64,000 bases of DNA from Rosistilla carotiformis (GTDB taxonomy: Bacteria; Planctomycetota; Planctomycetia; Pirellulales; Pirellulaceae): assembly GCF_007753095.1 (NCBI RefSeq), contig NZ_CP036348.1, positions 2,852,001-2,916,000 on the forward strand, read 5' to 3'. Both the position numbers and the translations under genes were made by a program. Each line of letters opens with the position of its first letter. Positions within the stretch are counted from its first letter, which is position 1. The notes beneath the pieces are model-generated. The model did no database searches. It was not told where the DNA came from and worked only from the letters and a program-made list of their open reading frames with translations. Positions 1-64,000 of this stretch are shown in pieces.

Positions 1-726
1 GATATCTTCCAGGTGACCGGTGATCAGCGTCTTCATTTCCTCGTAGTACGGGAGGTCGGAGGAGAGTTGCAGGAGCAAGCATTCCGAGAGGTCGCGGGCA
101 GCGACTCCCGTTGGTTCCAGCGACTGGACCACCTCCAACGCACGCTTCGCCAATTCCAGATCTTCGGGCGTGTGGTTCGATGGCAGTAAATCACTCAGCG
201 GAGTCCGCAAGTAGCCGCCGTCGCGGGCGTCCAGCGTGCTGATGATCCGCTCGGCCATCAATTCCACATCGGTATCGATATCCAGTTCGGCCAGTTGGTG
301 CAGCAGGAAATCGTTCAGCGATTCGGGGTGGGCCTCCGCATTGGCCATCAGGTCGTGCCGCCGGTCGCCATCCTCCTGCATCTGGTTCGACGATTTTCGA
401 AACGGCTCGTCAAACGTATTCGGCAGCTCGTTTTTCATGTTCAACAAGCGTTCGAAATCGTCTTGGTTGTCATGGTCGTTGTCGACAACCAGCTCCCGCT
501 CCGATTCGCTGGGTGCGTCGGGGTTTTCGTACGAATCCTCGGGATCATCGGGCAGCTGGGGATCGTCGTCCTGGATTTCCAGCAAGGGATTTTCGTTCAT
601 CTCCTGCTCGACACGCTCCTGCAGCGCGAGCAACGGCAGCTGCAAGATCTCCATCGACTGGATCATCCGCGGTGCCAGCTTTTGAACTTGTTGTTGACGC
701 TGTTCAAAGCCCATTGAGATACGCAT
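1..726 (-). CDS. rpoN: RNA polymerase sigma-54 factor RpoN (3' end outside window)
   Basis: Alternative sigma factor that directs RNA polymerase to -24/-12 promoters and needs an AAA+ activator. Only the N-terminal ~240 residues are in the window; the frame stays open to base 1. The Gln-rich region I is clear near the start (EQRQQQVQKLAPRMIQSMEI, then LQLPLLALQERVEQEM), followed by an acidic region II rich in Asp/Glu and then the start of the core-binding region (LNDFLLHQL, TGVAARDLSECLLLQL). I chose the ATG at 726; an in-frame ATG at 714 is equally possible and neither has a good ribosome binding site. It sits 150 bp upstream of the stop of recR on the same strand. The C-terminal RpoN box cannot be checked here. 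Confidence 0.95.
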   Translation of the reverse strand, partial: MRISMGFEQRQQQVQKLAPRMIQSMEILQLPLLALQERVEQEMNENPLLEIQDDDPQLPDDPEDSYENPDAPSESERELVVDNDHDNQDDFERLLNMKNELPNTFDEPFRKSSNQMQEDGDRRHDLMANAEAHPESLNDFLLHQLAELDIDTDVELMAERIISTLDARDGGYLRTPLSDLLPSNHTPEDLELAKRALEVVQSLEPTGVAARDLSECLLLQLSSDLPYYEEMKTLITGHLEDI

Positions 727-878
727 CGGATTAATCTTATTTAAAGTTGACGGCCAGCACGCGAACGTGGGCGGCAGGGTTTAACGGGTTATTCGAAAAT
801 TCCGTTCGCGTCGGCCGAAGCACGACCCGAATCTAACTTCTATTCTGGCATAAAACATCGACAGCCGCGCGGTCAATG

Positions 879-1478
879 TCACAGCTTTTGCCGACCATTT
901 AAGGCATCAGCAAGGATTTCTTTGTTCGTGAATTCTAGCACGCTGCCGGCAGTGATCCCCCGCGCTAATCGCGTTATTTCCACCGGATATTCCTGCAATA
1001 GGTTCGAGATGTACAGGCTTGTTCCATCTCCTTCGACGGTTGGATTGGTCGCCATGATCACCTCGGTGAACGCCCCCAATCGAACGCGATCGACCAGCGG
1101 GTCAATCGTCAATTGGTCGGGGCCGATGCCGTCCAGCGGCGCGATGCGACCTAGCAGCACGTGATACAAACCTTGGAACATTCCGGATTGTTCCAAGGAG
1201 ATCAGGTCGCGCGGTTGTTCGACGATGCACAGCCGCGTCGAATCGCGGCGGGGGTCGGAACAAATCAGGCAACGAGGACCTTCGGAAAGATTAAAGCACT
1301 GCTCGCAGTAGCGAACGTTTTCGCGAACCGAACGAATCGAATCGGCCAGCGCCAACGCTTCGGTTTTCGGAACGCGGAGCAGATGGTAGGCAAGTCGTTC
1401 GGCACTCTTGCGGCCAATCCCAGGCAGCCGACCCAAATGGTCGATCATGTCCGCGACGGAATGAGTCAGTTCGGCCAT
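879..1478 (-). CDS. recR: Recombination mediator protein RecR
   Basis: RecR acts with RecF/RecO to load RecA at gaps in single-stranded DNA. The 199-residue protein has the expected order: an N-terminal helix-hairpin-helix ([20 protein letters not shown]), a four-cysteine zinc finger (CEQC and CLIC) near residues 57-72, then a Toprim domain ([23 protein letters not shown]). Length is normal for the family. I chose the ATG at 1478, which lies one base past the ybaB stop codon and has GGAG upstream; a GTG at 1496 would add six residues and overlap ybaB. Last gene of the SRP RNA - dnaX - ybaB - recR set, an arrangement found in many bacteria. Confidence 0.97.
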
Positions 1479-1479
1479 T

Positions 1480-1845
1480 TTAGCTGGCTCCGCCACCGCC
1501 GCCGGTGAACTTTGACAGGGCCGCTTCCATGCCGGGTAGGTTGATCCCGCCAGTGAGTCCCTGCATCGATTCGGCTTGCAATTGTTTCGCCTTGCTGTTG
1601 GCTTCGTTGATCGCTGCGGGCAACAAGTCTTCGATCAGTTCGCGATCGGATTGATCAAACAGTTGTTGTTCGATCCGGACGGCTGTGACCTCTCCGGTTC
1701 CGTTCATCTCGACCGTTACCATCCCGCCGCCAGCCGATCCGCTGACATGCTGCGATTGCAGTTGGCGATTGAGTTCTTCCATTTTGGCTGGCAATTTCTG
1801 TGCCTGCTGCATCAACGATGCGATGTCTGACAGTCCTTTGAACAT
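1480..1845 (-). CDS. ybaB: YbaB/EbfC family nucleoid-associated protein
   Basis: Small DNA-binding protein of the YbaB/EbfC family, 121 residues, normally a homodimer associated with the nucleoid. The start [19 protein letters not shown] and the central strand [17 protein letters not shown] match the family. The C-terminus is a glycine-rich tail (FTGGGGGAS). The ATG at 1845 is preferred over an upstream TTG because the family begins at this point. It lies between dnaX and recR, and its stop is directly followed by the recR start, so the two are probably co-translated. Its function in this organism is inferred from the family and the synteny only. Confidence 0.94.
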
Positions 1846-2057
1846 AGTTCGGTTTGCCCGTGAATGTTGTTGCAATTAAAAGCGTTGGGGCCGTTTTCGT
1901 GCTGAAGGGACGCCCCGTCGGTCGTTACTTTTCGCGCGTGATCTCCCTGCCGCTTTCCGTCGCAAAGCTGCTATTGGCTTGCTGGCAAAGTATGCAAAGG
2001 ACGCATTCTCGGTGGCGAAAACGTTCCCTCGAGATCGCGCCAAAGGCAACGGCCGCC

Positions 2058-4046
2058 CTATTCCTCTTTGGCCGGAATCACCCGCACAACCTCTGCGTCG
2101 AAAAGCTCCATCATTTTGATGATGATGGGTTCTTGTTCGACTTCTCGCTGACGACGCGCTCGGTCGGCACTGGTTAACGCCCGGCGAACCGGTTGCTGGG
2201 TTGGCGGCGCTTCGATCAAAACGCATTCGTATTGTACGTGTCGACCCGCCGCGGCGGCCAATGCTGCTTCCAATTTACTACGTCGTTCCGGCTTTTCGCA
2301 ACTCGCTTTATCCAGGCTTCGCGCACTCGAAAACACCACGCGAATGCAGCCCTCACCCATCGGCTCAACGCGTTGAGCATTTTTGGCGTAGTTCGCCGTC
2401 ATGTCGTCCAGCGATTCAATCGCTCCGCGCCAGACAGATTTTACCCGCTCGGCATCCCACCGTGCACTGGTTCCCGCTGCGCCGTTGGACGGGGGTGGGG
2501 GCGTTGCTACCGATGCCTTAGGTGCAGAGACGGGGGGATTCGGCGAAGCGGGCGGCGTAGCGACCGCAGTCGCCGATGCAGTGGCGGTTGCAGATGCCGT
2601 AACGGGGGCTGTCGCCGCGCTAGCGACTGCGACGTTTCCACCTGCCGCAACGGCTGGCCGAGCCGCTGCGGGCGCTGTGGCGGGCGTCGATTCAGGGGCG
2701 GTTGGCGGTGCGGAAAAGGAGGCGGGGCGCTCGGAAACCGTCGCGGTTGGGGCCGGCGGGGCTTCGGCTCGGGCGGCTGTCGGAACCGGAGCGGGGGAGC
2801 TAACCGCTAGGTCAATGTTTTTTTTTTCGCCAGCCGCAGGCGAAGCCGGTTTCACGGTGGGGCTTCCGGGGGAGACTTGTCCCAAGCCAGCGACGACATC
2901 CGATATCGCTTGCAAATCCGCGAGCCGGCAGATTTGAACCATCGCCGCTTCCAGTAAAACGCGACTGTGGACACTTTGGCGCATCCTCGAAATCGCTTGG
3001 TCAATGATCCCGACGATCACCAGAACCGTTTGGATTCCCAGTTGGTTGCCTTGCTTGGCAAGGTCGTCGTACGACGCGGGCGCGGCGTGTCGCAGCATGT
3101 CGACCCCACATCCGACCGTAGCGGTCATGAGGTCTCGGAAGTAACCCAGCAGCTGTTCGGCTAGTTGTCCGGCGTCGATCCCCCCCATCACCGCATCGTC
3201 GACCATTTTTAACACCGCTGCCGGGTCGCGATCGATCAGCCCTGCCGCCAGTGCCGCCAGTCGCGTGTCGTCGGCGGTCCCCAGCATCGAATGGACTTGA
3301 TCGACGGTGATTCGGCCGGTTGCAAAGCTGAGCACCTGTTCCAGCAGCGATTGGCTGTCGCGCATCGATCCCGCAGCGCGACGGGCCAGCAGGCGCAAGG
3401 CATCCTGGTCCGCTTCGCAGCCTTCGGCTCGCACGATCTCGTCCAATCGGGCCAAGATCGCTTCGGTTTCCACGGGGGCGAAATCGAACCGCTGGCAGCG
3501 GCTGAGCACCGTGATCGGGATCTTTTCGGGGTCGGTCGTGCAGAAGATGAACTTCACATGCTCGGGGGGCTCTTCGAGCGTCTTCAGCAGGGCGTTGAAC
3601 GCCTGCTGGGTGAGCATGTGAACTTCATCGATGATGTAAATTTTGTAGCGTGATCGGCTGGGACGCATCCCCACGCCCGCTCTCAGCTGGCGAATCTCGT
3701 CGATACCGCGATTACTGGCACCATCGATTTCCAGCACATCGATATCTTCGCCCGCATCGATTGCCTGGCAGATATCCGAGGAATTGTCAGGCGTGGCGGT
3801 CGGGCCTTCGGGGGCATTGAGGGCTTTGGCAAAGATTCGCGCCGTGCTGGTCTTGCCAACTCCGCGTGCCCCGGTGAACAGATAGGCATGCCCGACGCGA
3901 CCGGTTTCGATCGCGTTCATCAACGCCCGCGTTGCGTTCTCCTGGCCCACCAGTTGATCGAACTGCAGCGGTCGATAGCGGCGGGCAACGACGATGTACT
4001 TGTCATCATCGACATGTTTGGCATCGATCGAAGGAGAGTCGGACAT
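2058..4046 (-). CDS. dnaX: DNA polymerase III subunits gamma/tau (clamp loader ATPase)
   Basis: AAA+ motor of the clamp loader, 662 residues. Visible motifs are Walker A GARGVGKTS near residues 59-67, Walker B IIDEVHML, sensor CTTDPEKIPITVLSRCQRFDF, and clamp-loader domains II/III up to about residue 385. A low-complexity Pro/Ala/Thr linker (about 390-545) follows, then a C-terminal domain of the tau form. Two oddities. The zinc-site spacing C-x8-C-x2-C-x2-C is occupied by Ala78, Asp87, Ser90 and Cys93, so three of four ligands are missing. Codons 407-410 form an A10 run with stops close behind in both other frames, which would give a gamma-like product of about 411 residues. Directly downstream of the SRP RNA. 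Confidence 0.97.
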   Translation of the reverse strand: MSDSPSIDAKHVDDDKYIVVARRYRPLQFDQLVGQENATRALMNAIETGRVGHAYLFTGARGVGKTSTARIFAKALNAPEGPTATPDNSSDICQAIDAGEDIDVLEIDGASNRGIDEIRQLRAGVGMRPSRSRYKIYIIDEVHMLTQQAFNALLKTLEEPPEHVKFIFCTTDPEKIPITVLSRCQRFDFAPVETEAILARLDEIVRAEGCEADQDALRLLARRAAGSMRDSQSLLEQVLSFATGRITVDQVHSMLGTADDTRLAALAAGLIDRDPAAVLKMVDDAVMGGIDAGQLAEQLLGYFRDLMTATVGCGVDMLRHAAPASYDDLAKQGNQLGIQTVLVIVGIIDQAISRMRQSVHSRVLLEAAMVQICRLADLQAISDVVAGLGQVSPGSPTVKPASPAAGEKKNIDLAVSSPAPVPTAARAEAPPAPTATVSERPASFSAPPTAPESTPATAPAAARPAVAAGGNVAVASAATAPVTASATATASATAVATPPASPNPPVSAPKASVATPPPPSNGAAGTSARWDAERVKSVWRGAIESLDDMTANYAKNAQRVEPMGEGCIRVVFSSARSLDKASCEKPERRSKLEAALAAAAGRHVQYECVLIEAPPTQQPVRRALTSADRARRQREVEQEPIIIKMMELFDAEVVRVIPAKEE
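2818..2827 (-). other. A10 slippery run in dnaX message
   Basis: The coding strand reads GAA AAA AAA AAC (codons 407-410), ten consecutive A residues. One extra A (or a -1 shift) gives Lys-Lys-Lys-His then TGA. One A fewer (or a +1 shift) gives Lys-Lys-Thr-Leu-Thr then TAG. The position, just after clamp-loader domain III and before the tau-specific part, is where other bacteria produce the short gamma subunit, by ribosomal frameshifting in E. coli or transcriptional slippage in Thermus. I see no Shine-Dalgarno-like stimulator just upstream, which favours transcriptional slippage. The run is seen directly; its use is inferred. Confidence 0.7.
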
Positions 4047-4120
4047 CCGATAAGGGCCGCGCGGTGCTGTTCAGTAATCGAGACGCAGGGGGGCGGGCGG
4101 CGTGTTTCGATTTGCTTCCG

Positions 4121-4212
4121 GATGGCAACCCCCGCACAAAGGTACCCCGCTTATGGCTGCTCCAGTTAAGGCCTGACCAAGTTCACGGTTCCCCATCGCA
4201 AGGGTCACCATC
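4121..4212 (-). ncRNA. ffs: Bacterial small signal recognition particle RNA (4.5S type)
   Basis: RNA component of the signal recognition particle, which with Ffh targets membrane and secreted proteins. The minus strand carries the universal core GTGAACTTGGTCAGGCC, an apical loop UUAACU, then TGGAGCAGCCATAAGCGG. The ends pair (GATGGTGACCC with GGGTTGCCATC), giving a 92-nt hairpin without an Alu domain. The apical loop is of the URRC-like type (UAAC) rather than the common GGAA. It lies 74 nt upstream of dnaX on the same strand, a placement also seen in Bacillus. End positions are set by the terminal pairing and may be off by a few bases. Confidence 0.92.
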
Positions 4213-4248
4213 TGAAAGCAAATCGATGAACCCAAACACCACCCCCAC

Positions 4249-4277
4249 GTTTTAGACTTTCACGTCTAAGAGGTCAA
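4249..4277 (-). promoter_or_regulatory. Candidate sigma-70 type promoter for the SRP RNA
   Basis: On the minus strand TTGACC (4277-4272, 5/6 to the -35 consensus) is followed after exactly 17 nt by TAAAAC (4254-4249, 4/6 to the -10 consensus). Start would be near 4241, about 29 nt before the pairing-defined 5' end of the SRP RNA, which would imply 5' processing. A short inverted repeat (TTAGAC/GTCTAA, 4252-4269) overlaps the -10 and spacer and could instead be the end of the upstream gene's transcript. Confidence 0.4.
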
Positions 4278-4293
4278 ACTGGGTTGACAGCAA

Positions 4294-5925
4294 TTATTCG
4301 TTATCGCGTCGTCGGCCTCGTCCATTGCTATTTCCACGGCCCCGCGATGCGGTCCGCTTTCCTCGAGCATTGATATTCGGTTGGACCAAAAGGTCGACCG
4401 TTTCAATCCACGAAGGAATATCGCGTTGTCGAGGTTTGATGTCTTCGGACGTATCGTCGTCGCTTGCTTCCGCGTGTCGCGGCGACGGTCGTACATCGGC
4501 TTCCAGCTTTGCCGAAGGTCGCGACGATGCATCCTCGCGGTCGTTGGATTCGCTGCCTTCGGCGGCCCCACCACGGCCACGGCGTCCACGGCGACGGCGA
4601 TTCCCCCGGCGTAGTGCAATCACTTCGTCGGCATCTTCGTGATCGTCATCGAATTCGCTGGCTTTGGGGGCTGCGGTATCGGCATTCGCCTCGATTTCCG
4701 GCAATTCACCCGTTTCGGGCGTCTCGCTGGCTTCCGACGCTGCGGCATTACCGCCTCGTCCACGGCGTCGGCCGCCACGGCGTCCGCGTCGACGACGACG
4801 CGGTTCGCCCTCGTCTCCATTTCCTTCGCTGTCGCTGTCGGAGTCGCTTGGGGAAACGCTTTCGACGGTCGGCTCTTCGCTGTTGATGGGCTCGTCGCCT
4901 ACCAGGTCGATGTCATCGAGATCGTCCGGCAGATCGTTGAACGAAGAGAAGTTCAGGACGTCGTCGACTCGAGGGCGTCGCGGTGCTTGTTGCTTTGGGG
5001 ATTCGCTGCGGCGCGGCGAATTGTTACCGCGTCGCGCTACGGGCTCTTCCGCTTTCGCCTTCGCTTCGGCGGGCTCGCCGAACGCAGGGGCTTCTTGAGC
5101 CATCACTTCGTCACTTGGCGCTGCGTCGCGTCGGGCGCCCCGGCGACCGCGTCCGCCCCGTGAGCGAGGTTGTTCGCTGCGTGAACGAGGTTCTTCACTG
5201 CGTGTACGAGGTTCTTCACTGCGTGTACGAGGTTCTTCACTGCGTGTACGAGGCTCCTCGCTGCGTGAGCGCGGCTCTTCACCACGTTCACGGGAATCGT
5301 TGCGGCGGCCACGCGGTGCATCGTCGCGATTGCGTGGACTGCTTTGCGTTTCGGTTTCTTCTGGCAATTGACCAAAGCCCGCGAATTCGTCGCGGCTTTC
5401 CGCTTCACACGCGTCGGCTTTCGGTTCGCATGCTTCGGCCTTGGGTTCACATACCTCGGGCTTCGGTTCGGTATCAAAGCCAAGTCCTTGGCCAAAGCCA
5501 CCACTTGGTTCCGGGCGGCGTGGCGGAGGGCTGGATCGCTTTTCCGCAACAGCTGGAGCTGGCGTTTGGCGAGGCTGTACCGCAGGTTCGTCGACGGTTT
5601 CGATACCGAAGCTTTCAACCAGGCTGTCCCAGCTGCTAGACGCAGCGTCGGTTGTTTTTTGTTCGAATCCAGGCAGCGGATCGGACTTCGGTTCGGGAGA
5701 GCCGAGGATCGCAGCAGCTTGGCTTTCTTTTTTGTCGTCGTCGCGATCCCAACGGATTTCGTCGGCAGGCGATTCTTTAATAGGTTCTACAGGTGCGCCG
5801 ACCGGTTGGGTGGCAGCAGGTTTGTCATCAACGGCTGGTTGGGGAACAACTTCGGGCGCTGGGTCGTCAGGCAGGCCGGGAGTTCCCAAAAATTTAGCAA
5901 TTGATTTCCAGTGGTCCGACATCAT
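4294..5925 (-). CDS. Disordered Arg/Glu-rich protein, unknown function
   Basis: 543 residues with almost no hydrophobic stretches. The N-terminus (MMSDHWKSIAKFLGTPG) is the only ordered-looking part. Then come an acidic Pro-rich region, three Cys-containing repeats (EVCEPKA, EACEPKA, DACEAES), an EEPRTRS-type heptad repeat near residues 213-255, and two basic clusters (RRRRRGRRGGRRRGRGG and RRGNRRRRGRRGRGG) separated by acidic stretches. The C-terminus holds a possible short ordered motif (DIPSWIETVDLLVQPN) and an Arg/Gly tail. Alternating basic RGG-like and acidic tracts suggest nucleic-acid binding or phase-separating behaviour, as in RNase E tails, but no domain is recognised. It is convergent with nothing and reads toward the SRP RNA. 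Confidence 0.8.
   Translation of the reverse strand: MMSDHWKSIAKFLGTPGLPDDPAPEVVPQPAVDDKPAATQPVGAPVEPIKESPADEIRWDRDDDKKESQAAAILGSPEPKSDPLPGFEQKTTDAASSSWDSLVESFGIETVDEPAVQPRQTPAPAVAEKRSSPPPRRPEPSGGFGQGLGFDTEPKPEVCEPKAEACEPKADACEAESRDEFAGFGQLPEETETQSSPRNRDDAPRGRRNDSRERGEEPRSRSEEPRTRSEEPRTRSEEPRTRSEEPRSRSEQPRSRGGRGRRGARRDAAPSDEVMAQEAPAFGEPAEAKAKAEEPVARRGNNSPRRSESPKQQAPRRPRVDDVLNFSSFNDLPDDLDDIDLVGDEPINSEEPTVESVSPSDSDSDSEGNGDEGEPRRRRRGRRGGRRRGRGGNAAASEASETPETGELPEIEANADTAAPKASEFDDDHEDADEVIALRRGNRRRRGRRGRGGAAEGSESNDREDASSRPSAKLEADVRPSPRHAEASDDDTSEDIKPRQRDIPSWIETVDLLVQPNINARGKRTASRGRGNSNGRGRRRDNE
5161..5286 (-). repeat. 21-bp in-frame tandem repeat, six units
   Basis: Six consecutive 21-bp units with plus-strand consensus TGTACGAGGTTCTTCACTGCG. 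Units 3 and 4 (5203-5223, 5224-5244) are identical and the flanking units diverge by two to six bases. Each unit encodes the heptad EEPRTRS or a close variant (EEPRSRS, EQPRSRG) in the disordered protein. The gradient of divergence away from the centre is typical of slippage or unequal crossing-over, so copy number may vary between strains. Confidence 0.9.
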
Positions 5926-6245
5926 TGTATGGTTGGCTCTTCGGGCAATCGAAGCGGGTTAGCCGTCTGGTGTCTTGCAATCCAGAGTCCCAGCTAACGG
6001 ATTGGTTTCCTTTATACAGGAAAAAGTTGACCAACGGAAGGCAACTCTGCCGTTCGCTTTTCCGCTTTGGCGTCGGGAAAGGCATTATCCCTTGGAAGTG
6101 ACCTTGTAATGGGTGGTTGCAAATTTCTAGACTCCCGCCGCAAACAGTGGGGGTCGGCTGTTTCTTGACACAGCTGATGAAGAAATCGTTGGGGATCCCA
6201 GGCAGCCCGCCACCCGACCGCACCACGAAACCGTTCGAGGCAGAG
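5926..6245. other. Divergent intergenic region, 320 bp
   Basis: Separates the minus-strand disordered-protein gene from the plus-strand nucleotide-sugar dehydratase. It must hold both promoters, but I see no convincing -35/-10 pair; TATAAA on the minus strand near 6018 lacks a matching -35. Reading frames through it start with rare codons and look like chance frames. Confidence 0.5.
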
Positions 6246-8192
6246 ATGGCCGATCGTCGCCCAATCCGTAGCTCCATGAAAAAACTCATTCGTTCGACCT
6301 GGTTCGCCAGGTTCCGCTCGCGTTTTTCCGGTGCTTTGTTTTTGACGCCCGCGTTTGCGTTGGCGACATTCTGGGCGTATTGGTTGCGTTTTGAATCGGC
6401 AGCATTCACGACATATTTTGCAGAAATGAAAGTCGTGATTCCGGTGGCCGTTGCGATCAAGATCGGTGTCTTTGGTGTGCTGCGCATGACCCGTGCCTGG
6501 CACGACTACGTCTCCTTTCTCGATTTGCTGCGTCTGGCGCGGGCGACCGCCGTCAGCGCCGCCTTCTTGGCGCTAGCCGACACGATGCATCGGGAAAATG
6601 GTTTGCTGCCACGCAGTATTATCCTGATCGACGCCTGCCTGACGACCATTTTTGTGGGGAGCATGCTTTCGGTGCGACGGATTCTTCGGGAACGGAAATC
6701 AACGGTCTCCCTGACAGCGGTCTCGCAAACGCGTGTCCTGATCGTGGGACTTAATGAAACCGGAGAAGCCTTTCTGCGAGCGATTCGCAGCGGAAGCGAA
6801 CCCCATTTTCAAGTGGTGGGAATCGTGGCCCAAAAGCCTCGGCTGGTCGGCCGCGAAGTCAACGGCGTTCCCGTCGTCGCGACCTTCCAAGAAATCGTTG
6901 AGGCGGCCAATGCACACCGCGTTGAAACGGTGCTGTTGGTCGATGGCGAACTCTCCTCGGAAGATCTGCGATCGGTCGTCAACGACTGCCAACAGCACGG
7001 AATCGCCGTCCGCGTGATCCCAAGCGTCAGCCGAATCGTTGCCGGGCAAGTCGGTTTCCATCCTCGTGAGGTCGACATCGAGGACCTGTTGGGACGCGAT
7101 GCGGTCAACTTGGACCAAGAACAATTGAATCGCTGGCTCTCGGGCCGCGTGCTGATGGTCACCGGCAGCTGCGGTTCGATCGGATCGGAGATCGCGCGGC
7201 AGTTGCTGAAATTTTCGCCCAGCAAATTGCTGCTGGTCGATCGTTCCGAAACAGGCCAGTTCGATCTGGGCAATGAATTACAAGAAGCGATCGACGCGGG
7301 AACCGTGGAGGTGATCGTCGGCGACATCACCGATACCGAGCGGATGCGTTCGCTGGTGGACAGCTATCGCCCGGCGATTATGTTCCACGCGGCGGCATAC
7401 AAACACGTCCCGTTGATGGAGCAGCATCCGTCGGAAGCCGTCAAAAATATCACCAAAGCGAGCTGCGGGTTGGTCGACCTCGCACACCTGTTCGACGTCG
7501 AATCGTTTGTGATGATCTCGACCGATAAAGCGGTCAACCCGACCAGTGTGATGGGCTGCTGCAAGCGCGTGGCCGAACTGTATGTGCAGGCCAAAGCCGC
7601 CCATTCCAGTTGTCGCTTCGTCACCGTTCGCTTTGGCAATGTGCTTGGATCGGCAGGGAGTGTGGTCCCCACGTTCCGCCGCCAAATCGCCGCCGGAGGC
7701 CCGGTCACGATCACGCATCCCGACATGACGCGCTACTTCATGACCATCCCCGAAGCCAGTCAATTGGTGATCCAGGCAGGTGCGATGGGGCGCGGCGGTG
7801 AGATCTTCGTGCTCGACATGGGGCAACCGGTCAAGATTGTTTCGCTGGCCGAAGATTTGATCCGGTTGTCGGGGCTGGAGGTCCATAAAGACATCGAACT
7901 GAAGTTCACCGGCCTGCGTCCTGGCGAAAAGTTGTACGAGGAACTGTATATTGAGGACGAGAGGCGGTTGCAGACGGTGCATCCAAAAATCTTGATCGCC
8001 GAAAGCGAACAATTGGCCCTCAAAGACGTAATCAAGCATGTCGCTGATCTTGTCTCCGCAGCGGAATCCGATTCGGCAGCGATTCGGGCAAAATTAAAGA
8101 CCATCGTTCCCCGCTACCAATACGACGGGCTCTTGTTAGAACCGGTGAACGCCGGATCGATCCGGGCTGCCGATTCCAAACGCGCCGCGTAG
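6246..8192 (+). CDS. CapD/WbpM-family UDP-sugar 4,6-dehydratase, membrane-bound
   Basis: 648 residues. N-terminal hydrophobic helices (for example ALFLTPAFALATFWAYWLRF) are followed by a CoA-binding-like Rossmann domain (TRVLIVGLNETGEAFLRAI, near residue 160) and a C-terminal SDR dehydratase domain (VTGSCGSIGSEIARQLL, near residue 300). The family signature STDKAVNPTSVMGCCKR is present; as in other large members, Met takes the place of the usual SDR tyrosine in the active-site motif. Such enzymes make 4-keto-6-deoxy UDP-sugars for surface polysaccharide or glycan synthesis. The start is set by GAGG five bases before the ATG at 6246; weaker starts lie upstream. Followed after 78 bp by another nucleotide-sugar enzyme, probably one operon. 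Confidence 0.9.
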   Translation: MADRRPIRSSMKKLIRSTWFARFRSRFSGALFLTPAFALATFWAYWLRFESAAFTTYFAEMKVVIPVAVAIKIGVFGVLRMTRAWHDYVSFLDLLRLARATAVSAAFLALADTMHRENGLLPRSIILIDACLTTIFVGSMLSVRRILRERKSTVSLTAVSQTRVLIVGLNETGEAFLRAIRSGSEPHFQVVGIVAQKPRLVGREVNGVPVVATFQEIVEAANAHRVETVLLVDGELSSEDLRSVVNDCQQHGIAVRVIPSVSRIVAGQVGFHPREVDIEDLLGRDAVNLDQEQLNRWLSGRVLMVTGSCGSIGSEIARQLLKFSPSKLLLVDRSETGQFDLGNELQEAIDAGTVEVIVGDITDTERMRSLVDSYRPAIMFHAAAYKHVPLMEQHPSEAVKNITKASCGLVDLAHLFDVESFVMISTDKAVNPTSVMGCCKRVAELYVQAKAAHSSCRFVTVRFGNVLGSAGSVVPTFRRQIAAGGPVTITHPDMTRYFMTIPEASQLVIQAGAMGRGGEIFVLDMGQPVKIVSLAEDLIRLSGLEVHKDIELKFTGLRPGEKLYEELYIEDERRLQTVHPKILIAESEQLALKDVIKHVADLVSAAESDSAAIRAKLKTIVPRYQYDGLLLEPVNAGSIRAADSKRAA

Positions 8193-8270
8193 GGATCGAG
8201 ATGGGTGGCGGAGTGCGATCGCGCAATGCTTGCGATTTCTTTCCTTCGACCCTGCAACGTGTAAACGCTG

Positions 8271-9242
8271 ATGCCTAAACGAGCTTTGATTACTGGCGGG
8301 GCGGGTTTTATTGGCAGCCACCTTGCCGAGCAATTGCTCGCCGAAGGGATGCAGGTCACGATCCTCGACGATCTCTCGACGGGGCGCTTCGAGAACATTG
8401 CTGGAATCGAAGCCCGCGACGATGTGCAGATCATCATCGACACGGTGTTTAATGAATCGTTGGTCGCCGATCTGATTCAGAATTCCGACGTCGTCTTCCA
8501 CTTGGCTTCGGCCGTCGGTGTTAAATTGATCATCGATCAACCGGTCAAGACGATCGAAACGATCGTCGGTGGGACCGAAATCGTGTTGCGACATTGCAGC
8601 CGATTCCGCCGTCCGGTGCTGATCACCAGCACCAGCGAAGTCTATGGCAAGGGAGCCAAGATTCCCTTTCACGAAGACGACGATCTGGTGACCGGTGCGA
8701 CCTGCCGCCATCGCTGGGCCTACGCGTGCTCAAAAACGCTCGACGAATTCCTGGCGCTGGCCCATCACCGCGAAACCCACCTGCCGGTGGCGATCGTGCG
8801 ACTGTTCAACACCGTCGGGCCACGGCAAACGGGACAGTATGGAATGGTGGTCCCGAATTTCGTCCAATCTGCGCTGAAGGGAAAGCCTTTGGTCGTGCAT
8901 GGCGATGGCGAGCAAGCCCGCTGTTTCGCGCATGTGGCCGACGTCGTCACGGCGCTGACGCGCGTCATGTCGACTCCCGCATGTTACGGCAAGGTCGTTA
9001 ACATCGGCAACAACGAAGAGGTCTCGATCAATCGACTGGCAGAGCGCGTGATCGAATTGACGGCCAGTACCAGCGAAATCCAGCACATTGGCTACGACGA
9101 GGCCTATGGGGATGGGTTCGAGGACATGCAGCGGAGGGTTCCCTGTTTGCAGCGGGCCGCCGAATTGATCGGCTACCATCCCATCCGCGATTTGGAACAG
9201 ATCATCCGTGACGTTGCGGATTCGTTTTCCGCCGAACCCTAA
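8271..9242 (+). CDS. NAD-dependent epimerase/dehydratase (extended SDR, nucleotide sugar)
   Basis: 323 residues with the extended-SDR NAD-binding motif GGAGFIGSHLAEQLL at the N-terminus, a Ser-rich strand ITSTSEVYG, the catalytic Y-x3-K as YACSK, and the substrate-domain motif NTVGPRQTGQYGMVVPNF. These features fit the UDP-glucuronate decarboxylase / dTDP-glucose dehydratase group; the exact sugar cannot be read from sequence. It probably works with the upstream CapD-like dehydratase in making surface polysaccharide precursors. The ATG at 8271 fits the start of the Rossmann fold. Confidence 0.9.
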   Translation: MPKRALITGGAGFIGSHLAEQLLAEGMQVTILDDLSTGRFENIAGIEARDDVQIIIDTVFNESLVADLIQNSDVVFHLASAVGVKLIIDQPVKTIETIVGGTEIVLRHCSRFRRPVLITSTSEVYGKGAKIPFHEDDDLVTGATCRHRWAYACSKTLDEFLALAHHRETHLPVAIVRLFNTVGPRQTGQYGMVVPNFVQSALKGKPLVVHGDGEQARCFAHVADVVTALTRVMSTPACYGKVVNIGNNEEVSINRLAERVIELTASTSEIQHIGYDEAYGDGFEDMQRRVPCLQRAAELIGYHPIRDLEQIIRDVADSFSAEP

Positions 9243-9271
9243 TTTGGGCAACCTGTTTGCGACCTAGGGCT

Positions 9272-9604
9272 TTAGGTTTCATCGATATCGCCCAGTGGTG
9301 AAGGCTGCGTCAGTTCCGGCATTTCGCTTTCCAGGTCGTCCAGCAAGCTGGGGGCGTCGACATCGGGGGATTCTTCCGGTTCGGCAGAGGGGGGCGGAAC
9401 GAAGACCGGTTGCGGCATGGCGGTTCCGGCCACCTTGGCTCCCGCCGGTGCGAAAATGCTCCCCACGCGGCCATGGTTGCGATTGGTCCGTTCCCAGCTG
9501 CCGCCGTAGGATGGGTAGGCGCAATCGTCGTCGCTGCCGCAGATACGGCATCCGCCCAGCAGTGTTAGGCCGATTAGGGCAGTGCAAGTTACCAGTCCGC
9601 GCAT
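9272..9604 (-). CDS. Small predicted lipoprotein, unknown function
   Basis: 110 residues starting MRGLVTCTALIGLTLLGGC, a short signal peptide with a good lipobox (LGGC). The mature part begins with a Cys-rich segment (RICGSDDDCAYPSYGG), continues with NHGRVGSIF and a Pro-rich acidic tail (PPPSAEPEESPDVD). No catalytic domain is visible. The ATG at 9604 is preferred over an upstream TTG at 9637 because it places the signal peptide at the N-terminus. Convergent with the epimerase gene, 29 bp apart. Small lipoproteins of this form are common in planctomycetes, which is the basis for calling it real. Confidence 0.75.
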   Translation of the reverse strand: MRGLVTCTALIGLTLLGGCRICGSDDDCAYPSYGGSWERTNRNHGRVGSIFAPAGAKVAGTAMPQPVFVPPPSAEPEESPDVDAPSLLDDLESEMPELTQPSPLGDIDET

Positions 9605-9709
9605 CTGGACGTTTCCCGAAACAAAGGTACAAACCAAACGAAGTCTTTCCGTGTTGTCTGTATCGGTTGTGCGGAGCGGGAGCTTTAGGCAAACCTTGCG
9701 GCCGACGCT

Positions 9710-10414
9710 TTAGAGCGCCAACGAATAGATCGCGTAGTAGTGAATCGCGGCGGCGGCGATCACCAACAGATGCCAGATCGCGTGGAAATAGCGGACTTTG
9801 GAATCATTCAGTAGAAAACAGACGCCCAGCGAATACGCCAGTCCCCCCGCTAACATCCAAAGAAAATAATCGAGCGTCACGCCGGGAGCGAGGATCATCG
9901 CCGGGAACCAGCCCAACGCGATATAGGTCCAGGTATCGATCGCGTGGACTTGGTGCTTGCCGACAACCTTCGATAGAAATCCAAATCCAGCCAGCAACCA
10001 AATCGCTAAAAGTAGCCACGGACGCACGCTCGGCCCAGCAAACGCGACCACGCCGGGGGTGTAAGTTCCCGCGATCAGAAGATAGATGGCGCCTTGATCC
10101 CATGCCCTCAGCAGATGCAGCCTTTGGGGATCGGTTACGACGTGCGACAGCGTGGACATTAAAAATACAAACGCCAGCGAGACGGCGTAAACCAGGAACC
10201 CGATCATGACCGCTGGGGGCATCGGATGGGTGGCGACCACCCAGGTTGTCGCTACGATCGCGGCGATACATCCGCTGCCGTGCGTGATCGCGTTGGCAAG
10301 CTCTTCGCCAGCGCTGAGTCGTTGATAGGGAACGATCAACGCTTCGTGCGTTGCCTGCAGCGGGTTGGCTGGATCTTCGGGAGGTTCGGACTCTGACAAG
10401 GGACTCGCTTCCAA
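9710..10414 (-). CDS. Hemolysin III / PAQR family membrane protein
   Basis: 234 residues with about seven hydrophobic helices. Conserved family features are visible: HGSG in the first helix, TLSHVVTD, DQGAIYLLIAGTYTPG, and the C-terminal metal-binding-type histidines in YFHAIWHLLVIAAAAIHY. The family's molecular activity in bacteria is not settled; the histidine pattern suggests a metal-dependent hydrolase in the membrane. The frame has no ATG or GTG near the N-terminus. TTG at 10414 (TTG GAA GCG AGT) is the only early start, with no good ribosome binding site, so the N-terminus is uncertain. Confidence 0.88.
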   Translation of the reverse strand: MEASPLSESEPPEDPANPLQATHEALIVPYQRLSAGEELANAITHGSGCIAAIVATTWVVATHPMPPAVMIGFLVYAVSLAFVFLMSTLSHVVTDPQRLHLLRAWDQGAIYLLIAGTYTPGVVAFAGPSVRPWLLLAIWLLAGFGFLSKVVGKHQVHAIDTWTYIALGWFPAMILAPGVTLDYFLWMLAGGLAYSLGVCFLLNDSKVRYFHAIWHLLVIAAAAIHYYAIYSLAL

Positions 10415-10720
10415 AAGAATTTGTTATACCCCGCAACACGAAATGAGGCACGGCCACTTCTCGGATCCGCCCTTGAAGGGGCAGGAATGCGTTTTCCAGA
10501 TTTCGATCGCTCCTGGCACCTAATAGCGTAGGATTCTGGTGAGGGCTGCGAACGAGCGCAAGGCAGCTCCGCTGCGACGCAACCACGGATTTGCCACGCG
10601 ATTGCGATTCGAATGACTAGTGTTCGAAAGTAACTTCATCTAGGCTTTGGGATTCGCACCCACCCCTTTCCTGCCACAGGTTATGGCAGACAAAACCACC
10701 CCCTTAGATTGTATTCCAAC
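10415..10720. other. Divergent intergenic region, 306 bp
   Basis: Between the PAQR gene (minus) and the pseudouridine synthase gene (plus). It contains a 6-bp inverted repeat CTGCCA/TGGCAG (10671-10676 and 10684-10689), 31 bp before the plus-strand ATG, which could be an operator or a leader hairpin. No clear promoter hexamers and no RNA gene were recognised. Confidence 0.45.
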
Positions 10721-11650
10721 ATGGCGATGACGACGGTTTCGACGAAGATAGACGAAGAACATGCGGGGCGCGTTGATTTAGTCGTGCGAGACCTTTCCAA
10801 TGCCTCGCGAAGCCAGGTCCGTGGCATGGTCGATCATGGCTGCGTTTCGATCAACGGCAAACCCTGCAGTTCGATCGGGGCGACGGTTTCGGTTGGCGAT
10901 GAGGTGACGTTGCGTTACGACCTGCACCAACGCTATCACGAGAAAAAGAAAACTTGGGACGATCGGACGTTCACCGTCGCTTACGAAGATGACTATCTGA
11001 TCGTCGTCGACAAATCAGCCGGTTCGTTGACGGTTCCGACCGATAACAACGACGATCGCAATACGTTAGTCGAACGCGTTTCGATCTATCTGAGCCATTC
11101 CCGCAAGAAACGCCCGGCTTGCGTTGTCCATCGGCTCGACCGCGAGGTCAGTGGGCTGTTGGTTTTTGCCAAACAGCAAGACATTGCCGATGCCCTGATC
11201 CAACAGTTCAAGCAACGTAAACCACAGCGGTTGTACGCGGCCATCGTCGCCGGATTGTTGCCACAGGATGAAGCGACGTTTCGTTCCCACCTGGCGACGG
11301 GAAACAATTTGGATCGGTACGTTGCGCCGCCGTCGGAGAAATCGGAACTGGCGATCACTCATTATCGGGTCGTCGATCGGATGCTCGACACAACCCTTGT
11401 CGAAGTTCAATTGGAAACGGGAAAGCGGAACCAGATTCGCGTCCACTTCGCCGACGCGGGACACCCCGTGCTGGGCGACCCACGCTATCGCAAGGAAACC
11501 GCCAAGCATCCGCGCTGGATCCGGAAACGAATCGCGCTGCATGCCAAGAGCTTGGGCTTTGTGCATCCAGCCACCGGAGAAACGCTGGAAATCGAATCGC
11601 CACTCCCGTCGGCGATGGACAAATTCATCGCCAGCCAGCGCCAACGCTAA
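10721..11650 (+). CDS. RluA-family pseudouridine synthase
   Basis: 309 residues. An N-terminal S4 RNA-binding domain (SRSQVRGMVDHGCVSINGK) is followed by the RluA catalytic domain, whose signature HRLDREVSG contains the catalytic Asp. Other family motifs are VVDKSAGSLTVPT, KRNQIRVHFADAGHPVLGD and IALHAKSLGFVHP. It isomerises uridine in rRNA or tRNA; which site (RluC/RluD-like or other) cannot be decided. The ATG at 10721 is preferred over a TTG 12 bp earlier. Monocistronic by context: divergent to PAQR and convergent with the next gene. Confidence 0.93.
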   Translation: MAMTTVSTKIDEEHAGRVDLVVRDLSNASRSQVRGMVDHGCVSINGKPCSSIGATVSVGDEVTLRYDLHQRYHEKKKTWDDRTFTVAYEDDYLIVVDKSAGSLTVPTDNNDDRNTLVERVSIYLSHSRKKRPACVVHRLDREVSGLLVFAKQQDIADALIQQFKQRKPQRLYAAIVAGLLPQDEATFRSHLATGNNLDRYVAPPSEKSELAITHYRVVDRMLDTTLVEVQLETGKRNQIRVHFADAGHPVLGDPRYRKETAKHPRWIRKRIALHAKSLGFVHPATGETLEIESPLPSAMDKFIASQRQR

Positions 11651-11713
11651 CGCGGTCGGTTTCCCTCGCCGCGCGATGATGCTCGCAGCGGCTACCGGAT
11701 TGCATTCGCGGCG

Positions 11714-13039
11714 CTACGCGAGCAATTCATCGATTGCTACGCCGCCGTTGGAGAAGGTAAACGGGCGGCCGTCGGGGCTGTGGATTTCTTTATCGACCGG
11801 CAGCTTCAAGGCCTTGCCAATCGTGGCCATGAAATCGGGAACCGACACCGGATACTCATCGACCAAGAAGCCCTTGGAATCGCTGGAGCCCAAGATCGTG
11901 CCCGGGCGAACGCCGGCCCCCGCCATCGCACACGAGAAGACTGCCGGATGGTGATCGCGTCCCGCGTTTTGGTTGATCGATGGATTGCGACCAAACTCCG
12001 TGGCCACGACGATTGTCGTATCTTCAATCAAGCCGCTGGCAGTGAGGTCTTCGATCAAGGCGCTGAGCGCCTGGTCGAGTTCGCTACCGCGGGTTGTCAT
12101 CGCGTCGGCGATATCGTTGTGCATGTCCCAGCCGCCGGTTTGAACTTCGACATATTGGATGTCGTTTTCGACCAACCGCCGCGCGAGCAAGCAGCCCCGT
12201 CCGACCTTCGACTTGCCGTAACGCTCCTTGGCTTCGTCGCTTTCCTGGTTCAAATCGAAAGCCTTCAGGTCGTCGCTCTTCAGTAGCCGAATCGCCTCGC
12301 GATACAGGTCGTCGTAGCCGTCGACCTGTTGCATGTGCACCTTGCCGCGAAATTCACGGTCCAGTGCGGCACTCAAATACATCCGCCGCATGAATTGATC
12401 GTCGGCCAGGTAATCGGGGCCGGTCGTGTTCTGCAAACCGCGATCGGGGTCGCCGATCGGCACCGGTGCAAACTTGGCTCCCAAATAGCCCGGCCCGATT
12501 CCGCCGCCGATGTTCACACTTGGCGGGAGTGCCGGATGGATGCGTCCGTTAAAACGTTGCATCCAAGCGCCAATCCCCGGATGCCGCGTGCTGGCGATCT
12601 CTTTTTGGCCGGTCCGCATCAAATAGCTGCCCGGGCCGTGAGCGCCGGTTTCGGTGGTCATCGATCGAATCACCGCCAGCTTGTCGGCCATGGCGGCTAA
12701 TTTGGGCAACGATTCCCCAAACTGAACGCCAGGGATATTGGTCGGGATCGCACCCAAGGGACCCTGTGAATCGGTTCCAGGTTTGGGGTCGAACGTGTCG
12801 ACATGACTCATCGCCCCGGCATTGAAGATGTAGATCAAGCGGCGTTTCCCCGCCGACTTGGCGGTTTCGGGAGCCTCCCCCGCTTTCTTGGCCGCGATCG
12901 CCGCGTCGGAGAACTCCGCAAACGGGTCGTCGGCCATCAACCGGCCTCCGCCCAACGACAGCAGACTCACACCGAACGACTGCCAAGCTGCCAATTGCAT
13001 CATCGCGCGTCGCGACACCGCATCCTTGTACCAGTTCAT
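11714..13039 (-). CDS. DUF1501 domain protein (orphan), Tat-type signal
   Basis: 441 residues, alkaline-phosphatase/sulfatase-fold-like DUF1501 protein of the kind abundant in planctomycetes; its function is not established. N-terminal VSRRAMMQLAAWQSFGVSLL resembles a Tat signal. DUF1501 motifs: RLIYIFNAGAMSHVDTFDPK, TGAHGPGSYLMRTG, GCLLARRLVENDIQYVEV, TTIVVATEFGRNP, AGRDHHPAVFSCAMAG. The ATG at 13039 has AAAGG about ten bases upstream. Unlike the other three DUF1501 genes here it has no PSCyt1/DUF1549/DUF1553 partner beside it. Confidence 0.92.
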   Translation of the reverse strand: MNWYKDAVSRRAMMQLAAWQSFGVSLLSLGGGRLMADDPFAEFSDAAIAAKKAGEAPETAKSAGKRRLIYIFNAGAMSHVDTFDPKPGTDSQGPLGAIPTNIPGVQFGESLPKLAAMADKLAVIRSMTTETGAHGPGSYLMRTGQKEIASTRHPGIGAWMQRFNGRIHPALPPSVNIGGGIGPGYLGAKFAPVPIGDPDRGLQNTTGPDYLADDQFMRRMYLSAALDREFRGKVHMQQVDGYDDLYREAIRLLKSDDLKAFDLNQESDEAKERYGKSKVGRGCLLARRLVENDIQYVEVQTGGWDMHNDIADAMTTRGSELDQALSALIEDLTASGLIEDTTIVVATEFGRNPSINQNAGRDHHPAVFSCAMAGAGVRPGTILGSSDSKGFLVDEYPVSVPDFMATIGKALKLPVDKEIHSPDGRPFTFSNGGVAIDELLA

Positions 13040-13377
13040 CGAATGGAGACCTTTTCGCAATAGAGAAGTGCTGTCAAATGTTTGTGGGGGTTCGACAACC
13101 CGCCTCTAGCGTATAGAAGGTCTCAGCCCGATGCAATCTTCTGGCAGCAGTGCTCCGATCGGATTGTCAAATGGCGGGGGGCAATTGAGCGTTGTAGGGG
13201 TCTGCTGGGCAGAAATCTGTGGCAACGGTGCTTTGCCCCCTTTTCTCGCTGGTCGAAACGCATGACGATACTGGGCGGCGCGATGACCGGAGGACGTGGA
13301 TTTCCGACGACTCCCAGGAACCGTGGTGCCAACCGACTCCCGTTGAACCCCCTACTTCTGAATGATTTGAGCAGCCA
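13040..13377. other. Divergent intergenic region, 338 bp
   Basis: Lies between the orphan DUF1501 gene (minus) and speA (plus). A perfect TTGACA occurs on the minus strand (13077-13072) but is too close to the DUF1501 start and has no matching -10. The word GTCAAATG occurs twice on the plus strand (13073 and 13167). No gene or RNA recognised. Confidence 0.45.
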
Positions 13378-15285
13378 ATGAACGAGCCTCCGGCAACATG
13401 GACGATTGACGATGCGAGCGAGTTGTACGACGTTCCGCGTTGGGGAGCGGGATATTTTTCCGTCACCCCGCAGGGCACGCTGGCTGTTCATCCCGACCGC
13501 GACCCGGAACGCTCAATCGACCTGCAAGAATTGATCCAACGGGTCGAACATCGCGGACTCGAAATGCCCGTCTTGATTCGCTTCAACGGGATCATCCGCG
13601 ATCGCTTGCGGGAGATCCACGATTGCTTCGCGACGGCGATCGAATCGTGCGAATACAAAGGCAAGTACCGGCTGGTCTATCCCGTCAAAGTCAACCAACA
13701 GCGCGACGTGATCCGCAAGGTTGTCGAGTACGGCCGCGAGTTCGGGTTTGGGCTCGAAGCGGGTAGTAAGCCGGAATTGTTGGCCGTCGTGGCGATGGGT
13801 GACGAATCGATGCCGATCGTCTGCAACGGATTCAAGGATGACGAATTCATCCAGATGGCTTTGATCGCGCAGAAGCTGGGTCGGACCGTGATCCCGATCA
13901 TCGAGAAATACTCCGAATTGGAATTGGTGCTACGGCATAGCGAAGAATTGGGCGTGAGGCCTCAGTTGGGCGTCCGCGTCAAATTGGCTTCCCGCGGTGC
14001 CGGACGTTGGCAGTCGTCCGGCGGCTACCGTTCGAAGTTTGGCCTGACGGTCAGCGAAGTGCTCCGCTTGGTAGCGGAACTGGAAAGCCGCGGGATGTCG
14101 GATTGTTTCAAGCTGTTGCATTTCCATTTGGGCAGCCAGATCACGAACATCCGCCAGGTCAAGGGAGCGATCAACGAAGCGGTCCGCGTTTATGTCGACC
14201 TGCATCGTCGCGGCATGGGGTTGGAATACCTGGACGTTGGCGGCGGTTTGGGCGTTGATTACGACGGCTCGCAAACCAACTTTGAATCGAGCATCAACTA
14301 CACGTTGCAAGAATACGCCAACGACGTCGTCTACCAAATCCAAACGGTCTGCGACGAAGCGAACGTGCCGCATCCGACGATCATGTCCGAAAGCGGTCGC
14401 GCCGTGGCGGCTTATCACAGCGTGTTGGTCTTCAGCACTTTGGGGATCACCTCACAAGGCAATTCGATGGACGTGCCGTCGTCGATTCCCGACGACTACG
14501 AACAACCGTTGCATGATTTGGTGATGGCCAACAACGATCTGACGGCGCGAAACGTTTTGGAAACGTTCCACGACGCCCAGCAAGCGTTGGACATGGCGAT
14601 GAATTTATTCAGCACCGGTTACCTGCCGTTGGAACAACGGGTGCTTGCCGAAAACATGTTTTTTGCGATCGCCCACCGGATCCTGAAATTGACCGCCGAA
14701 CTCGAATACGTTCCCGACGATTTGCAGGGCTTGCCACGGATGTTGGCCGATTCGTACTTCTGCAATTTTTCGTTGTTTCAATCGATGCCCGACAGCTGGG
14801 CGATCAAGCAATTGTTCCCGATCATGCCGATCCATCGCTTGAACGAACGCCCCGTTCAGCAAGCGGTGTTGTGCGACATCACCTGCGATTCGGATGGAAA
14901 GGTCGATTCGTTTGTCGATCGTCGCGATACGAAACGAACCCTTCCGTTGCACGCTGAAAATGGCAAACCCTATTACCTGGGGGCGTTTTTGATCGGTGCG
15001 TACCAAGAGATTCTCGGCGATTTGCACAACCTGTTTGGAGACACCCACGCGGTGCATGTGCATCTGGGCGAAGACAACGCCGTGGAGATCGAATCGATCG
15101 TCAAGGGGGATACCGTCCGCGAGGTGCTCAGTTATGTTCAATACAACGAAGACGCGCTGATCGATCGCTTGCAATCGGCGATCGAAGCGGCGGTCCGCAC
15201 CGGTCGGATTGATCAACGCGAATCGGGTCAGTTCTTGAAGTTTTATGAGCAGCGATTGGCCGGATACACCTACCTAACGCCTTGA
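13378..15285 (+). CDS. speA: Biosynthetic arginine decarboxylase
   Basis: PLP-dependent alanine-racemase-fold enzyme that turns arginine into agmatine, the first step of the agmatine route to putrescine. 635 residues, normal for SpeA. Visible features: the PLP lysine in YPVKVNQQRDVIRKV, FGLEAGSKPELLAV, the HLGSQITNIRQVK motif after FKLLHFHLG, the Gly-rich phosphate-binding LDVGGGLGVDYDGS, and C-terminal barrel motifs CDITCDSDGKVD and GAYQEILGDLHNLFGD. The ATG at 13378 is clear. An intrinsic terminator follows 20 bp after the stop, so transcription ends before purB. Confidence 0.97.
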   Translation: MNEPPATWTIDDASELYDVPRWGAGYFSVTPQGTLAVHPDRDPERSIDLQELIQRVEHRGLEMPVLIRFNGIIRDRLREIHDCFATAIESCEYKGKYRLVYPVKVNQQRDVIRKVVEYGREFGFGLEAGSKPELLAVVAMGDESMPIVCNGFKDDEFIQMALIAQKLGRTVIPIIEKYSELELVLRHSEELGVRPQLGVRVKLASRGAGRWQSSGGYRSKFGLTVSEVLRLVAELESRGMSDCFKLLHFHLGSQITNIRQVKGAINEAVRVYVDLHRRGMGLEYLDVGGGLGVDYDGSQTNFESSINYTLQEYANDVVYQIQTVCDEANVPHPTIMSESGRAVAAYHSVLVFSTLGITSQGNSMDVPSSIPDDYEQPLHDLVMANNDLTARNVLETFHDAQQALDMAMNLFSTGYLPLEQRVLAENMFFAIAHRILKLTAELEYVPDDLQGLPRMLADSYFCNFSLFQSMPDSWAIKQLFPIMPIHRLNERPVQQAVLCDITCDSDGKVDSFVDRRDTKRTLPLHAENGKPYYLGAFLIGAYQEILGDLHNLFGDTHAVHVHLGEDNAVEIESIVKGDTVREVLSYVQYNEDALIDRLQSAIEAAVRTGRIDQRESGQFLKFYEQRLAGYTYLTP

Positions 15286-15304
15286 TCGCCGATCGTTGTC
15301 GCAG

Positions 15305-15344
15305 AACGCGTTCGGAGCTTCAGGCTCCGCCGCGTTTTCGTTTT
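15305..15344 (+). terminator. Intrinsic terminator after speA
   Basis: Stem AACGCG (15305-15310) and CGGAGC (15313-15318), loop TTCAG, then GCTCCG (15324-15329) and CGCGTT (15331-15336), followed by TTCGTTTT. Twelve base pairs with a small internal loop and a U-rich tail, 20 bp past the speA stop. Confidence 0.8.
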
Positions 15345-15371
15345 CGGCGACATCCCTTTCCTTGTTGGTAG

Positions 15372-16856
<1,485 letters not shown>

Positions 16857-16863
16857 CGACGCT

Positions 16864-16890
16864 GCGTGGGGCAACGCGGTCGCCCCGCGC
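16864..16890 (+). terminator. Strong hairpin after purB, possible terminator
   Basis: GCGTGGGGC (16864-16872) pairs with GCCCCGCGC (16882-16890), nine pairs including one G-U, with a 9-nt loop. It lies 8 bp past the purB stop. No U-tract follows, so it may be a Rho-assisted end or a 3'-stabilising structure. Confidence 0.4.
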
Positions 16891-17103
16891 CGACGCGGTT
16901 GCCGGTGGATCTGCCCAACGCAATAACAGCGAATTTCCCCGGCACACAATCATCTGTCATCACCGTCTCCCAGTGTTACAATGTGAGACACGGCCCGGTC
17001 ATCAGTCCCTTCAAAGAGTCTGGTGGACGGGGGCTTTCAGGGGAGCAGGCCGTTCACGCATCGATACGGCGAACACCTGGTGACAGAGTCAAGTGGGTGG
17101 GCA

Positions 17104-19569
<2,466 letters not shown>

Positions 19570-19651
19570 GCCGGGCGAGGCCGTGCCACCGACTGCCGAC
19601 GCTTCGTCGTCGACCGGCGCTGGGCGATGCGAAGTCCCGAATCGCGGTCGT

Positions 19652-20926
19652 TTAGAATGCGAAGATCGCATTGATGGCGTAGGTGAAGAAGTCGTCGTCG
19701 CTGCCGTTGTCGAAGGGGAGGCTGTCACCTCCGGCCGCATCCCAACGCACTTCCGAACGGACCGTCCAGTGTGGGGTGGGCTGCCAATGCAAACCCAACG
19801 TGGCTGCATAATAATCGGTGGCGTCGATCGGGCCCGATCCGACCCGCACGCCTTCATCGTCCCGAAACCATTCGAGGCGGCCTCCGGCTTGCCATGCGTC
19901 GTTGATTATATACGTGAGGTATTGAACGATCGCGTACCATCGCGCGTCCGCCGCATCGGTTGGGTCGGTGTTTGCCCCGAGATCGTTGTGGAGCACGTAG
20001 GTCCAGCGGTCGGAGAGCGAATGCTCCAGGATCAAACTGTGAATATAGATGTCCCCTTCGTGGCTGGGAACGTCGTTGCGTCCGGTGCCGTCACCCCAGT
20101 CGCCTGCCAGAACCGACCAGGTGAGTGTCGTCTTTTCGTTGATCTGTAACGTCGCCCCACCCAGGAATGTTGATGCATTTAATTCGTTGGCGAAACTGCT
20201 GTCCATTCCCATTGTCCAACCGCCACGAAGTGTCAACCGATCGTTGACCTCATACGCCGCCAGGAATCCGCTGTGCGTGTTGGGTTCGGAGTAATAAAAC
20301 GTGTAGCTGTGCGAATAGAAGAAGTTCAACGTCGTGGGGACACTCTCCCATCCGATCGGCGTTAAAAAATAGCCGGCGCGAATCATTAGATCGTTGATGC
20401 GCAGGTCGCCGTAAACTTGAGGGATCGCCACTCCGTAATCGCGTCCGCTGTTCCAACCGAAGTCCCAAGTCTGATCAGCAAACGCTTGGTTGTCGGGGCC
20501 ATCGGTGCCGAACAGGGCGTCGATTCGGAAGCCCCAATCGACCCCGTCGTCGGCAATCTGCCGCTCGGCAAACACCCACATTTGATTGACGACCACGCCA
20601 TCGGAAACGTTGTTGTAGCCGTACGGAGCGTTCCCGGTGCCGCTGCGATTGCCATCGCCATTGAGAGTCAGGCCCGCAGAAATCCAGCCTCCCATTTCAA
20701 TCCCGTGGGTGGCTTCGCAAGCGGACCAAAGCTGCTCGAGGGAACTGGTTTCCAGTGGAACATCGCACTGGCGTGGCAGGGCGTCACAGGCCTCGGTGAC
20801 GGAAAGGCAATGGCAACCTTCAGCCGAGACGAGGTCGCTGGCGTCCGCGCACCCCCCACGCCACGCGGACAACGCGATCGCCAGCGGCAAGCCGATAAAA
20901 AAGATGCGAACGGTGAAGCGAGCCAT
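19652..20926 (-). CDS. BBP2-type outer membrane beta-barrel porin
   Basis: 424 residues: signal peptide (MARFTVRIFFIGLPLAIAL), then a segment with seven cysteines counting one near the signal end (GGCADAS, GCHCLSV, EACDALPRQCDV, WSACEATHG), then a beta-barrel rich in alternating aromatic and polar strands ending in AINAIFAF. Internal motifs (EMGGWISAGLTLNGDG, NQMWVFAERQ, AIPQVYGDLRINDLMIRAGYF, HSYTFYYSEPNTHSG) fit the putative beta-barrel porin-2 family. Role: diffusion channel of unknown substrate. The ATG at 20926 has AGGG eight bases upstream. Convergent with the histidine kinase gene. The Cys-rich stretch between signal and barrel is uncommon and may be disulfide-bonded. Confidence 0.85.
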   Translation of the reverse strand: MARFTVRIFFIGLPLAIALSAWRGGCADASDLVSAEGCHCLSVTEACDALPRQCDVPLETSSLEQLWSACEATHGIEMGGWISAGLTLNGDGNRSGTGNAPYGYNNVSDGVVVNQMWVFAERQIADDGVDWGFRIDALFGTDGPDNQAFADQTWDFGWNSGRDYGVAIPQVYGDLRINDLMIRAGYFLTPIGWESVPTTLNFFYSHSYTFYYSEPNTHSGFLAAYEVNDRLTLRGGWTMGMDSSFANELNASTFLGGATLQINEKTTLTWSVLAGDWGDGTGRNDVPSHEGDIYIHSLILEHSLSDRWTYVLHNDLGANTDPTDAADARWYAIVQYLTYIINDAWQAGGRLEWFRDDEGVRVGSGPIDATDYYAATLGLHWQPTPHWTVRSEVRWDAAGGDSLPFDNGSDDDFFTYAINAIFAF

Positions 20927-21997
20927 ACCCAACCCTGTCGATAACGCGATTCCGTGCCGTCCACTGAGATCGACACGAAGCCGCGGAATCGCCCAGCATT
21001 CTGGGCTCCACTGGCATCCATCCTAGCCGCCGTGCGCCACAATCCGCACATTCAGCAAACCAAGGCCTTCGCGGGGCATGGCTAGCATTTTCAATCAGGG
21101 TTGGGAGTTGGGAGCATGCCGGCTTCGCCGGAGCGCGCTTCAACACGCTTGGAAGAAGCCCTTCCAGAATCGTCGTCTTACAACGGCGGGGCGACCACAA
21201 AGTGGATGGTGGTCGAGTTGGCCGGTTGCAGCATTTTTCAGGGGTTGGGAAGTCGTGGAGTTGTCAAACCGATCGGCATCGGCCGCGAAGATGATTGCAC
21301 TTTCAAAGGATCGCGGGTATCATCCAGGCTAACCTAGGGAGCGGCAGTTAGAGCCGCATTGAGAATGTCTTTAGGTTGACTTATGCGGGTGTTCGCCATT
21401 CGGCAAAACCCATTCCACTGAATTTGAATAAACGAAGTCTTCATAACCTGGGCCGTTGGTTGGTCGCTGGTTTGCTTCGGCAAATTTGGTCGCAAAGCTA
21501 AATGATGTATGTATTGATGTTACTGCTACTCTTTGTCCTCGGACTGATATTTTTGCTCGGCAGTGTGGTCGTTTTGTGTCGGCATCGCAATGCGTTTGCT
21601 GTCGTCACCGACTCCACGCTCCAGGGTGGATTGTTGCCACGAGCAGCTTGGACCGGGAAATCGATTTTGTGGCGAAGTCTACCGCGCGGTCATGATCCGC
21701 TTGGATTTATCGATCCGGCGTCGGAGGGACGCTGCGCTGATGCAGCGCCTGGGAAACGTTTGATGCGAACCTTTGGAAGGACGCTCAAATCGGAATCGCC
21801 AAGGATACTTACCTCCGCAGAACCTCATTCGCTTCATTTACGCCGTTCGATCATACCCGCCGTCTCATACCAATAGTTTCCACCGACGCCGCTAGCAATC
21901 TTTGAGATCGATCTCGATCGGGATTGCTGCTTGCCGCGTCGAGCTGTCAACCACTGCACGGGTCGTGAAATCTTCCTGATCGATAAGGGAGTTCGCG
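20927..21997. other. 1.07-kb intergenic region upstream of rny
   Basis: The largest stretch without a supported gene. A CCGGC/GCCGG hairpin lies near 21118-21131. A frame at 21502-21876 begins with a hydrophobic stretch (MMYVLMLLLLFVLGLIFLL) but then turns basic and featureless, with no ribosome binding site, so it is not called. The region could hold the rny promoter and a long leader, an unrecognised RNA, or the remains of a lost gene. Confidence 0.5.
21895..21927 (+). repeat. Nested palindrome in the rny leader
   Basis: A perfect 12-bp palindrome GAGATCGATCTC (21904-21915) is flanked by a second inverted repeat, GCAATC (21895-21900) and GATTGC (21922-21927). It ends 70 bp before the rny start, so it could be an operator or a 5'-UTR structure. 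Because RNase Y controls its own and other messages by cleavage in some bacteria, a leader structure here is plausible but unproven. Confidence 0.5.
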
Positions 21998-23650
21998 ATG
22001 AACGCGTTAAAGATTGCCTGGGATGCCAAAGCGTGTCTGCTGGCGGCTGTCGACAAGGATTCGGCATCGGAATACGGGTTGTGGTTGATTTCCACATCGA
22101 CCCTGATCTTGCTCGCCTTGGCCGGAGCGCTATTCGGTTTTTATTGCAATTGGTTGTACCAACGGACGCTCGACAAACGACGCATCCGCCAAGCGCAATT
22201 GGATTCCGATGCGATGATCGAAAAAGCGAAACTGGCCACCGAAGCGATCCAAAAGAACGCGACCTTGGAAGCCAAGGAGGTCGTCTTGCGTCACAAATCG
22301 CAGGCCGATGAAGAGATCAGCCGGATCAAGGAGACGCTGCACGAAACGCGGCGCGGTTTGGAATCCCGTGCGGCCGTGCTGACACAATCCGAAGAGGGGT
22401 TGAAGAAGCAAGAACGGGGGCTGGAAAACACGCAACGTCGGCTCGCCCAACAGCTCGACGCGGTCAATCGGAAACGCGAACGTCTGGATCAATTGACCGA
22501 TGAAAAACAAAAGATCCTGCAACAGGCCAGCGGGATGTCGAAAGAGGAAGCCTCGAAGCAATTGATGCAGACGCTGCAGGTCGAACTGGATCAAGAGATC
22601 GGCACCGCGATCCTGCATCACGAACGCAATCTGTCCGAAACGCTCGACGCCAAAGCCCGCGACATGCTGTTAAACGCGATGCAGCGGTACGCCGCGGTTC
22701 ACACCGCCGAAAACACCACCAGTACCGTCGATATCCCCAGCGACGATATGAAGGGACGGATCATCGGCCGCGAGGGACGTAACATCCGCGCCTTTGAAAA
22801 GGCAACCGGGATCGATGTGATCATCGATGATTCCCCCGGCGTGGTGATCGTCAGTGGATTCGATCCGGTGCGGCGTGAATTGGCGCGTCAATCGCTGGAC
22901 AAACTGATTTCCGATGGCCGCATCCATCCATCGCGGATCGAAGAAGTGGTCGCGCAGACGTCCAAAGAACTGGACGACTTCATCCGTCGCAAGGGGGAAG
23001 AAGCGGCCGACGAAGTCAACGTGCCAGGGCTGAACAAGCGCATCATCGAGATGCTTGGAAGGTTGCACTTCCGCACCAGTTACAGCCAAAACGTGTTGCG
23101 TCACAGCATCGAAGTCGCGTTCTTTGCCAGCATGATTGCGGAGATGATCGGTCTGGATCCCGACGTCGCCCGTCGCTGCGGGCTGTTGCACGACATCGGC
23201 AAAGCGGCCGATCATGAACTGGAAGGGGGCCATCCTAAGATCGGTGCCGATCTTTTGAAGCGACACAATGAGTCTCCCGAAGTCGTTCACGCCGCCTTTG
23301 GTCACCACGACGAGATCATCACCGAGTTCCCCTACACCGTGCTGGTCGCGACCGCTGATGCCTGCAGCGCCAGTCGCCCTGGAGCGCGGCGTGAGTCGCT
23401 GGAACGGTACGTCAAACGGATGGAAGAACTGGAATCGATCGCCACCGGATTTGATGGCGTCGAACAGGCGTTTGCGATTCAGGCCGGACGCGAGTTGCGG
23501 GTGATTGCAAATTCTAAGATCACCGACGATGCCAAGGCCGCGGCGATCTGTCGCAATATTGCCAAGGCGTTTGAGCAACAGCTGACCTATCCGGGGGAAA
23601 TCAAAGTGACCGTCGTGCGCGAGAGTCGCTTCACCGAATTGGCCCGTTAA
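21998..23650 (+). CDS. rny: Ribonuclease Y
   Basis: Membrane-anchored endoribonuclease that starts mRNA decay. 550 residues: one N-terminal membrane helix near residues 27-50 ([20 protein letters not shown]), a long coiled coil (about 55-225, rich in Glu/Lys/Gln heptads), a KH domain ([20 protein letters not shown]), and an HD domain with the metal-binding pair in [14 protein letters not shown] and further His in FGHHDE. The C-terminal [16 protein letters not shown] is typical of the family. The ATG at 21998 has AAGGGAG upstream. Its presence suggests an RNase Y-based rather than only RNase E-based degradosome. Confidence 0.97.
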
Positions 23651-23818
23651 CGGTCGGCTTGCCTGGCACCAACCGCCCACTGGAAGTAGGCGGGGTGTTG
23701 AATTAGGCAATTTGCAAAGCGGATACGTTTTTGCCAGATAAAGCGATGGACCGCTTCGGTTAAATGCCGATAGGAGGCTTGTAGGATTTGATACAAGTGG
23801 AACTCCGGAGCGCAGCCG

Positions 23819-24097
23819 ATGTCCAATGCACAACGTTTGGATGAAGTCAGAGCCTTTCTGCAGGCGTGGTTCAGCAAGAACCACCCATCCAACGTTTGGA
23901 ACGCAAACGAAGCGATCTTAATTCGCGAAGGACATTACTGCGGACGTCGCTTCGCGTTTGGGCCCTATACCGCGATTTGGTTCGTCGAAGAGAACCAAAT
24001 CAAGATCTTCGATCCCGACGGATCGGTTGCCGTTCGCAAAGATTGTTGCGAGCTGTTCCAGGAAGTCTCGCAACCCACGCTGCGTCGGGCGGCCTGA
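23819..24097 (+). CDS. Small protein, unknown function
   Basis: 92 residues: MSNAQRLDEVRAFLQAWFSK, then a central beta-rich part (AILIREGHYCGRRFAFGPY, TAIWFVEENQIKIFDPDGSV) and a CC pair near residue 75. The composition and the ATG with GGAG upstream (at 23806-23809) support a real gene. I recognise no family. It lies 168 bp after rny on the same strand and may be co-transcribed; a strong terminator at 24240 ends the unit. Confidence 0.7.
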   Translation: MSNAQRLDEVRAFLQAWFSKNHPSNVWNANEAILIREGHYCGRRFAFGPYTAIWFVEENQIKIFDPDGSVAVRKDCCELFQEVSQPTLRRAA

Positions 24098-24239
24098 TGT
24101 CGCGATTCAGAGGGCGCTTCGCGTTTTTATAGACGGGACACCGCCGCCGTTGCGCAGGCGAGTCTTCTTGGCGGGCCAATCGGTCCGCCCTCTTCCCGTC
24201 GCTTTACCGACCGCGAAGCGTGGCGTCCGGCCGCAAATC

Positions 24240-24264
24240 GCTCCGACGGATCGTCGGAGCTTTT
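24240..24264 (+). terminator. Intrinsic terminator between convergent genes
   Basis: GCTCCGACG (24240-24248) pairs with CGTCGGAGC (24252-24260), nine perfect pairs with a 3-nt loop, followed by TTTTC. It faces the small gene ending at 24097 and sits 19 bp beyond the stop of the convergent HTH gene, so it may serve both strands. Confidence 0.75.
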
Positions 24265-24282
24265 CAAAGAAGGTCGGCTGGA

Positions 24283-25446
24283 TTAGCCGTTCGAAACGAT
24301 CCGGCGAGCGATCGCTTTGGCCGACAGTGGCGTGATCTTGGCTGCCGACGAAACGTTCGTCATCAGCAAATCTTCGCTCTTCGCCTTCGATCCGTCGGTC
24401 TCATATTCGACGATATACGCACCGATTTGAACGTGCGGCTCTTCGTAAACCGGAGGCCAGAAGGCTTCGCTGCGGGTGGCCAAGGTTTTGGCTAGGTACC
24501 GCGTCGCACGCCCGGTGAATCCGCTGAGCACCATGTCCAAACGGCCCAACGCTTCGCGGAAGATGTAGAACACCAACGCAACGTCGGAGTTTTGACCTCC
24601 ACCGGCCCATTCCCACGTGCCGTTGTCGGTTTCCACCCACAATCCGGGCTTGTCGGCGGCTTCGGTCTTGGACAACCGTTCACCCGCCGTGGAGGATGGT
24701 GGCTTGGGATCGAAATCCCGGTACCGCATAAAGAAGGGGCAGGCGCGATCGGAAGCTTTTTCGACGTCATCTTGCGAGACAAACGGATCGCAACCAAACG
24801 CCTCGGAAAACAGCACTTCCGCCACCGGATTGCTCTTCACGCTACCGATGCAGACCATCGCCTTGTCGCCTGGGGCTCCCGAGAACGACTCGTAAACAGA
24901 ATTCGCCCGCAGATTCGTCTCTTCCGCCGAAACGTGCCCTGGGCTCCAGACCAATGTCTGCAACAGACGCTCGGGTTGCGGTGGGTTCTCTTCCGCTTTG
25001 GTGCTGCCATTGGCGCTCGATCCGGCCGAATGGTGTCGTGCAGACCCACCGAGCGTGGAGACACCGTTGAGCAGCGCTCCCATCAGGACCGAGTCCGAGG
25101 CGACAACCCAAGCTTGTTCGGGGGCGTCGTTGACATCCCCTTGGCGGATTCCAACGCACAGCTCCAGCTGGCGGCGGCGGGCCAGTAGTTCCCAAAAATG
25201 TTCGGCGCGGACGGCGAACAACGCCCCCGGCAACTCGGCCGGCGTCGCGTGGCCATGATCGATCAGATAGTCGCACAGCTTCGAGAGGGCTTCGATCGGG
25301 ATGTACTTCGCTTCATTCTTCAGCAGCGAAGCGACTTGATGTCGATCCAGACCGGTGTGCTCAACAATCGCCTTAATCGTACCGGGACGACGACGGCGGT
25401 CGGGATTATGCCCTAGGAGTTCTGCAAGGCGAAATGCGTAACGCAT
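24283..25446 (-). CDS. HTH protein with unrecognised C-terminal sensor-like domain
   Basis: 387 residues. The N-terminus (residues about 1-65) fits a Cro/C1-type helix-turn-helix (RPGTIKAIVEHTGLDRHQVASLLKNE). The remaining 300 residues are not recognised. They show alternating beta strands and helices with possible ligand-binding motifs (AWVVASDSVLMGALLNGVS, MVCIGSVKSNPVAEVLFSEA, VALVFYIFREALGRLDMVLS, GFTGRATRYLAKTL), interrupted by a Ser/Gly/Pro-rich linker near 135-155. The layout suggests a DNA-binding regulator with a large effector or Rossmann-like domain. No partner operon is beside it: the neighbour downstream is convergent. The ATG at 25446 begins MRYAFRLAELLG. Confidence 0.75.
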   Translation of the reverse strand: MRYAFRLAELLGHNPDRRRRPGTIKAIVEHTGLDRHQVASLLKNEAKYIPIEALSKLCDYLIDHGHATPAELPGALFAVRAEHFWELLARRRQLELCVGIRQGDVNDAPEQAWVVASDSVLMGALLNGVSTLGGSARHHSAGSSANGSTKAEENPPQPERLLQTLVWSPGHVSAEETNLRANSVYESFSGAPGDKAMVCIGSVKSNPVAEVLFSEAFGCDPFVSQDDVEKASDRACPFFMRYRDFDPKPPSSTAGERLSKTEAADKPGLWVETDNGTWEWAGGGQNSDVALVFYIFREALGRLDMVLSGFTGRATRYLAKTLATRSEAFWPPVYEEPHVQIGAYIVEYETDGSKAKSEDLLMTNVSSAAKITPLSAKAIARRIVSNG

Positions 25447-25451
25447 GACGT

Positions 25452-25664
25452 TCAGTCCTTAACTTTCGTATAGAGTTTTCGTAGCCGCGCCCGAGCCAAA
25501 TCAACTCGCAGTCGGCTAAAGTACCGAATTTTCCCCTCAAGGTAGAATTCCAATCTAATTAAAGCGGCTGCTCTTCCATAGGGGGGCGAGCCCTCAAATT
25601 CACGAATCAGGAAATAATGGTTGCCATTTCCCCCCAAGTGGTAATCCACCCATTGGTTTCGCAA
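25452..25664 (-). CDS. Possible small CDS upstream of the HTH gene (doubtful)
   Basis: A 70-codon frame ending five bases before the HTH gene start. The sequence looks protein-like (NHYFLIREFEGSPPYG, LIRLEFYLEGKIRYFSRLR) and would be translationally close to the next gene. Against it: no ATG, only TTG at 25664 or GTG at 25649, and no ribosome binding site. It may equally be leader sequence of the HTH gene. Confidence 0.25.
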   Translation of the reverse strand: MRNQWVDYHLGGNGNHYFLIREFEGSPPYGRAAALIRLEFYLEGKIRYFSRLRVDLARARLRKLYTKVKD

Positions 25665-25704
25665 GTTTCTCGGAGCGCTCGGCTCCTTTGCCTGTTTCCC
25701 TTAC

Positions 25705-26727
25705 CTATTGCCCCACGTATTGCGCGTACAACGACCGCGCCTTGGCGATCTCTTCGGTTCCCGACACGATCGCCCTGCCGTCGGCGAACAGTGTGATCTC
25801 GAAAGGATCGATGCGCAACCGCAACAAGAACCGGGTTTGCTGCACTTCGCCGATCCCTCGCCAGTTGTCAGCGATCTTGTCAATCGAGACGCCACCGGTG
25901 GCTGGGATTTGTACCGCGTTGCGGCCACATAAAACGATCGGTTGGGAAGCGATCTCGCCATGCAGGAAATCGAATGATCGCTCCTGGCAAAGCGGGCAGG
26001 GAGACTGGGCCAGTTTCGCGATCTCGATCTGCAGGAAACGCGCCGACCATAGATCGATCGTTTGCAGCTTCCCCTGCAGCGCTGCCCGACCGCTAACGAT
26101 CCATTGGATCGCTTGGCTGACCTGCAAACTGGCGATCGTATGCGTCGCGGCATTCAAAACCCCCGCGGTGTCGCACGTCTGGACCGTCCCTGCGTCCGGC
26201 AGCTCAGGCACCACGCAACGAAAACAAGGTCGATCGATTCCATTGAAGAAACCCACCTGCCCCTGGGCCCCAACGCACCCGCCATGAACCCACGGCTTGC
26301 CCAATTCAACCGAGGCGTCATTCAACAGCAACCGCGTTGGAAAATTGTCGGTGGCATCGACGACCAGGCTGATGTCAGACATCAGGTTGAGGATGTTACC
26401 CGGATGGACGTCACACGCTTCGGCCTGGATCTCGATTTCACTGTTGATCCGTTGCAGCTTCTCCGCTGCGGCAGCCGCTTTGGCAACTTGCGATTCGGCA
26501 TCGGATTCCTCGAACAGAGATTGGCGTTGCAGATTGCTCCATTCCACCGTGTCGCGGTCGACAAGCCGCAGCATGCCGACTCCCGCTCGGGCAAGCAATT
26601 CGGCCGCTACCGTTCCGAGGGCGCCGACGCCCAACACCAAGACCCGCGCCGCAGCAAGCTTGGACTGTCCCGTGGCGCCGATGGGCGGGAATTGAACCTG
26701 CCGCGCGTATCGATTCGATCGAGTCAT
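25705..26727 (-). CDS. ThiF/MoeB/HesA-family adenylyltransferase
   Basis: E1-like enzyme that adenylates the C-terminal glycine of a ubiquitin-fold sulfur carrier (ThiS or MoaD type). 340 residues: N-terminal RYARQVQFPPIGATGQSKL, ATP-binding VLVLGVGALGTVAAELLARAG, Arg/Asp motif DRDTVEWSNLQRQSLF, catalytic-type Cys in TCDTAGVLNA, and zinc cysteines CFRC and CPLC. A C-terminal extension of about 80 residues (LCGRNAVQIPA ... ADGRAIVSGTEEIAKARSLYA) is shared by a subgroup of these enzymes. Whether it serves thiamine, molybdopterin or another thio-cofactor cannot be told; no ThiS/MoaD gene is nearby. Confidence 0.92.
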   Translation of the reverse strand: MTRSNRYARQVQFPPIGATGQSKLAAARVLVLGVGALGTVAAELLARAGVGMLRLVDRDTVEWSNLQRQSLFEESDAESQVAKAAAAAEKLQRINSEIEIQAEACDVHPGNILNLMSDISLVVDATDNFPTRLLLNDASVELGKPWVHGGCVGAQGQVGFFNGIDRPCFRCVVPELPDAGTVQTCDTAGVLNAATHTIASLQVSQAIQWIVSGRAALQGKLQTIDLWSARFLQIEIAKLAQSPCPLCQERSFDFLHGEIASQPIVLCGRNAVQIPATGGVSIDKIADNWRGIGEVQQTRFLLRLRIDPFEITLFADGRAIVSGTEEIAKARSLYAQYVGQ

Positions 26728-26873
26728 GAGGGCTTAACGAAAACAAAGACTAAGGGAGAGGGAGAGGTTGGATCTGATCGGCGCCGGGGGCGATCCGTCT
26801 TGGATAAAATGACGTTGAAAGCAACGGCGTCCACGCGATACGATGGCTCGGTAGCTAAACTTCGACACCCCTG

Positions 26874-27860
26874 TTGGGCACGCTCGTGGACGTCTCGATC
26901 ATTATTCCGATTTTTAACGAGGCCGATAGCGTCCGTCCGCTACACGATCGGTTGACCCGCGTTTTGCCCCAATTGCCTTCGGCAACGGAGATCGTTTACG
27001 TAGACGATGGTTCCAACGACGGCAGTGCGCAGCGATTGGACGAAATCGCCGCAGCCGATCGCCGTGTCACAGTGGTTCACTTTCGTCGCAATTACGGTCA
27101 GACCGCTGCGATGCAGGCCGGGTTGGAACAGGCGCGCGGACGCGTGCTGGTGACGCTTGACGGCGATCTGCAGAACGACCCCGACGATATTCCGGCGATG
27201 CTCGAAGCAATCGACCAAGGCGCCGATTTGGTTCATGGTTGGCGGAAGGATCGCCACGATACTTGGCTGACACGCAAGCTGCCATCGTTGATCGCCAACC
27301 GGCTGATCTCACGCGTGACCGGACTGCCGATCCATGACCTCGGTTGCACGTTGAAAGCGATTCGGTCGGAGGTTGCGGACGAATTGGATCTCTACGGCGA
27401 GATGCACCGTTTTATCCCCGTGTTGGCCCACGCGCGCGGTGCCCGATGCCAAGAAATGGTGGTCACCCATCATGCCCGTCAGTACGGGACCAGCAAGTAT
27501 GGGCTCAGCCGAACGACACGCGTCGTGTTGGATCTGATCACGGTCAAGTTCCTGATCGACTACATGGATCGCCCGATGAAGTTGCTTGGCCGTTTGGCGT
27601 TGGCGGCACTTGGGATCAGCGGATTGTCGGGGCTTGGCGTGGTGGCGATGAAGCTGGCCGGAGGCATCGATATGACTGGCAATCCGTTGCTGCTGCTGAC
27701 CGTCTTTATGGGGATTGTGTCGTTGCAGTTCATGGGGCTCGGCTTGCTGGGCGAGATGAACACCCGACTGTATTACCAACGCAGCAATCGTCGCCCGTTT
27801 GCGATTCGCAGCGTCACGCAATCCGCAGCCCTACCCGCAACCGTGCATCGCGCCGCATAA
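26874..27860 (+). CDS. Family 2 glycosyltransferase, DPM/GtrB-like, membrane-anchored
   Basis: 328 residues. The GT-A fold starts [19 protein letters not shown]; donor-binding motifs are [13 protein letters not shown] and the DXD-type [16 protein letters not shown]. The second half has two membrane helices ([21 protein letters not shown] and [21 protein letters not shown]), as in transferases that move a sugar from a nucleotide donor to undecaprenyl or dolichyl phosphate. The start is unclear: an in-frame stop at 26856 leaves only TTG 26874 or GTG 26886, neither with a good binding site. Monocistronic by context. Confidence 0.9.
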
Positions 27861-27890
27861 CGCGTTGGGCGCGGTCAAGCGGATCGTGGG

Positions 27891-29360
27891 TCAGGCGATC
27901 AAATCGTGGACCACCCGCGCTGGGTCGACCCCCGTGAGGCGGAAGTCGAGTCCTTGGAAGCGGACCGACAAACGATGATGGTCGAATCCTAACAAGTGCA
28001 ATAGCGTGGCATGAATGTCGTGGACGTGCACTGGATTTTCGATGGGGCCGAATCCGAACTCATCGGTTTCTCCATAGACCAAGCCTGGCTTAAAACCGCC
28101 ACCGGCAAACCACATCGTGAAGGCATCGATATGATGATTGCGACCGGTGTTCTGACGCACTTCGCCCATCGGCGTGCGGCCAAACTCACCTCCCCAAATC
28201 ACGATCGTGTCCTTCAGCAAACCACGACGCTTCAGGTCGAGGACCAGTGCGGCGGAGGCTTGATCGATCTCATTGCAGATTTTCGGAAGATGCTGCTGCA
28301 AGTTTTCCGTGGGTCCGCCGTGGTGATCCCAGTTGGTGTGATACAGTTGGATGCAGCGGACACCCCGTTCGATCAACCGTCGCGCCAACAGGCAGTTTCG
28401 CGCATAGCTCGATTCCTGCGGATCCTTGATGCCGTACAGGTCGAGCGTCTCGGCGCTTTCGCCCGACGTATCCATCAGTTCGGGTGCCGAGCTTTGCATT
28501 TTGTACGCCAGTTCGTACGCGTTGATCCGGGTGGAAATTTCTTGGTCCCCCGTTTCGACCAACCGCTTCAAGTTCAGTTCGCGCACGCTGTCGATCAATT
28601 GCCGCTGTTGAACATCGCTGATCGACGCGGGGTTCGACAGATTTAAGATCGGATCGCCTTGATTCCGCAGCGGCACGCCTTGGTACGTTGTCGGCAGGAC
28701 GCCACTGCCCCACAGCACCGCCCCGCCACGGGGGCCTCGCGGGCCGCTTTGCAGCACCAAGAATCCCGGCAGGTCGTCACATTCGCTACCCAATCCGTAC
28801 GTGATCCAAGATCCCATGCTTGGCCGCCCGAACTGGCCACTGCCGGTGTTCATGAACAGCTTTGCCGGCGCGTGATTGAACAGATCGGTTTTACAGGTCT
28901 TCACGATCGTCAATTCATCGACAATCTTGGCTGTGTGCGGCAGCAGGTCGCTGACCCATGCTCCGTTTTGCCCGTACTGTTGGAACTTTTGTGTTGGGCC
29001 CAGCAGGTTGCTGCGATGGCTGCTGTCCATGAATGCGAAGCGTTTTCCCGCGACAAAACTTTCTGGGATCGGTTCGCCGTTGAGCTCGGTCAACTTCGGC
29101 TTGTACTCAAACGTTTCCAGCTGAGTCGGCCCGCCTGCCATGAACAGAAAGATCACGTTCTTCGCTTTGCCTGGAAAATGGCTCGGCTTGGGCGCCATCG
29201 GGTTTTGCGATTGCGTATCGTTATCCGCCCTTCCGCGTTCGGCCATCAGTGACGACAGGGCGATCGAACCGAGTCCCATCGAACAGCGGCTGAAAAAATG
29301 GCGACGCGTCTGATCGCGAAGCCATTGCGTTTGAGCGTTTTGGGTGGGGTCCATGGTCAT
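27891..29360 (-). CDS. DUF1501 domain protein, last gene of ECF operon
   Basis: 489 residues. Tat-like signal QTRRHFFSRCSMGLGSIAL, then DUF1501 motifs: [123 protein letters not shown]. The fold is related to sulfatases/alkaline phosphatases, but the activity is unknown. Starts 66 bp after the stop of the upstream cytochrome/DUF1549/DUF1553 gene. DUF1501 genes following such genes are a planctomycete hallmark, and the pair is presumed to act together outside the cytoplasmic membrane. Confidence 0.94.
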   Translation of the reverse strand: MTMDPTQNAQTQWLRDQTRRHFFSRCSMGLGSIALSSLMAERGRADNDTQSQNPMAPKPSHFPGKAKNVIFLFMAGGPTQLETFEYKPKLTELNGEPIPESFVAGKRFAFMDSSHRSNLLGPTQKFQQYGQNGAWVSDLLPHTAKIVDELTIVKTCKTDLFNHAPAKLFMNTGSGQFGRPSMGSWITYGLGSECDDLPGFLVLQSGPRGPRGGAVLWGSGVLPTTYQGVPLRNQGDPILNLSNPASISDVQQRQLIDSVRELNLKRLVETGDQEISTRINAYELAYKMQSSAPELMDTSGESAETLDLYGIKDPQESSYARNCLLARRLIERGVRCIQLYHTNWDHHGGPTENLQQHLPKICNEIDQASAALVLDLKRRGLLKDTIVIWGGEFGRTPMGEVRQNTGRNHHIDAFTMWFAGGGFKPGLVYGETDEFGFGPIENPVHVHDIHATLLHLLGFDHHRLSVRFQGLDFRLTGVDPARVVHDLIA

Positions 29361-29426
29361 TCCATCGCTAGAGGCGTGTTTGTCGGGAAGGCGGCGTCCG
29401 CGGCGCGGTGGGGATCGCTGCCGGTG

Positions 29427-31502
29427 TTATTCGCGGGTGATCGTTTCGTCCAGGTTCAGCATCGCCCGAGCGGCGCCGAGCGGATCGAGGCGTTCCAGAA
29501 TGGCAAGCTCTTCGGCACCGGGCGCTCGCGACGTGCAGCGGCGAAATGCGGATTCCAGCCCTTCGTCGCGGATGATCTGTTCCAATGCTTGGGCGAATTC
29601 AAAAAAGGCGGGATCGTTCATCAGCGTGAGCGCTTGCAGCGGCGTGTTGCTACGGATACGCCGCGTGCAACTGCTCAGCCCATCGGGCGCGTCGAACACG
29701 TTTAACGACGGAGGCGGTGTGGCGCGGAACTTGAACGTATAGATTCCCCGCCGATACCGGTCTTCTCCTTTGCTGGTGTTCCACGAACGCTTGACCTGTC
29801 CCTGGCCCATGATCCCTTCGGGGATCGGTGGGTAGACCGGCGGGCCTCCCAGCTTCGTCGACAACAATCCGCTCGCCACCAAGGAGACATCGCGAACGAT
29901 TTCAGCATCCAAACGCAGCCGTTGTTGACGGCCCAGAAGATAATTGTGCGGATCGCTTTGATCGAGCTCGGCGCGACGCAGCGAGGTCTGTTGGTAGGTG
30001 TCGCTGCTGACGATCAAGCGATGCATCTCTTTCAGGCTCCAGTCACGGGCGATGAATTCGACGGCCAGCCAATCCAATAGATCGGGATGCGATGGCGAAC
30101 TGCCTTGCAAACCGAAATCGTTGTCGATCTCCGATAGGCCGCGGCCAAAATAGTGCTGCCAGATCCGATTGACGATCACCCGGGCCGTCAGCGGATTTTC
30201 CGGACTCATGATCCATTGGGCCAAGTCCAGCCGATTGGCGGGGCGGTCGCTGGTCGGCAACGGATGCAGGATCGATGGCGTGCCGGCGGTCACTTCGGCA
30301 TCCGGACGTGTGAAGTCCCCTTTGATCAGCACATGCGTTTTGCGTGGCTTGGACCGCTCTTTCATGACCAACGTCGTCAGCTTGTCTTGGATCTTCAGTG
30401 TCGGTTCGTCTTGATTGTTCAGGAACGCAAACATCTGGTAATATTCGACCTGCGTGATCGGATCGAATTTGTGATCGTGACATTGGGCACAACCGATGGT
30501 CAGTCCCAACCAAACGGTTCCCGTCGTGGCAACGCGATCGAAGACGCTATCGACGCGAAACTGTTCCTTGTCGATGCCACCTTCCTGATTGATTTGCGTA
30601 TTGCGATGAAAGCCCGTCGCAATCCGTTGGCTTTGCGTGGCGTCGGGCAACAGATCCCCCGCCAATTGTTCGATCGTGAACGTATCGAACGGCATGTCGC
30701 GGTTCAGTGCGTTGACGACCCAGTCGCGATACTTCCAGATCTGCCGTGGGGCGTCGATCGAATAGCCGTTGCTGTCGGCGTACCGCGCTTGATCGAGCCA
30801 CCATCGTCCCCAACGTTCGCCGTAGTGAGGACTGGCTAACAAGCGTTCGACGAGGGCTCGATAGGCCGAATCAAAATCTTCCTCGGCCGCAGCAATAAAC
30901 GCATCGACTTCTGCAGGCGTGGGAGGCAGGCCGATCAAATCCAAACTGATCCGTCGAATCAATGTTGTTTCATCGGCTCGGGGGGACGGTTGCAGTCCCG
31001 CGGCGTCCAACCGCGCCTGAACAAATTGATCGACCGGGTGTTCCGACCGTGTCGATTTCGGGAAAGGACTGCGATGGGGCAGCGCGAATGCCCAGTGTTG
31101 ATCGTAGCGTGCGCCTTGCACGATCCATTGCCGTAGCGTTTGTTTCTGTGCGGCCGTCAACTGTTTTCCCGACGTCGATGGAGGCATCACGAGGTCGGGA
31201 TCGTCCGCCAGGATCCGCTCCATCAATGTGCTGTCCTCGGGCATTCCCGGCGCGATTGCGGCCGCTCCTCCTTCCGCTCCCGTAGCGCCAGCGAATGTGT
31301 CCAGCCGTAGATCCCCTTCGCGTGCCGCTTCGTCAAATCCATGACACGCGTAACAATATTCGGCCAAGATGGGGCGGACATCGCGATTGAATTCGACCGA
31401 CGCGGGAGCGGCCGCCATCAGGCTCACCTTTCCACCGATCCCTAATGCAAGCAAGGCGGCAGCGAATCGAAAATGCAAAAGAGGAAAACGCGCGGTAGTC
31501 AT
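29427..31502 (-). CDS. PSCyt1-DUF1549-DUF1553 planctomycete cytochrome protein (short form)
   Basis: 691 residues with an N-terminal signal. The PSCyt1 domain has the heme c motif CYACH at residues 50-54. DUF1549 follows ([55 protein letters not shown]) with a second CxxCH motif ([12 protein letters not shown]), then DUF1553 ([60 protein letters not shown]). The linker between the two DUFs is short, so this is the compact form compared with its 1222- and 1151-residue relatives here. The ATG at 31502 is preferred to a TTG at 31517. Fourth gene of the ECF operon; electron transfer or polysaccharide-related roles are only guesses. Confidence 0.94.
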
Positions 31503-31706
31503 GCGGATCGAGGCCAAGGATTGCAGGATCGAGAAGAAGAACGTGCGGTGGGGGGCGAGGATGGATCTTCATCTTAGCAGGAAATCGACACGATTGCCCA
31601 AACACGAATCGCAAGAGGCCCGAATCCTTCGAGCTCTCAATCGTGATCGCGTGGCTGGACGCCACGTCGATCGCGGCGAAGAACTGGATTGCAGGGGGCG
31701 ATCGCG

Positions 31707-33188
31707 CTAGCTAATGATCCCGTCGACGACGTGCGCCTCTTCGACGCCGGTCAGGCGTTGGCTGAGGCCGCGGAATTTGAAGCTGAAGCGACTGTGATCG
31801 ATCCCCAGCAGATGGAGGATGGTGGCGTTGAGGTCACGGATATGAACGGGGTTTTCAACGATGTTGTAAGCGAATTCATCGGTCGTTCCGTAATCAAAGC
31901 CCGCTTTAACCCCACCGCCTGCCAACCATGTCGTGAAACAGCGACCGTGGTGATCGCGCCCCGAGGTGGGACTGTCCAAAGCACCTTGGCTGTAGACCGT
32001 GCGGCCAAATTCGCCTCCCCAAATCACCAGCGTATCGTCCAGCATCCCCAATCGCCGGAGATCTTGAATCAGGGCCGCGGAGGCTTGGTCGACATCTTTG
32101 CATTGGCGCGGCAATTGATTTTTCAGCGACACATGTTGGTCCCAACCGCGATGGAACAATTGAATGAAACGCACGCCACGCTCGGCCATCCGACGGGCGA
32201 GCAGGCAGTTGGCGGCAAACGAACCGGGCCGCCGCGAGTCCTCGCCATACAAAGCAAAGGTCGATTCCGGTTCGTCCGAAACGTCGGTCAGATCGGGAAC
32301 CGAAGTCTGCATCCGGAATGCCATTTCATACGCTTCAATCCGTGCCAAGGTCTCGGGATCGCCGGCATCCGCCGCGTGCATCTGGTTCAGCTGGCCCAGC
32401 GTATCCAACAACGTGCGCCGCGAATCGCGGGAAACTCCCGCCGGGTTCTGCAGGTAAAGCACCGGGTTCGCTCCCGGACGCAGCATCACTCCCTGATGAC
32501 TCGACGGTAGATAGCCGCTGCCCCAGAGTCGCGAGAACAATGGTTGGCCAGGGTTTTTGCCCGTCCCTTGACTCAGCAGCACCATGTAGGCAGGAAAGTC
32601 TTCGTTTTCGCTGCCGAGACCATAGCTAAGCCATGCTCCCATCGAAGCGTGCCCCATCTGTTGCGATCCGGTGTTGATGTAGGTCACCGCCGGATCGTGA
32701 TTGATCGCTTCGGTCCACATCGATCGGACGATCGTGATCTCATCGGCGATCGATTGCGTGTAAGGCAAGGTGTTGCCAATCCAAGTGCCGTGGGCGCCGC
32801 ATGGCTTGCCACCCCAAAGCGGTTTGACGACGGGGAAGCTGGTCTGTCGCGACGTCATCCCCGTTAATCGCTGGGTGCCGCGAACCGAATCGGGCAGATC
32901 GGTCCCGTGCAATTGATCCAACGACTCTTTGTGATCAAAGAGATCAATGTGGCTTGGGCCGCCCGATTGAAATAAGTAGATCACCCGTTTGGCTTTGGCG
33001 GCAAAATGGGGCAGTCCAGGGAGTCCCTGCCCGAGCTCCGGACGCGCCGCATCGACACGCGTTTCGTTGGCCAACAACTGGCCCAACGCCAACGCGCCAA
33101 TTCCTGCCGCCGATCCGCCCAGCAGCGATCGACGCGTGGTGAGTTGCGATTGTTGGAGACCAATTTCATTTGGCAGGGAGCGTCTCAT
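31707..33188 (-). CDS. DUF1501 domain protein, third gene of ECF operon
   Basis: 493 residues with a clear Tat-type signal ([20 protein letters not shown]). DUF1501 motifs include [111 protein letters not shown] and [16 protein letters not shown]. It begins 48 bp after the stop of the large anti-sigma/cytochrome fusion gene, so the two are almost certainly co-transcribed; a 204-bp gap separates it from the next cytochrome gene. Only about a third to a half of its residues seem shared with the other DUF1501 proteins by eye, so this is an old duplication. Confidence 0.94.
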
Positions 33189-33236
33189 GAATCTTCGTCG
33201 CTGGTTGAGGAAAAGGGACGGATAGAGGACATCGAA

Positions 33237-36200
33237 TTAACCGCGCGTCATCGTTTCGCTGAGGTTCAACAACAACGTCGCGACCTGCATCCATGCGGCT
33301 TGTTCGACCGGATCGATCTCGACCGCCGGAGGCCATTCGCCCACCGAGACCGCTGCCTGTGCATCGCGAGGGGATGCGGCAAAGCGAGCGCGTTCCTCGG
33401 CCAACAACGCCGCGACCTGCTCGATCTCCTGCGCGTTGGGGTCCCGGCAGAGCACGCGTTGGAATGCCTGGCGAATCCTTTGCTGATCGTCGGCAACCGC
33501 CTTCTCGCGAAGCAACGCGGCGGCCAACACGCGTGCCGCTTCGGCAAATTGTGGATCGTTCAACGTCACCAACGCCTGGACGGGAGTGTTAGTGGTCCCT
33601 CGATCGACCATGCACATCTCTCGGCTGGGCGCATCGAACGCCGACATGGCCGGGTGAGGACTGGTGCGTTTGACGATCGTGTACATGCTGCGCCGATACA
33701 GTTTCTCGCCATGGTCTTGAACAAACACCTGCTTGGTGGCGGGAGTGCTTCCAAAGTGGCTCACCTCTTTCCACAGCGCCGGTGGTTGATAAGGCTGAAC
33801 GCTTGGGCCGCCGATCCGCCGCACCAGCAGGCCACTGACCGCCAGAGCTTGGTCCCGGATCAATTCGGCTGGCAACCGGAATCGTGGACCGCGAGCGAAC
33901 AGGCGGTTCTTGGGATCGATCGCCAGTTGAGCGTCGGTGGCTGTCGCTTGCTGCCGATACGTCGCACTACTGACGATTTCGCGGATCAATTGTTTTTGAT
34001 CCCAACCTATTTCCACGAAATGGGTCGCGAGATAATCGAGCAGTTCGGGGTGGCTGGGGAATTCGCCCTGCGATCCGAAGTCGGCGGAGGTCGCCACCAG
34101 GCCGGTTCCGAAAAAGATCTTCCAGATCCGATTGACCGCAACACGTGAGGTGAGGGGATGATCGGGACGGACCAACCATTGAGCGAAATCCAACCGATTC
34201 GCTTCGTCCTGCGGAAACGCCTCGTTAGGAATCGTTTCGACGTTTGCTGGATCATCCGTTTCCGGTGTCCGGTCGATTTCCGAAGCTCTCTTCGCGGAGG
34301 TGGTTTCGTCCTGCTGCGTCGCGGCGGTCATCAAGGTTGGCAAAATCTTCGGCGTGGCGGGCGCGACCGGCTCGGTCGGCGCATCGTATTGGCCACGGTC
34401 GAGGACAAAGGTTTGTCTCGGTTGTGCCGCGACGTTCATCACCATCGCGGAATGTTTTTGGGTCAACACCGCATGGCGTTCTTCGAGGTTGGCGATGCGA
34501 ACCCGCAGCGTTTCCAAGGTCGCGGCAGACTCCCGGAATGCGGATAACAAGCGCGAACGCATGACGGCGTCCCCGTCGGCTTCGGGGTTCGCCAGGGCGA
34601 CGGCCCGTTCGGCGTCCCAAGGACTGTCGGTATCGTTGCCCACAAACGGACGGATCCTCCATTGAAACGGCAGCGATTGCGACTGACCAAAGACGACAAG
34701 CACGCTCAAATACGGAGTCTTTTCGAGGTCGGCCGGTTCGGCAAACGTCAGCGTTAAATGTTGGTTGCTTTCCCCATCGGCGGGTTGCCACCAACGCGCG
34801 TTATTCTCCTGGAAGATCGCCCGCGGCGGATGGCCCTCCGCGGCGCTTGTGGCCGTCGCCTCAACAAACGCGACCTGGCGATGGTAGTCGACTTGATCGG
34901 CGGGCTGTCCCGTTGCGGAAACCAACACCGTCGTGACCTTGGGAACCCCTTCGGCAAACGGTGTCAACGAGGGCTTGGTCTCCTGGGAGTCTTTTGCGAC
35001 CGGTACGGGTTGCGGAAAGAATTCGATACGCACTCCCGACACCATGTTTGGGCCGCCCAAATTGCCCGACGACACGCGCATCGAATGGCTCAGTCCATTG
35101 AGCCCACCGCGTGGACTCATTAACGATACGGATCCTGTCGGTTCGAATTCGATCGTGCCGGGAACGTTCGGTGCCGAAACGTCGAGCAGTTCGGTATCGA
35201 GAAACTGAAAGCCCTCGCCACGGGCTTTTTCACGACGTCGCTGCGCGTCCAACCATTCGTCAAAGCCTTCGGTCGTTTCGGCCAATTGACGACGCGATTG
35301 GGCAAGTTCCGCTTCCAAGTCGTTCAATTCGTCGCTCCGCAATACCGTTTGCGCCGTGATGTGGGGAGCTGAGTTTTGGCCGGAGTTTCCGTCGAGACCG
35401 CGATCCTCCAATTGATTGAAGAAGGCGAAGAATTGGTAGTATTCCTTTTGCGAGATCGGATCGTATTTATGATCGTGACATTGCGCGCATCCCATCGTCA
35501 GTCCCAGGAAGACTTCGGACGTGGTCTTCACACGATCGGCCGTATAGTTGGTGAGATTCTCTTCGGGAATCGTCCCTCCTTCGTGCGTGATCATGTGGTT
35601 GCGGTTAAACCCCGTTGCGATGTGTTGGCCATCGCTTGCGTTGGGCAGCAAGTCGCCAGCCAATTGTTCGATGACGAATTGGTCATAAGGCATGTTGTCG
35701 TTGTAAGCTTGAATCACCCAATCACGCCACAACCACATGTCGCGTCCGCCATCGATCGAATAGCCGTTGGTGTCGGCGTAGCGGGCCTGATCCAACCAAG
35801 GCAACGTCATCCGTTCGCCAAAATGCGGCGATTGGAATAACCGAGTGATCGCATCTTGGTAGGCGGCTTCGCCACGTGATTCGTAATCGCTCACAAAATC
35901 GCGAGTTTCCGCGACGGTGGGAGGTAAACCGATCAGATCAAGCGTCAACCGCCGGATCAATGTGCTCGGCTCGGCTTCGACCGACGGTGTCATGCCGGCT
36001 TCAGCCAGTCGCGCCGCGACAAACGAATCGATCGCGTTATGACTCCAGTTCCGATCGGCTTGCGGGTCGGTGAAATCGACATCGGGTACCGCCGGCGCGA
36101 CCGGAGCCATGAACGCCCAATGCCCTTGGTACTCCGCCCCTTCTTCAATCCAACGCCGCAACAACGTTTTCTGGTCGTCGGACAAAACCAAATGGGATTC

Positions 36201-36905
36201 GGCTGGCGGCATCAGGAGATCCGGATCTTCACTGATAATCCGCCGCCACGCTTCACTGTTCTCCAGGTCCCCTGGGGCGATCGGTTGGTAGCCGCCTCGA
36301 TCGGTGGTAGCGCCTTCGGCAGTGTCCAGACGCAGATCGGCGCGACGGCCCTGTTCGTCTGGCCCATGGCAATGGAAGCAGGTCTCCGAAAGGATCGGAC
36401 GGATATCGCGATTGAACTGAAGCTTGCGATGCGAAACGGTCGTGACGTTGGGAATCGAGGCTTCCAGCAACCGTGGATGGTTCATCGAACCGGTCGATTG
36501 GATGACTTTCCACGGATTCGCTGCCCGCCGCGGGGGTGTCGCGGCGGCGTCCTTCACGTCGGCTACGTCGCTGAGCGCAGCGATGCGCACGGTTTGCGAA
36601 TCGTCGCCGCTGGGGGGCATCATCGAACCGACGGCAAACAGCAGGGATGCTGCCAGAGAAACAAGAGTGAGCCAGAGCGCCGAGTGCCGAATCGGCGGGG
36701 GGAGCGTTGCAGGAGATTGCCGTGGCGACGTCGACGGCCCCGTGGGATGCGACAAGTGTTCGTCCAATTCGCAAAGGTCCAAGTAGCGATCGAGTGCTTC
36801 GGGCGACGACAACAGGATCGTCCGCAACGCGTGCACTTCGTCGATCGTCAGCTCTCCGGCCAGATGTTTTTGCAACAGCCGATCAAAACGCTCGTTGACA
36901 CTCAT
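33237..36905 (-). CDS. Anti-sigma-like domain fused to PSCyt1-DUF1549-DUF1553
   Basis: 1222 residues. Residues 1-55 (MSVNERFDRLLQKHLAGELT) resemble the cytoplasmic helical segment of planctomycete FecR-type anti-sigma proteins. A membrane helix lies near 74-97 (HSALWLTLVSLAASLLFAVG). Outside the membrane come PSCyt1 with heme motif CFHCH (176-180), DUF1549 ([39 protein letters not shown]) with [12 protein letters not shown], a long coiled-coil and beta-rich insertion, and DUF1553 (NRLDFAQWLVRPDHPLTSRV, NRIWKIFFGTGL, NTPVQALVTLNDPQF). The start is the ATG at 36905, overlapping the sigma-factor stop as ATGA; the open frame upstream is the shadow of that gene. Likely regulator of the upstream sigma factor. 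Confidence 0.92.
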   Translation of the reverse strand: MSVNERFDRLLQKHLAGELTIDEVHALRTILLSSPEALDRYLDLCELDEHLSHPTGPSTSPRQSPATLPPPIRHSALWLTLVSLAASLLFAVGSMMPPSGDDSQTVRIAALSDVADVKDAAATPPRRAANPWKVIQSTGSMNHPRLLEASIPNVTTVSHRKLQFNRDIRPILSETCFHCHGPDEQGRRADLRLDTAEGATTDRGGYQPIAPGDLENSEAWRRIISEDPDLLMPPAESHLVLSDDQKTLLRRWIEEGAEYQGHWAFMAPVAPAVPDVDFTDPQADRNWSHNAIDSFVAARLAEAGMTPSVEAEPSTLIRRLTLDLIGLPPTVAETRDFVSDYESRGEAAYQDAITRLFQSPHFGERMTLPWLDQARYADTNGYSIDGGRDMWLWRDWVIQAYNDNMPYDQFVIEQLAGDLLPNASDGQHIATGFNRNHMITHEGGTIPEENLTNYTADRVKTTSEVFLGLTMGCAQCHDHKYDPISQKEYYQFFAFFNQLEDRGLDGNSGQNSAPHITAQTVLRSDELNDLEAELAQSRRQLAETTEGFDEWLDAQRRREKARGEGFQFLDTELLDVSAPNVPGTIEFEPTGSVSLMSPRGGLNGLSHSMRVSSGNLGGPNMVSGVRIEFFPQPVPVAKDSQETKPSLTPFAEGVPKVTTVLVSATGQPADQVDYHRQVAFVEATATSAAEGHPPRAIFQENNARWWQPADGESNQHLTLTFAEPADLEKTPYLSVLVVFGQSQSLPFQWRIRPFVGNDTDSPWDAERAVALANPEADGDAVMRSRLLSAFRESAATLETLRVRIANLEERHAVLTQKHSAMVMNVAAQPRQTFVLDRGQYDAPTEPVAPATPKILPTLMTAATQQDETTSAKRASEIDRTPETDDPANVETIPNEAFPQDEANRLDFAQWLVRPDHPLTSRVAVNRIWKIFFGTGLVATSADFGSQGEFPSHPELLDYLATHFVEIGWDQKQLIREIVSSATYRQQATATDAQLAIDPKNRLFARGPRFRLPAELIRDQALAVSGLLVRRIGGPSVQPYQPPALWKEVSHFGSTPATKQVFVQDHGEKLYRRSMYTIVKRTSPHPAMSAFDAPSREMCMVDRGTTNTPVQALVTLNDPQFAEAARVLAAALLREKAVADDQQRIRQAFQRVLCRDPNAQEIEQVAALLAEERARFAASPRDAQAAVSVGEWPPAVEIDPVEQAAWMQVATLLLNLSETMTRG

Positions 36906-37480
36906 GGTAATTCCGCACCTTGTTCCGACGCGCGTTCCCAGGCGTTGGTGACCGGTGGGGTCTCTTCGCCTGAGAACTTCACGCACTCCATCAGCGTAAG
37001 CCTTGCGCGATGCAAGGTTTGGCCGATCGCATTTGCATTCCGTCCGGTCGCGTCGGCCAGTTCCGACAACGACTGACCGTCCAAATAAAACCGTTGGACG
37101 ATCGCTTGCTGGTGGCTTGGTAGATTCCGTAGGCAATCCTGCAACCGCTGCCAATCCGATTCTTGCCGCTGTTGATCCATCCGTTGACGATGGCGTCGCT
37201 CGATGACCTCGTGCAATCGGTCATCGACCAAGACCTCCGTCTGGAACGACGCCTGTTTGCGCACGTGATTCCGATAATGGTTCAACGCGATCTGTCGCAT
37301 CCACGCGATGAAATGGGTTCCCGGAGCGAACGACGCTTGTTTTTCGATCACCGTTACGTTGGCGGATTGCAACAGATCCTGCGCAACATGCACCGAACCC
37401 GTGAGCCTGATCAAATAACCAAGCAACGGGCCTTGCGCCTGTTGCAACAGGTCGTCCAATGCCGAACGCGAATTAGCCAA
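36902..37480 (-). CDS. ECF-type RNA polymerase sigma factor
   Basis: 192 residues. Region 2 (LLQQAQGPLLGYLIRLTGSV, QDLLQSANVTVIEKQASFA, FIAWMRQIALNHYRNHVRK) and region 4 (RLQDCLRNLPSHQQAIVQRF, LSELADATGRNANAIGQTLH) are present with the spacing of planctomycete/verrucomicrobial ECF sigma factors. I chose TTG at 37480 because GGAGAG lies about ten bases upstream and the family starts here; the frame runs further upstream without family similarity. The stop overlaps the start of the anti-sigma/cytochrome fusion (ATGA), indicating translational coupling. First gene of a five-gene operon down to 27891. Confidence 0.93.
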   Translation of the reverse strand: MANSRSALDDLLQQAQGPLLGYLIRLTGSVHVAQDLLQSANVTVIEKQASFAPGTHFIAWMRQIALNHYRNHVRKQASFQTEVLVDDRLHEVIERRHRQRMDQQRQESDWQRLQDCLRNLPSHQQAIVQRFYLDGQSLSELADATGRNANAIGQTLHRARLTLMECVKFSGEETPPVTNAWERASEQGAELP

Positions 37481-37834
37481 TACGTTATCTCTCCAAAGAA
37501 AGAATGTTCGCAGAACGTTTGACTTTACGCAAATTTTGAAAAAGATTTCCAATCCGTTCGGCAGGGGGCACGTCCTTGGGCGGCGTGCCGATCGAGCACG
37601 CATTGCTAGAGCTCTGTTGCGCTGCGGAGGTTGGTAGGAAAGATGTCTTTCTGCAATGGAGGCAATAGGGAGGCAAGGGAGACATGCGACCTTGAAACGG
37701 AGGTGGGGGGCAACCTACTGCCGGCCCGGTATCGAGGTTGATTTTCGCCAAACAGGTTGCGGATTCATTGGCATTGCCATTGTCGCTGCGATAAATTGGA
37801 GCCCTCTTCCAATCCATCTTTTTGAGTATCCGTC
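37481..37834. other. Divergent intergenic region, 354 bp, ECF operon promoter region
   Basis: Between the ECF sigma operon (minus) and the DUF5060 hydrolase (plus). The minus-strand leader holds AT-rich TTTTTCAAAATTTGCGTAAA (37542-37523), plausible as a promoter region, but I cannot define hexamers. The inverted repeat GGCACG/CGTGCC flanks 37566-37591. No further gene recognised. Confidence 0.45.
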
Positions 37835-40498
37835 ATGACACGTTGTACGAGCGTCGACCCGTTCCCGCGGGCTGTGTGGCTATGTTTGTTTACGTTGGCG
37901 ACCTGTGGAGGGTTGCGGGCACAAACGCCGATCGTGGCTCCGTCGGTTGTCTTTGCCGAAACCGATGGAATGCTTGCCGTCGAAGCAGAGCACTTTTTCC
38001 AGCAGACGTTGTCCGATACTCGGGCTTTCTACCTGACACACGCTACGCAAACGCCGGCGGCTCAGCCCGATGGCGACCCGACTCATGTTGCCGGCGCAAG
38101 CGGCGGCGCCTACCTGGAAATTTTGCCCGACACGCGTCGCAACCATGGCCATAAGTTAGTCAAGGGCGTGAACTTCGCTCCCGAGGCGGGGGCGATGGCG
38201 GTGCTGCATTACAAAGTTCACATCGCCAATCCGGGCCGGTACTATGTTTGGGTTCGCGCGTATTCCACGGGGTCCGAAGACAACGGGCTGCATGTCGGAA
38301 TCGATGGACAGTGGCCTGCAAGCGGTCAAAGGATGCAGTGGTGTGAGGGGAAGAATGGCTGGCGTTGGGAAAGCAAACAACGAACCGACCAGCAACACTG
38401 TGGCGAACCGTACAAAATCTTCCTCGACATCGAATCGGCGGGCGAACATGTGATTCAATTTTCGATGCGTGAGGATGGATTCGAATTCGACAAATGGCTG
38501 CTCACACGGGAACGTGACTTCACGCGTCCCAACGGGGTGGGCCCATCGCCGGTCGTTCATTCGGGGACGCTGCCCAAACCGTTTCCGATGGTCCCCGCCG
38601 CCGCAGCGGCCGCGCAACGCTCAAGTCCCACCAAGCCATCAAGCCTGCAACCTCTCCAATTGCCACGCCGTCGCGATGGAGATGGTCGCGTTTCGGTCTC
38701 CGGCGAAACGAAGCAATGGCACAAGGTGACACTCGACTTAAACGGACCCTTCGCTCATGAGAAAGACAATGCGCCGAATCCATTTACCGACTATCGAATG
38801 ACGGTCCGATTCACGCATGACGATGGAAAGGCCTACACCGTGCCGGGTTACTTCGCAGCCGACGGGAATGCGGCGAATTCGTCCGCGGAATCGGGGACCG
38901 TGTGGCGGGCGCACTTTGCTCCCGATCGAACCGGTACGTGGAACTATGTGGTTTCGTTTGATCAAGGCAATGGGGCCGCATTGGACAGCGCGGTGGACGC
39001 GACGCCGATGCAGCCGTTTGATGGAGTGTCGGGAAGTCTTGAGATTGAAGCCAGTGATAAACGCGGACGCGACTTGCGCGGGCAAGGCCGATTGCAATAC
39101 GTCGGAAAGCACTACTTGCAGTTCGCGGGCTCACAAAAGTACTTCTTGAAAGTGGGAGCCGATGCGCCCGAAACGCTCCTTGCCTACGCCGACTTCGACA
39201 ACACCATCGCGGGCAATCCTAAGAAGGCTCCGATCAAAACGTGGGGGCCGCATCGCAACGATTGGAATCCGGGGGATCCGACTTGGGGAGACCAGAAGGG
39301 ACGCGGGCTGATCGGTGCGATCAACTATCTGTCGGGTAAAGGCTGCAATGCGTTTTCTTTCCTGACCTACAACGCCGGCGGTGACGGAGACAATGTGTGG
39401 CCGTTCATTCAGCGTGAGGATAAGCTGCATTACGATTGTAGCAAGTTGGACCAATGGGGAATCGTTTTCGACCACGGAACCGCTCGAGGAATGTACTTGC
39501 ATTTTAAATTGCAGGAGACGGAGAACGACGACCATCGCACCGGAAAAGGAAAACAGGGCTTTGTTCCCGAATGTTTCGATGACGGCAATCTGGGCGTACA
39601 GCGAAAATTGTATTGCCGCGAGTTGGTCGCGCGTTTCGGGCACAACCTCGCGTTGAACTGGAACATCGGTGAAGAGAACACACAGAGCACCGAACAACAG
39701 GTGGCGATGATCGACTATTTGGCTGAACTCGATCCATACGATCACCACATCGTACTGCACACGTATCCTGGCCAACACGATCGGATTTACGGTGCGCTGC
39801 TGGGGGAACGGTCCAAGCTGACGGGGGTCTCGTTGCAGAACAGCAGTCTCCAAGCGACCCATGCCGATACGCTCCGGTGGGTGCGTGAATCGGCACGCGT
39901 CGGTCGGCCATGGGTTGTGGCGTTTGATGAATCAGGGAGTGCAGCTCATGCACAGGCTCCGGACCTTGGGTACCGAGGCTTTGATGGACATGACCGGACA
40001 GGAAAAATGGCGGAGACTCAGCATGACGTGCGCAAGCTAACGCTGTGGGGGACGCTGATGGCCGGTGGCGCCGGGAACGAATACTACTTCGGATATCAGT
40101 TCGATGAGAACGATATCGTTTGCCAGGATTGGCGCAGCCGCGACCAAAGTTGGGACTACTGTCGTATCGCAATCGCATTCTTTCATGACAATGCGATTCC
40201 ATTCTGGGAAATGAAAAACGCGGACGCTTTGGTTGGCAACGACGATCACGGCGATTCGAAATTCTGCTTTGCGAAGCCGGGCGAGATCTATTTGGTCTAC
40301 CTTCCCGATGGTGTAACTTCCGAACTGGATTTGTCCAACGTCGACGGTTCCTTTCGAGTCCATTGGTACAATCCCCGCGTGGGTGGCGACCTGGCAACGG
40401 GCTCGATCAAATCGGTGCAGGGTGGATCGAAGGTTGCTTTAGGGGCCGCCCCGCAAGACGCGGACGAAGACTGGTTAGTCGTTCTTCGCAAGGATTAA
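37835..40498 (+). CDS. Secreted DUF5060-type putative glycoside hydrolase
   Basis: 887 residues with a signal peptide ([19 protein letters not shown]). An N-terminal beta-sandwich binding-type domain ([10 protein letters not shown] ... [20 protein letters not shown]) is followed by a DUF5060 domain near 290-410 ([20 protein letters not shown]), then a TIM-barrel-like catalytic region ([33 protein letters not shown] with candidate acid Glu residues, [14 protein letters not shown]), and a C-terminal beta domain resembling collagen-binding-like modules ([18 protein letters not shown]). Likely degrades a polysaccharide outside the cell; substrate unknown. Opposite strand to the ECF operon and upstream of an M28 peptidase 107 bp later, with which it may form a unit. 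Confidence 0.82.
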
Positions 40499-40605
40499 GC
40501 GAGCGTTGCGTTGCGAAACGCGAGACACGTCGTCGGTGATCACCGCTGTCCACAGACCCGTCGCCGGCGGCATCGTAGGTTCTTCAACAAAACTCATTTC
40601 CAATC

Positions 40606-42273
40606 ATGCTGTACCACTTGCTTCGAACGGTTTCGCTAGTCTGGTTCGCGACGCTTGCCGATGCTCAAGTTCCCGAGGTCGCATGGCAGCGGGCGGCGGA
40701 GAGAATCGATCAAGCGACGCTCCGTGGCCACGTGCGCTTCCTTGCCGACGATCTACTGGAAGGACGCGGGCCTGGAACCCGTGGCGATCGGTTGGCCCAG
40801 CGGTATCTTCAGGCTCAATTTCAGGCCGCCGGCCTGCAACCGGTGCTCGGTGACACGTGGTATCAACCGGTGCCGTTGGTCGGCGTGAAGACCCATTGCC
40901 CGCCGACGATGACATTCTCCAAGGGGGATACCACGTTGAGTCTGAACTATTTTGACGACTACATTGCCACCGCCGGTCGCGCGGCGGATCGGACGTCGGT
41001 CGAAGAGGCCGAAGTCGTTTTTGTCGGTTATGGAATTGAAGCCCCTGAGTTCGATTGGGACGACTACAAGGATGTGGATCTGACGGGGAAAGTGTTGCTG
41101 ATGTTGAACAACGACCCGGCCGACGATCCCGATTTGTTTGCCGGTCGTCGGCGACTGTACTACGGTCGTTGGGACTACAAATATCAGAGCGCCGCGATGC
41201 AGGGCGCCGCCGGGGCGATCATCATTCACACGACGGCATCGGCAGGGTATCCATTTCAAGTCGTGCAGACTTCTTGGAGCGGTGAAGAGTTTCAGTTGGC
41301 CGATTCGGCAGCGCCACCGATGGAGCTGCGAGGTTGGGTCAGCGCGCGGGCGGCCGAACGACTGGTCGAGCACGCGGGGATGAATTTAGACGACTTACGC
41401 GCTGCGGCCGAACGCCGTGATTTCCGTCCGATCGCTCTGGGGACGCGTTTGTCGATGGATCTGCCGTGTGAGGTCCGCAAAAAAGAAACGGCCAACGTGC
41501 TAGGAATGTTGCCCGGCAGCGACCCTCTGTTGAGCGAAGAGGTCGTCGTGTTTATGGCGCATCACGATCACATCGGATTGGCGGAAGCACGCGATGAAAC
41601 GGGCGACAACATCTACAACGGGGCGGTCGACAACGCATCGGGCTGCGCCGCGATGCTGGCGATTTTAAAAGCCTGCACCGAATTGGAAGTGCGTCCTCGA
41701 CGATCGATCTTGTTTGCGGCCGTGGGGGCTGAAGAACAAGGATTGTTGGGATCGAAATATTTTGCCGAACATCCTCCTGTCGCGCCGGGGCGGATGGCCG
41801 CGGTGATCAATATTGACGGAATGAATGTGATCGGCCGGACGCACGACGTGAACATGATCGGCCATGGAAAGAGCGATCTCGACGCGATCGTGACCGCGGT
41901 TGCCGCATGGCAACAACGGATCGTCACGCCCGACCAATTTCCCGATCGTGGATATTATTATCGCAGCGATCAATTCAGCCTCGCCCAGATTGGCGTTCCG
42001 GGCGTTTACCTGCATTCTGGAATCAACGTCGTGGGGATGCCTTCGGAGTGGGGAAAACAACGACTGGAACAATGGATCGAAGAAACCTACCACCAGCGCA
42101 GCGATGAATACCGCGATGATTGGGATCTCAGCGGCGCCGTCGAAGACATCCGCCTGCTGTTCTACGTAGCAATGCAGGTCGCCACGGCGGACAAGATGCC
42201 TGCCTGGCGACCGGGGGATGAATTCGAATCGGCTCGCAAGAAAGCGCGTCGAGCGATCCTCGCGAGCCCATAG
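40606..42273 (+). CDS. Secreted M28-family zinc aminopeptidase with PA domain
   Basis: 555 residues. Signal peptide MLYHLLRTVSLVWFATLADA. A protease-associated domain is inserted (EVVFVGYGIEAPEFDWDDYK, GAAGAIIIHTTASAGYPFQV). M28 zinc ligands and catalytic acids are recognisable: AHHDHIG (His), GAVDNASGCA (Asp bridging both zincs), GAEEQGLLGS (catalytic Glu-Glu), NIDGMN (Asp) and the late His in TYHQRSDEY. Family members act as aminopeptidases or glutamate carboxypeptidase-like enzymes in the periplasm or outside. Ends 16 bp from the stop of the convergent Ig-like gene. Confidence 0.92.
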   Translation: MLYHLLRTVSLVWFATLADAQVPEVAWQRAAERIDQATLRGHVRFLADDLLEGRGPGTRGDRLAQRYLQAQFQAAGLQPVLGDTWYQPVPLVGVKTHCPPTMTFSKGDTTLSLNYFDDYIATAGRAADRTSVEEAEVVFVGYGIEAPEFDWDDYKDVDLTGKVLLMLNNDPADDPDLFAGRRRLYYGRWDYKYQSAAMQGAAGAIIIHTTASAGYPFQVVQTSWSGEEFQLADSAAPPMELRGWVSARAAERLVEHAGMNLDDLRAAAERRDFRPIALGTRLSMDLPCEVRKKETANVLGMLPGSDPLLSEEVVVFMAHHDHIGLAEARDETGDNIYNGAVDNASGCAAMLAILKACTELEVRPRRSILFAAVGAEEQGLLGSKYFAEHPPVAPGRMAAVINIDGMNVIGRTHDVNMIGHGKSDLDAIVTAVAAWQQRIVTPDQFPDRGYYYRSDQFSLAQIGVPGVYLHSGINVVGMPSEWGKQRLEQWIEETYHQRSDEYRDDWDLSGAVEDIRLLFYVAMQVATADKMPAWRPGDEFESARKKARRAILASP

Positions 42274-42289
42274 AGGGGGCGCTAAACGC

Positions 42290-43933
42290 TCAGCTGGCCG
42301 TTGCCGGTTCGGGGGCTTCGCGTGCCGATTCCGGTAACTCAGGACCCATTTGCAATTCATCTTCGATCTCGATCGGTGGGGTTGAGTCGTCGCCGTCGAT
42401 CTTGATTTGGTACCGGTATTTTCCCGCGGGCGGGGCGAATTTGGTTCGGAAGCGCAACAGGAATTCCTCGCCGGGCAACAACCAGCGGCCATAACCCGCT
42501 TGCATTTCGACGGCTCGGCCAAACGCATCGACCATCTTGAGGTTGCCCTGTAAGGGGAGATGCATCTGTCCGGTGTTGCGGACCGGCAGGACAAAGGCGG
42601 GCGGTTCGGTGGAGCCATCCCACTGCAAAGGATCCCATTGAACGAGGGGCGTTTGTTCGGTTCGGGCCAACAAGGCGACAGGAATCGAAAACTCGCCGAC
42701 GATTTCCCCGGCGTCGGATGTGACGATCACGTTCAGGTGCGTATAACGATTCAGATCGTCACTGTTGTGAGCGTCTAGGGTCGCTAAAAATTTGCGGTGT
42801 GAACCCGCGCGAACTTTCAATTCGGTTGGCCGGACGATCAGGCCATCGACAAATGCGCTGCCGGATTGCGGTTGGATGTCGACGGTCACATCCTGCGGAC
42901 TATTGTTCTTGATCTCCACGGCAACACGTCGGTTCCCGCCACGTCGCATGGACAGTTCCACTTGGCTTGGAGCGACGGTGATGTCGCGTGCCGCTTGGAT
43001 CAGCAACGCATCTTGGGCGGGGAACTCGCCCGCTCGAATCGTCACGGGAAAGACTTGCTTCTTGCGGGTTCGTCGATTGGTGATCAGCGAGACTTCCATT
43101 TCGTGCTCCCCGGGAAACGCTGCTTCGGGCAAGCGATGTTCCAATCGCAGCCGCGCCCCCGGAAGGATACGCACGTTGTAGCGTTCATCCGATTCGACCG
43201 ATTGGCGATTGGGCATGCTTAACGAAAAGCGGTTTTTCCCCGCGGTAGAACCCGCCCGCACGAAGCCGGCTTGGGCCTGAAACTCGAGAGGGCTTTCGGT
43301 GCTGTTGGTGATCCAAACGCGAGCCTTCGCGAATCCATCATCTTCGATCAGCTCAACCGATTCGATGTCGATGTTGGCTGCGTCTTCGCCCCGCGCTCCG
43401 GTGACGGTTACGTCGACACGCAACAGATAACGGGTTACGAATCGAACGCCCACACGCCGCGTCTTGTTGTCGCCCGCGGCAATCGGCCGCTGTTCCACAA
43501 TCCGGCCTAGGTCGGTAACTAGCAAGCCGAACGAATGGAAATTTCCCGAGTTGCTGGGAACTCGAAGACGACACTCAATGGTCGACAGTTCGTTTTCGGC
43601 GAGTTGAATATCCGCGGGACTGAGCAGTTCGAGGTTGTCGGGGGCGGGAGATTCAGTGTCCGGCAAAATGGTTCCATCGGACTCCTGTCGCAAAGAGACG
43701 GTCTGGACATGCAATACGGTCGGCCGTTCGACCGATTCGATATCAAATTTAACAGGTATCCGCTTTCCACGTGTCGCCTCGAACTTGTGCGACATTGGAG
43801 TCACGTGGAAGGCGGGTTTCACATCCGGCCGCAGCTTCAATTCTTGATTGAATCCCTGCGATTGCGCGACGACGGGGGCGACGGATACGAGAACCAGTGT
43901 GACGGTCCAGGCAAATAGACGGTAGTTTGTCAT
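42290..43933 (-). CDS. Secreted multi-Ig protein with pilus-chaperone-like N-terminus
   Basis: 547 residues with signal peptide MTNYRLFAWTVTLVLVSVAPVVAQ. The mature protein is almost entirely predicted beta structure. Its first ~200 residues show a pattern like PapD-type chaperones: FHVTPMSHKFEATRGKRIPV, then a DG turn (RQESDGTILP), LLSPADIQLAENELSTIECR and SFGLLVTDLG. Several further Ig-like modules follow (VAVEIKNNSPQDVTVDIQPQ, LPLQGNLKMVDAFGRAV), ending in a Glu/Pro-rich tail. No enzyme motif. It starts 52 bp after the secretin stop on the same strand, so it belongs with the secretin and the small beta-rich secreted protein upstream. A periplasmic chaperone or structural role is inferred, not shown. 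Confidence 0.75.
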   Translation of the reverse strand: MTNYRLFAWTVTLVLVSVAPVVAQSQGFNQELKLRPDVKPAFHVTPMSHKFEATRGKRIPVKFDIESVERPTVLHVQTVSLRQESDGTILPDTESPAPDNLELLSPADIQLAENELSTIECRLRVPSNSGNFHSFGLLVTDLGRIVEQRPIAAGDNKTRRVGVRFVTRYLLRVDVTVTGARGEDAANIDIESVELIEDDGFAKARVWITNSTESPLEFQAQAGFVRAGSTAGKNRFSLSMPNRQSVESDERYNVRILPGARLRLEHRLPEAAFPGEHEMEVSLITNRRTRKKQVFPVTIRAGEFPAQDALLIQAARDITVAPSQVELSMRRGGNRRVAVEIKNNSPQDVTVDIQPQSGSAFVDGLIVRPTELKVRAGSHRKFLATLDAHNSDDLNRYTHLNVIVTSDAGEIVGEFSIPVALLARTEQTPLVQWDPLQWDGSTEPPAFVLPVRNTGQMHLPLQGNLKMVDAFGRAVEMQAGYGRWLLPGEEFLLRFRTKFAPPAGKYRYQIKIDGDDSTPPIEIEDELQMGPELPESAREAPEPATAS

Positions 43934-43984
43934 GTTAGGAATCTTGCAATTCGTTTACGAACATTGCGCAGCCGTGCGGCAAGT

Positions 43985-45502
43985 TTAGCGAGCGGGGGCA
44001 ACCGCTTGCAGGGTGTCCGTATGAGGGGGCGTTTGAAGCACCCGAACCTCTCCATAGGTGTTCGGGTAAACAATTTGAGGAGAAATGAACACAGTCACTT
44101 CGGCCTCGGCATTCTGTTTATCGACTTGGCGAAACATCTTTCCAATCCAGGGAATGTCTCCAAGGATGGGAACACGACTTTCGCGGTCGATCATTTGTCG
44201 ATGGGTCAATCCGCCGATCGTGATGGTTTCTCCATCGCGAACGTCAACGGTGGTGGTGACATAACGACGATTGATTAACGGATAAGGGTTTGCCAAATCG
44301 GGATCGGTTCCGGTTTCGCGAATGTCTTCGCTGACCTCGGCCCGCTTGATCGTTACCGTGACCATATCACCACGAATTACCGGAGTGATTTCGAGCACGA
44401 TGCCCGATTCCACTTTTTCGATATCCTGTCGATAAAATACGTCGCTGTTCACCGGTTGGGTACTGAAAAACGTTTCTCGATTGATCGAGATCTGTGCCTC
44501 TTCGCCATTTTTCGCCATCACGCGTGGCGACGCCGTGATGTCCAGGTAACCTTCCTGTTCAAGGCATCGCAGGAAGTAAGCGGTGGTGCCGAAATTGCCA
44601 AACAAATCGCCGATCGATCCGGGGGACAGCGTGCCTGAAAGCGCGAGGCCCGAAAGGCCCGCGTTGATCCCACGACTGGTGCCGTCGGCCAAGATCTGTT
44701 GGAGATCCATTCCGAACTGATAGGAAGTGTCTGGGGAATGCACCGTCACCATGGCTTCTAAGATAACTTGCGGTTGTGGCTGATCGGCGTTCTGCAGTTC
44801 CCGCAGGATCTCATCGGCCAGTTCCTGCGGTGCGTGGATCACGACCAGATTCCGTTTGCCGACAATCCGTACGTACTGCTGCAATTTTTCGGGTAGCAGC
44901 GGTAGCAGGTCGGCCGGGGCGTAGTGCTGCGGTTGATAGTCCATCTTGATCGAGAGGTAGCGGAACAACGTGGACGACGGATCGGAGGAACCGACAAGGT
45001 ACTGCCCATTTCGCATGCCCCAGATGTATCCCAACGGCAACAGGATCTGTTCGAGTGCCTGTTCAAACGGCACCTCTTCGAAGACGGCGGTTGCAACGCC
45101 CGACACTTGGTCATCGATCACGACGCTGACTTTTGCTTGCAGAGCAAGCGATTGGATGGCTTCTCGGATTTCGGTCTCTTCGAAAATTTCGTCGACCAAC
45201 GGACTCATGGCGACTTGGGAGACATGCGTGACACGGCGGATGAATGACGAATATTCATCGGAACCGTCGATCGCAAGGCTTGATGTGGTGCGAGGTAGCC
45301 GCGATGGTGTCGGCGGCTTTTCTCGAGTGTTGGATACGCGTAGCGTCTCCAGCATGATCTCGTCAAGCGAACGTCGCGCCGGCGGTGTCGTGGTTTTGCA
45401 ACCAACGATCAGGATGCAAAGGGCTGCGACCGCTAAAACAGCGGATGGCCAAGTTGTCCCACGGTCGCGACGCGATAGCGATAGGTTTCTGATTCGAATC
45501 AT
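43985..45502 (-). CDS. Lipoprotein secretin (GspD/PilQ superfamily)
   Basis: 505 residues. N-terminal helix ending in lipobox LIVGC (Cys35). A short secretin/TonB N-terminal domain (SLALQAKVSVVIDDQVSG ... VPFEQALEQILLPLGY) is followed by one N1-like ring domain (ADLLPLLPEKLQQYVRIVGK, LADEILRELQNADQPQPQ), then the secretin core: LEAMVTVHSPDTSYQFGMDL, ITASPRVMAKNGEEAQISI, ESGIVLEITPVI, DGETITIGGL and VPILGDIPWIGKMF. It should form the outer-membrane gated ring. The ATG at 45502 is used; TTG at 45553 would add 17 residues. No GspE-type ATPase, GspF/GspL platform or pseudopilin gene is in the window. A strong terminator lies 63 bp upstream. Confidence 0.92.
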   Translation of the reverse strand: MIRIRNLSLSRRDRGTTWPSAVLAVAALCILIVGCKTTTPPARRSLDEIMLETLRVSNTREKPPTPSRLPRTTSSLAIDGSDEYSSFIRRVTHVSQVAMSPLVDEIFEETEIREAIQSLALQAKVSVVIDDQVSGVATAVFEEVPFEQALEQILLPLGYIWGMRNGQYLVGSSDPSSTLFRYLSIKMDYQPQHYAPADLLPLLPEKLQQYVRIVGKRNLVVIHAPQELADEILRELQNADQPQPQVILEAMVTVHSPDTSYQFGMDLQQILADGTSRGINAGLSGLALSGTLSPGSIGDLFGNFGTTAYFLRCLEQEGYLDITASPRVMAKNGEEAQISINRETFFSTQPVNSDVFYRQDIEKVESGIVLEITPVIRGDMVTVTIKRAEVSEDIRETGTDPDLANPYPLINRRYVTTTVDVRDGETITIGGLTHRQMIDRESRVPILGDIPWIGKMFRQVDKQNAEAEVTVFISPQIVYPNTYGEVRVLQTPPHTDTLQAVAPAR

Positions 45503-45564
45503 CCGTGATGTCGTCAGTGAAAGGAACCGAACTGCGACGGTTGTGGAAGACAACGTCGATTGTC

Positions 45565-45609
45565 AAAAAAGCTCTATCGACGGTCTCATACCTTAGGACC
45601 GTCGATAGA
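45565..45609 (-). terminator. Strong intrinsic terminator between subunit and secretin genes
   Basis: On the minus strand TCTATCGACGGTC (45609-45597) pairs perfectly with GACCGTCGATAGA (45585-45573), 13 bp, with an 11-nt loop, followed by GC and TTTTTT (45570-45565). It lies 73 bp after the stop of the small secreted protein gene and 63 bp before the secretin ATG. Partial read-through would make the small protein far more abundant than the secretin, as in pilin operons. TTGACA directly follows (45566-45561) and might be a -35 element for the secretin, though no good -10 is seen. Confidence 0.88.
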
Positions 45610-45682
45610 AGCCAGATTTGCGAGCGACCGTGCGTGCGCGATTGGCGTTCCACCACCCCGGCACGGTTCGTTGGGGAAAGGA

Positions 45683-46204
45683 CTATTTCGCGGTGAGCGT
45701 TCCGGTGACGGTCAACTCATAGTCGCCAGCCGCCAAGTCCGTGAAGGTTTCTTCCACCAAGCTGACTCCAATGTCAAAGTTGGCGGCGCCGGGAGTAAAC
45801 GATTCGGCGGTCACCGAAACCTCTTCCAATGACGATCCATAGTTGGTGGTTGCCGAACCGTTGGTCACAGTCCAGGCATCGCCAGAAGCTTTGGCGAGCG
45901 TCAGATAGGCATCGCGTTTGTAGTTGCTGTCCAACGTGTGTGTGAACGCCTGGTCGGTTGTGAAAACCGCCATGGCACCGCCGGTGTTGTTTGCGGTTAC
46001 CAACCAGCGTTGGATTGGAAAGACTTGATCGTTGTCGGTTTCGTCGTGAATCTGCGATACCGTGGCGCTTGGCGCCGTGATCGACAGCGTCGATGGGACG
46101 GTCACGCGGAATAACTCACTATCGGTTTCTTGTGCCTGCGCCGAAGCGGCGATTGCCAAAGAAAGACCGAACGAAACAACTGGGGCGATTGACTTGCGGA
46201 ACAT
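45683..46204 (-). CDS. Small secreted beta-rich protein, candidate fibre subunit A
   Basis: 173 residues with a signal peptide (MFRKSIAPVVSFGLSLAIAASAQA cleaved after AQA). The mature ~150 residues are Thr/Ser/Val-rich alternating strands: FRVTVPSTLSITAPS, QIHDETDNDQVFPIQRW, AVFTTDQAFTHT, YKRDAYLTLA, and the C-terminal AGDYELTVTGTLTAK. No cysteines or enzyme motifs. Clear paralogue of the protein at 46721-47254, sharing IHD-TD-NQ, QAFTHT, KR-A and the C-terminal AGDYELTV-GT-T-K pattern. Good ribosome binding site AGAGGA eight bases before the ATG. Followed by a strong terminator and then the secretin and Ig-like genes. A surface fibre or matrix subunit is the favoured guess. Confidence 0.75.
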   Translation of the reverse strand: MFRKSIAPVVSFGLSLAIAASAQAQETDSELFRVTVPSTLSITAPSATVSQIHDETDNDQVFPIQRWLVTANNTGGAMAVFTTDQAFTHTLDSNYKRDAYLTLAKASGDAWTVTNGSATTNYGSSLEEVSVTAESFTPGAANFDIGVSLVEETFTDLAAGDYELTVTGTLTAK

Positions 46205-46720
46205 AGTAGAATCCTCTAGTTAACAGGGGTACCGATGTACACATCGGACGTTAGTGAAGCAACGAATTAGCCGAATTGGCCGCAACATTGCATTTAATCG
46301 TTAGTTCTGCCCCATTTCTCCCAGCTTGTGTTGTCGTCCAATGCGACGGCAACGCCCCAAAGCCGGTCCAGAGATCGCACTGCCCTTTCCGCAGTCGCGA
46401 CTTGCTGTACGAAATTAATAAGTCGTGATTTCGAGCAACGCAAAAAACAATCGGGCATTTTTGCCAAGTTTCGCTAGAGTGCCGGGGGGCGAGTATTTAC
46501 CCCCTCCCCTCACTGCTGTCGACTAGACACCGTGACGGCCGTGGGAGATCATCCCTAACAAAAACGAACGCCGTTGGGAATAGATGTTGGGTTGATGCAA
46601 TAACAAAAGGATGCAGCGGAATCTGGCAGATGGTGCTAACAAGGTGTTTATTAGAAGCTATCTTTCATGCATTGACCAAAATCCACGTTTCACTCCTTCG
46701 TTTCAAACAGAAAATATCCC
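46205..46720. other. 516-bp divergent control region between two subunit paralogues
   Basis: Separates the two beta-rich secreted protein genes. AT-richer than its surroundings. It contains a palindrome at 46232-46247 (listed separately), a G6...C5 inverted repeat (46484-46504, GGGGGG then CCCCC), and an inverted repeat CGAAAT/ATTTCG near 46410-46432. No gene seen. It probably holds both promoters and shared regulation. Confidence 0.5.
46232..46247. promoter_or_regulatory. Perfect palindrome in leader of subunit A gene
   Basis: CCGATGTACACATCGG: two 7-bp arms (46232-46238, 46241-46247) around a 2-bp centre, 28 bp upstream of the ATG at 46204. The symmetry and placement fit a dimeric regulator site overlapping the leader or promoter. 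No second copy was seen near the other paralogue. Confidence 0.45.
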
Positions 46721-47254
46721 ATGTCGAGAACCTTTTCTGTCGCCGCGATCGTACTGGCGATGCAATTGACAACGGTCGATGCGGAAGACGCGCAAGACCA
46801 ACAACACTACAGAATGCGTGTTCCGGGGGTCGTTGCGATCAATGCGACCAACAGTTTGGCGCATAAGATTCACGATCTGACCGATGCCAATCAGATCATC
46901 GACTGGCAGCCGTGGCAGGTTGTCTGCAATAGTCCCGCCGGTGCGATAGCGACTTTTGAAACAACGCAAGCGTTCACGCATACGACCAAACCTACGGTCA
47001 AGCGGAATGCGTGGCTGTTTTTGTCGAGAGCGACGGGGTCGTTCTTTTTCCCCAATGATGCCTGGCAAGTCACGCTTGCTGCCGACGAGACCAACTATGC
47101 TGCAGGTGATGGCGTCGCGTTGGTGAGGGCAGAAGTGAGCGCCGTGAAGACTGCGAACCTACATCTGAGAGTTGTTTTCTTGGAAGAAAATTTCGCCGAT
47201 ACGATCGCGGGGGATTACGAATTGACAGTGATCGGTACGATCACCCCCAAGTAG
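46721..47254 (+). CDS. Small secreted beta-rich protein, candidate fibre subunit B
   Basis: 177 residues with signal peptide (MSRTFSVAAIVLAMQLTTVDA). The mature part parallels subunit A over its whole length: YRMRVPGVVAINATNS, KIHDLTDANQIIDWQPWQV, ATFETTQAFTHT, VKRNAWLFLSRA, DAWQVTLAADETNYAAGD and the end AGDYELTVIGTITPK. By eye about 30% identity. It has one extra Cys near residue 69 (VVCNSPAG). No enzyme motif. Transcribed away from subunit A; the ribosome binding site is weak. Downstream hairpins at 47269 and 47306 end the unit before the convergent dnaE. Confidence 0.75.
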   Translation: MSRTFSVAAIVLAMQLTTVDAEDAQDQQHYRMRVPGVVAINATNSLAHKIHDLTDANQIIDWQPWQVVCNSPAGAIATFETTQAFTHTTKPTVKRNAWLFLSRATGSFFFPNDAWQVTLAADETNYAAGDGVALVRAEVSAVKTANLHLRVVFLEENFADTIAGDYELTVIGTITPK

Positions 47255-47268
47255 TTCCACTACGGTTC

Positions 47269-47290
47269 CCCCAACCTTTCCGTGTTGGGG
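47269..47290 (+). terminator. Hairpin after subunit B gene
   Basis: CCCCAAC (47269-47275) pairs with GTTGGGG (47284-47290), seven pairs, 8-nt loop, 14 bp past the stop. No U-tract follows, so termination by this element alone is uncertain. Confidence 0.4.
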
Positions 47291-47305
47291 ATTCGTGAAC
47301 TTTCT

Positions 47306-47342
47306 GTTAGCCATGGTCGGGGGCATGACGACCGAGGCTAAC
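47306..47342. terminator. Two-tier hairpin between convergent genes
   Basis: GTTAGCC (47306-47312) pairs with GGCTAAC (47336-47342) and the inner GGTCG (47315-47319) with CGACC (47329-47333), twelve pairs around a 2-by-2 internal loop. It lies between subunit B and dnaE, which end toward each other. Symmetric and without U-tracts; likely a bidirectional 3'-end structure. Confidence 0.45.
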
Positions 47343-47414
47343 GCGGTGTGAAGCGATCGGTGACGCAAAATCGCATTTGGTGACGATGGTTCTTCTTTTG
47401 GGCCGGGTACGACG

Positions 47415-50400
47415 CTAAGACGAATATTTCTTTTGTTGTACGCCCGGTGCCACTTTGGGCCGCGTGATCAGCAGCTTGTATCGGCCGGGCCCCAGCAGAT
47501 CGTCGATCCGATCTCGCAGTTCATTGTTGACCTGGACCTTATACTTCTGGCTCCGCATCACCACCGCTTCGCCCGTTTTCAGGTGCATCGAGACCATCAG
47601 CTCCTGGCCGCCGGGATAACCGCGAAGGACCTCGCGAACGTGAGGTAGCATCTCTTCGTGAATCGTTTCGTCGAGATCGATAAGGATCCCGCGGGTGTAT
47701 TTGGCGTCGAGTTCATCCAGCGGTACCAATTCGTTGACGATCAAGTTGATCTCATCGCCACCACCACGCCGATCGACGACACCGCGAACGATCAAGACGG
47801 CGTCGGGGACAACATACTCACCCATCTTTTGATATCCGTCGGGCCAGAGGATGCAGCGAATCGGTCCCTCGACATCCTCGAGGTCAAAGTTGGCATACTT
47901 CGACGGCGCGCCGGGTTTTGGATTTTTAGTGTGGGCGATTTTGATCGAACTCATCATTCCGCCGATGATCACTTCGGTGCGATCTTCACAGTCGATCAAT
48001 TGGCTGGTCTTGTGCGTCCGGAAGGTGCTTAGTTTTTGTTCGAATTCGGCCAGCGGGTGGCTGCTCAGGTAATATCCCAAAACCTCTTTTTCCGCCAGCA
48101 TCGCTTGCCGTTCGGGCCAGTCTTCGACGTCGGGTAACGCGTTGGTGGGATCCTCTTCCTCCGCGTCTTCGACAGCGTCTTCGAATTCGCCAAACAAACT
48201 CTTTTGACCACTTTTGCGATCGGCAAGCGCCGCCGCTCCACTTTGCAATGCGCGGTCCAACGCGGCGTGCAATTGTCCGCGTTTGCCAAAGTCGTCCATC
48301 GCACCGGCTTTAATCAACGTTTCGACCGCGGCGCGATTACATCGTTGCGGATCGACACGTTCGCAAAAATCGAAGATGTCTTTGAACGGTCCATTTTCGC
48401 GCCGTTCCTCTTCGATTGCGACCGCGGTCCCACCACCGCAGCCCTTGATCGCCGACATGCCAAAGATGATCTTTCCGTCGGCAACCGAGAAGTCCGAATC
48501 GCTGATGTTGACGTTCGGATTGACGATCTCGATGTTCATCCGTTGGCAATCTTCCATGTGCTCGATCAGCGCATCCTTACGCTTAAAGTTTCGTCCGCTA
48601 ATGTCGCTCGAGAGCAACGCGGCCATGAACTCCACCGGATAGTGCGCTTTCAGGTAGGCCGTTTGGAAAGCGACCAGCGCGTAAGCTGTCGAGTGCGACT
48701 TGTTGAAGCCGTAGCCGGCGAACTTTTGGATCATCACCCAAATGTCGTCGGCCTCTTTCTTCGTCAGCCCTTTGGCGACCGTCCCCTCGATGAATTTCTC
48801 GTGGTTCTGATTGATCAGCGCTTCTTTTTTCTTACTGATCGCCTTAATACAGGTGTACGCATTGGCCAGCGGAATGCCGCCCAAGCGGTTCAAAATCCGC
48901 ATCACCTGTTCTTGGTAAACCATCACCGAGTTGGTTTCGGCGAGAATCTCTTCCAGCACCGGGTGCTTGTATTCGGGCGCCTCCTTGCCGTGTTTCACAT
49001 TGACGTAGGTGTCGACCATACCGCCTTCCAGCGGGCCGGGACGATACAACGCGGCGGTCGCGATGATGTCGTGGAAGCTATCCGGCTTCATCCGCTGCAA
49101 CAGGTCGCGAATACCGCCGGATTCCAATTGGAAGACACCCTTGGTTTCGCCGCGTTGCAGCAGCGCATAACTCGCCTTGTCGTCCAGCGGAAACTTCAGG
49201 GGATCGATCCGTTCGCCGGTTGTCTGTTCGATCAGATCGACCGCCTTGCTGAGGATCGTGAGGTTGCGAAGCCCCAAGAAATCCATCTTCAACAGGCCCG
49301 CGGATTCGACGTCGTTCATCGACCACTGCGTGATCACGTCCTGCTTGCCGGGAACCCGACCGATCGGCAGGTATTCCGACAGCGGTTTATCGGCGATCAC
49401 AACGGCCGCCGCGTGGGTGCCGACGTTCCGCGCCAGTCCCTCGATCCGCATCGCCAGGTCTAAAAGTTCGCGGACCTCCGAATCACCGTCGTAAGTCTTC
49501 TGCAGCTCCTCGTTCTTTTCGAGCGCTTTGGCGATCGTGATCTTCAGTTCGTCGGGAACCATCTCGGTGATCTGGTTCACGCGAAACAGCGGAATCCCCA
49601 GCGCACGGCCTACGTCTTTGATCGCCGCACGCGCCGCCAAGGTTCCAAACGTACCGATCTGGCAAACGTTGTCGTGCCCGTATTTCTCCTTCACATAGTC
49701 GATCACTTCGACCCGGCGGTCCTTGTCGAAATCGACGTCGATATCTGGCGGCTCTTTCCGGTTTTCATCCAAGAACCGCTCGAACAGCAGGTCGTATTTC
49801 AGCGGGCAGACGTGCGACAGATAGAGCGCGTAACAAACGATCGCCCCTACACCGCTACCACGAACCGTCGCCCAAATTCCTTTGCTGCGGCCGTGTAATA
49901 CAAAGTCCCAAACGATCAAGAAGTAGGTTGGGAAACCGAGCTTGTCGATCACGCCCAGTTCGCGTTCGAGCCGCGCGTGGACCTCCTCCGACAGGTCGCC
50001 GTCGTCTCCATCGGGCAACCGATCGCGATCTCCTTGGTAGCGGTCTTTCAGCCCCTTGATGCACAGTTCGCGCAGATATTGGGTGGCAGTCTTGTTCTCG
50101 GGAACTTCGAAATTCGGGAAGTAGAACTTGCCGAGGTTGAGCTCCAAGTTGACCGAATCGGCGATCTCCTGGCTGCGCGCGACGGCGTCTTCGAGCCCAG
50201 GAAACTTCTCGTACATCTGGTCGGGTGTACGCAGGAAGTATTGGTTGCCGTCCATCTTCATCCGCGACGTGTCGGTCCGGAAGCGGCCGGTGTTGATGCA
50301 CAACATCACGTCTTGGGCTTCGGCATCGTCGGGATCGACGTAGTGGCAGTCGCTGGTTGCCACGACGGGCAAGCCCATCTTGTTGGCGATATCGACGGCA

Positions 50401-50990
50401 CCGGCCAGTTGTTGGCGCTGGATGTCGACGCCGTTGTTCATGACTTCGATAAAGTAACGATCGCGGAAAACGCGTTCGAACCAACTGGCGACTCCCATCG
50501 CCTCCTTCTCGATCTCTTCGGTCGAAGATCCCTTGAGGATCGCGCGGCTGAACTCACTGCTCACGCAACCCGACAGACAGATGATCCCCTCGTTGAATTC
50601 CTCCAGGATCTGTTTGTCGATACGTGGTTTGAAGTAGAACCCTTCGAGGCTCGCTTTGGAGGCTAGACGGATCAGGTTCTGAAAGCCCGTTTTGTTCTGG
50701 GCCAGCAGCGTCAGGTGGTAGCTGGCATCGCGGCTTCCGCCCGAGGAATTTTTCTCGAATCGGCTGCCCGGGGCGATGTAGGCTTCGTAGCCAACGATCG
50801 GGTTGATATTGGCCGCTTTAGCCGTGCGGTAAAACTCCAACGCGCCGTGCAGATTGCCATGGTCGGTCAACGCCAACGAGTTCATACCATGTTCGGCGCA
50901 ACGTTGGACCAATTTTGGAATCGAGCTCGCCCCGTCCAAGAGGCTGTAGTGGCTGTGGCAATGCAAGTGCGTGAAAGGTCGAGCGTTCAT
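47415..50990 (-). CDS. dnaE: DNA polymerase III alpha subunit
   Basis: Replicative polymerase, 1191 residues, full length for DnaE. The N-terminal PHP domain keeps its metal-binding residues (HLHCHSHYSLLDG, LALTDHGNLHGA, YFIEV, ATSDCHYVDP), unlike E. coli where they are degraded. The polymerase core has the catalytic PPDIDVDFDKDRR and RNVGTHAAAVVIA. The tandem helix-hairpin-helix and OB-fold parts are in the C-terminal third (ISDSDFSVADGKIIFGMSAI; EDVEGPIRCILWPDG). The ATG at 50990 begins MNARPFTHLHCHSH; the frame upstream is not conserved. Stands alone: dnaX is 43 kb away in the window. Confidence 0.97.
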   Translation of the reverse strand: MNARPFTHLHCHSHYSLLDGASSIPKLVQRCAEHGMNSLALTDHGNLHGALEFYRTAKAANINPIVGYEAYIAPGSRFEKNSSGGSRDASYHLTLLAQNKTGFQNLIRLASKASLEGFYFKPRIDKQILEEFNEGIICLSGCVSSEFSRAILKGSSTEEIEKEAMGVASWFERVFRDRYFIEVMNNGVDIQRQQLAGAVDIANKMGLPVVATSDCHYVDPDDAEAQDVMLCINTGRFRTDTSRMKMDGNQYFLRTPDQMYEKFPGLEDAVARSQEIADSVNLELNLGKFYFPNFEVPENKTATQYLRELCIKGLKDRYQGDRDRLPDGDDGDLSEEVHARLERELGVIDKLGFPTYFLIVWDFVLHGRSKGIWATVRGSGVGAIVCYALYLSHVCPLKYDLLFERFLDENRKEPPDIDVDFDKDRRVEVIDYVKEKYGHDNVCQIGTFGTLAARAAIKDVGRALGIPLFRVNQITEMVPDELKITIAKALEKNEELQKTYDGDSEVRELLDLAMRIEGLARNVGTHAAAVVIADKPLSEYLPIGRVPGKQDVITQWSMNDVESAGLLKMDFLGLRNLTILSKAVDLIEQTTGERIDPLKFPLDDKASYALLQRGETKGVFQLESGGIRDLLQRMKPDSFHDIIATAALYRPGPLEGGMVDTYVNVKHGKEAPEYKHPVLEEILAETNSVMVYQEQVMRILNRLGGIPLANAYTCIKAISKKKEALINQNHEKFIEGTVAKGLTKKEADDIWVMIQKFAGYGFNKSHSTAYALVAFQTAYLKAHYPVEFMAALLSSDISGRNFKRKDALIEHMEDCQRMNIEIVNPNVNISDSDFSVADGKIIFGMSAIKGCGGGTAVAIEEERRENGPFKDIFDFCERVDPQRCNRAAVETLIKAGAMDDFGKRGQLHAALDRALQSGAAALADRKSGQKSLFGEFEDAVEDAEEEDPTNALPDVEDWPERQAMLAEKEVLGYYLSSHPLAEFEQKLSTFRTHKTSQLIDCEDRTEVIIGGMMSSIKIAHTKNPKPGAPSKYANFDLEDVEGPIRCILWPDGYQKMGEYVVPDAVLIVRGVVDRRGGGDEINLIVNELVPLDELDAKYTRGILIDLDETIHEEMLPHVREVLRGYPGGQELMVSMHLKTGEAVVMRSQKYKVQVNNELRDRIDDLLGPGRYKLLITRPKVAPGVQQKKYSS

Positions 50991-51130
50991 CAATCCGTTT
51001 CCCAGAGAAGGTTCTGCGCGACGCGAGCCAACACGCCACCGCGGAAGCACCAATCAGCCCGATTGGCGTGGCGCTGACTTTACGTTACGGCGACGCCGCC
51101 AGAAATGAAACCGGACTTGACGGCAAGCGT

Positions 51131-51814
51131 TCAATCGATCCAATCGGGATCGCCCGCCTTGCGAATCATCGCGCCGATCTTCGCCTGTAGATCGATCATC
51201 CGCTGCCAAGCGGCAAAATCGACGATGACCTCCTGAGTCCGTTCGTCGATCTGGGCGTAATCGATCAATTTTTGCAGTCGTTGATGCAGAAAATCGAGCA
51301 CCTCACACATCTGCGCTGCTTGGCTCGGGGACAGCCGGTCGGGTATCTCGGGAGTTTCGATCATCCCCAGCGTGCCGGTTGTTTCCATGTTGGTGTTCCG
51401 TTCACCCACTTCGAAATCCAGTGCCGAGCTCCCTTCGCTGGCCGCCAGATCCTGCGTCATCGTCGCCCCGATGTTCTTGTCGCTGGCCGCTTGCAATGCC
51501 GCTACGCGGGCCGCAATCTGTTCCTCGGTTCCGACCAACAACATGCTGCGACCAACGGAGACCAAGTCGCCGTGACGCAAGATACGCAAATGGCTTTCCT
51601 GGCCGTTGACCTTGGTTCCGTTGGTGCTGTCCAGATCGGTCAGCACCAGCCGGTCATTGTCGTATTGAATCTTCAGATGGCAGCGGCTGATCCGTTCATC
51701 GTTTAATTGGATCGTGTTCCCCTCCTCCCGGCCAATCGTGACCGGTGGTGCGATGTCGCGGAACACTTTTCCACGATCACTACCATGCAGAACTGTGAGC
51801 GTTACCTCGGTCAT
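51131..51814 (-). CDS. FHA-domain protein
   Basis: 227 residues. N-terminal forkhead-associated domain for binding phosphothreonine: VTIGREEGNTIQLND, RISRCHLKI, TDLDSTNGTKVNG, DLVSVGRSMLLVG. The C-terminal half (about 110-227) is helical and acidic (DRLSPSQAAQMCEVLDFLHQ, FAAWQRMIDLQAKIGAMIRK), with no known domain. The ATG at 51814 is preferred to a TTG at 51841. Planctomycetes have many Ser/Thr kinases, which would supply the phosphopeptide ligand, but none is in the window. Lies 140 bp downstream of the dnaE start region on the same strand, separately transcribed or upstream of dnaE in one unit. Confidence 0.9.
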   Translation of the reverse strand: MTEVTLTVLHGSDRGKVFRDIAPPVTIGREEGNTIQLNDERISRCHLKIQYDNDRLVLTDLDSTNGTKVNGQESHLRILRHGDLVSVGRSMLLVGTEEQIAARVAALQAASDKNIGATMTQDLAASEGSSALDFEVGERNTNMETTGTLGMIETPEIPDRLSPSQAAQMCEVLDFLHQRLQKLIDYAQIDERTQEVIVDFAAWQRMIDLQAKIGAMIRKAGDPDWID

Positions 51815-52019
51815 GTCGCCTGTTCCTGACTTGTGACCCAATCTGTACTGGCCGACAAAATGAACGTCGAAAAAATATAAGTTTCCCCATTAGATTCTGG
51901 CATCCAGCGATCTACTGGGCAACTGTCCATCTCGAGCATTGATGATAAATTTCTCAGCAACTTCACCCATCCACGCGAAGAGCGATACTTTGCGTGGAGA
52001 ATTATTGTTGGAACAAATG

Positions 52020-53048
52020 TCATTCCTGGCCGGGTAGGATCACCGATTTCACGATCTCTCCGTGGTGCATTCGCTCGAATGCCTGCTGCCATTGTCCGAT
52101 TCCAAACGTTCCGCCGACAATTGGTTCGACGTCCAATTGCTTGGAGGTCAATAGGCTGATCACCCGTTCCCAGATCGGCCAATTGTGGCTGAAGCTCCCC
52201 TGCAAAGTCACATTTTTTTGGACCAGCGGGTCGATCGAGAAGCCCAGTGGTTTGGGACCCCAGCCGACTTTGGTGATCCATCCGGCGGGGCGGACCAATT
52301 CGATCGCCAACTGCAGCGTGCTGGAAACACCCGCCGCATCGATCACGACGTCGACGCCCAATCCGTCTCCCTGGCGAGCCCATTCGCGTGCGTCGGTGAG
52401 CGTGGTGACGCCATATTTCTGCGCGACAGCAAATCGGTGCGTGTCCGATTCCAGCCCCAGCACGGCGACGTCGGCACCGACCAGTTTTGCCACCGCGGCG
52501 CACAGGATCCCGATCGTTCCGGGACCGATCACCAGCACGCGGTCTCCCGGTTCGATCCGCGAATTTTTGACGACGGCGTTGTAAGCAACGCAGCACGGTT
52601 CGGTGACCGCCGCGTGTTCAAACGCCAACGCGTCGGGGACGCGATGCAAACATCGGCTGGGGACGCGGACAAACCGAGTCATCGCCCCGTCGACTCCGTA
52701 ACCAAAGCCCTTCCGCGTCGGATCCAGGTTGTACAACCCACGCCGCGACATCGGATTGTCGACGTCGATGATCGCCGCGGTTTCGCTGGCGATCCGGTCC
52801 CCTTCGCGCCAGCTGGCGACATGGGATCCCGTCTCAACGATCGTTCCCGCAAATTCGTGCCCCAGCACGACGGGATAATTGACCGGCCAGCTGTGAGTCG
52901 CCGTCCATTGATGCAAATCGCTGCCGCAGACGCCGACCGCAGCGACTTCGACAAGCACGTCGTCGGAGCCGATCGTTGGCCGCTGGAATTCTCGGATCTC
53001 GACGCTTCCCGGATCGGGGGCAAAGTTAACAATCGCTGGCGATTTCAT
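52020..53048 (-). CDS. Zinc-type MDR alcohol/polyol dehydrogenase lacking the structural zinc site
   Basis: 342 residues of the medium-chain dehydrogenase superfamily. Catalytic-zinc motifs are present (GVCGSDLH with Cys, GHEFAGTIVETG with His-Glu), as are the NAD-binding motif VLVIGPGTIGILCAAVAKLVGA and the downstream FSHNWPIWERVISLLTSKQL. The usual four-cysteine structural zinc lobe is replaced by ETAAIIDVDNPMSRRGLYNL, with no cysteines. Probably oxidises a sugar alcohol, sugar acid or threonine-like substrate. Its ATG overlaps the stop of the HUMPS gene (ATGA), so the two enzymes are made together and likely share a pathway. Confidence 0.9.
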   Translation of the reverse strand: MKSPAIVNFAPDPGSVEIREFQRPTIGSDDVLVEVAAVGVCGSDLHQWTATHSWPVNYPVVLGHEFAGTIVETGSHVASWREGDRIASETAAIIDVDNPMSRRGLYNLDPTRKGFGYGVDGAMTRFVRVPSRCLHRVPDALAFEHAAVTEPCCVAYNAVVKNSRIEPGDRVLVIGPGTIGILCAAVAKLVGADVAVLGLESDTHRFAVAQKYGVTTLTDAREWARQGDGLGVDVVIDAAGVSSTLQLAIELVRPAGWITKVGWGPKPLGFSIDPLVQKNVTLQGSFSHNWPIWERVISLLTSKQLDVEPIVGGTFGIGQWQQAFERMHHGEIVKSVILPGQE

Positions 53049-53743
53049 CGTTGCACCTCGTCGTAGGCATGAACTTTTTCGCAGATCAGCCTCAGCGAAC
53101 TTTCCAGGTCGCCATCGGCGGTCTTAAACGCATCGGCATCGATCGTCAGCGGCGCTCCCAAGACAACCAACGGGGCCCCATAAGCCGGACATTGGATCGC
53201 TTGTTCGATCGACAGACCGCCGACCGCTTGGACGGGAATCTTGACAGCATCGACAACGGCTCGCAAATCGTCCAATGGGCTCGGCATCCGTCCGCCAGCC
53301 GCTGCGATCCCGCGGCGGTGATCGTAACCGATGTGATGCACGATGTAGTCGCAGCCGAGGTCTTCCAACCGCCGCGCGCCATCGATCATCGTGTTGTAGG
53401 CCATGTTGTCACCCATCACGCCGACGCCGCAATCGCGTCCCGCTTTGACGACACATTCAATCGTTTCGTCGTGGGCTTGAGCCATCACGACAACATGCGT
53501 CGCCCCAGCACCCGCCATCATCTCCGCTTCCAGGTATCCGCCATCCATCGTCTTCAGGTCGGCGACGATCGGCACGTCGGGAAATCGTTCGCGCAGAGCG
53601 CGGATGCCATGCAAGCCTTCGGCCAAGATCAGCGGCGTTCCCGCTTCGATCCAGTCGACCCCGGCGCGGATCGCCATTTCGGCTGTCTCGAGCGCTTCGG
53701 CTATCGTCGTCAGGTCCAACGAAATCTGAACAATCGGTTTCAT
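53045..53743 (-). CDS. HUMPS-family protein (hexulose-6-phosphate synthase / keto-gulonate-6-P decarboxylase type)
   Basis: 232 residues in the orotidine-5'-phosphate decarboxylase suprafamily. Active-site motifs: LDLTT, IEAGTPLILAEG, ADLKTMDGGYLE (the D-x-K-x-x-D motif), VMAQAHDET, HHIGYDHRRG and the phosphate-binding QAVGGLSIEQAIQ. ADLKTMD is closer to 3-hexulose-6-phosphate synthase, which condenses formaldehyde with ribulose 5-phosphate, than to 3-keto-gulonate-6-phosphate decarboxylase, but the two cannot be separated safely by eye. No isomerase (PHI) gene is beside it. Start is the ATG at 53743; the open frame upstream is not conserved. Overlaps the dehydrogenase start by four bases. 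Confidence 0.85.
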   Translation of the reverse strand: MKPIVQISLDLTTIAEALETAEMAIRAGVDWIEAGTPLILAEGLHGIRALRERFPDVPIVADLKTMDGGYLEAEMMAGAGATHVVVMAQAHDETIECVVKAGRDCGVGVMGDNMAYNTMIDGARRLEDLGCDYIVHHIGYDHRRGIAAAGGRMPSPLDDLRAVVDAVKIPVQAVGGLSIEQAIQCPAYGAPLVVLGAPLTIDADAFKTADGDLESSLRLICEKVHAYDEVQR

Positions 53744-53907
53744 CGAGTTCTCGCAGCGTTTCGGATAGAAAAGGGGGCGGCTGGCTCCCGCAACGGCATC
53801 CATGGGATGGCATGTTATACCCGCTGCGCGCGACGATCGCACGCGTTGCGATCGACATTCTGTCCGAGATCACTATCGACTGCCGCAGTGCGGCGACGTG
53901 AGACCGA

Positions 53908-55344
53908 TCAGGCCAACAAATCTTTGACGACGTGGCCATGCACATCGGTCAGGCGGAAGTCGCGACCTTGGAAGCGATAGGTCAATTGTTCGTGGTCAAA
54001 TCCCAATAGATGGAGGATCGTCGCCTGCAGATCGTGGATGTGGACAGGTTTCTCGGCGACGCTGAAGCCGAGTTCGTCGGAGGTGCCGTATTCGAAGCCA
54101 CCTTTGACGCCACCGCCAGCCAACCACATCGTGAAGGCATCGGGAAAGTGATCGCGTCCCAAGATCTTCCCTTTGGCTGTGCGTCCCTCGCGGAACGGTG
54201 TGCGTCCAAATTCGCCTCCCCAAACGATCAACGTGTCCTCAAACAGGCCACGCTGCTTGAGATCCTTGATCAACGCGGCGATCGGTTTGTCCATTGTCGC
54301 ACACTTGTCGGTCAGCCCTTTTTGGATGCCCGTCGCTGCGGCGGTGCCATGGAAATCCCAGCCCCAATCGAACAGCTGGACGAACCGAACGCCCGATTCG
54401 ACCAACCGCCGGGCAAGCAGGCAGTTGTTCGCCAAGCTGGCGCCGCCGACCTCCGCGCCGTATTCGTCCAGCGTCTTTTGCGATTCCTGCGAGATGTCCA
54501 TCACTTCGGGGACCGACGTCTGCATCCGAAACGCCAGTTCGTACTGCGCGATTCGGGTCATCGTTTCGGGATGCCCCAGCTGTTCGGCTTGAATTTGATT
54601 CAGATCGCGGATGGCATCTAGGCTCATCCGCCGCATCCCACGACTCATTCCCGCCGGGTCGGACGAATACAGGACCGGATCGCCTTTGCTGCGGCATTGC
54701 ACTCCCTGGTAGACCGACGGCAGGAATCCGCTGCCAAACGAGTTCTTGCCGCCGTTGGGTTGCACGCCGCTGGAAATCAGGACGACAAAACCGGGAAGGT
54801 TTTCGTTTTCGCTGCCCAGTCCGTAAGTGGTCCACGATCCGAGCGAAGGACGCCCCGAGCGCGGAGATCCCGTTAAAACAAGAAGTTCCGCCGGGGCGTG
54901 GTTGAACTGGTCGGTGTACATCGAATGGACGATGCACATGTCGTCGGCGGTTTTGTGGAAGTTGGGGATTGCGTCGGACATCCACGTTCCGTGGCTGCCA
55001 CACTGCTTCCACTTCCGCGGCGATCCCAACAGCTTCGGTTTACCGCTGGTGAACGCAAACGTTTTCCCTTCGATAAAATGGTCGGGACAATCCTGGTCGT
55101 CGCGCTGTGCCAGTTCAGGCTTGTAATCAAACAGGTCCAGGTTGGGTGGCGAACCGGTCATATGAAGATAGATCACCCGCTTCGCTTTCGCTGGAAAGTG
55201 AGGCTTGGCCGCGGCCAACGGATCGTTGCCCGACGCATCGCCGGCCATCAGGCTTGCGAGCGCCATCGCCCCCACGCCCGCTGTCGATTGCTGCAGGAAG
55301 TGCCTTCGCGTGCTGAAGGCTGCGTATTCGATTCGTGGATCCAT
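53908..55344 (-). CDS. DUF1501 domain protein paired with the 1151-residue cytochrome protein
   Basis: 478 residues. Tat-like signal STRRHFLQQSTAGVGAMALA. DUF1501 motifs: [110 protein letters not shown] and [16 protein letters not shown]. It starts 54 bp after the stop of the upstream PSCyt1-DUF1549-DUF1553 gene. By motif it is closer to the 27891 protein than to the 31707 protein or the orphan. Activity unknown; predicted outside the cytoplasm. Confidence 0.94.
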   Translation of the reverse strand: MDPRIEYAAFSTRRHFLQQSTAGVGAMALASLMAGDASGNDPLAAAKPHFPAKAKRVIYLHMTGSPPNLDLFDYKPELAQRDDQDCPDHFIEGKTFAFTSGKPKLLGSPRKWKQCGSHGTWMSDAIPNFHKTADDMCIVHSMYTDQFNHAPAELLVLTGSPRSGRPSLGSWTTYGLGSENENLPGFVVLISSGVQPNGGKNSFGSGFLPSVYQGVQCRSKGDPVLYSSDPAGMSRGMRRMSLDAIRDLNQIQAEQLGHPETMTRIAQYELAFRMQTSVPEVMDISQESQKTLDEYGAEVGGASLANNCLLARRLVESGVRFVQLFDWGWDFHGTAAATGIQKGLTDKCATMDKPIAALIKDLKQRGLFEDTLIVWGGEFGRTPFREGRTAKGKILGRDHFPDAFTMWLAGGGVKGGFEYGTSDELGFSVAEKPVHIHDLQATILHLLGFDHEQLTYRFQGRDFRLTDVHGHVVKDLLA

Positions 55345-55398
55345 CGAGCTTATCCTTGGTTTTTTAGCGGCCCGTCTGCGAAAGGAGGGGCGAGGCGA

Positions 55399-58854
<3,456 letters not shown>

Positions 58855-58963
58855 GAAATTTCGACAAAGCGTAAGAAGGAATAGCGAACGCAACCAAGCC
58901 GTGCCGTTCGTCCGATGGATGAACGCGGGTCGGATTAAATTCGATTCGGTAGGAGTGTTGGCT

Positions 58964-59197
58964 TCAAGGAGGGAGCGTCGAGTATGTGGAATACCGCGGG
59001 AGACGCCGAGTTCTCATGGTACCAGCCCGCCGGGGCTCAAGCAATTCTTTGAGCTTGCGAGCAACCTCCTCCCACTTCCCAAGTAAATCGATGATGGTGG
59101 GCTTGGAAGGGGGGGCCACAGACGCTCCCAATCCACCGCCGAAGGAACGGTCGATGGAGGGAATTTCCGTGCGATCCCCGCGTTGTCGAGGTATCAT
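58964..59197 (-). CDS. Possible small protein with strong ribosome binding site
   Basis: 77 residues, MIPRQRGDRTEIPSIDRSFG at the start, a likely amphipathic helix (IIDLLGKWEEVARKLKELLE) near residues 36-55, and a basic tail. AGGAGG (59213-59208) lies ten bases before the ATG, the best Shine-Dalgarno in this part of the window. It divides the 377-bp gap between the divergent cytochrome gene and hybrid kinase gene; the remaining flanks show nothing else. No family recognised. The helix and the ribosome binding site argue for a real gene, but an upstream-regulatory or chance frame is possible. Confidence 0.45.
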   Translation of the reverse strand: MIPRQRGDRTEIPSIDRSFGGGLGASVAPPSKPTIIDLLGKWEEVARKLKELLEPRRAGTMRTRRLPRYSTYSTLPP

Positions 59198-59231
59198 AGC
59201 GGGCGACCCTCCTCTTTGAGATCTCTTCCGA

Positions 59232-62200
59232 GTGAATACTGTGACATCGCAACCTGAGCCATCGTCCCTCGCAGCCCGGTTCCGCATCGCGTCGACGCTG
59301 TTAAACCAAATATCCGACGTCGTGTGGGGTGCCAGTTTGCAGGATCGTCGCTTGGTTTATTGCAATCCGGCGGGCAGGCGGTTGTTCGGATTTGAGCCCG
59401 ACGCCGATGTGACGCTTGATGATTTGTTGTCCAAGGTCCATTCGGCCGATCGCGGCAACGTGCGACGCGACCTGCATCATGTTCGCGAAGACGGTTCGGT
59501 CAGCCATAAATTCCGGATCAGCGATAGCGACGGTAAATCGACTTGGATCGATCAACGTGCTTCCCTGGTGACCGACGATGCGGGCGAGCCGATTGGGATC
59601 GAAGCGGTCGGCCAAGTGATCGCACTCCGAGAGATCTCCAATCAAAATGAATTGGAATCGGTCAGCACCCATCAAAAGCTTCGTGAACACGTCTCGCTGT
59701 GCGTGCTTCGTAAGGACAAGAAGGGGCGTTTTCAATACGCCAACGAAACGTTCTGTGAATCGATGGGGCTGCAGTTACAGGACCTGATCGGCAAAACCGA
59801 TTTCGAACTGTTTCCCGCCGAACTGGCTCGTTCCTATTCTGAAAACGATCGTGCGGTGATGGACAGCGGTCAGCCCGAACATGTGATCGAAGAGCACCAG
59901 ACCGCCGACGGTACGCAAAGCTTTGTGGAGGTATTGAAACTTCCGGCGTTCAGCCCCAAAGGGAATGTCGTCGGCGTGCAGGTGATCTTTTGGGACGTCA
60001 GCTACCAGAAACAAAATGAGAGCGAGCTGGAACAGTCGCAGTTTTTGATGGATACGTTGTTGGACAACGTTCCCGACGCCGTCTATTTCAAAGATCGCAA
60101 GAGTCGCTTCATTCGAATCAGTCGCAGCCATTCAAGATTGTTCCAGTTGGACGATCCACGCGATGCGATCGGTAAATCGGATGCCGACTTCTTTGGCGAC
60201 GAACATGCGGAAGCCGCGTTGGCAGACGAACGCCGAATCATCGAAACGGGCGAATCGATCATTGCCAAAGTCGAACGTGAAAACTGGCCCGATCGCGAAG
60301 ACACCTGGTGCTCGACAACGAAGGTGCCGCTGCGGAAAGCCTCCGGAGAGATCATCGGAACGTTTGGGATCTCGCGCGATGTCTCGACGCAAAAACGGGC
60401 CGAGATCGAACTGTCGCGCGAGCGCGATCTGCTGCGAACGATCACCAACAACATCCCCGACCTGATCTACGTCAAGGATCGCTACGGAAGGTTCATCACC
60501 GGAAACACCGCGGTTTTGAAGCTGTTTGGTGTCGAATCGAACAAAGACCTGGTTGGTAAAACCGATTACGATTTTGTCCCGCCCGAATTGGCGTGCAATT
60601 ACGTCACCGACGACCAGATCGTGATGCGAACCGGGGAGCCGTTGATCGATCAAGAGGAGACTTCGCAGCATAGCGATGCCGAACGGTTTTGGTTGCTGAC
60701 GACCAAGGTCCCGCTGCGTGGCGAGGATGGGGAAATCATCGGGATCGTGGGAATCGGGCGCGATATCACCGCGCGCAAATTGGCTGCCGAAGAACTGTTG
60801 GCCGCAAAAGAGGCTGCCGATGCGGCGAATCGTGCCAAGAGCGATTTCCTGGCGAACATGAGTCACGAGATCCGCACACCGATGAATGCGATCATCGGGA
60901 TGACCGAATTGCTGTTGGATACGCGGCTCGATTCCAGCCAGCGCGGCTACTTGAAAATGGTCCAGGAATCGGGGGATGCCCTGCTATCGATCATCAACGA
61001 CGTGTTGGACTTTTCGAAAATTGAAGCGGGCATGTTGGACATCGATGCCACACCGTTCGACCTTCGCGAACTGTTGGGCGACACGATGAAGACGCTGGCG
61101 GTTCGTGCCCATATCAAGCGACTGGAACTCGCTTTCCGCGTCGCTCCCGGACTCCCGCAATATGTCGTCGGGGATGCCGGACGGTTGCGACAAATCGTGG
61201 TTAATCTGGTTGGCAATGCGATTAAGTTTACCGAACAGGGAGAGGTCGTCGTCGACGTGGAACTACACGATGCCAACGATCAAGCGACCGAGATCCGCGT
61301 CTGTGTGCGAGACACAGGAATTGGTATCCCCGCGGATAAGTGTAAATCGGTCTTTAATGAGTTCGAACAAGCCGATGCGTCGACAACGCGTCGCTTCGGT
61401 GGGACCGGCTTGGGGTTGGCGATCTCGTCGCGTTTGGTCGAGATGATGCAAGGGAAGATCTGGGTCGAGAGCAAAGTCGGCGTGGGTAGCGAGTTCTATT
61501 TTACGATCCGTTGTGGTGTCGCGGCCGAAGACGTTCAGAAAAAGAAGAACCACGGGATCGTTGTCGTTGGCGGCACGCGTGTGCTGGTGGTCGACGACAA
61601 TGAAACGAATCGGTTGATTCTTGACGAGATGCTTTCGAATTGGGGAATGCTTCCCGATTTAGCCGAAGGGGGCGACCAGGCGATCGAACTGCTGAAGCTT
61701 GCGCACGAGGAAGGAAGCCCATTTGGGCTGATTGTCAGCGACGTCAACATGCCAGGCGTCGATGGTTTTGAGTTTGCCACGCAGGTCCGAGCGCAATCGG
61801 AATCGAAGGAGATCCCGATCATCATGCTCACCTCCGGAGGGCGAGTGGGCGATAAGGAACGCCGCGAAACATTAAAGATCGCCGAACGGCTGATGAAACC
61901 TGTGAAGCAATCCGAGCTGTTCGATTCGATTGTTCGCGCGTTGGGGGTCTCGGCGTCGGAAGATTCGCACGACGAACACAGTTGCCCGCAATACGACTTG
62001 CGAAAACTGAAGATCCTGTTGACCGAGGACAACCTCGTCAATCAAACGCTCGCCATTGGCGTCTTGAGCAAGCACGGCCACGAAGTGGTCGCGGTCAACA
62101 ACGGCCAAGAAGCGATCGATATCCTGCAGGAACAAACCTTTGATCTGGTGCTGATGGATATCCAGATGCCGGTGATGGATGGGATGACCGCCGCGCGTTT

Positions 62201-62915
62201 GATTCGAGAACAGGAACAACAATCCGGTGGTCACATTCCAATCATCGCGATGACCGCGCACGCGATGAAAGGAGATCGCGAGGAATGTCTGGCGGCGGGG
62301 ATGGACGAATATGTTCCGAAGCCAATCCGGACGGCAACGCTGTTCGAGAAACTGATCAAGGTGATGGCTCCCGCGGGCGGAACGATCTCCAGTGACGATG
62401 CACCACTCGGTGGTCTTCCTGGTCCGTCGAAAACGTCGGCGCCGTGCGACGCCCATCGCGAAAATTCCGCTGAGACGTTGGGGACAGGTCATGCCGTGGC
62501 GGAGCCTCAGGGGAAGTCGCACGCCGACGAACCGGGCCATTCAACGGAGCCGACGGAGGATGATGGGCAGGCTGGCTCAATCGATTGGGATCGTTTGCAT
62601 GCGACGTTGGGGGACAATCAGGACCTCATTTCCGACTTGTTCGAAGCTTTTGCGACCGAAAGCGAGATGTTAGAAAAAACAATTCGAACCGCAGTGGCCG
62701 CTCAGGACGCAGGGTTGCTGAAATCGTCCGCGCACACGCTCAAAGGTGCCGCAATGGCAATTGGCGCGACACAGTTGGCGGAATTGTTAGATCTTCTTGA
62801 GCGGAAGGGACGGTCAGGCACCATCGACGATCTCTCCGATGAACTCGAACAGTGGGAGGACGCGATGTCGCGTACCCTGCAGGAAACGTCACAATTCTTG
62901 AGCGATCTCAAATGA
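59232..62915 (+). CDS. Hybrid histidine kinase, PAS x4-HisKA-HATPase-REC-REC-Hpt
   Basis: 1227 residues, no membrane helix, so cytoplasmic. Four PAS-like domains fill residues 15-520 (for example YCNPAGRRLFGFEPDA, FQYANETFCESMGLQLQDLI, YFKDRKSRFIRISRSHSRLF, YVKDRYGRFITGNTAVLKLF). Then come HisKA with His545 (NMSHEIRTPMNAIIG), HATPase (NLVGNAIKFTEQG, DTGIGIP, GGTGLGLAIS), a receiver domain with Asp837 (VSDVNMPGVDG), a second with Asp976 (LMDIQMPVMDG), a Ser/Pro-rich linker, and a C-terminal Hpt domain with His1168 (SSAHTLKGAAMAIG). A complete phosphorelay on one chain. The GTG at 59232 is the likely start; the ribosome binding site is weak. The next gene, 124 bp on, encodes a response regulator that may be its target. 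Confidence 0.94.
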   Translation: MNTVTSQPEPSSLAARFRIASTLLNQISDVVWGASLQDRRLVYCNPAGRRLFGFEPDADVTLDDLLSKVHSADRGNVRRDLHHVREDGSVSHKFRISDSDGKSTWIDQRASLVTDDAGEPIGIEAVGQVIALREISNQNELESVSTHQKLREHVSLCVLRKDKKGRFQYANETFCESMGLQLQDLIGKTDFELFPAELARSYSENDRAVMDSGQPEHVIEEHQTADGTQSFVEVLKLPAFSPKGNVVGVQVIFWDVSYQKQNESELEQSQFLMDTLLDNVPDAVYFKDRKSRFIRISRSHSRLFQLDDPRDAIGKSDADFFGDEHAEAALADERRIIETGESIIAKVERENWPDREDTWCSTTKVPLRKASGEIIGTFGISRDVSTQKRAEIELSRERDLLRTITNNIPDLIYVKDRYGRFITGNTAVLKLFGVESNKDLVGKTDYDFVPPELACNYVTDDQIVMRTGEPLIDQEETSQHSDAERFWLLTTKVPLRGEDGEIIGIVGIGRDITARKLAAEELLAAKEAADAANRAKSDFLANMSHEIRTPMNAIIGMTELLLDTRLDSSQRGYLKMVQESGDALLSIINDVLDFSKIEAGMLDIDATPFDLRELLGDTMKTLAVRAHIKRLELAFRVAPGLPQYVVGDAGRLRQIVVNLVGNAIKFTEQGEVVVDVELHDANDQATEIRVCVRDTGIGIPADKCKSVFNEFEQADASTTRRFGGTGLGLAISSRLVEMMQGKIWVESKVGVGSEFYFTIRCGVAAEDVQKKKNHGIVVVGGTRVLVVDDNETNRLILDEMLSNWGMLPDLAEGGDQAIELLKLAHEEGSPFGLIVSDVNMPGVDGFEFATQVRAQSESKEIPIIMLTSGGRVGDKERRETLKIAERLMKPVKQSELFDSIVRALGVSASEDSHDEHSCPQYDLRKLKILLTEDNLVNQTLAIGVLSKHGHEVVAVNNGQEAIDILQEQTFDLVLMDIQMPVMDGMTAARLIREQEQQSGGHIPIIAMTAHAMKGDREECLAAGMDEYVPKPIRTATLFEKLIKVMAPAGGTISSDDAPLGGLPGPSKTSAPCDAHRENSAETLGTGHAVAEPQGKSHADEPGHSTEPTEDDGQAGSIDWDRLHATLGDNQDLISDLFEAFATESEMLEKTIRTAVAAQDAGLLKSSAHTLKGAAMAIGATQLAELLDLLERKGRSGTIDDLSDELEQWEDAMSRTLQETSQFLSDLK

Positions 62916-63039
62916 TTGAGGCCATCGCGACCCTGTCAACCTCGCTATATTGGATGGAAATGCCCGACCGCTGTGTCTTCGCATGCGTTGGCTCATCGCG
63001 ACGGCCATTCGTTCCGAACGCGTCAGGGAGTAATGGATC

Positions 63040-63945
63040 ATGGCCAACATTTTGCTTGCGGAAGACAGTCCCACGCAAGTCGTGCTACTGAAGTCCTTGC
63101 TGGAAGAAGAATCGCATCGTGTGCGTGTTGCGGGAGACGGGCAGGTTGCGATGGCGATGGTTGCGCAGCAGGTTCCCGATGTGGTGGTGACCGACATGCA
63201 GATGCCGAATATGGACGGGCTGGAACTGGTCAAGAATTTGCGGCATGGCTATCCGCAAGTTCCGGTAATCTTGATCACGGCCCAGGATTGCGACGATCTC
63301 GCCGTGCGAGCACTCAAGGAAGGGGCTGCCGCCTATCTGCCCAAATCGCGAGTCGATGAAGAGCTCTTGGAATCGGTCGCGCATGTGTTGAGTTTGTTGG
63401 ACACCGAAATGAGTTACAAGAACTTGATCGATTGTCTCGACTACTACGAGTTTCAATTCACGTTGGAGAACGATCCGAAGTTGATCGCGCCGTTGGTGAA
63501 CTTGATGCAGCAGATGGCCGCGGGAATCCAATACTGCGACGATGTCACGCGGGCGCGAATCGGGATGGCGTTGGAACAGGCGTTGCGAAACGCGTTGTAT
63601 CACGGGAATCTGGAGCTCAGCCACGACGAACTGGTGCGGGATGAGGAGTTGAAGGTCGCGGGAGAGCCGACGCTGGTCGATCGACGTCGATCCGAAACAC
63701 CTTTCAACGATCGCAGGATCCATTTTCGAGCCAAACTGGGGCATGAGATGCTGCAGTTTACGGTCCGCGACGACGGCCCCGGATTTGATTGTTCTGCCGT
63801 CCAATCGCCCGAGCACAATGGGCTCGATGCGACGGGAGGTCGGGGATTGGTATTGATTCAATCGTTTATGGATGAAATCCGGTTTAACGATCGCGGAAAT
63901 GAAATCAAGCTGATCAGCCGAGTGATGGAAGCCGCCGAGGTCTAA
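63040..63945 (+). CDS. Response regulator fused to RsbW-like ATPase domain
   Basis: 301 residues. An N-terminal receiver domain (ILLAEDSPTQVVLLKSLLEE; acceptor Asp52 in VVTDMQMPNMDG; conserved Thr/Lys in LITAQD and YLPKSR) is followed by a linker and a C-terminal GHKL ATPase domain of the anti-sigma/RsbW type. Its N-box is ALEQALRNALYHGN and its G-boxes are RDDGPGFD and GRGLVLIQSFMDE; an insertion lies between them (residues about 195-230). Such proteins control partner-switching or a downstream phosphatase rather than DNA directly. AGGGAG lies upstream of the ATG. Sits directly after the four-PAS hybrid kinase, the probable phosphodonor. Confidence 0.92.
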   Translation: MANILLAEDSPTQVVLLKSLLEEESHRVRVAGDGQVAMAMVAQQVPDVVVTDMQMPNMDGLELVKNLRHGYPQVPVILITAQDCDDLAVRALKEGAAAYLPKSRVDEELLESVAHVLSLLDTEMSYKNLIDCLDYYEFQFTLENDPKLIAPLVNLMQQMAAGIQYCDDVTRARIGMALEQALRNALYHGNLELSHDELVRDEELKVAGEPTLVDRRRSETPFNDRRIHFRAKLGHEMLQFTVRDDGPGFDCSAVQSPEHNGLDATGGRGLVLIQSFMDEIRFNDRGNEIKLISRVMEAAEV

Positions 63946-64000
63946 CGGCTTCCCACCGGGCGAGTGATTTGTCGCGAATGAGGTTTCTTGGCGAGTTCGC

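Follow-up and report, generated by a model that had tools for sequence, protein, structure and literature searches.

A small secreted subunit, a lipoprotein secretin and a protein with four immunoglobulin (Ig)-like domains form a conserved gene unit whose linkage goes far beyond chance. The gene set seems to join fimbria-like subunits and their holder protein to a type of outer-membrane gate that otherwise serves quite different machines, and we lean, by a small measure, towards reading it as a chaperone pathway in which the secretin serves as the exit. The window, that is, the whole stretch of 64,000 nucleotides that was analysed, comes from a genome of 7.4 Mb in one contig and carries the following features.

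45683..46204, minus strand: subunit A (SUB), 173 aa, with a signal peptide recognized by eye followed by a beta sandwich of ~149 residues, pilin-like
46070..46132, minus strand: N-terminal extension of mature subunit A (residues 1-21), QETDSELFRVTVPSTLSITAP, a candidate donor strand
45570..45613, minus strand: strong hairpin and T-rich run between subunit A and the secretin, a candidate partial terminator
43985..45502, minus strand: secretin (SEC), ~505 aa from its likely ATG, in a reading frame that opens at 45553; lipobox (by eye), N0-like (STN) domain, probable N1 domain (by eye) and secretin domain
42290..43933, minus strand: four-Ig-domain protein (IG), 547 aa, with a signal peptide recognized by eye, a PapD/WxLIP-like candidate chaperone
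43418..43453, minus strand: most conserved stretch of the Ig protein (full-length residues 161-172), VGVRFVTRYLLR, a candidate chaperone donor strand
46721..47254, plus strand: subunit B, 177 aa, a divergent paralogue of subunit A

All four reading frames are open at these positions and, as the preliminary description had reported for this cluster, subunit A, the secretin and the Ig protein follow one another in that order on the minus strand (42290-46204), with subunit B divergent. The secretin probably starts at ATG 45502 rather than at TTG 45553, because the same-genus relative starts at a matching MIRIR. The neighbours checked in the window were an M28 peptidase, a DUF5060 protein, DnaE and an FHA protein.

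Among 117 related genomes, the source genome included, the subunit, the Ig protein and the secretin (E <= 1e-60) each occur in an identical set of seven and nowhere else, and one genome of the same genus (G001) carries none of the three. The Ig-protein profile, run against bacterial genome contigs with one peptide pattern, recovered 16 loci, all titled as planctomycetes; two of them (L052 and L055) repeat loci already in the set, which gives 21 distinct loci with the window. The order subunit-(second subunit)-secretin-Ig protein on the same strand, with at least one subunit-family gene, is kept in 20 of the 21; the secretin of L054 is broken into two frames, and the sole subunit-family gene of L048 is cut by the contig end. 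In the exception, L057, neither a secretin nor a subunit lies in the 5.3 kb upstream of the Ig gene, and the contig ends inside that gene. Since near-copies occur among the loci (L046/L049; L021/L053/L056), the independent cases are fewer than 21. By sequence, the same-genus locus has DnaE and FHA neighbours in common with the window, and the neighbours of the gene set differ between genera. Ten flanking proteins of six other loci (L018-L023) included no secretion family: eight belong to families of 4HFCP synthase, pyruvate carboxylase, isocitrate dehydrogenase, CutC, DUF1571, GGDEF, esterase and oxidoreductase, and two have no family.

Distances between the proteins were further correlated over 18 loci, giving Mantel r values of 0.92 for the Ig protein and the secretin, 0.85 for the Ig protein and the subunit and 0.76 for the subunit and the secretin (0 of 999 permutations each), in a set that retains near-identical pairs such as L046/L049, which raise the correlation. 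The rows removed from this comparison were L052 and L055 (copies of L020 and L021), L048, L054 and L057 (cut or broken) and L024 and L061 (single subunit only). Because shared descent alone would also produce a correlation of distances, these data support co-inheritance, not contact.

Across 392 phylum-wide genomes, the subunit profile matched two, the source genome included, the Ig profile matched seven, five of them weakly, and 13 were matched by a profile built from three of the distant Ig proteins. Seven distant Ig proteins were chosen for the length of their match (at least ~360 profile positions), and every one is encoded directly next to a secretin (L062, L063, L064, L082, L083, L084 and L085); of these, L062, L063 and L064, first found with the near-lineage profile, built the distant profile and match it by construction. 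The Ig proteins of these three loci align with the near-lineage Ig proteins at an hhalign probability of 99.7 over 455 columns. Small beta-rich secreted proteins, judged by eye, adjoin the distant Ig gene in six of the seven long cases. The gene order is subunit-subunit2-Ig-secretin in L082 and L083 (L084 has an extra subunit), subunit-subunit-Ig-secretin in L085, subunit-Ig-secretin in L063 and secretin-subunit-subunit2-Ig in L064; L062 presents Ig-secretin at a contig end. By eye, the distant small proteins share a layout of signal peptide, beta-rich body and terminal G/A-x-Y strand. Three of them showed no detectable homology to the near subunit (hhalign probability 0.5), and they are therefore called subunit-like by layout only. 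At eight loci where the Ig match was short or weak (L065, L086-L089 and L091-L093), no secretin was seen, and three of these loci (L065, L089 and L091) are contigs of less than 4.5 kb; the weak match in G136 (L035) lies outside this count. Extending the search to the class of G126 (9 genomes) and to that of G264 (12 genomes) yielded no further distant loci.

Subunits A and B, described earlier as paralogues, are indeed 40% identical over 175 positions (E 7e-38). The source genome carries a third, isolated copy elsewhere, for three subunit paralogues in all; G475 has four, and subunit B also occurs in the same-genus relative G002. The model of mature subunit A (pLDDT 94.6) is a beta sandwich. 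The top match in a fold search of the PDB was the PapG pilin domain (E 9.1e-4), further best matches being CS17, CfaB, FimG, PapE, CooA, Csu and Caf1, and by our count chaperone-usher pilins or pilin domains make up 24 of the best 50 rows, including ranks 1-5. Of 1260 matches, a single one falls under E 0.001; the listed pilins align at TM-scores of 0.26-0.53, with rmsd values higher than 6. The modelled fold of subunit A is thus closest in the PDB to chaperone-usher pilins with modest scores, and given those TM-scores we treat the likeness as a lead, not as membership. A profile search of PDB sequences with subunit A gave no match, so that the pilin similarity is one of fold only. The most conserved window of the subunit is the C-terminal strand, and the N-terminal strand ranks third among separate windows. 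Residues 1-15 of the mature protein are modelled mostly with confidence, yet they belong to no strand of the monomer.

The second subunits (SUB2) have no N-terminal extension in nine aligned rows (six near-lineage and three distant), from which those of L049 (near copy of L046), L051, L054 and L064 were left out; that of L051 is not clearly shorter. The absence of the extension is the pattern expected of a tip or cap that accepts a strand and does not donate one.

The Ig protein gave no Pfam match above a curated cut-off. Its model (pLDDT 85.1) contains four Ig-like domains by our reading of the strand list. The highest-ranked fold matches are long Ig arrays of cilia, and 380 chains pass E 0.001, among them WxLIP (E 1.8e-9), WxLIP bound to WxL (2.8e-9), YadV (3.9e-9; TM 0.55 of target) and EcpB (6.2e-8; TM 0.53 of target), all of them given per chain and not per domain. 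At the profile level, the window protein matches Pfam WxLIP below the cut-off, in its third domain and not its first, and the distant Ig protein of L062 passes the Pfam WxLIP_PGBD cut-off in its first domain. PapD_N was reached by one of 14 members only (E 0.008). A profile search of PDB sequences found no match for the window protein and nothing convincing for the distant ones. The preliminary description had seen a PapD-like N-terminal pattern in this protein. Its modelled fold is similar both to WxLIP and to the periplasmic chaperones of pili, YadV and EcpB among them, but with four Ig domains, and with closest solved relatives that include the Gram-positive WxLIP, it is not a plain PapD. 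A comparison by eye of the residues of the PapD cleft gave no clear match and was set aside. Absence of linkage in related genomes and folds of unrelated families had been named beforehand as outcomes against the initial proposal; neither occurred, the genes being adjacent and ordered in the shared genomes and the modelled folds being pilin-like and WxLIP- and chaperone-like.

Conservation within the Ig protein was scanned in 467 windows of 12 residues. The most conserved 12-mer, VGVRFVTRYLLR (mature residues 137-148), has an entropy of 0.37 compared with 0.88 for the next separate window and a median of 1.75, and it is preceded by a loop of pLDDT <50 at mature residues 122-133. A similar loop precedes the donor strand G1 of PapD, and the most conserved segment of the Ig protein, as a candidate donor strand, lies at the corresponding place. 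A disordered hairpin of WxLIP is predicted to become ordered and to fill a gap in WxL, according to an excerpt of PMC10599100.

The secretin assignment of the preliminary description, which called the protein a compact lipoprotein secretin, is borne out by a Pfam Secretin match of 1.9e-38, above the cut-off, and by a lipobox (LIVGC) recognized by eye after the likely start. An N0-like STN match (8.6e-5) falls below its cut-off, as do all matches to the system-specific secretin models of NCBIfam. The nearest sequence relatives are PilQ and GspD, and the matches include the solved virion export protein 7ofh. Three other secretin matches in the source genome are weakly similar. No usher (PF00577) was detected in 14 carrier genomes, the source genome included, with a positive E. 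coli control; ten of the 14 have a completeness of 90% or more and a contamination of 5% or less, and the other carriers from the 16-locus contig scan lie outside this test. The claim that no usher is present thus holds for the source genome and 13 other carriers. The companion claim, that a secretion ATPase is absent, stands for the neighbourhood of the cassette and not for the genome: the source genome has ten T2SSE-type ATPases, the nearest ~448 kb away, and such ATPases occur in 14 of 14 carrier genomes and equally in 14 of 14 control genomes.

A hairpin of -20 kcal/mol or lower follows the subunit gene in seven of ten loci without a second subunit (three of the seven being close relatives) and follows the secretin gene in none of 18, of which 11 have a secretin-Ig junction that leaves no room for one. 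The stretches around the seven hairpins form more stable folds than shuffled sequences do (z -1.9 to -5.5); the one of G002 has no clear T run. A simple terminator scan showed no excess (6 against 6.5 expected) and did not list the window hairpin at 45570..45613. As a candidate partial terminator, the hairpin would raise subunit output.

From these features we infer a course of subunit chaperoning by the Ig protein, the Ig domains that act in it, strand exchange, polymerisation, export through the secretin and the energy source. Subunits A and B, with signal peptides in their sequences, would be exported by Sec. In the periplasm, the two N-terminal Ig domains would hold each subunit, and the Ig protein would probably lend a strand, from the region of VGVRFVTRYLLR, to an incomplete pilin-like beta sandwich. 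The Ig protein, perhaps by means of its two additional Ig domains, would then carry the subunits to the lipoprotein secretin, where the N-terminal extension of the next subunit would displace the chaperone strand, and a fibre or short oligomer would grow and thread the secretin ring. Where present, a second subunit without the extension may form the tip or cap. Folding and packing energy, not a local ATPase, would supply the power; in archaic pili, folding and packing energy kept by chaperone and usher can drive assembly and secretion, as stated in an excerpt of PMC9452303.

The same features have been weighed against other readings. The gene set could be the diderm counterpart of WxL complexes, with the Ig protein permanently binding and anchoring the subunits as a non-polymerising surface or periplasmic complex and the secretin acting as an exit only. 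The fold matches to solved WxLIP and WxLIP-WxL structures and the WxLIP_PGBD match of the distant L062 protein argue for this, as does the prediction, in PMC10599100, that WxLIP inserts a hairpin strand into WxL. However, no WxL domain (Pfam) was found in subunit A, subunit B or the 14 rows of alignment A6, the Ig model has no long C-terminal helix (only one of four residues at 511-514), and the N-terminal extension of the subunit, absent in the aligned second-subunit rows, fits a polymer better. We regard this reading as rather unlikely. Another makes the secretin the outer-membrane component of a machine of the type II secretion or type IV pilus kind that is scattered over the genome, with the subunits and the Ig protein as its substrates or accessories. 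At a distant locus, in G472, an Ig-secretin pair, at which no subunit was seen, is followed ~4 kb downstream on the same strand by two T2SSE genes, T2SSF and pseudopilin-like genes, for which reason this rival is kept; the sequence affinity of the secretin to PilQ and GspD and the T2SSE-type ATPases of all carriers, though shared by all controls, point the same way. It is nevertheless quite unlikely in our judgement: this secretin type co-occurs with the subunit and the Ig protein in the same 7 of 117 genomes, the nearest T2SSE gene is far from the cassette, none of the ten flanking proteins from six other loci belongs to a secretion family, and the source genome has its three other secretin matches.

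A periplasmic sensing or envelope module, in which the secretin would work as a gated pore for uptake and the small proteins would be beta sandwiches that bind ligands, is favoured by the capacity of secretins to import as well as export, mentioned in an excerpt of PMC5745081. We consider it improbable in view of the pilin-like fold ranks of the subunit, the several subunit paralogues of some genomes (three in the source genome and four in G475) and hairpins that would favour high subunit output. The chaperone pathway in which a secretin takes the role of the usher, as the preliminary description had proposed, is partly supported, by the linked gene set, the pilin-like and chaperone-like modelled folds and the absence of an usher. 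The link to crateriform pits suggested there is not supported. Fibre-bearing pits are described for Planctopirus and Gemmata in an excerpt of PMC5394234, and neither name is among the 16 loci of the one-peptide-pattern scan. With the source genome counted in both sets, 7 of the 117 relatives carry the subunit and 2 of the 392 phylum genomes carry a member of its family, and a pit apparatus was rejected as the main reading because the set of subunit, Ig protein and secretin is patchy even within the genus.

There is a real chance that the chaperone-secretin pathway forms a distinct class. In full, such a fibre-assembly class would comprise donor-strand pilins, a WxLIP/PapD-like chaperone, extrusion through a lipoprotein secretin with no usher or ATPase, and an extension-less second subunit as tip or cap, a description that we hold tentatively and with less than balanced confidence. 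Known secretins serve as exits in type II and type III secretion and for type IV pili and filamentous phage, and the known way out for donor-strand fibres is the usher. No chaperone-secretin fibre pathway was found among the matches listed in openly licensed PubMed Central articles, searched by titles and abstract openings. If the reading is true, Gram-positive WxL complexes and chaperone-usher pili would be joined by one chaperone superfamily with different exits. The gene set makes it testable whether the usher can be replaced and whether a fibre can pass through a secretin without a dedicated ATPase, and confirmation by experiment would establish a new route for building surface fibres. It also provides named genes for fibre tests in planctomycetes, where fibres have been seen according to PMC5394234.

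Among known systems, the type II, type IV pilus and Tad machineries resemble the present one in the secretin, which is nearest to PilQ and GspD and has a sub-threshold N0-like match; unlike in those systems, no ATPase lies near the window, and the subunits carry ordinary signal peptides, by eye, rather than those of pseudopilins. Filamentous-phage pIV has a compact secretin architecture, as here, and the virion export protein 7ofh is among the secretin matches, whereas no phage genes occur among the neighbours checked in the window and in the flanks of other loci. Gram-positive WxL/WxLIP clusters likewise combine a small beta-sandwich partner with a WxLIP-like multi-Ig protein in clustered genes; the present set differs in including a secretin, in having no WxL domain and in its four Ig domains. 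Compared with chaperone-usher systems (classical, alternative CFA/I-like and archaic Csu-like), the set has a secretin and no usher gene, four Ig domains in the candidate chaperone and subunits without a sequence-level pilin match, and we place it outside the chaperone-usher family because the usher is absent. It nonetheless resembles these systems in its small secreted subunits, modelled as beta sandwiches with an N-terminal extension, in the conserved C-terminal G-x-Y strand of the subunits, in having more than one subunit type and in the PapD-like fold match of the Ig protein.

Subunit genes also occur outside the cassette, both in R. carotiformis itself and in the carrier genome G475:

L024 8253-9044 (C1:5266537-5267040), third subunit paralogue in R. 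carotiformis
L059 11740-12312, additional subunit gene in G475, immediately beyond the Ig gene
L061 8585-9217, additional subunit gene in G475, on a separate contig

Neither a secretin nor an Ig gene was found in the 19 kb examined around the third paralogue. At L054 6669-9872, an unrelated N-terminal part is fused to the subunit and the secretin is spread across two frames, irregularities which are an assembly error or decay. In the distant relative G472 (L062 151-3664 and L090), the Ig-secretin pair is followed by genes encoding a lipoprotein-like protein, a FecR-domain protein, T2SSE, T2SSF and pseudopilins. This layout possibly represents a hybrid or ancestral arrangement. Further features were annotated in the window:

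4118-4212, minus strand, bacterial small SRP RNA
37835-42273, DUF5060/collagen-binding-domain secreted protein and M28 peptidase in convergent orientation to the Ig gene

Small secreted proteins were also found together with two-Ig proteins at four other loci:

L086 4920-9617, small beta-rich secreted proteins (judged by eye) and a two-Ig chaperone-like protein
L088 4587-10579, the same combination, small proteins likewise judged by eye
L101 5969-11571, Deinococcus plasmid cluster
L102 5848-11533, Deinococcus plasmid cluster

No secretin was found with the L086 and L088 clusters; downstream of the latter lie proteins with NEW3-like and carboxypeptidase-regulatory matches, both sub-threshold. 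Each Deinococcus cluster comprises a small secreted protein, a two-Ig protein (weakly WxLIP-like in L101), a small protein and a protein of ~1000 residues, in which Ig-like and SdrD_B-like domains flank a long middle part that may form a beta barrel. This large protein has no match to the outer-membrane usher family PF00577 and is a candidate usher analogue.
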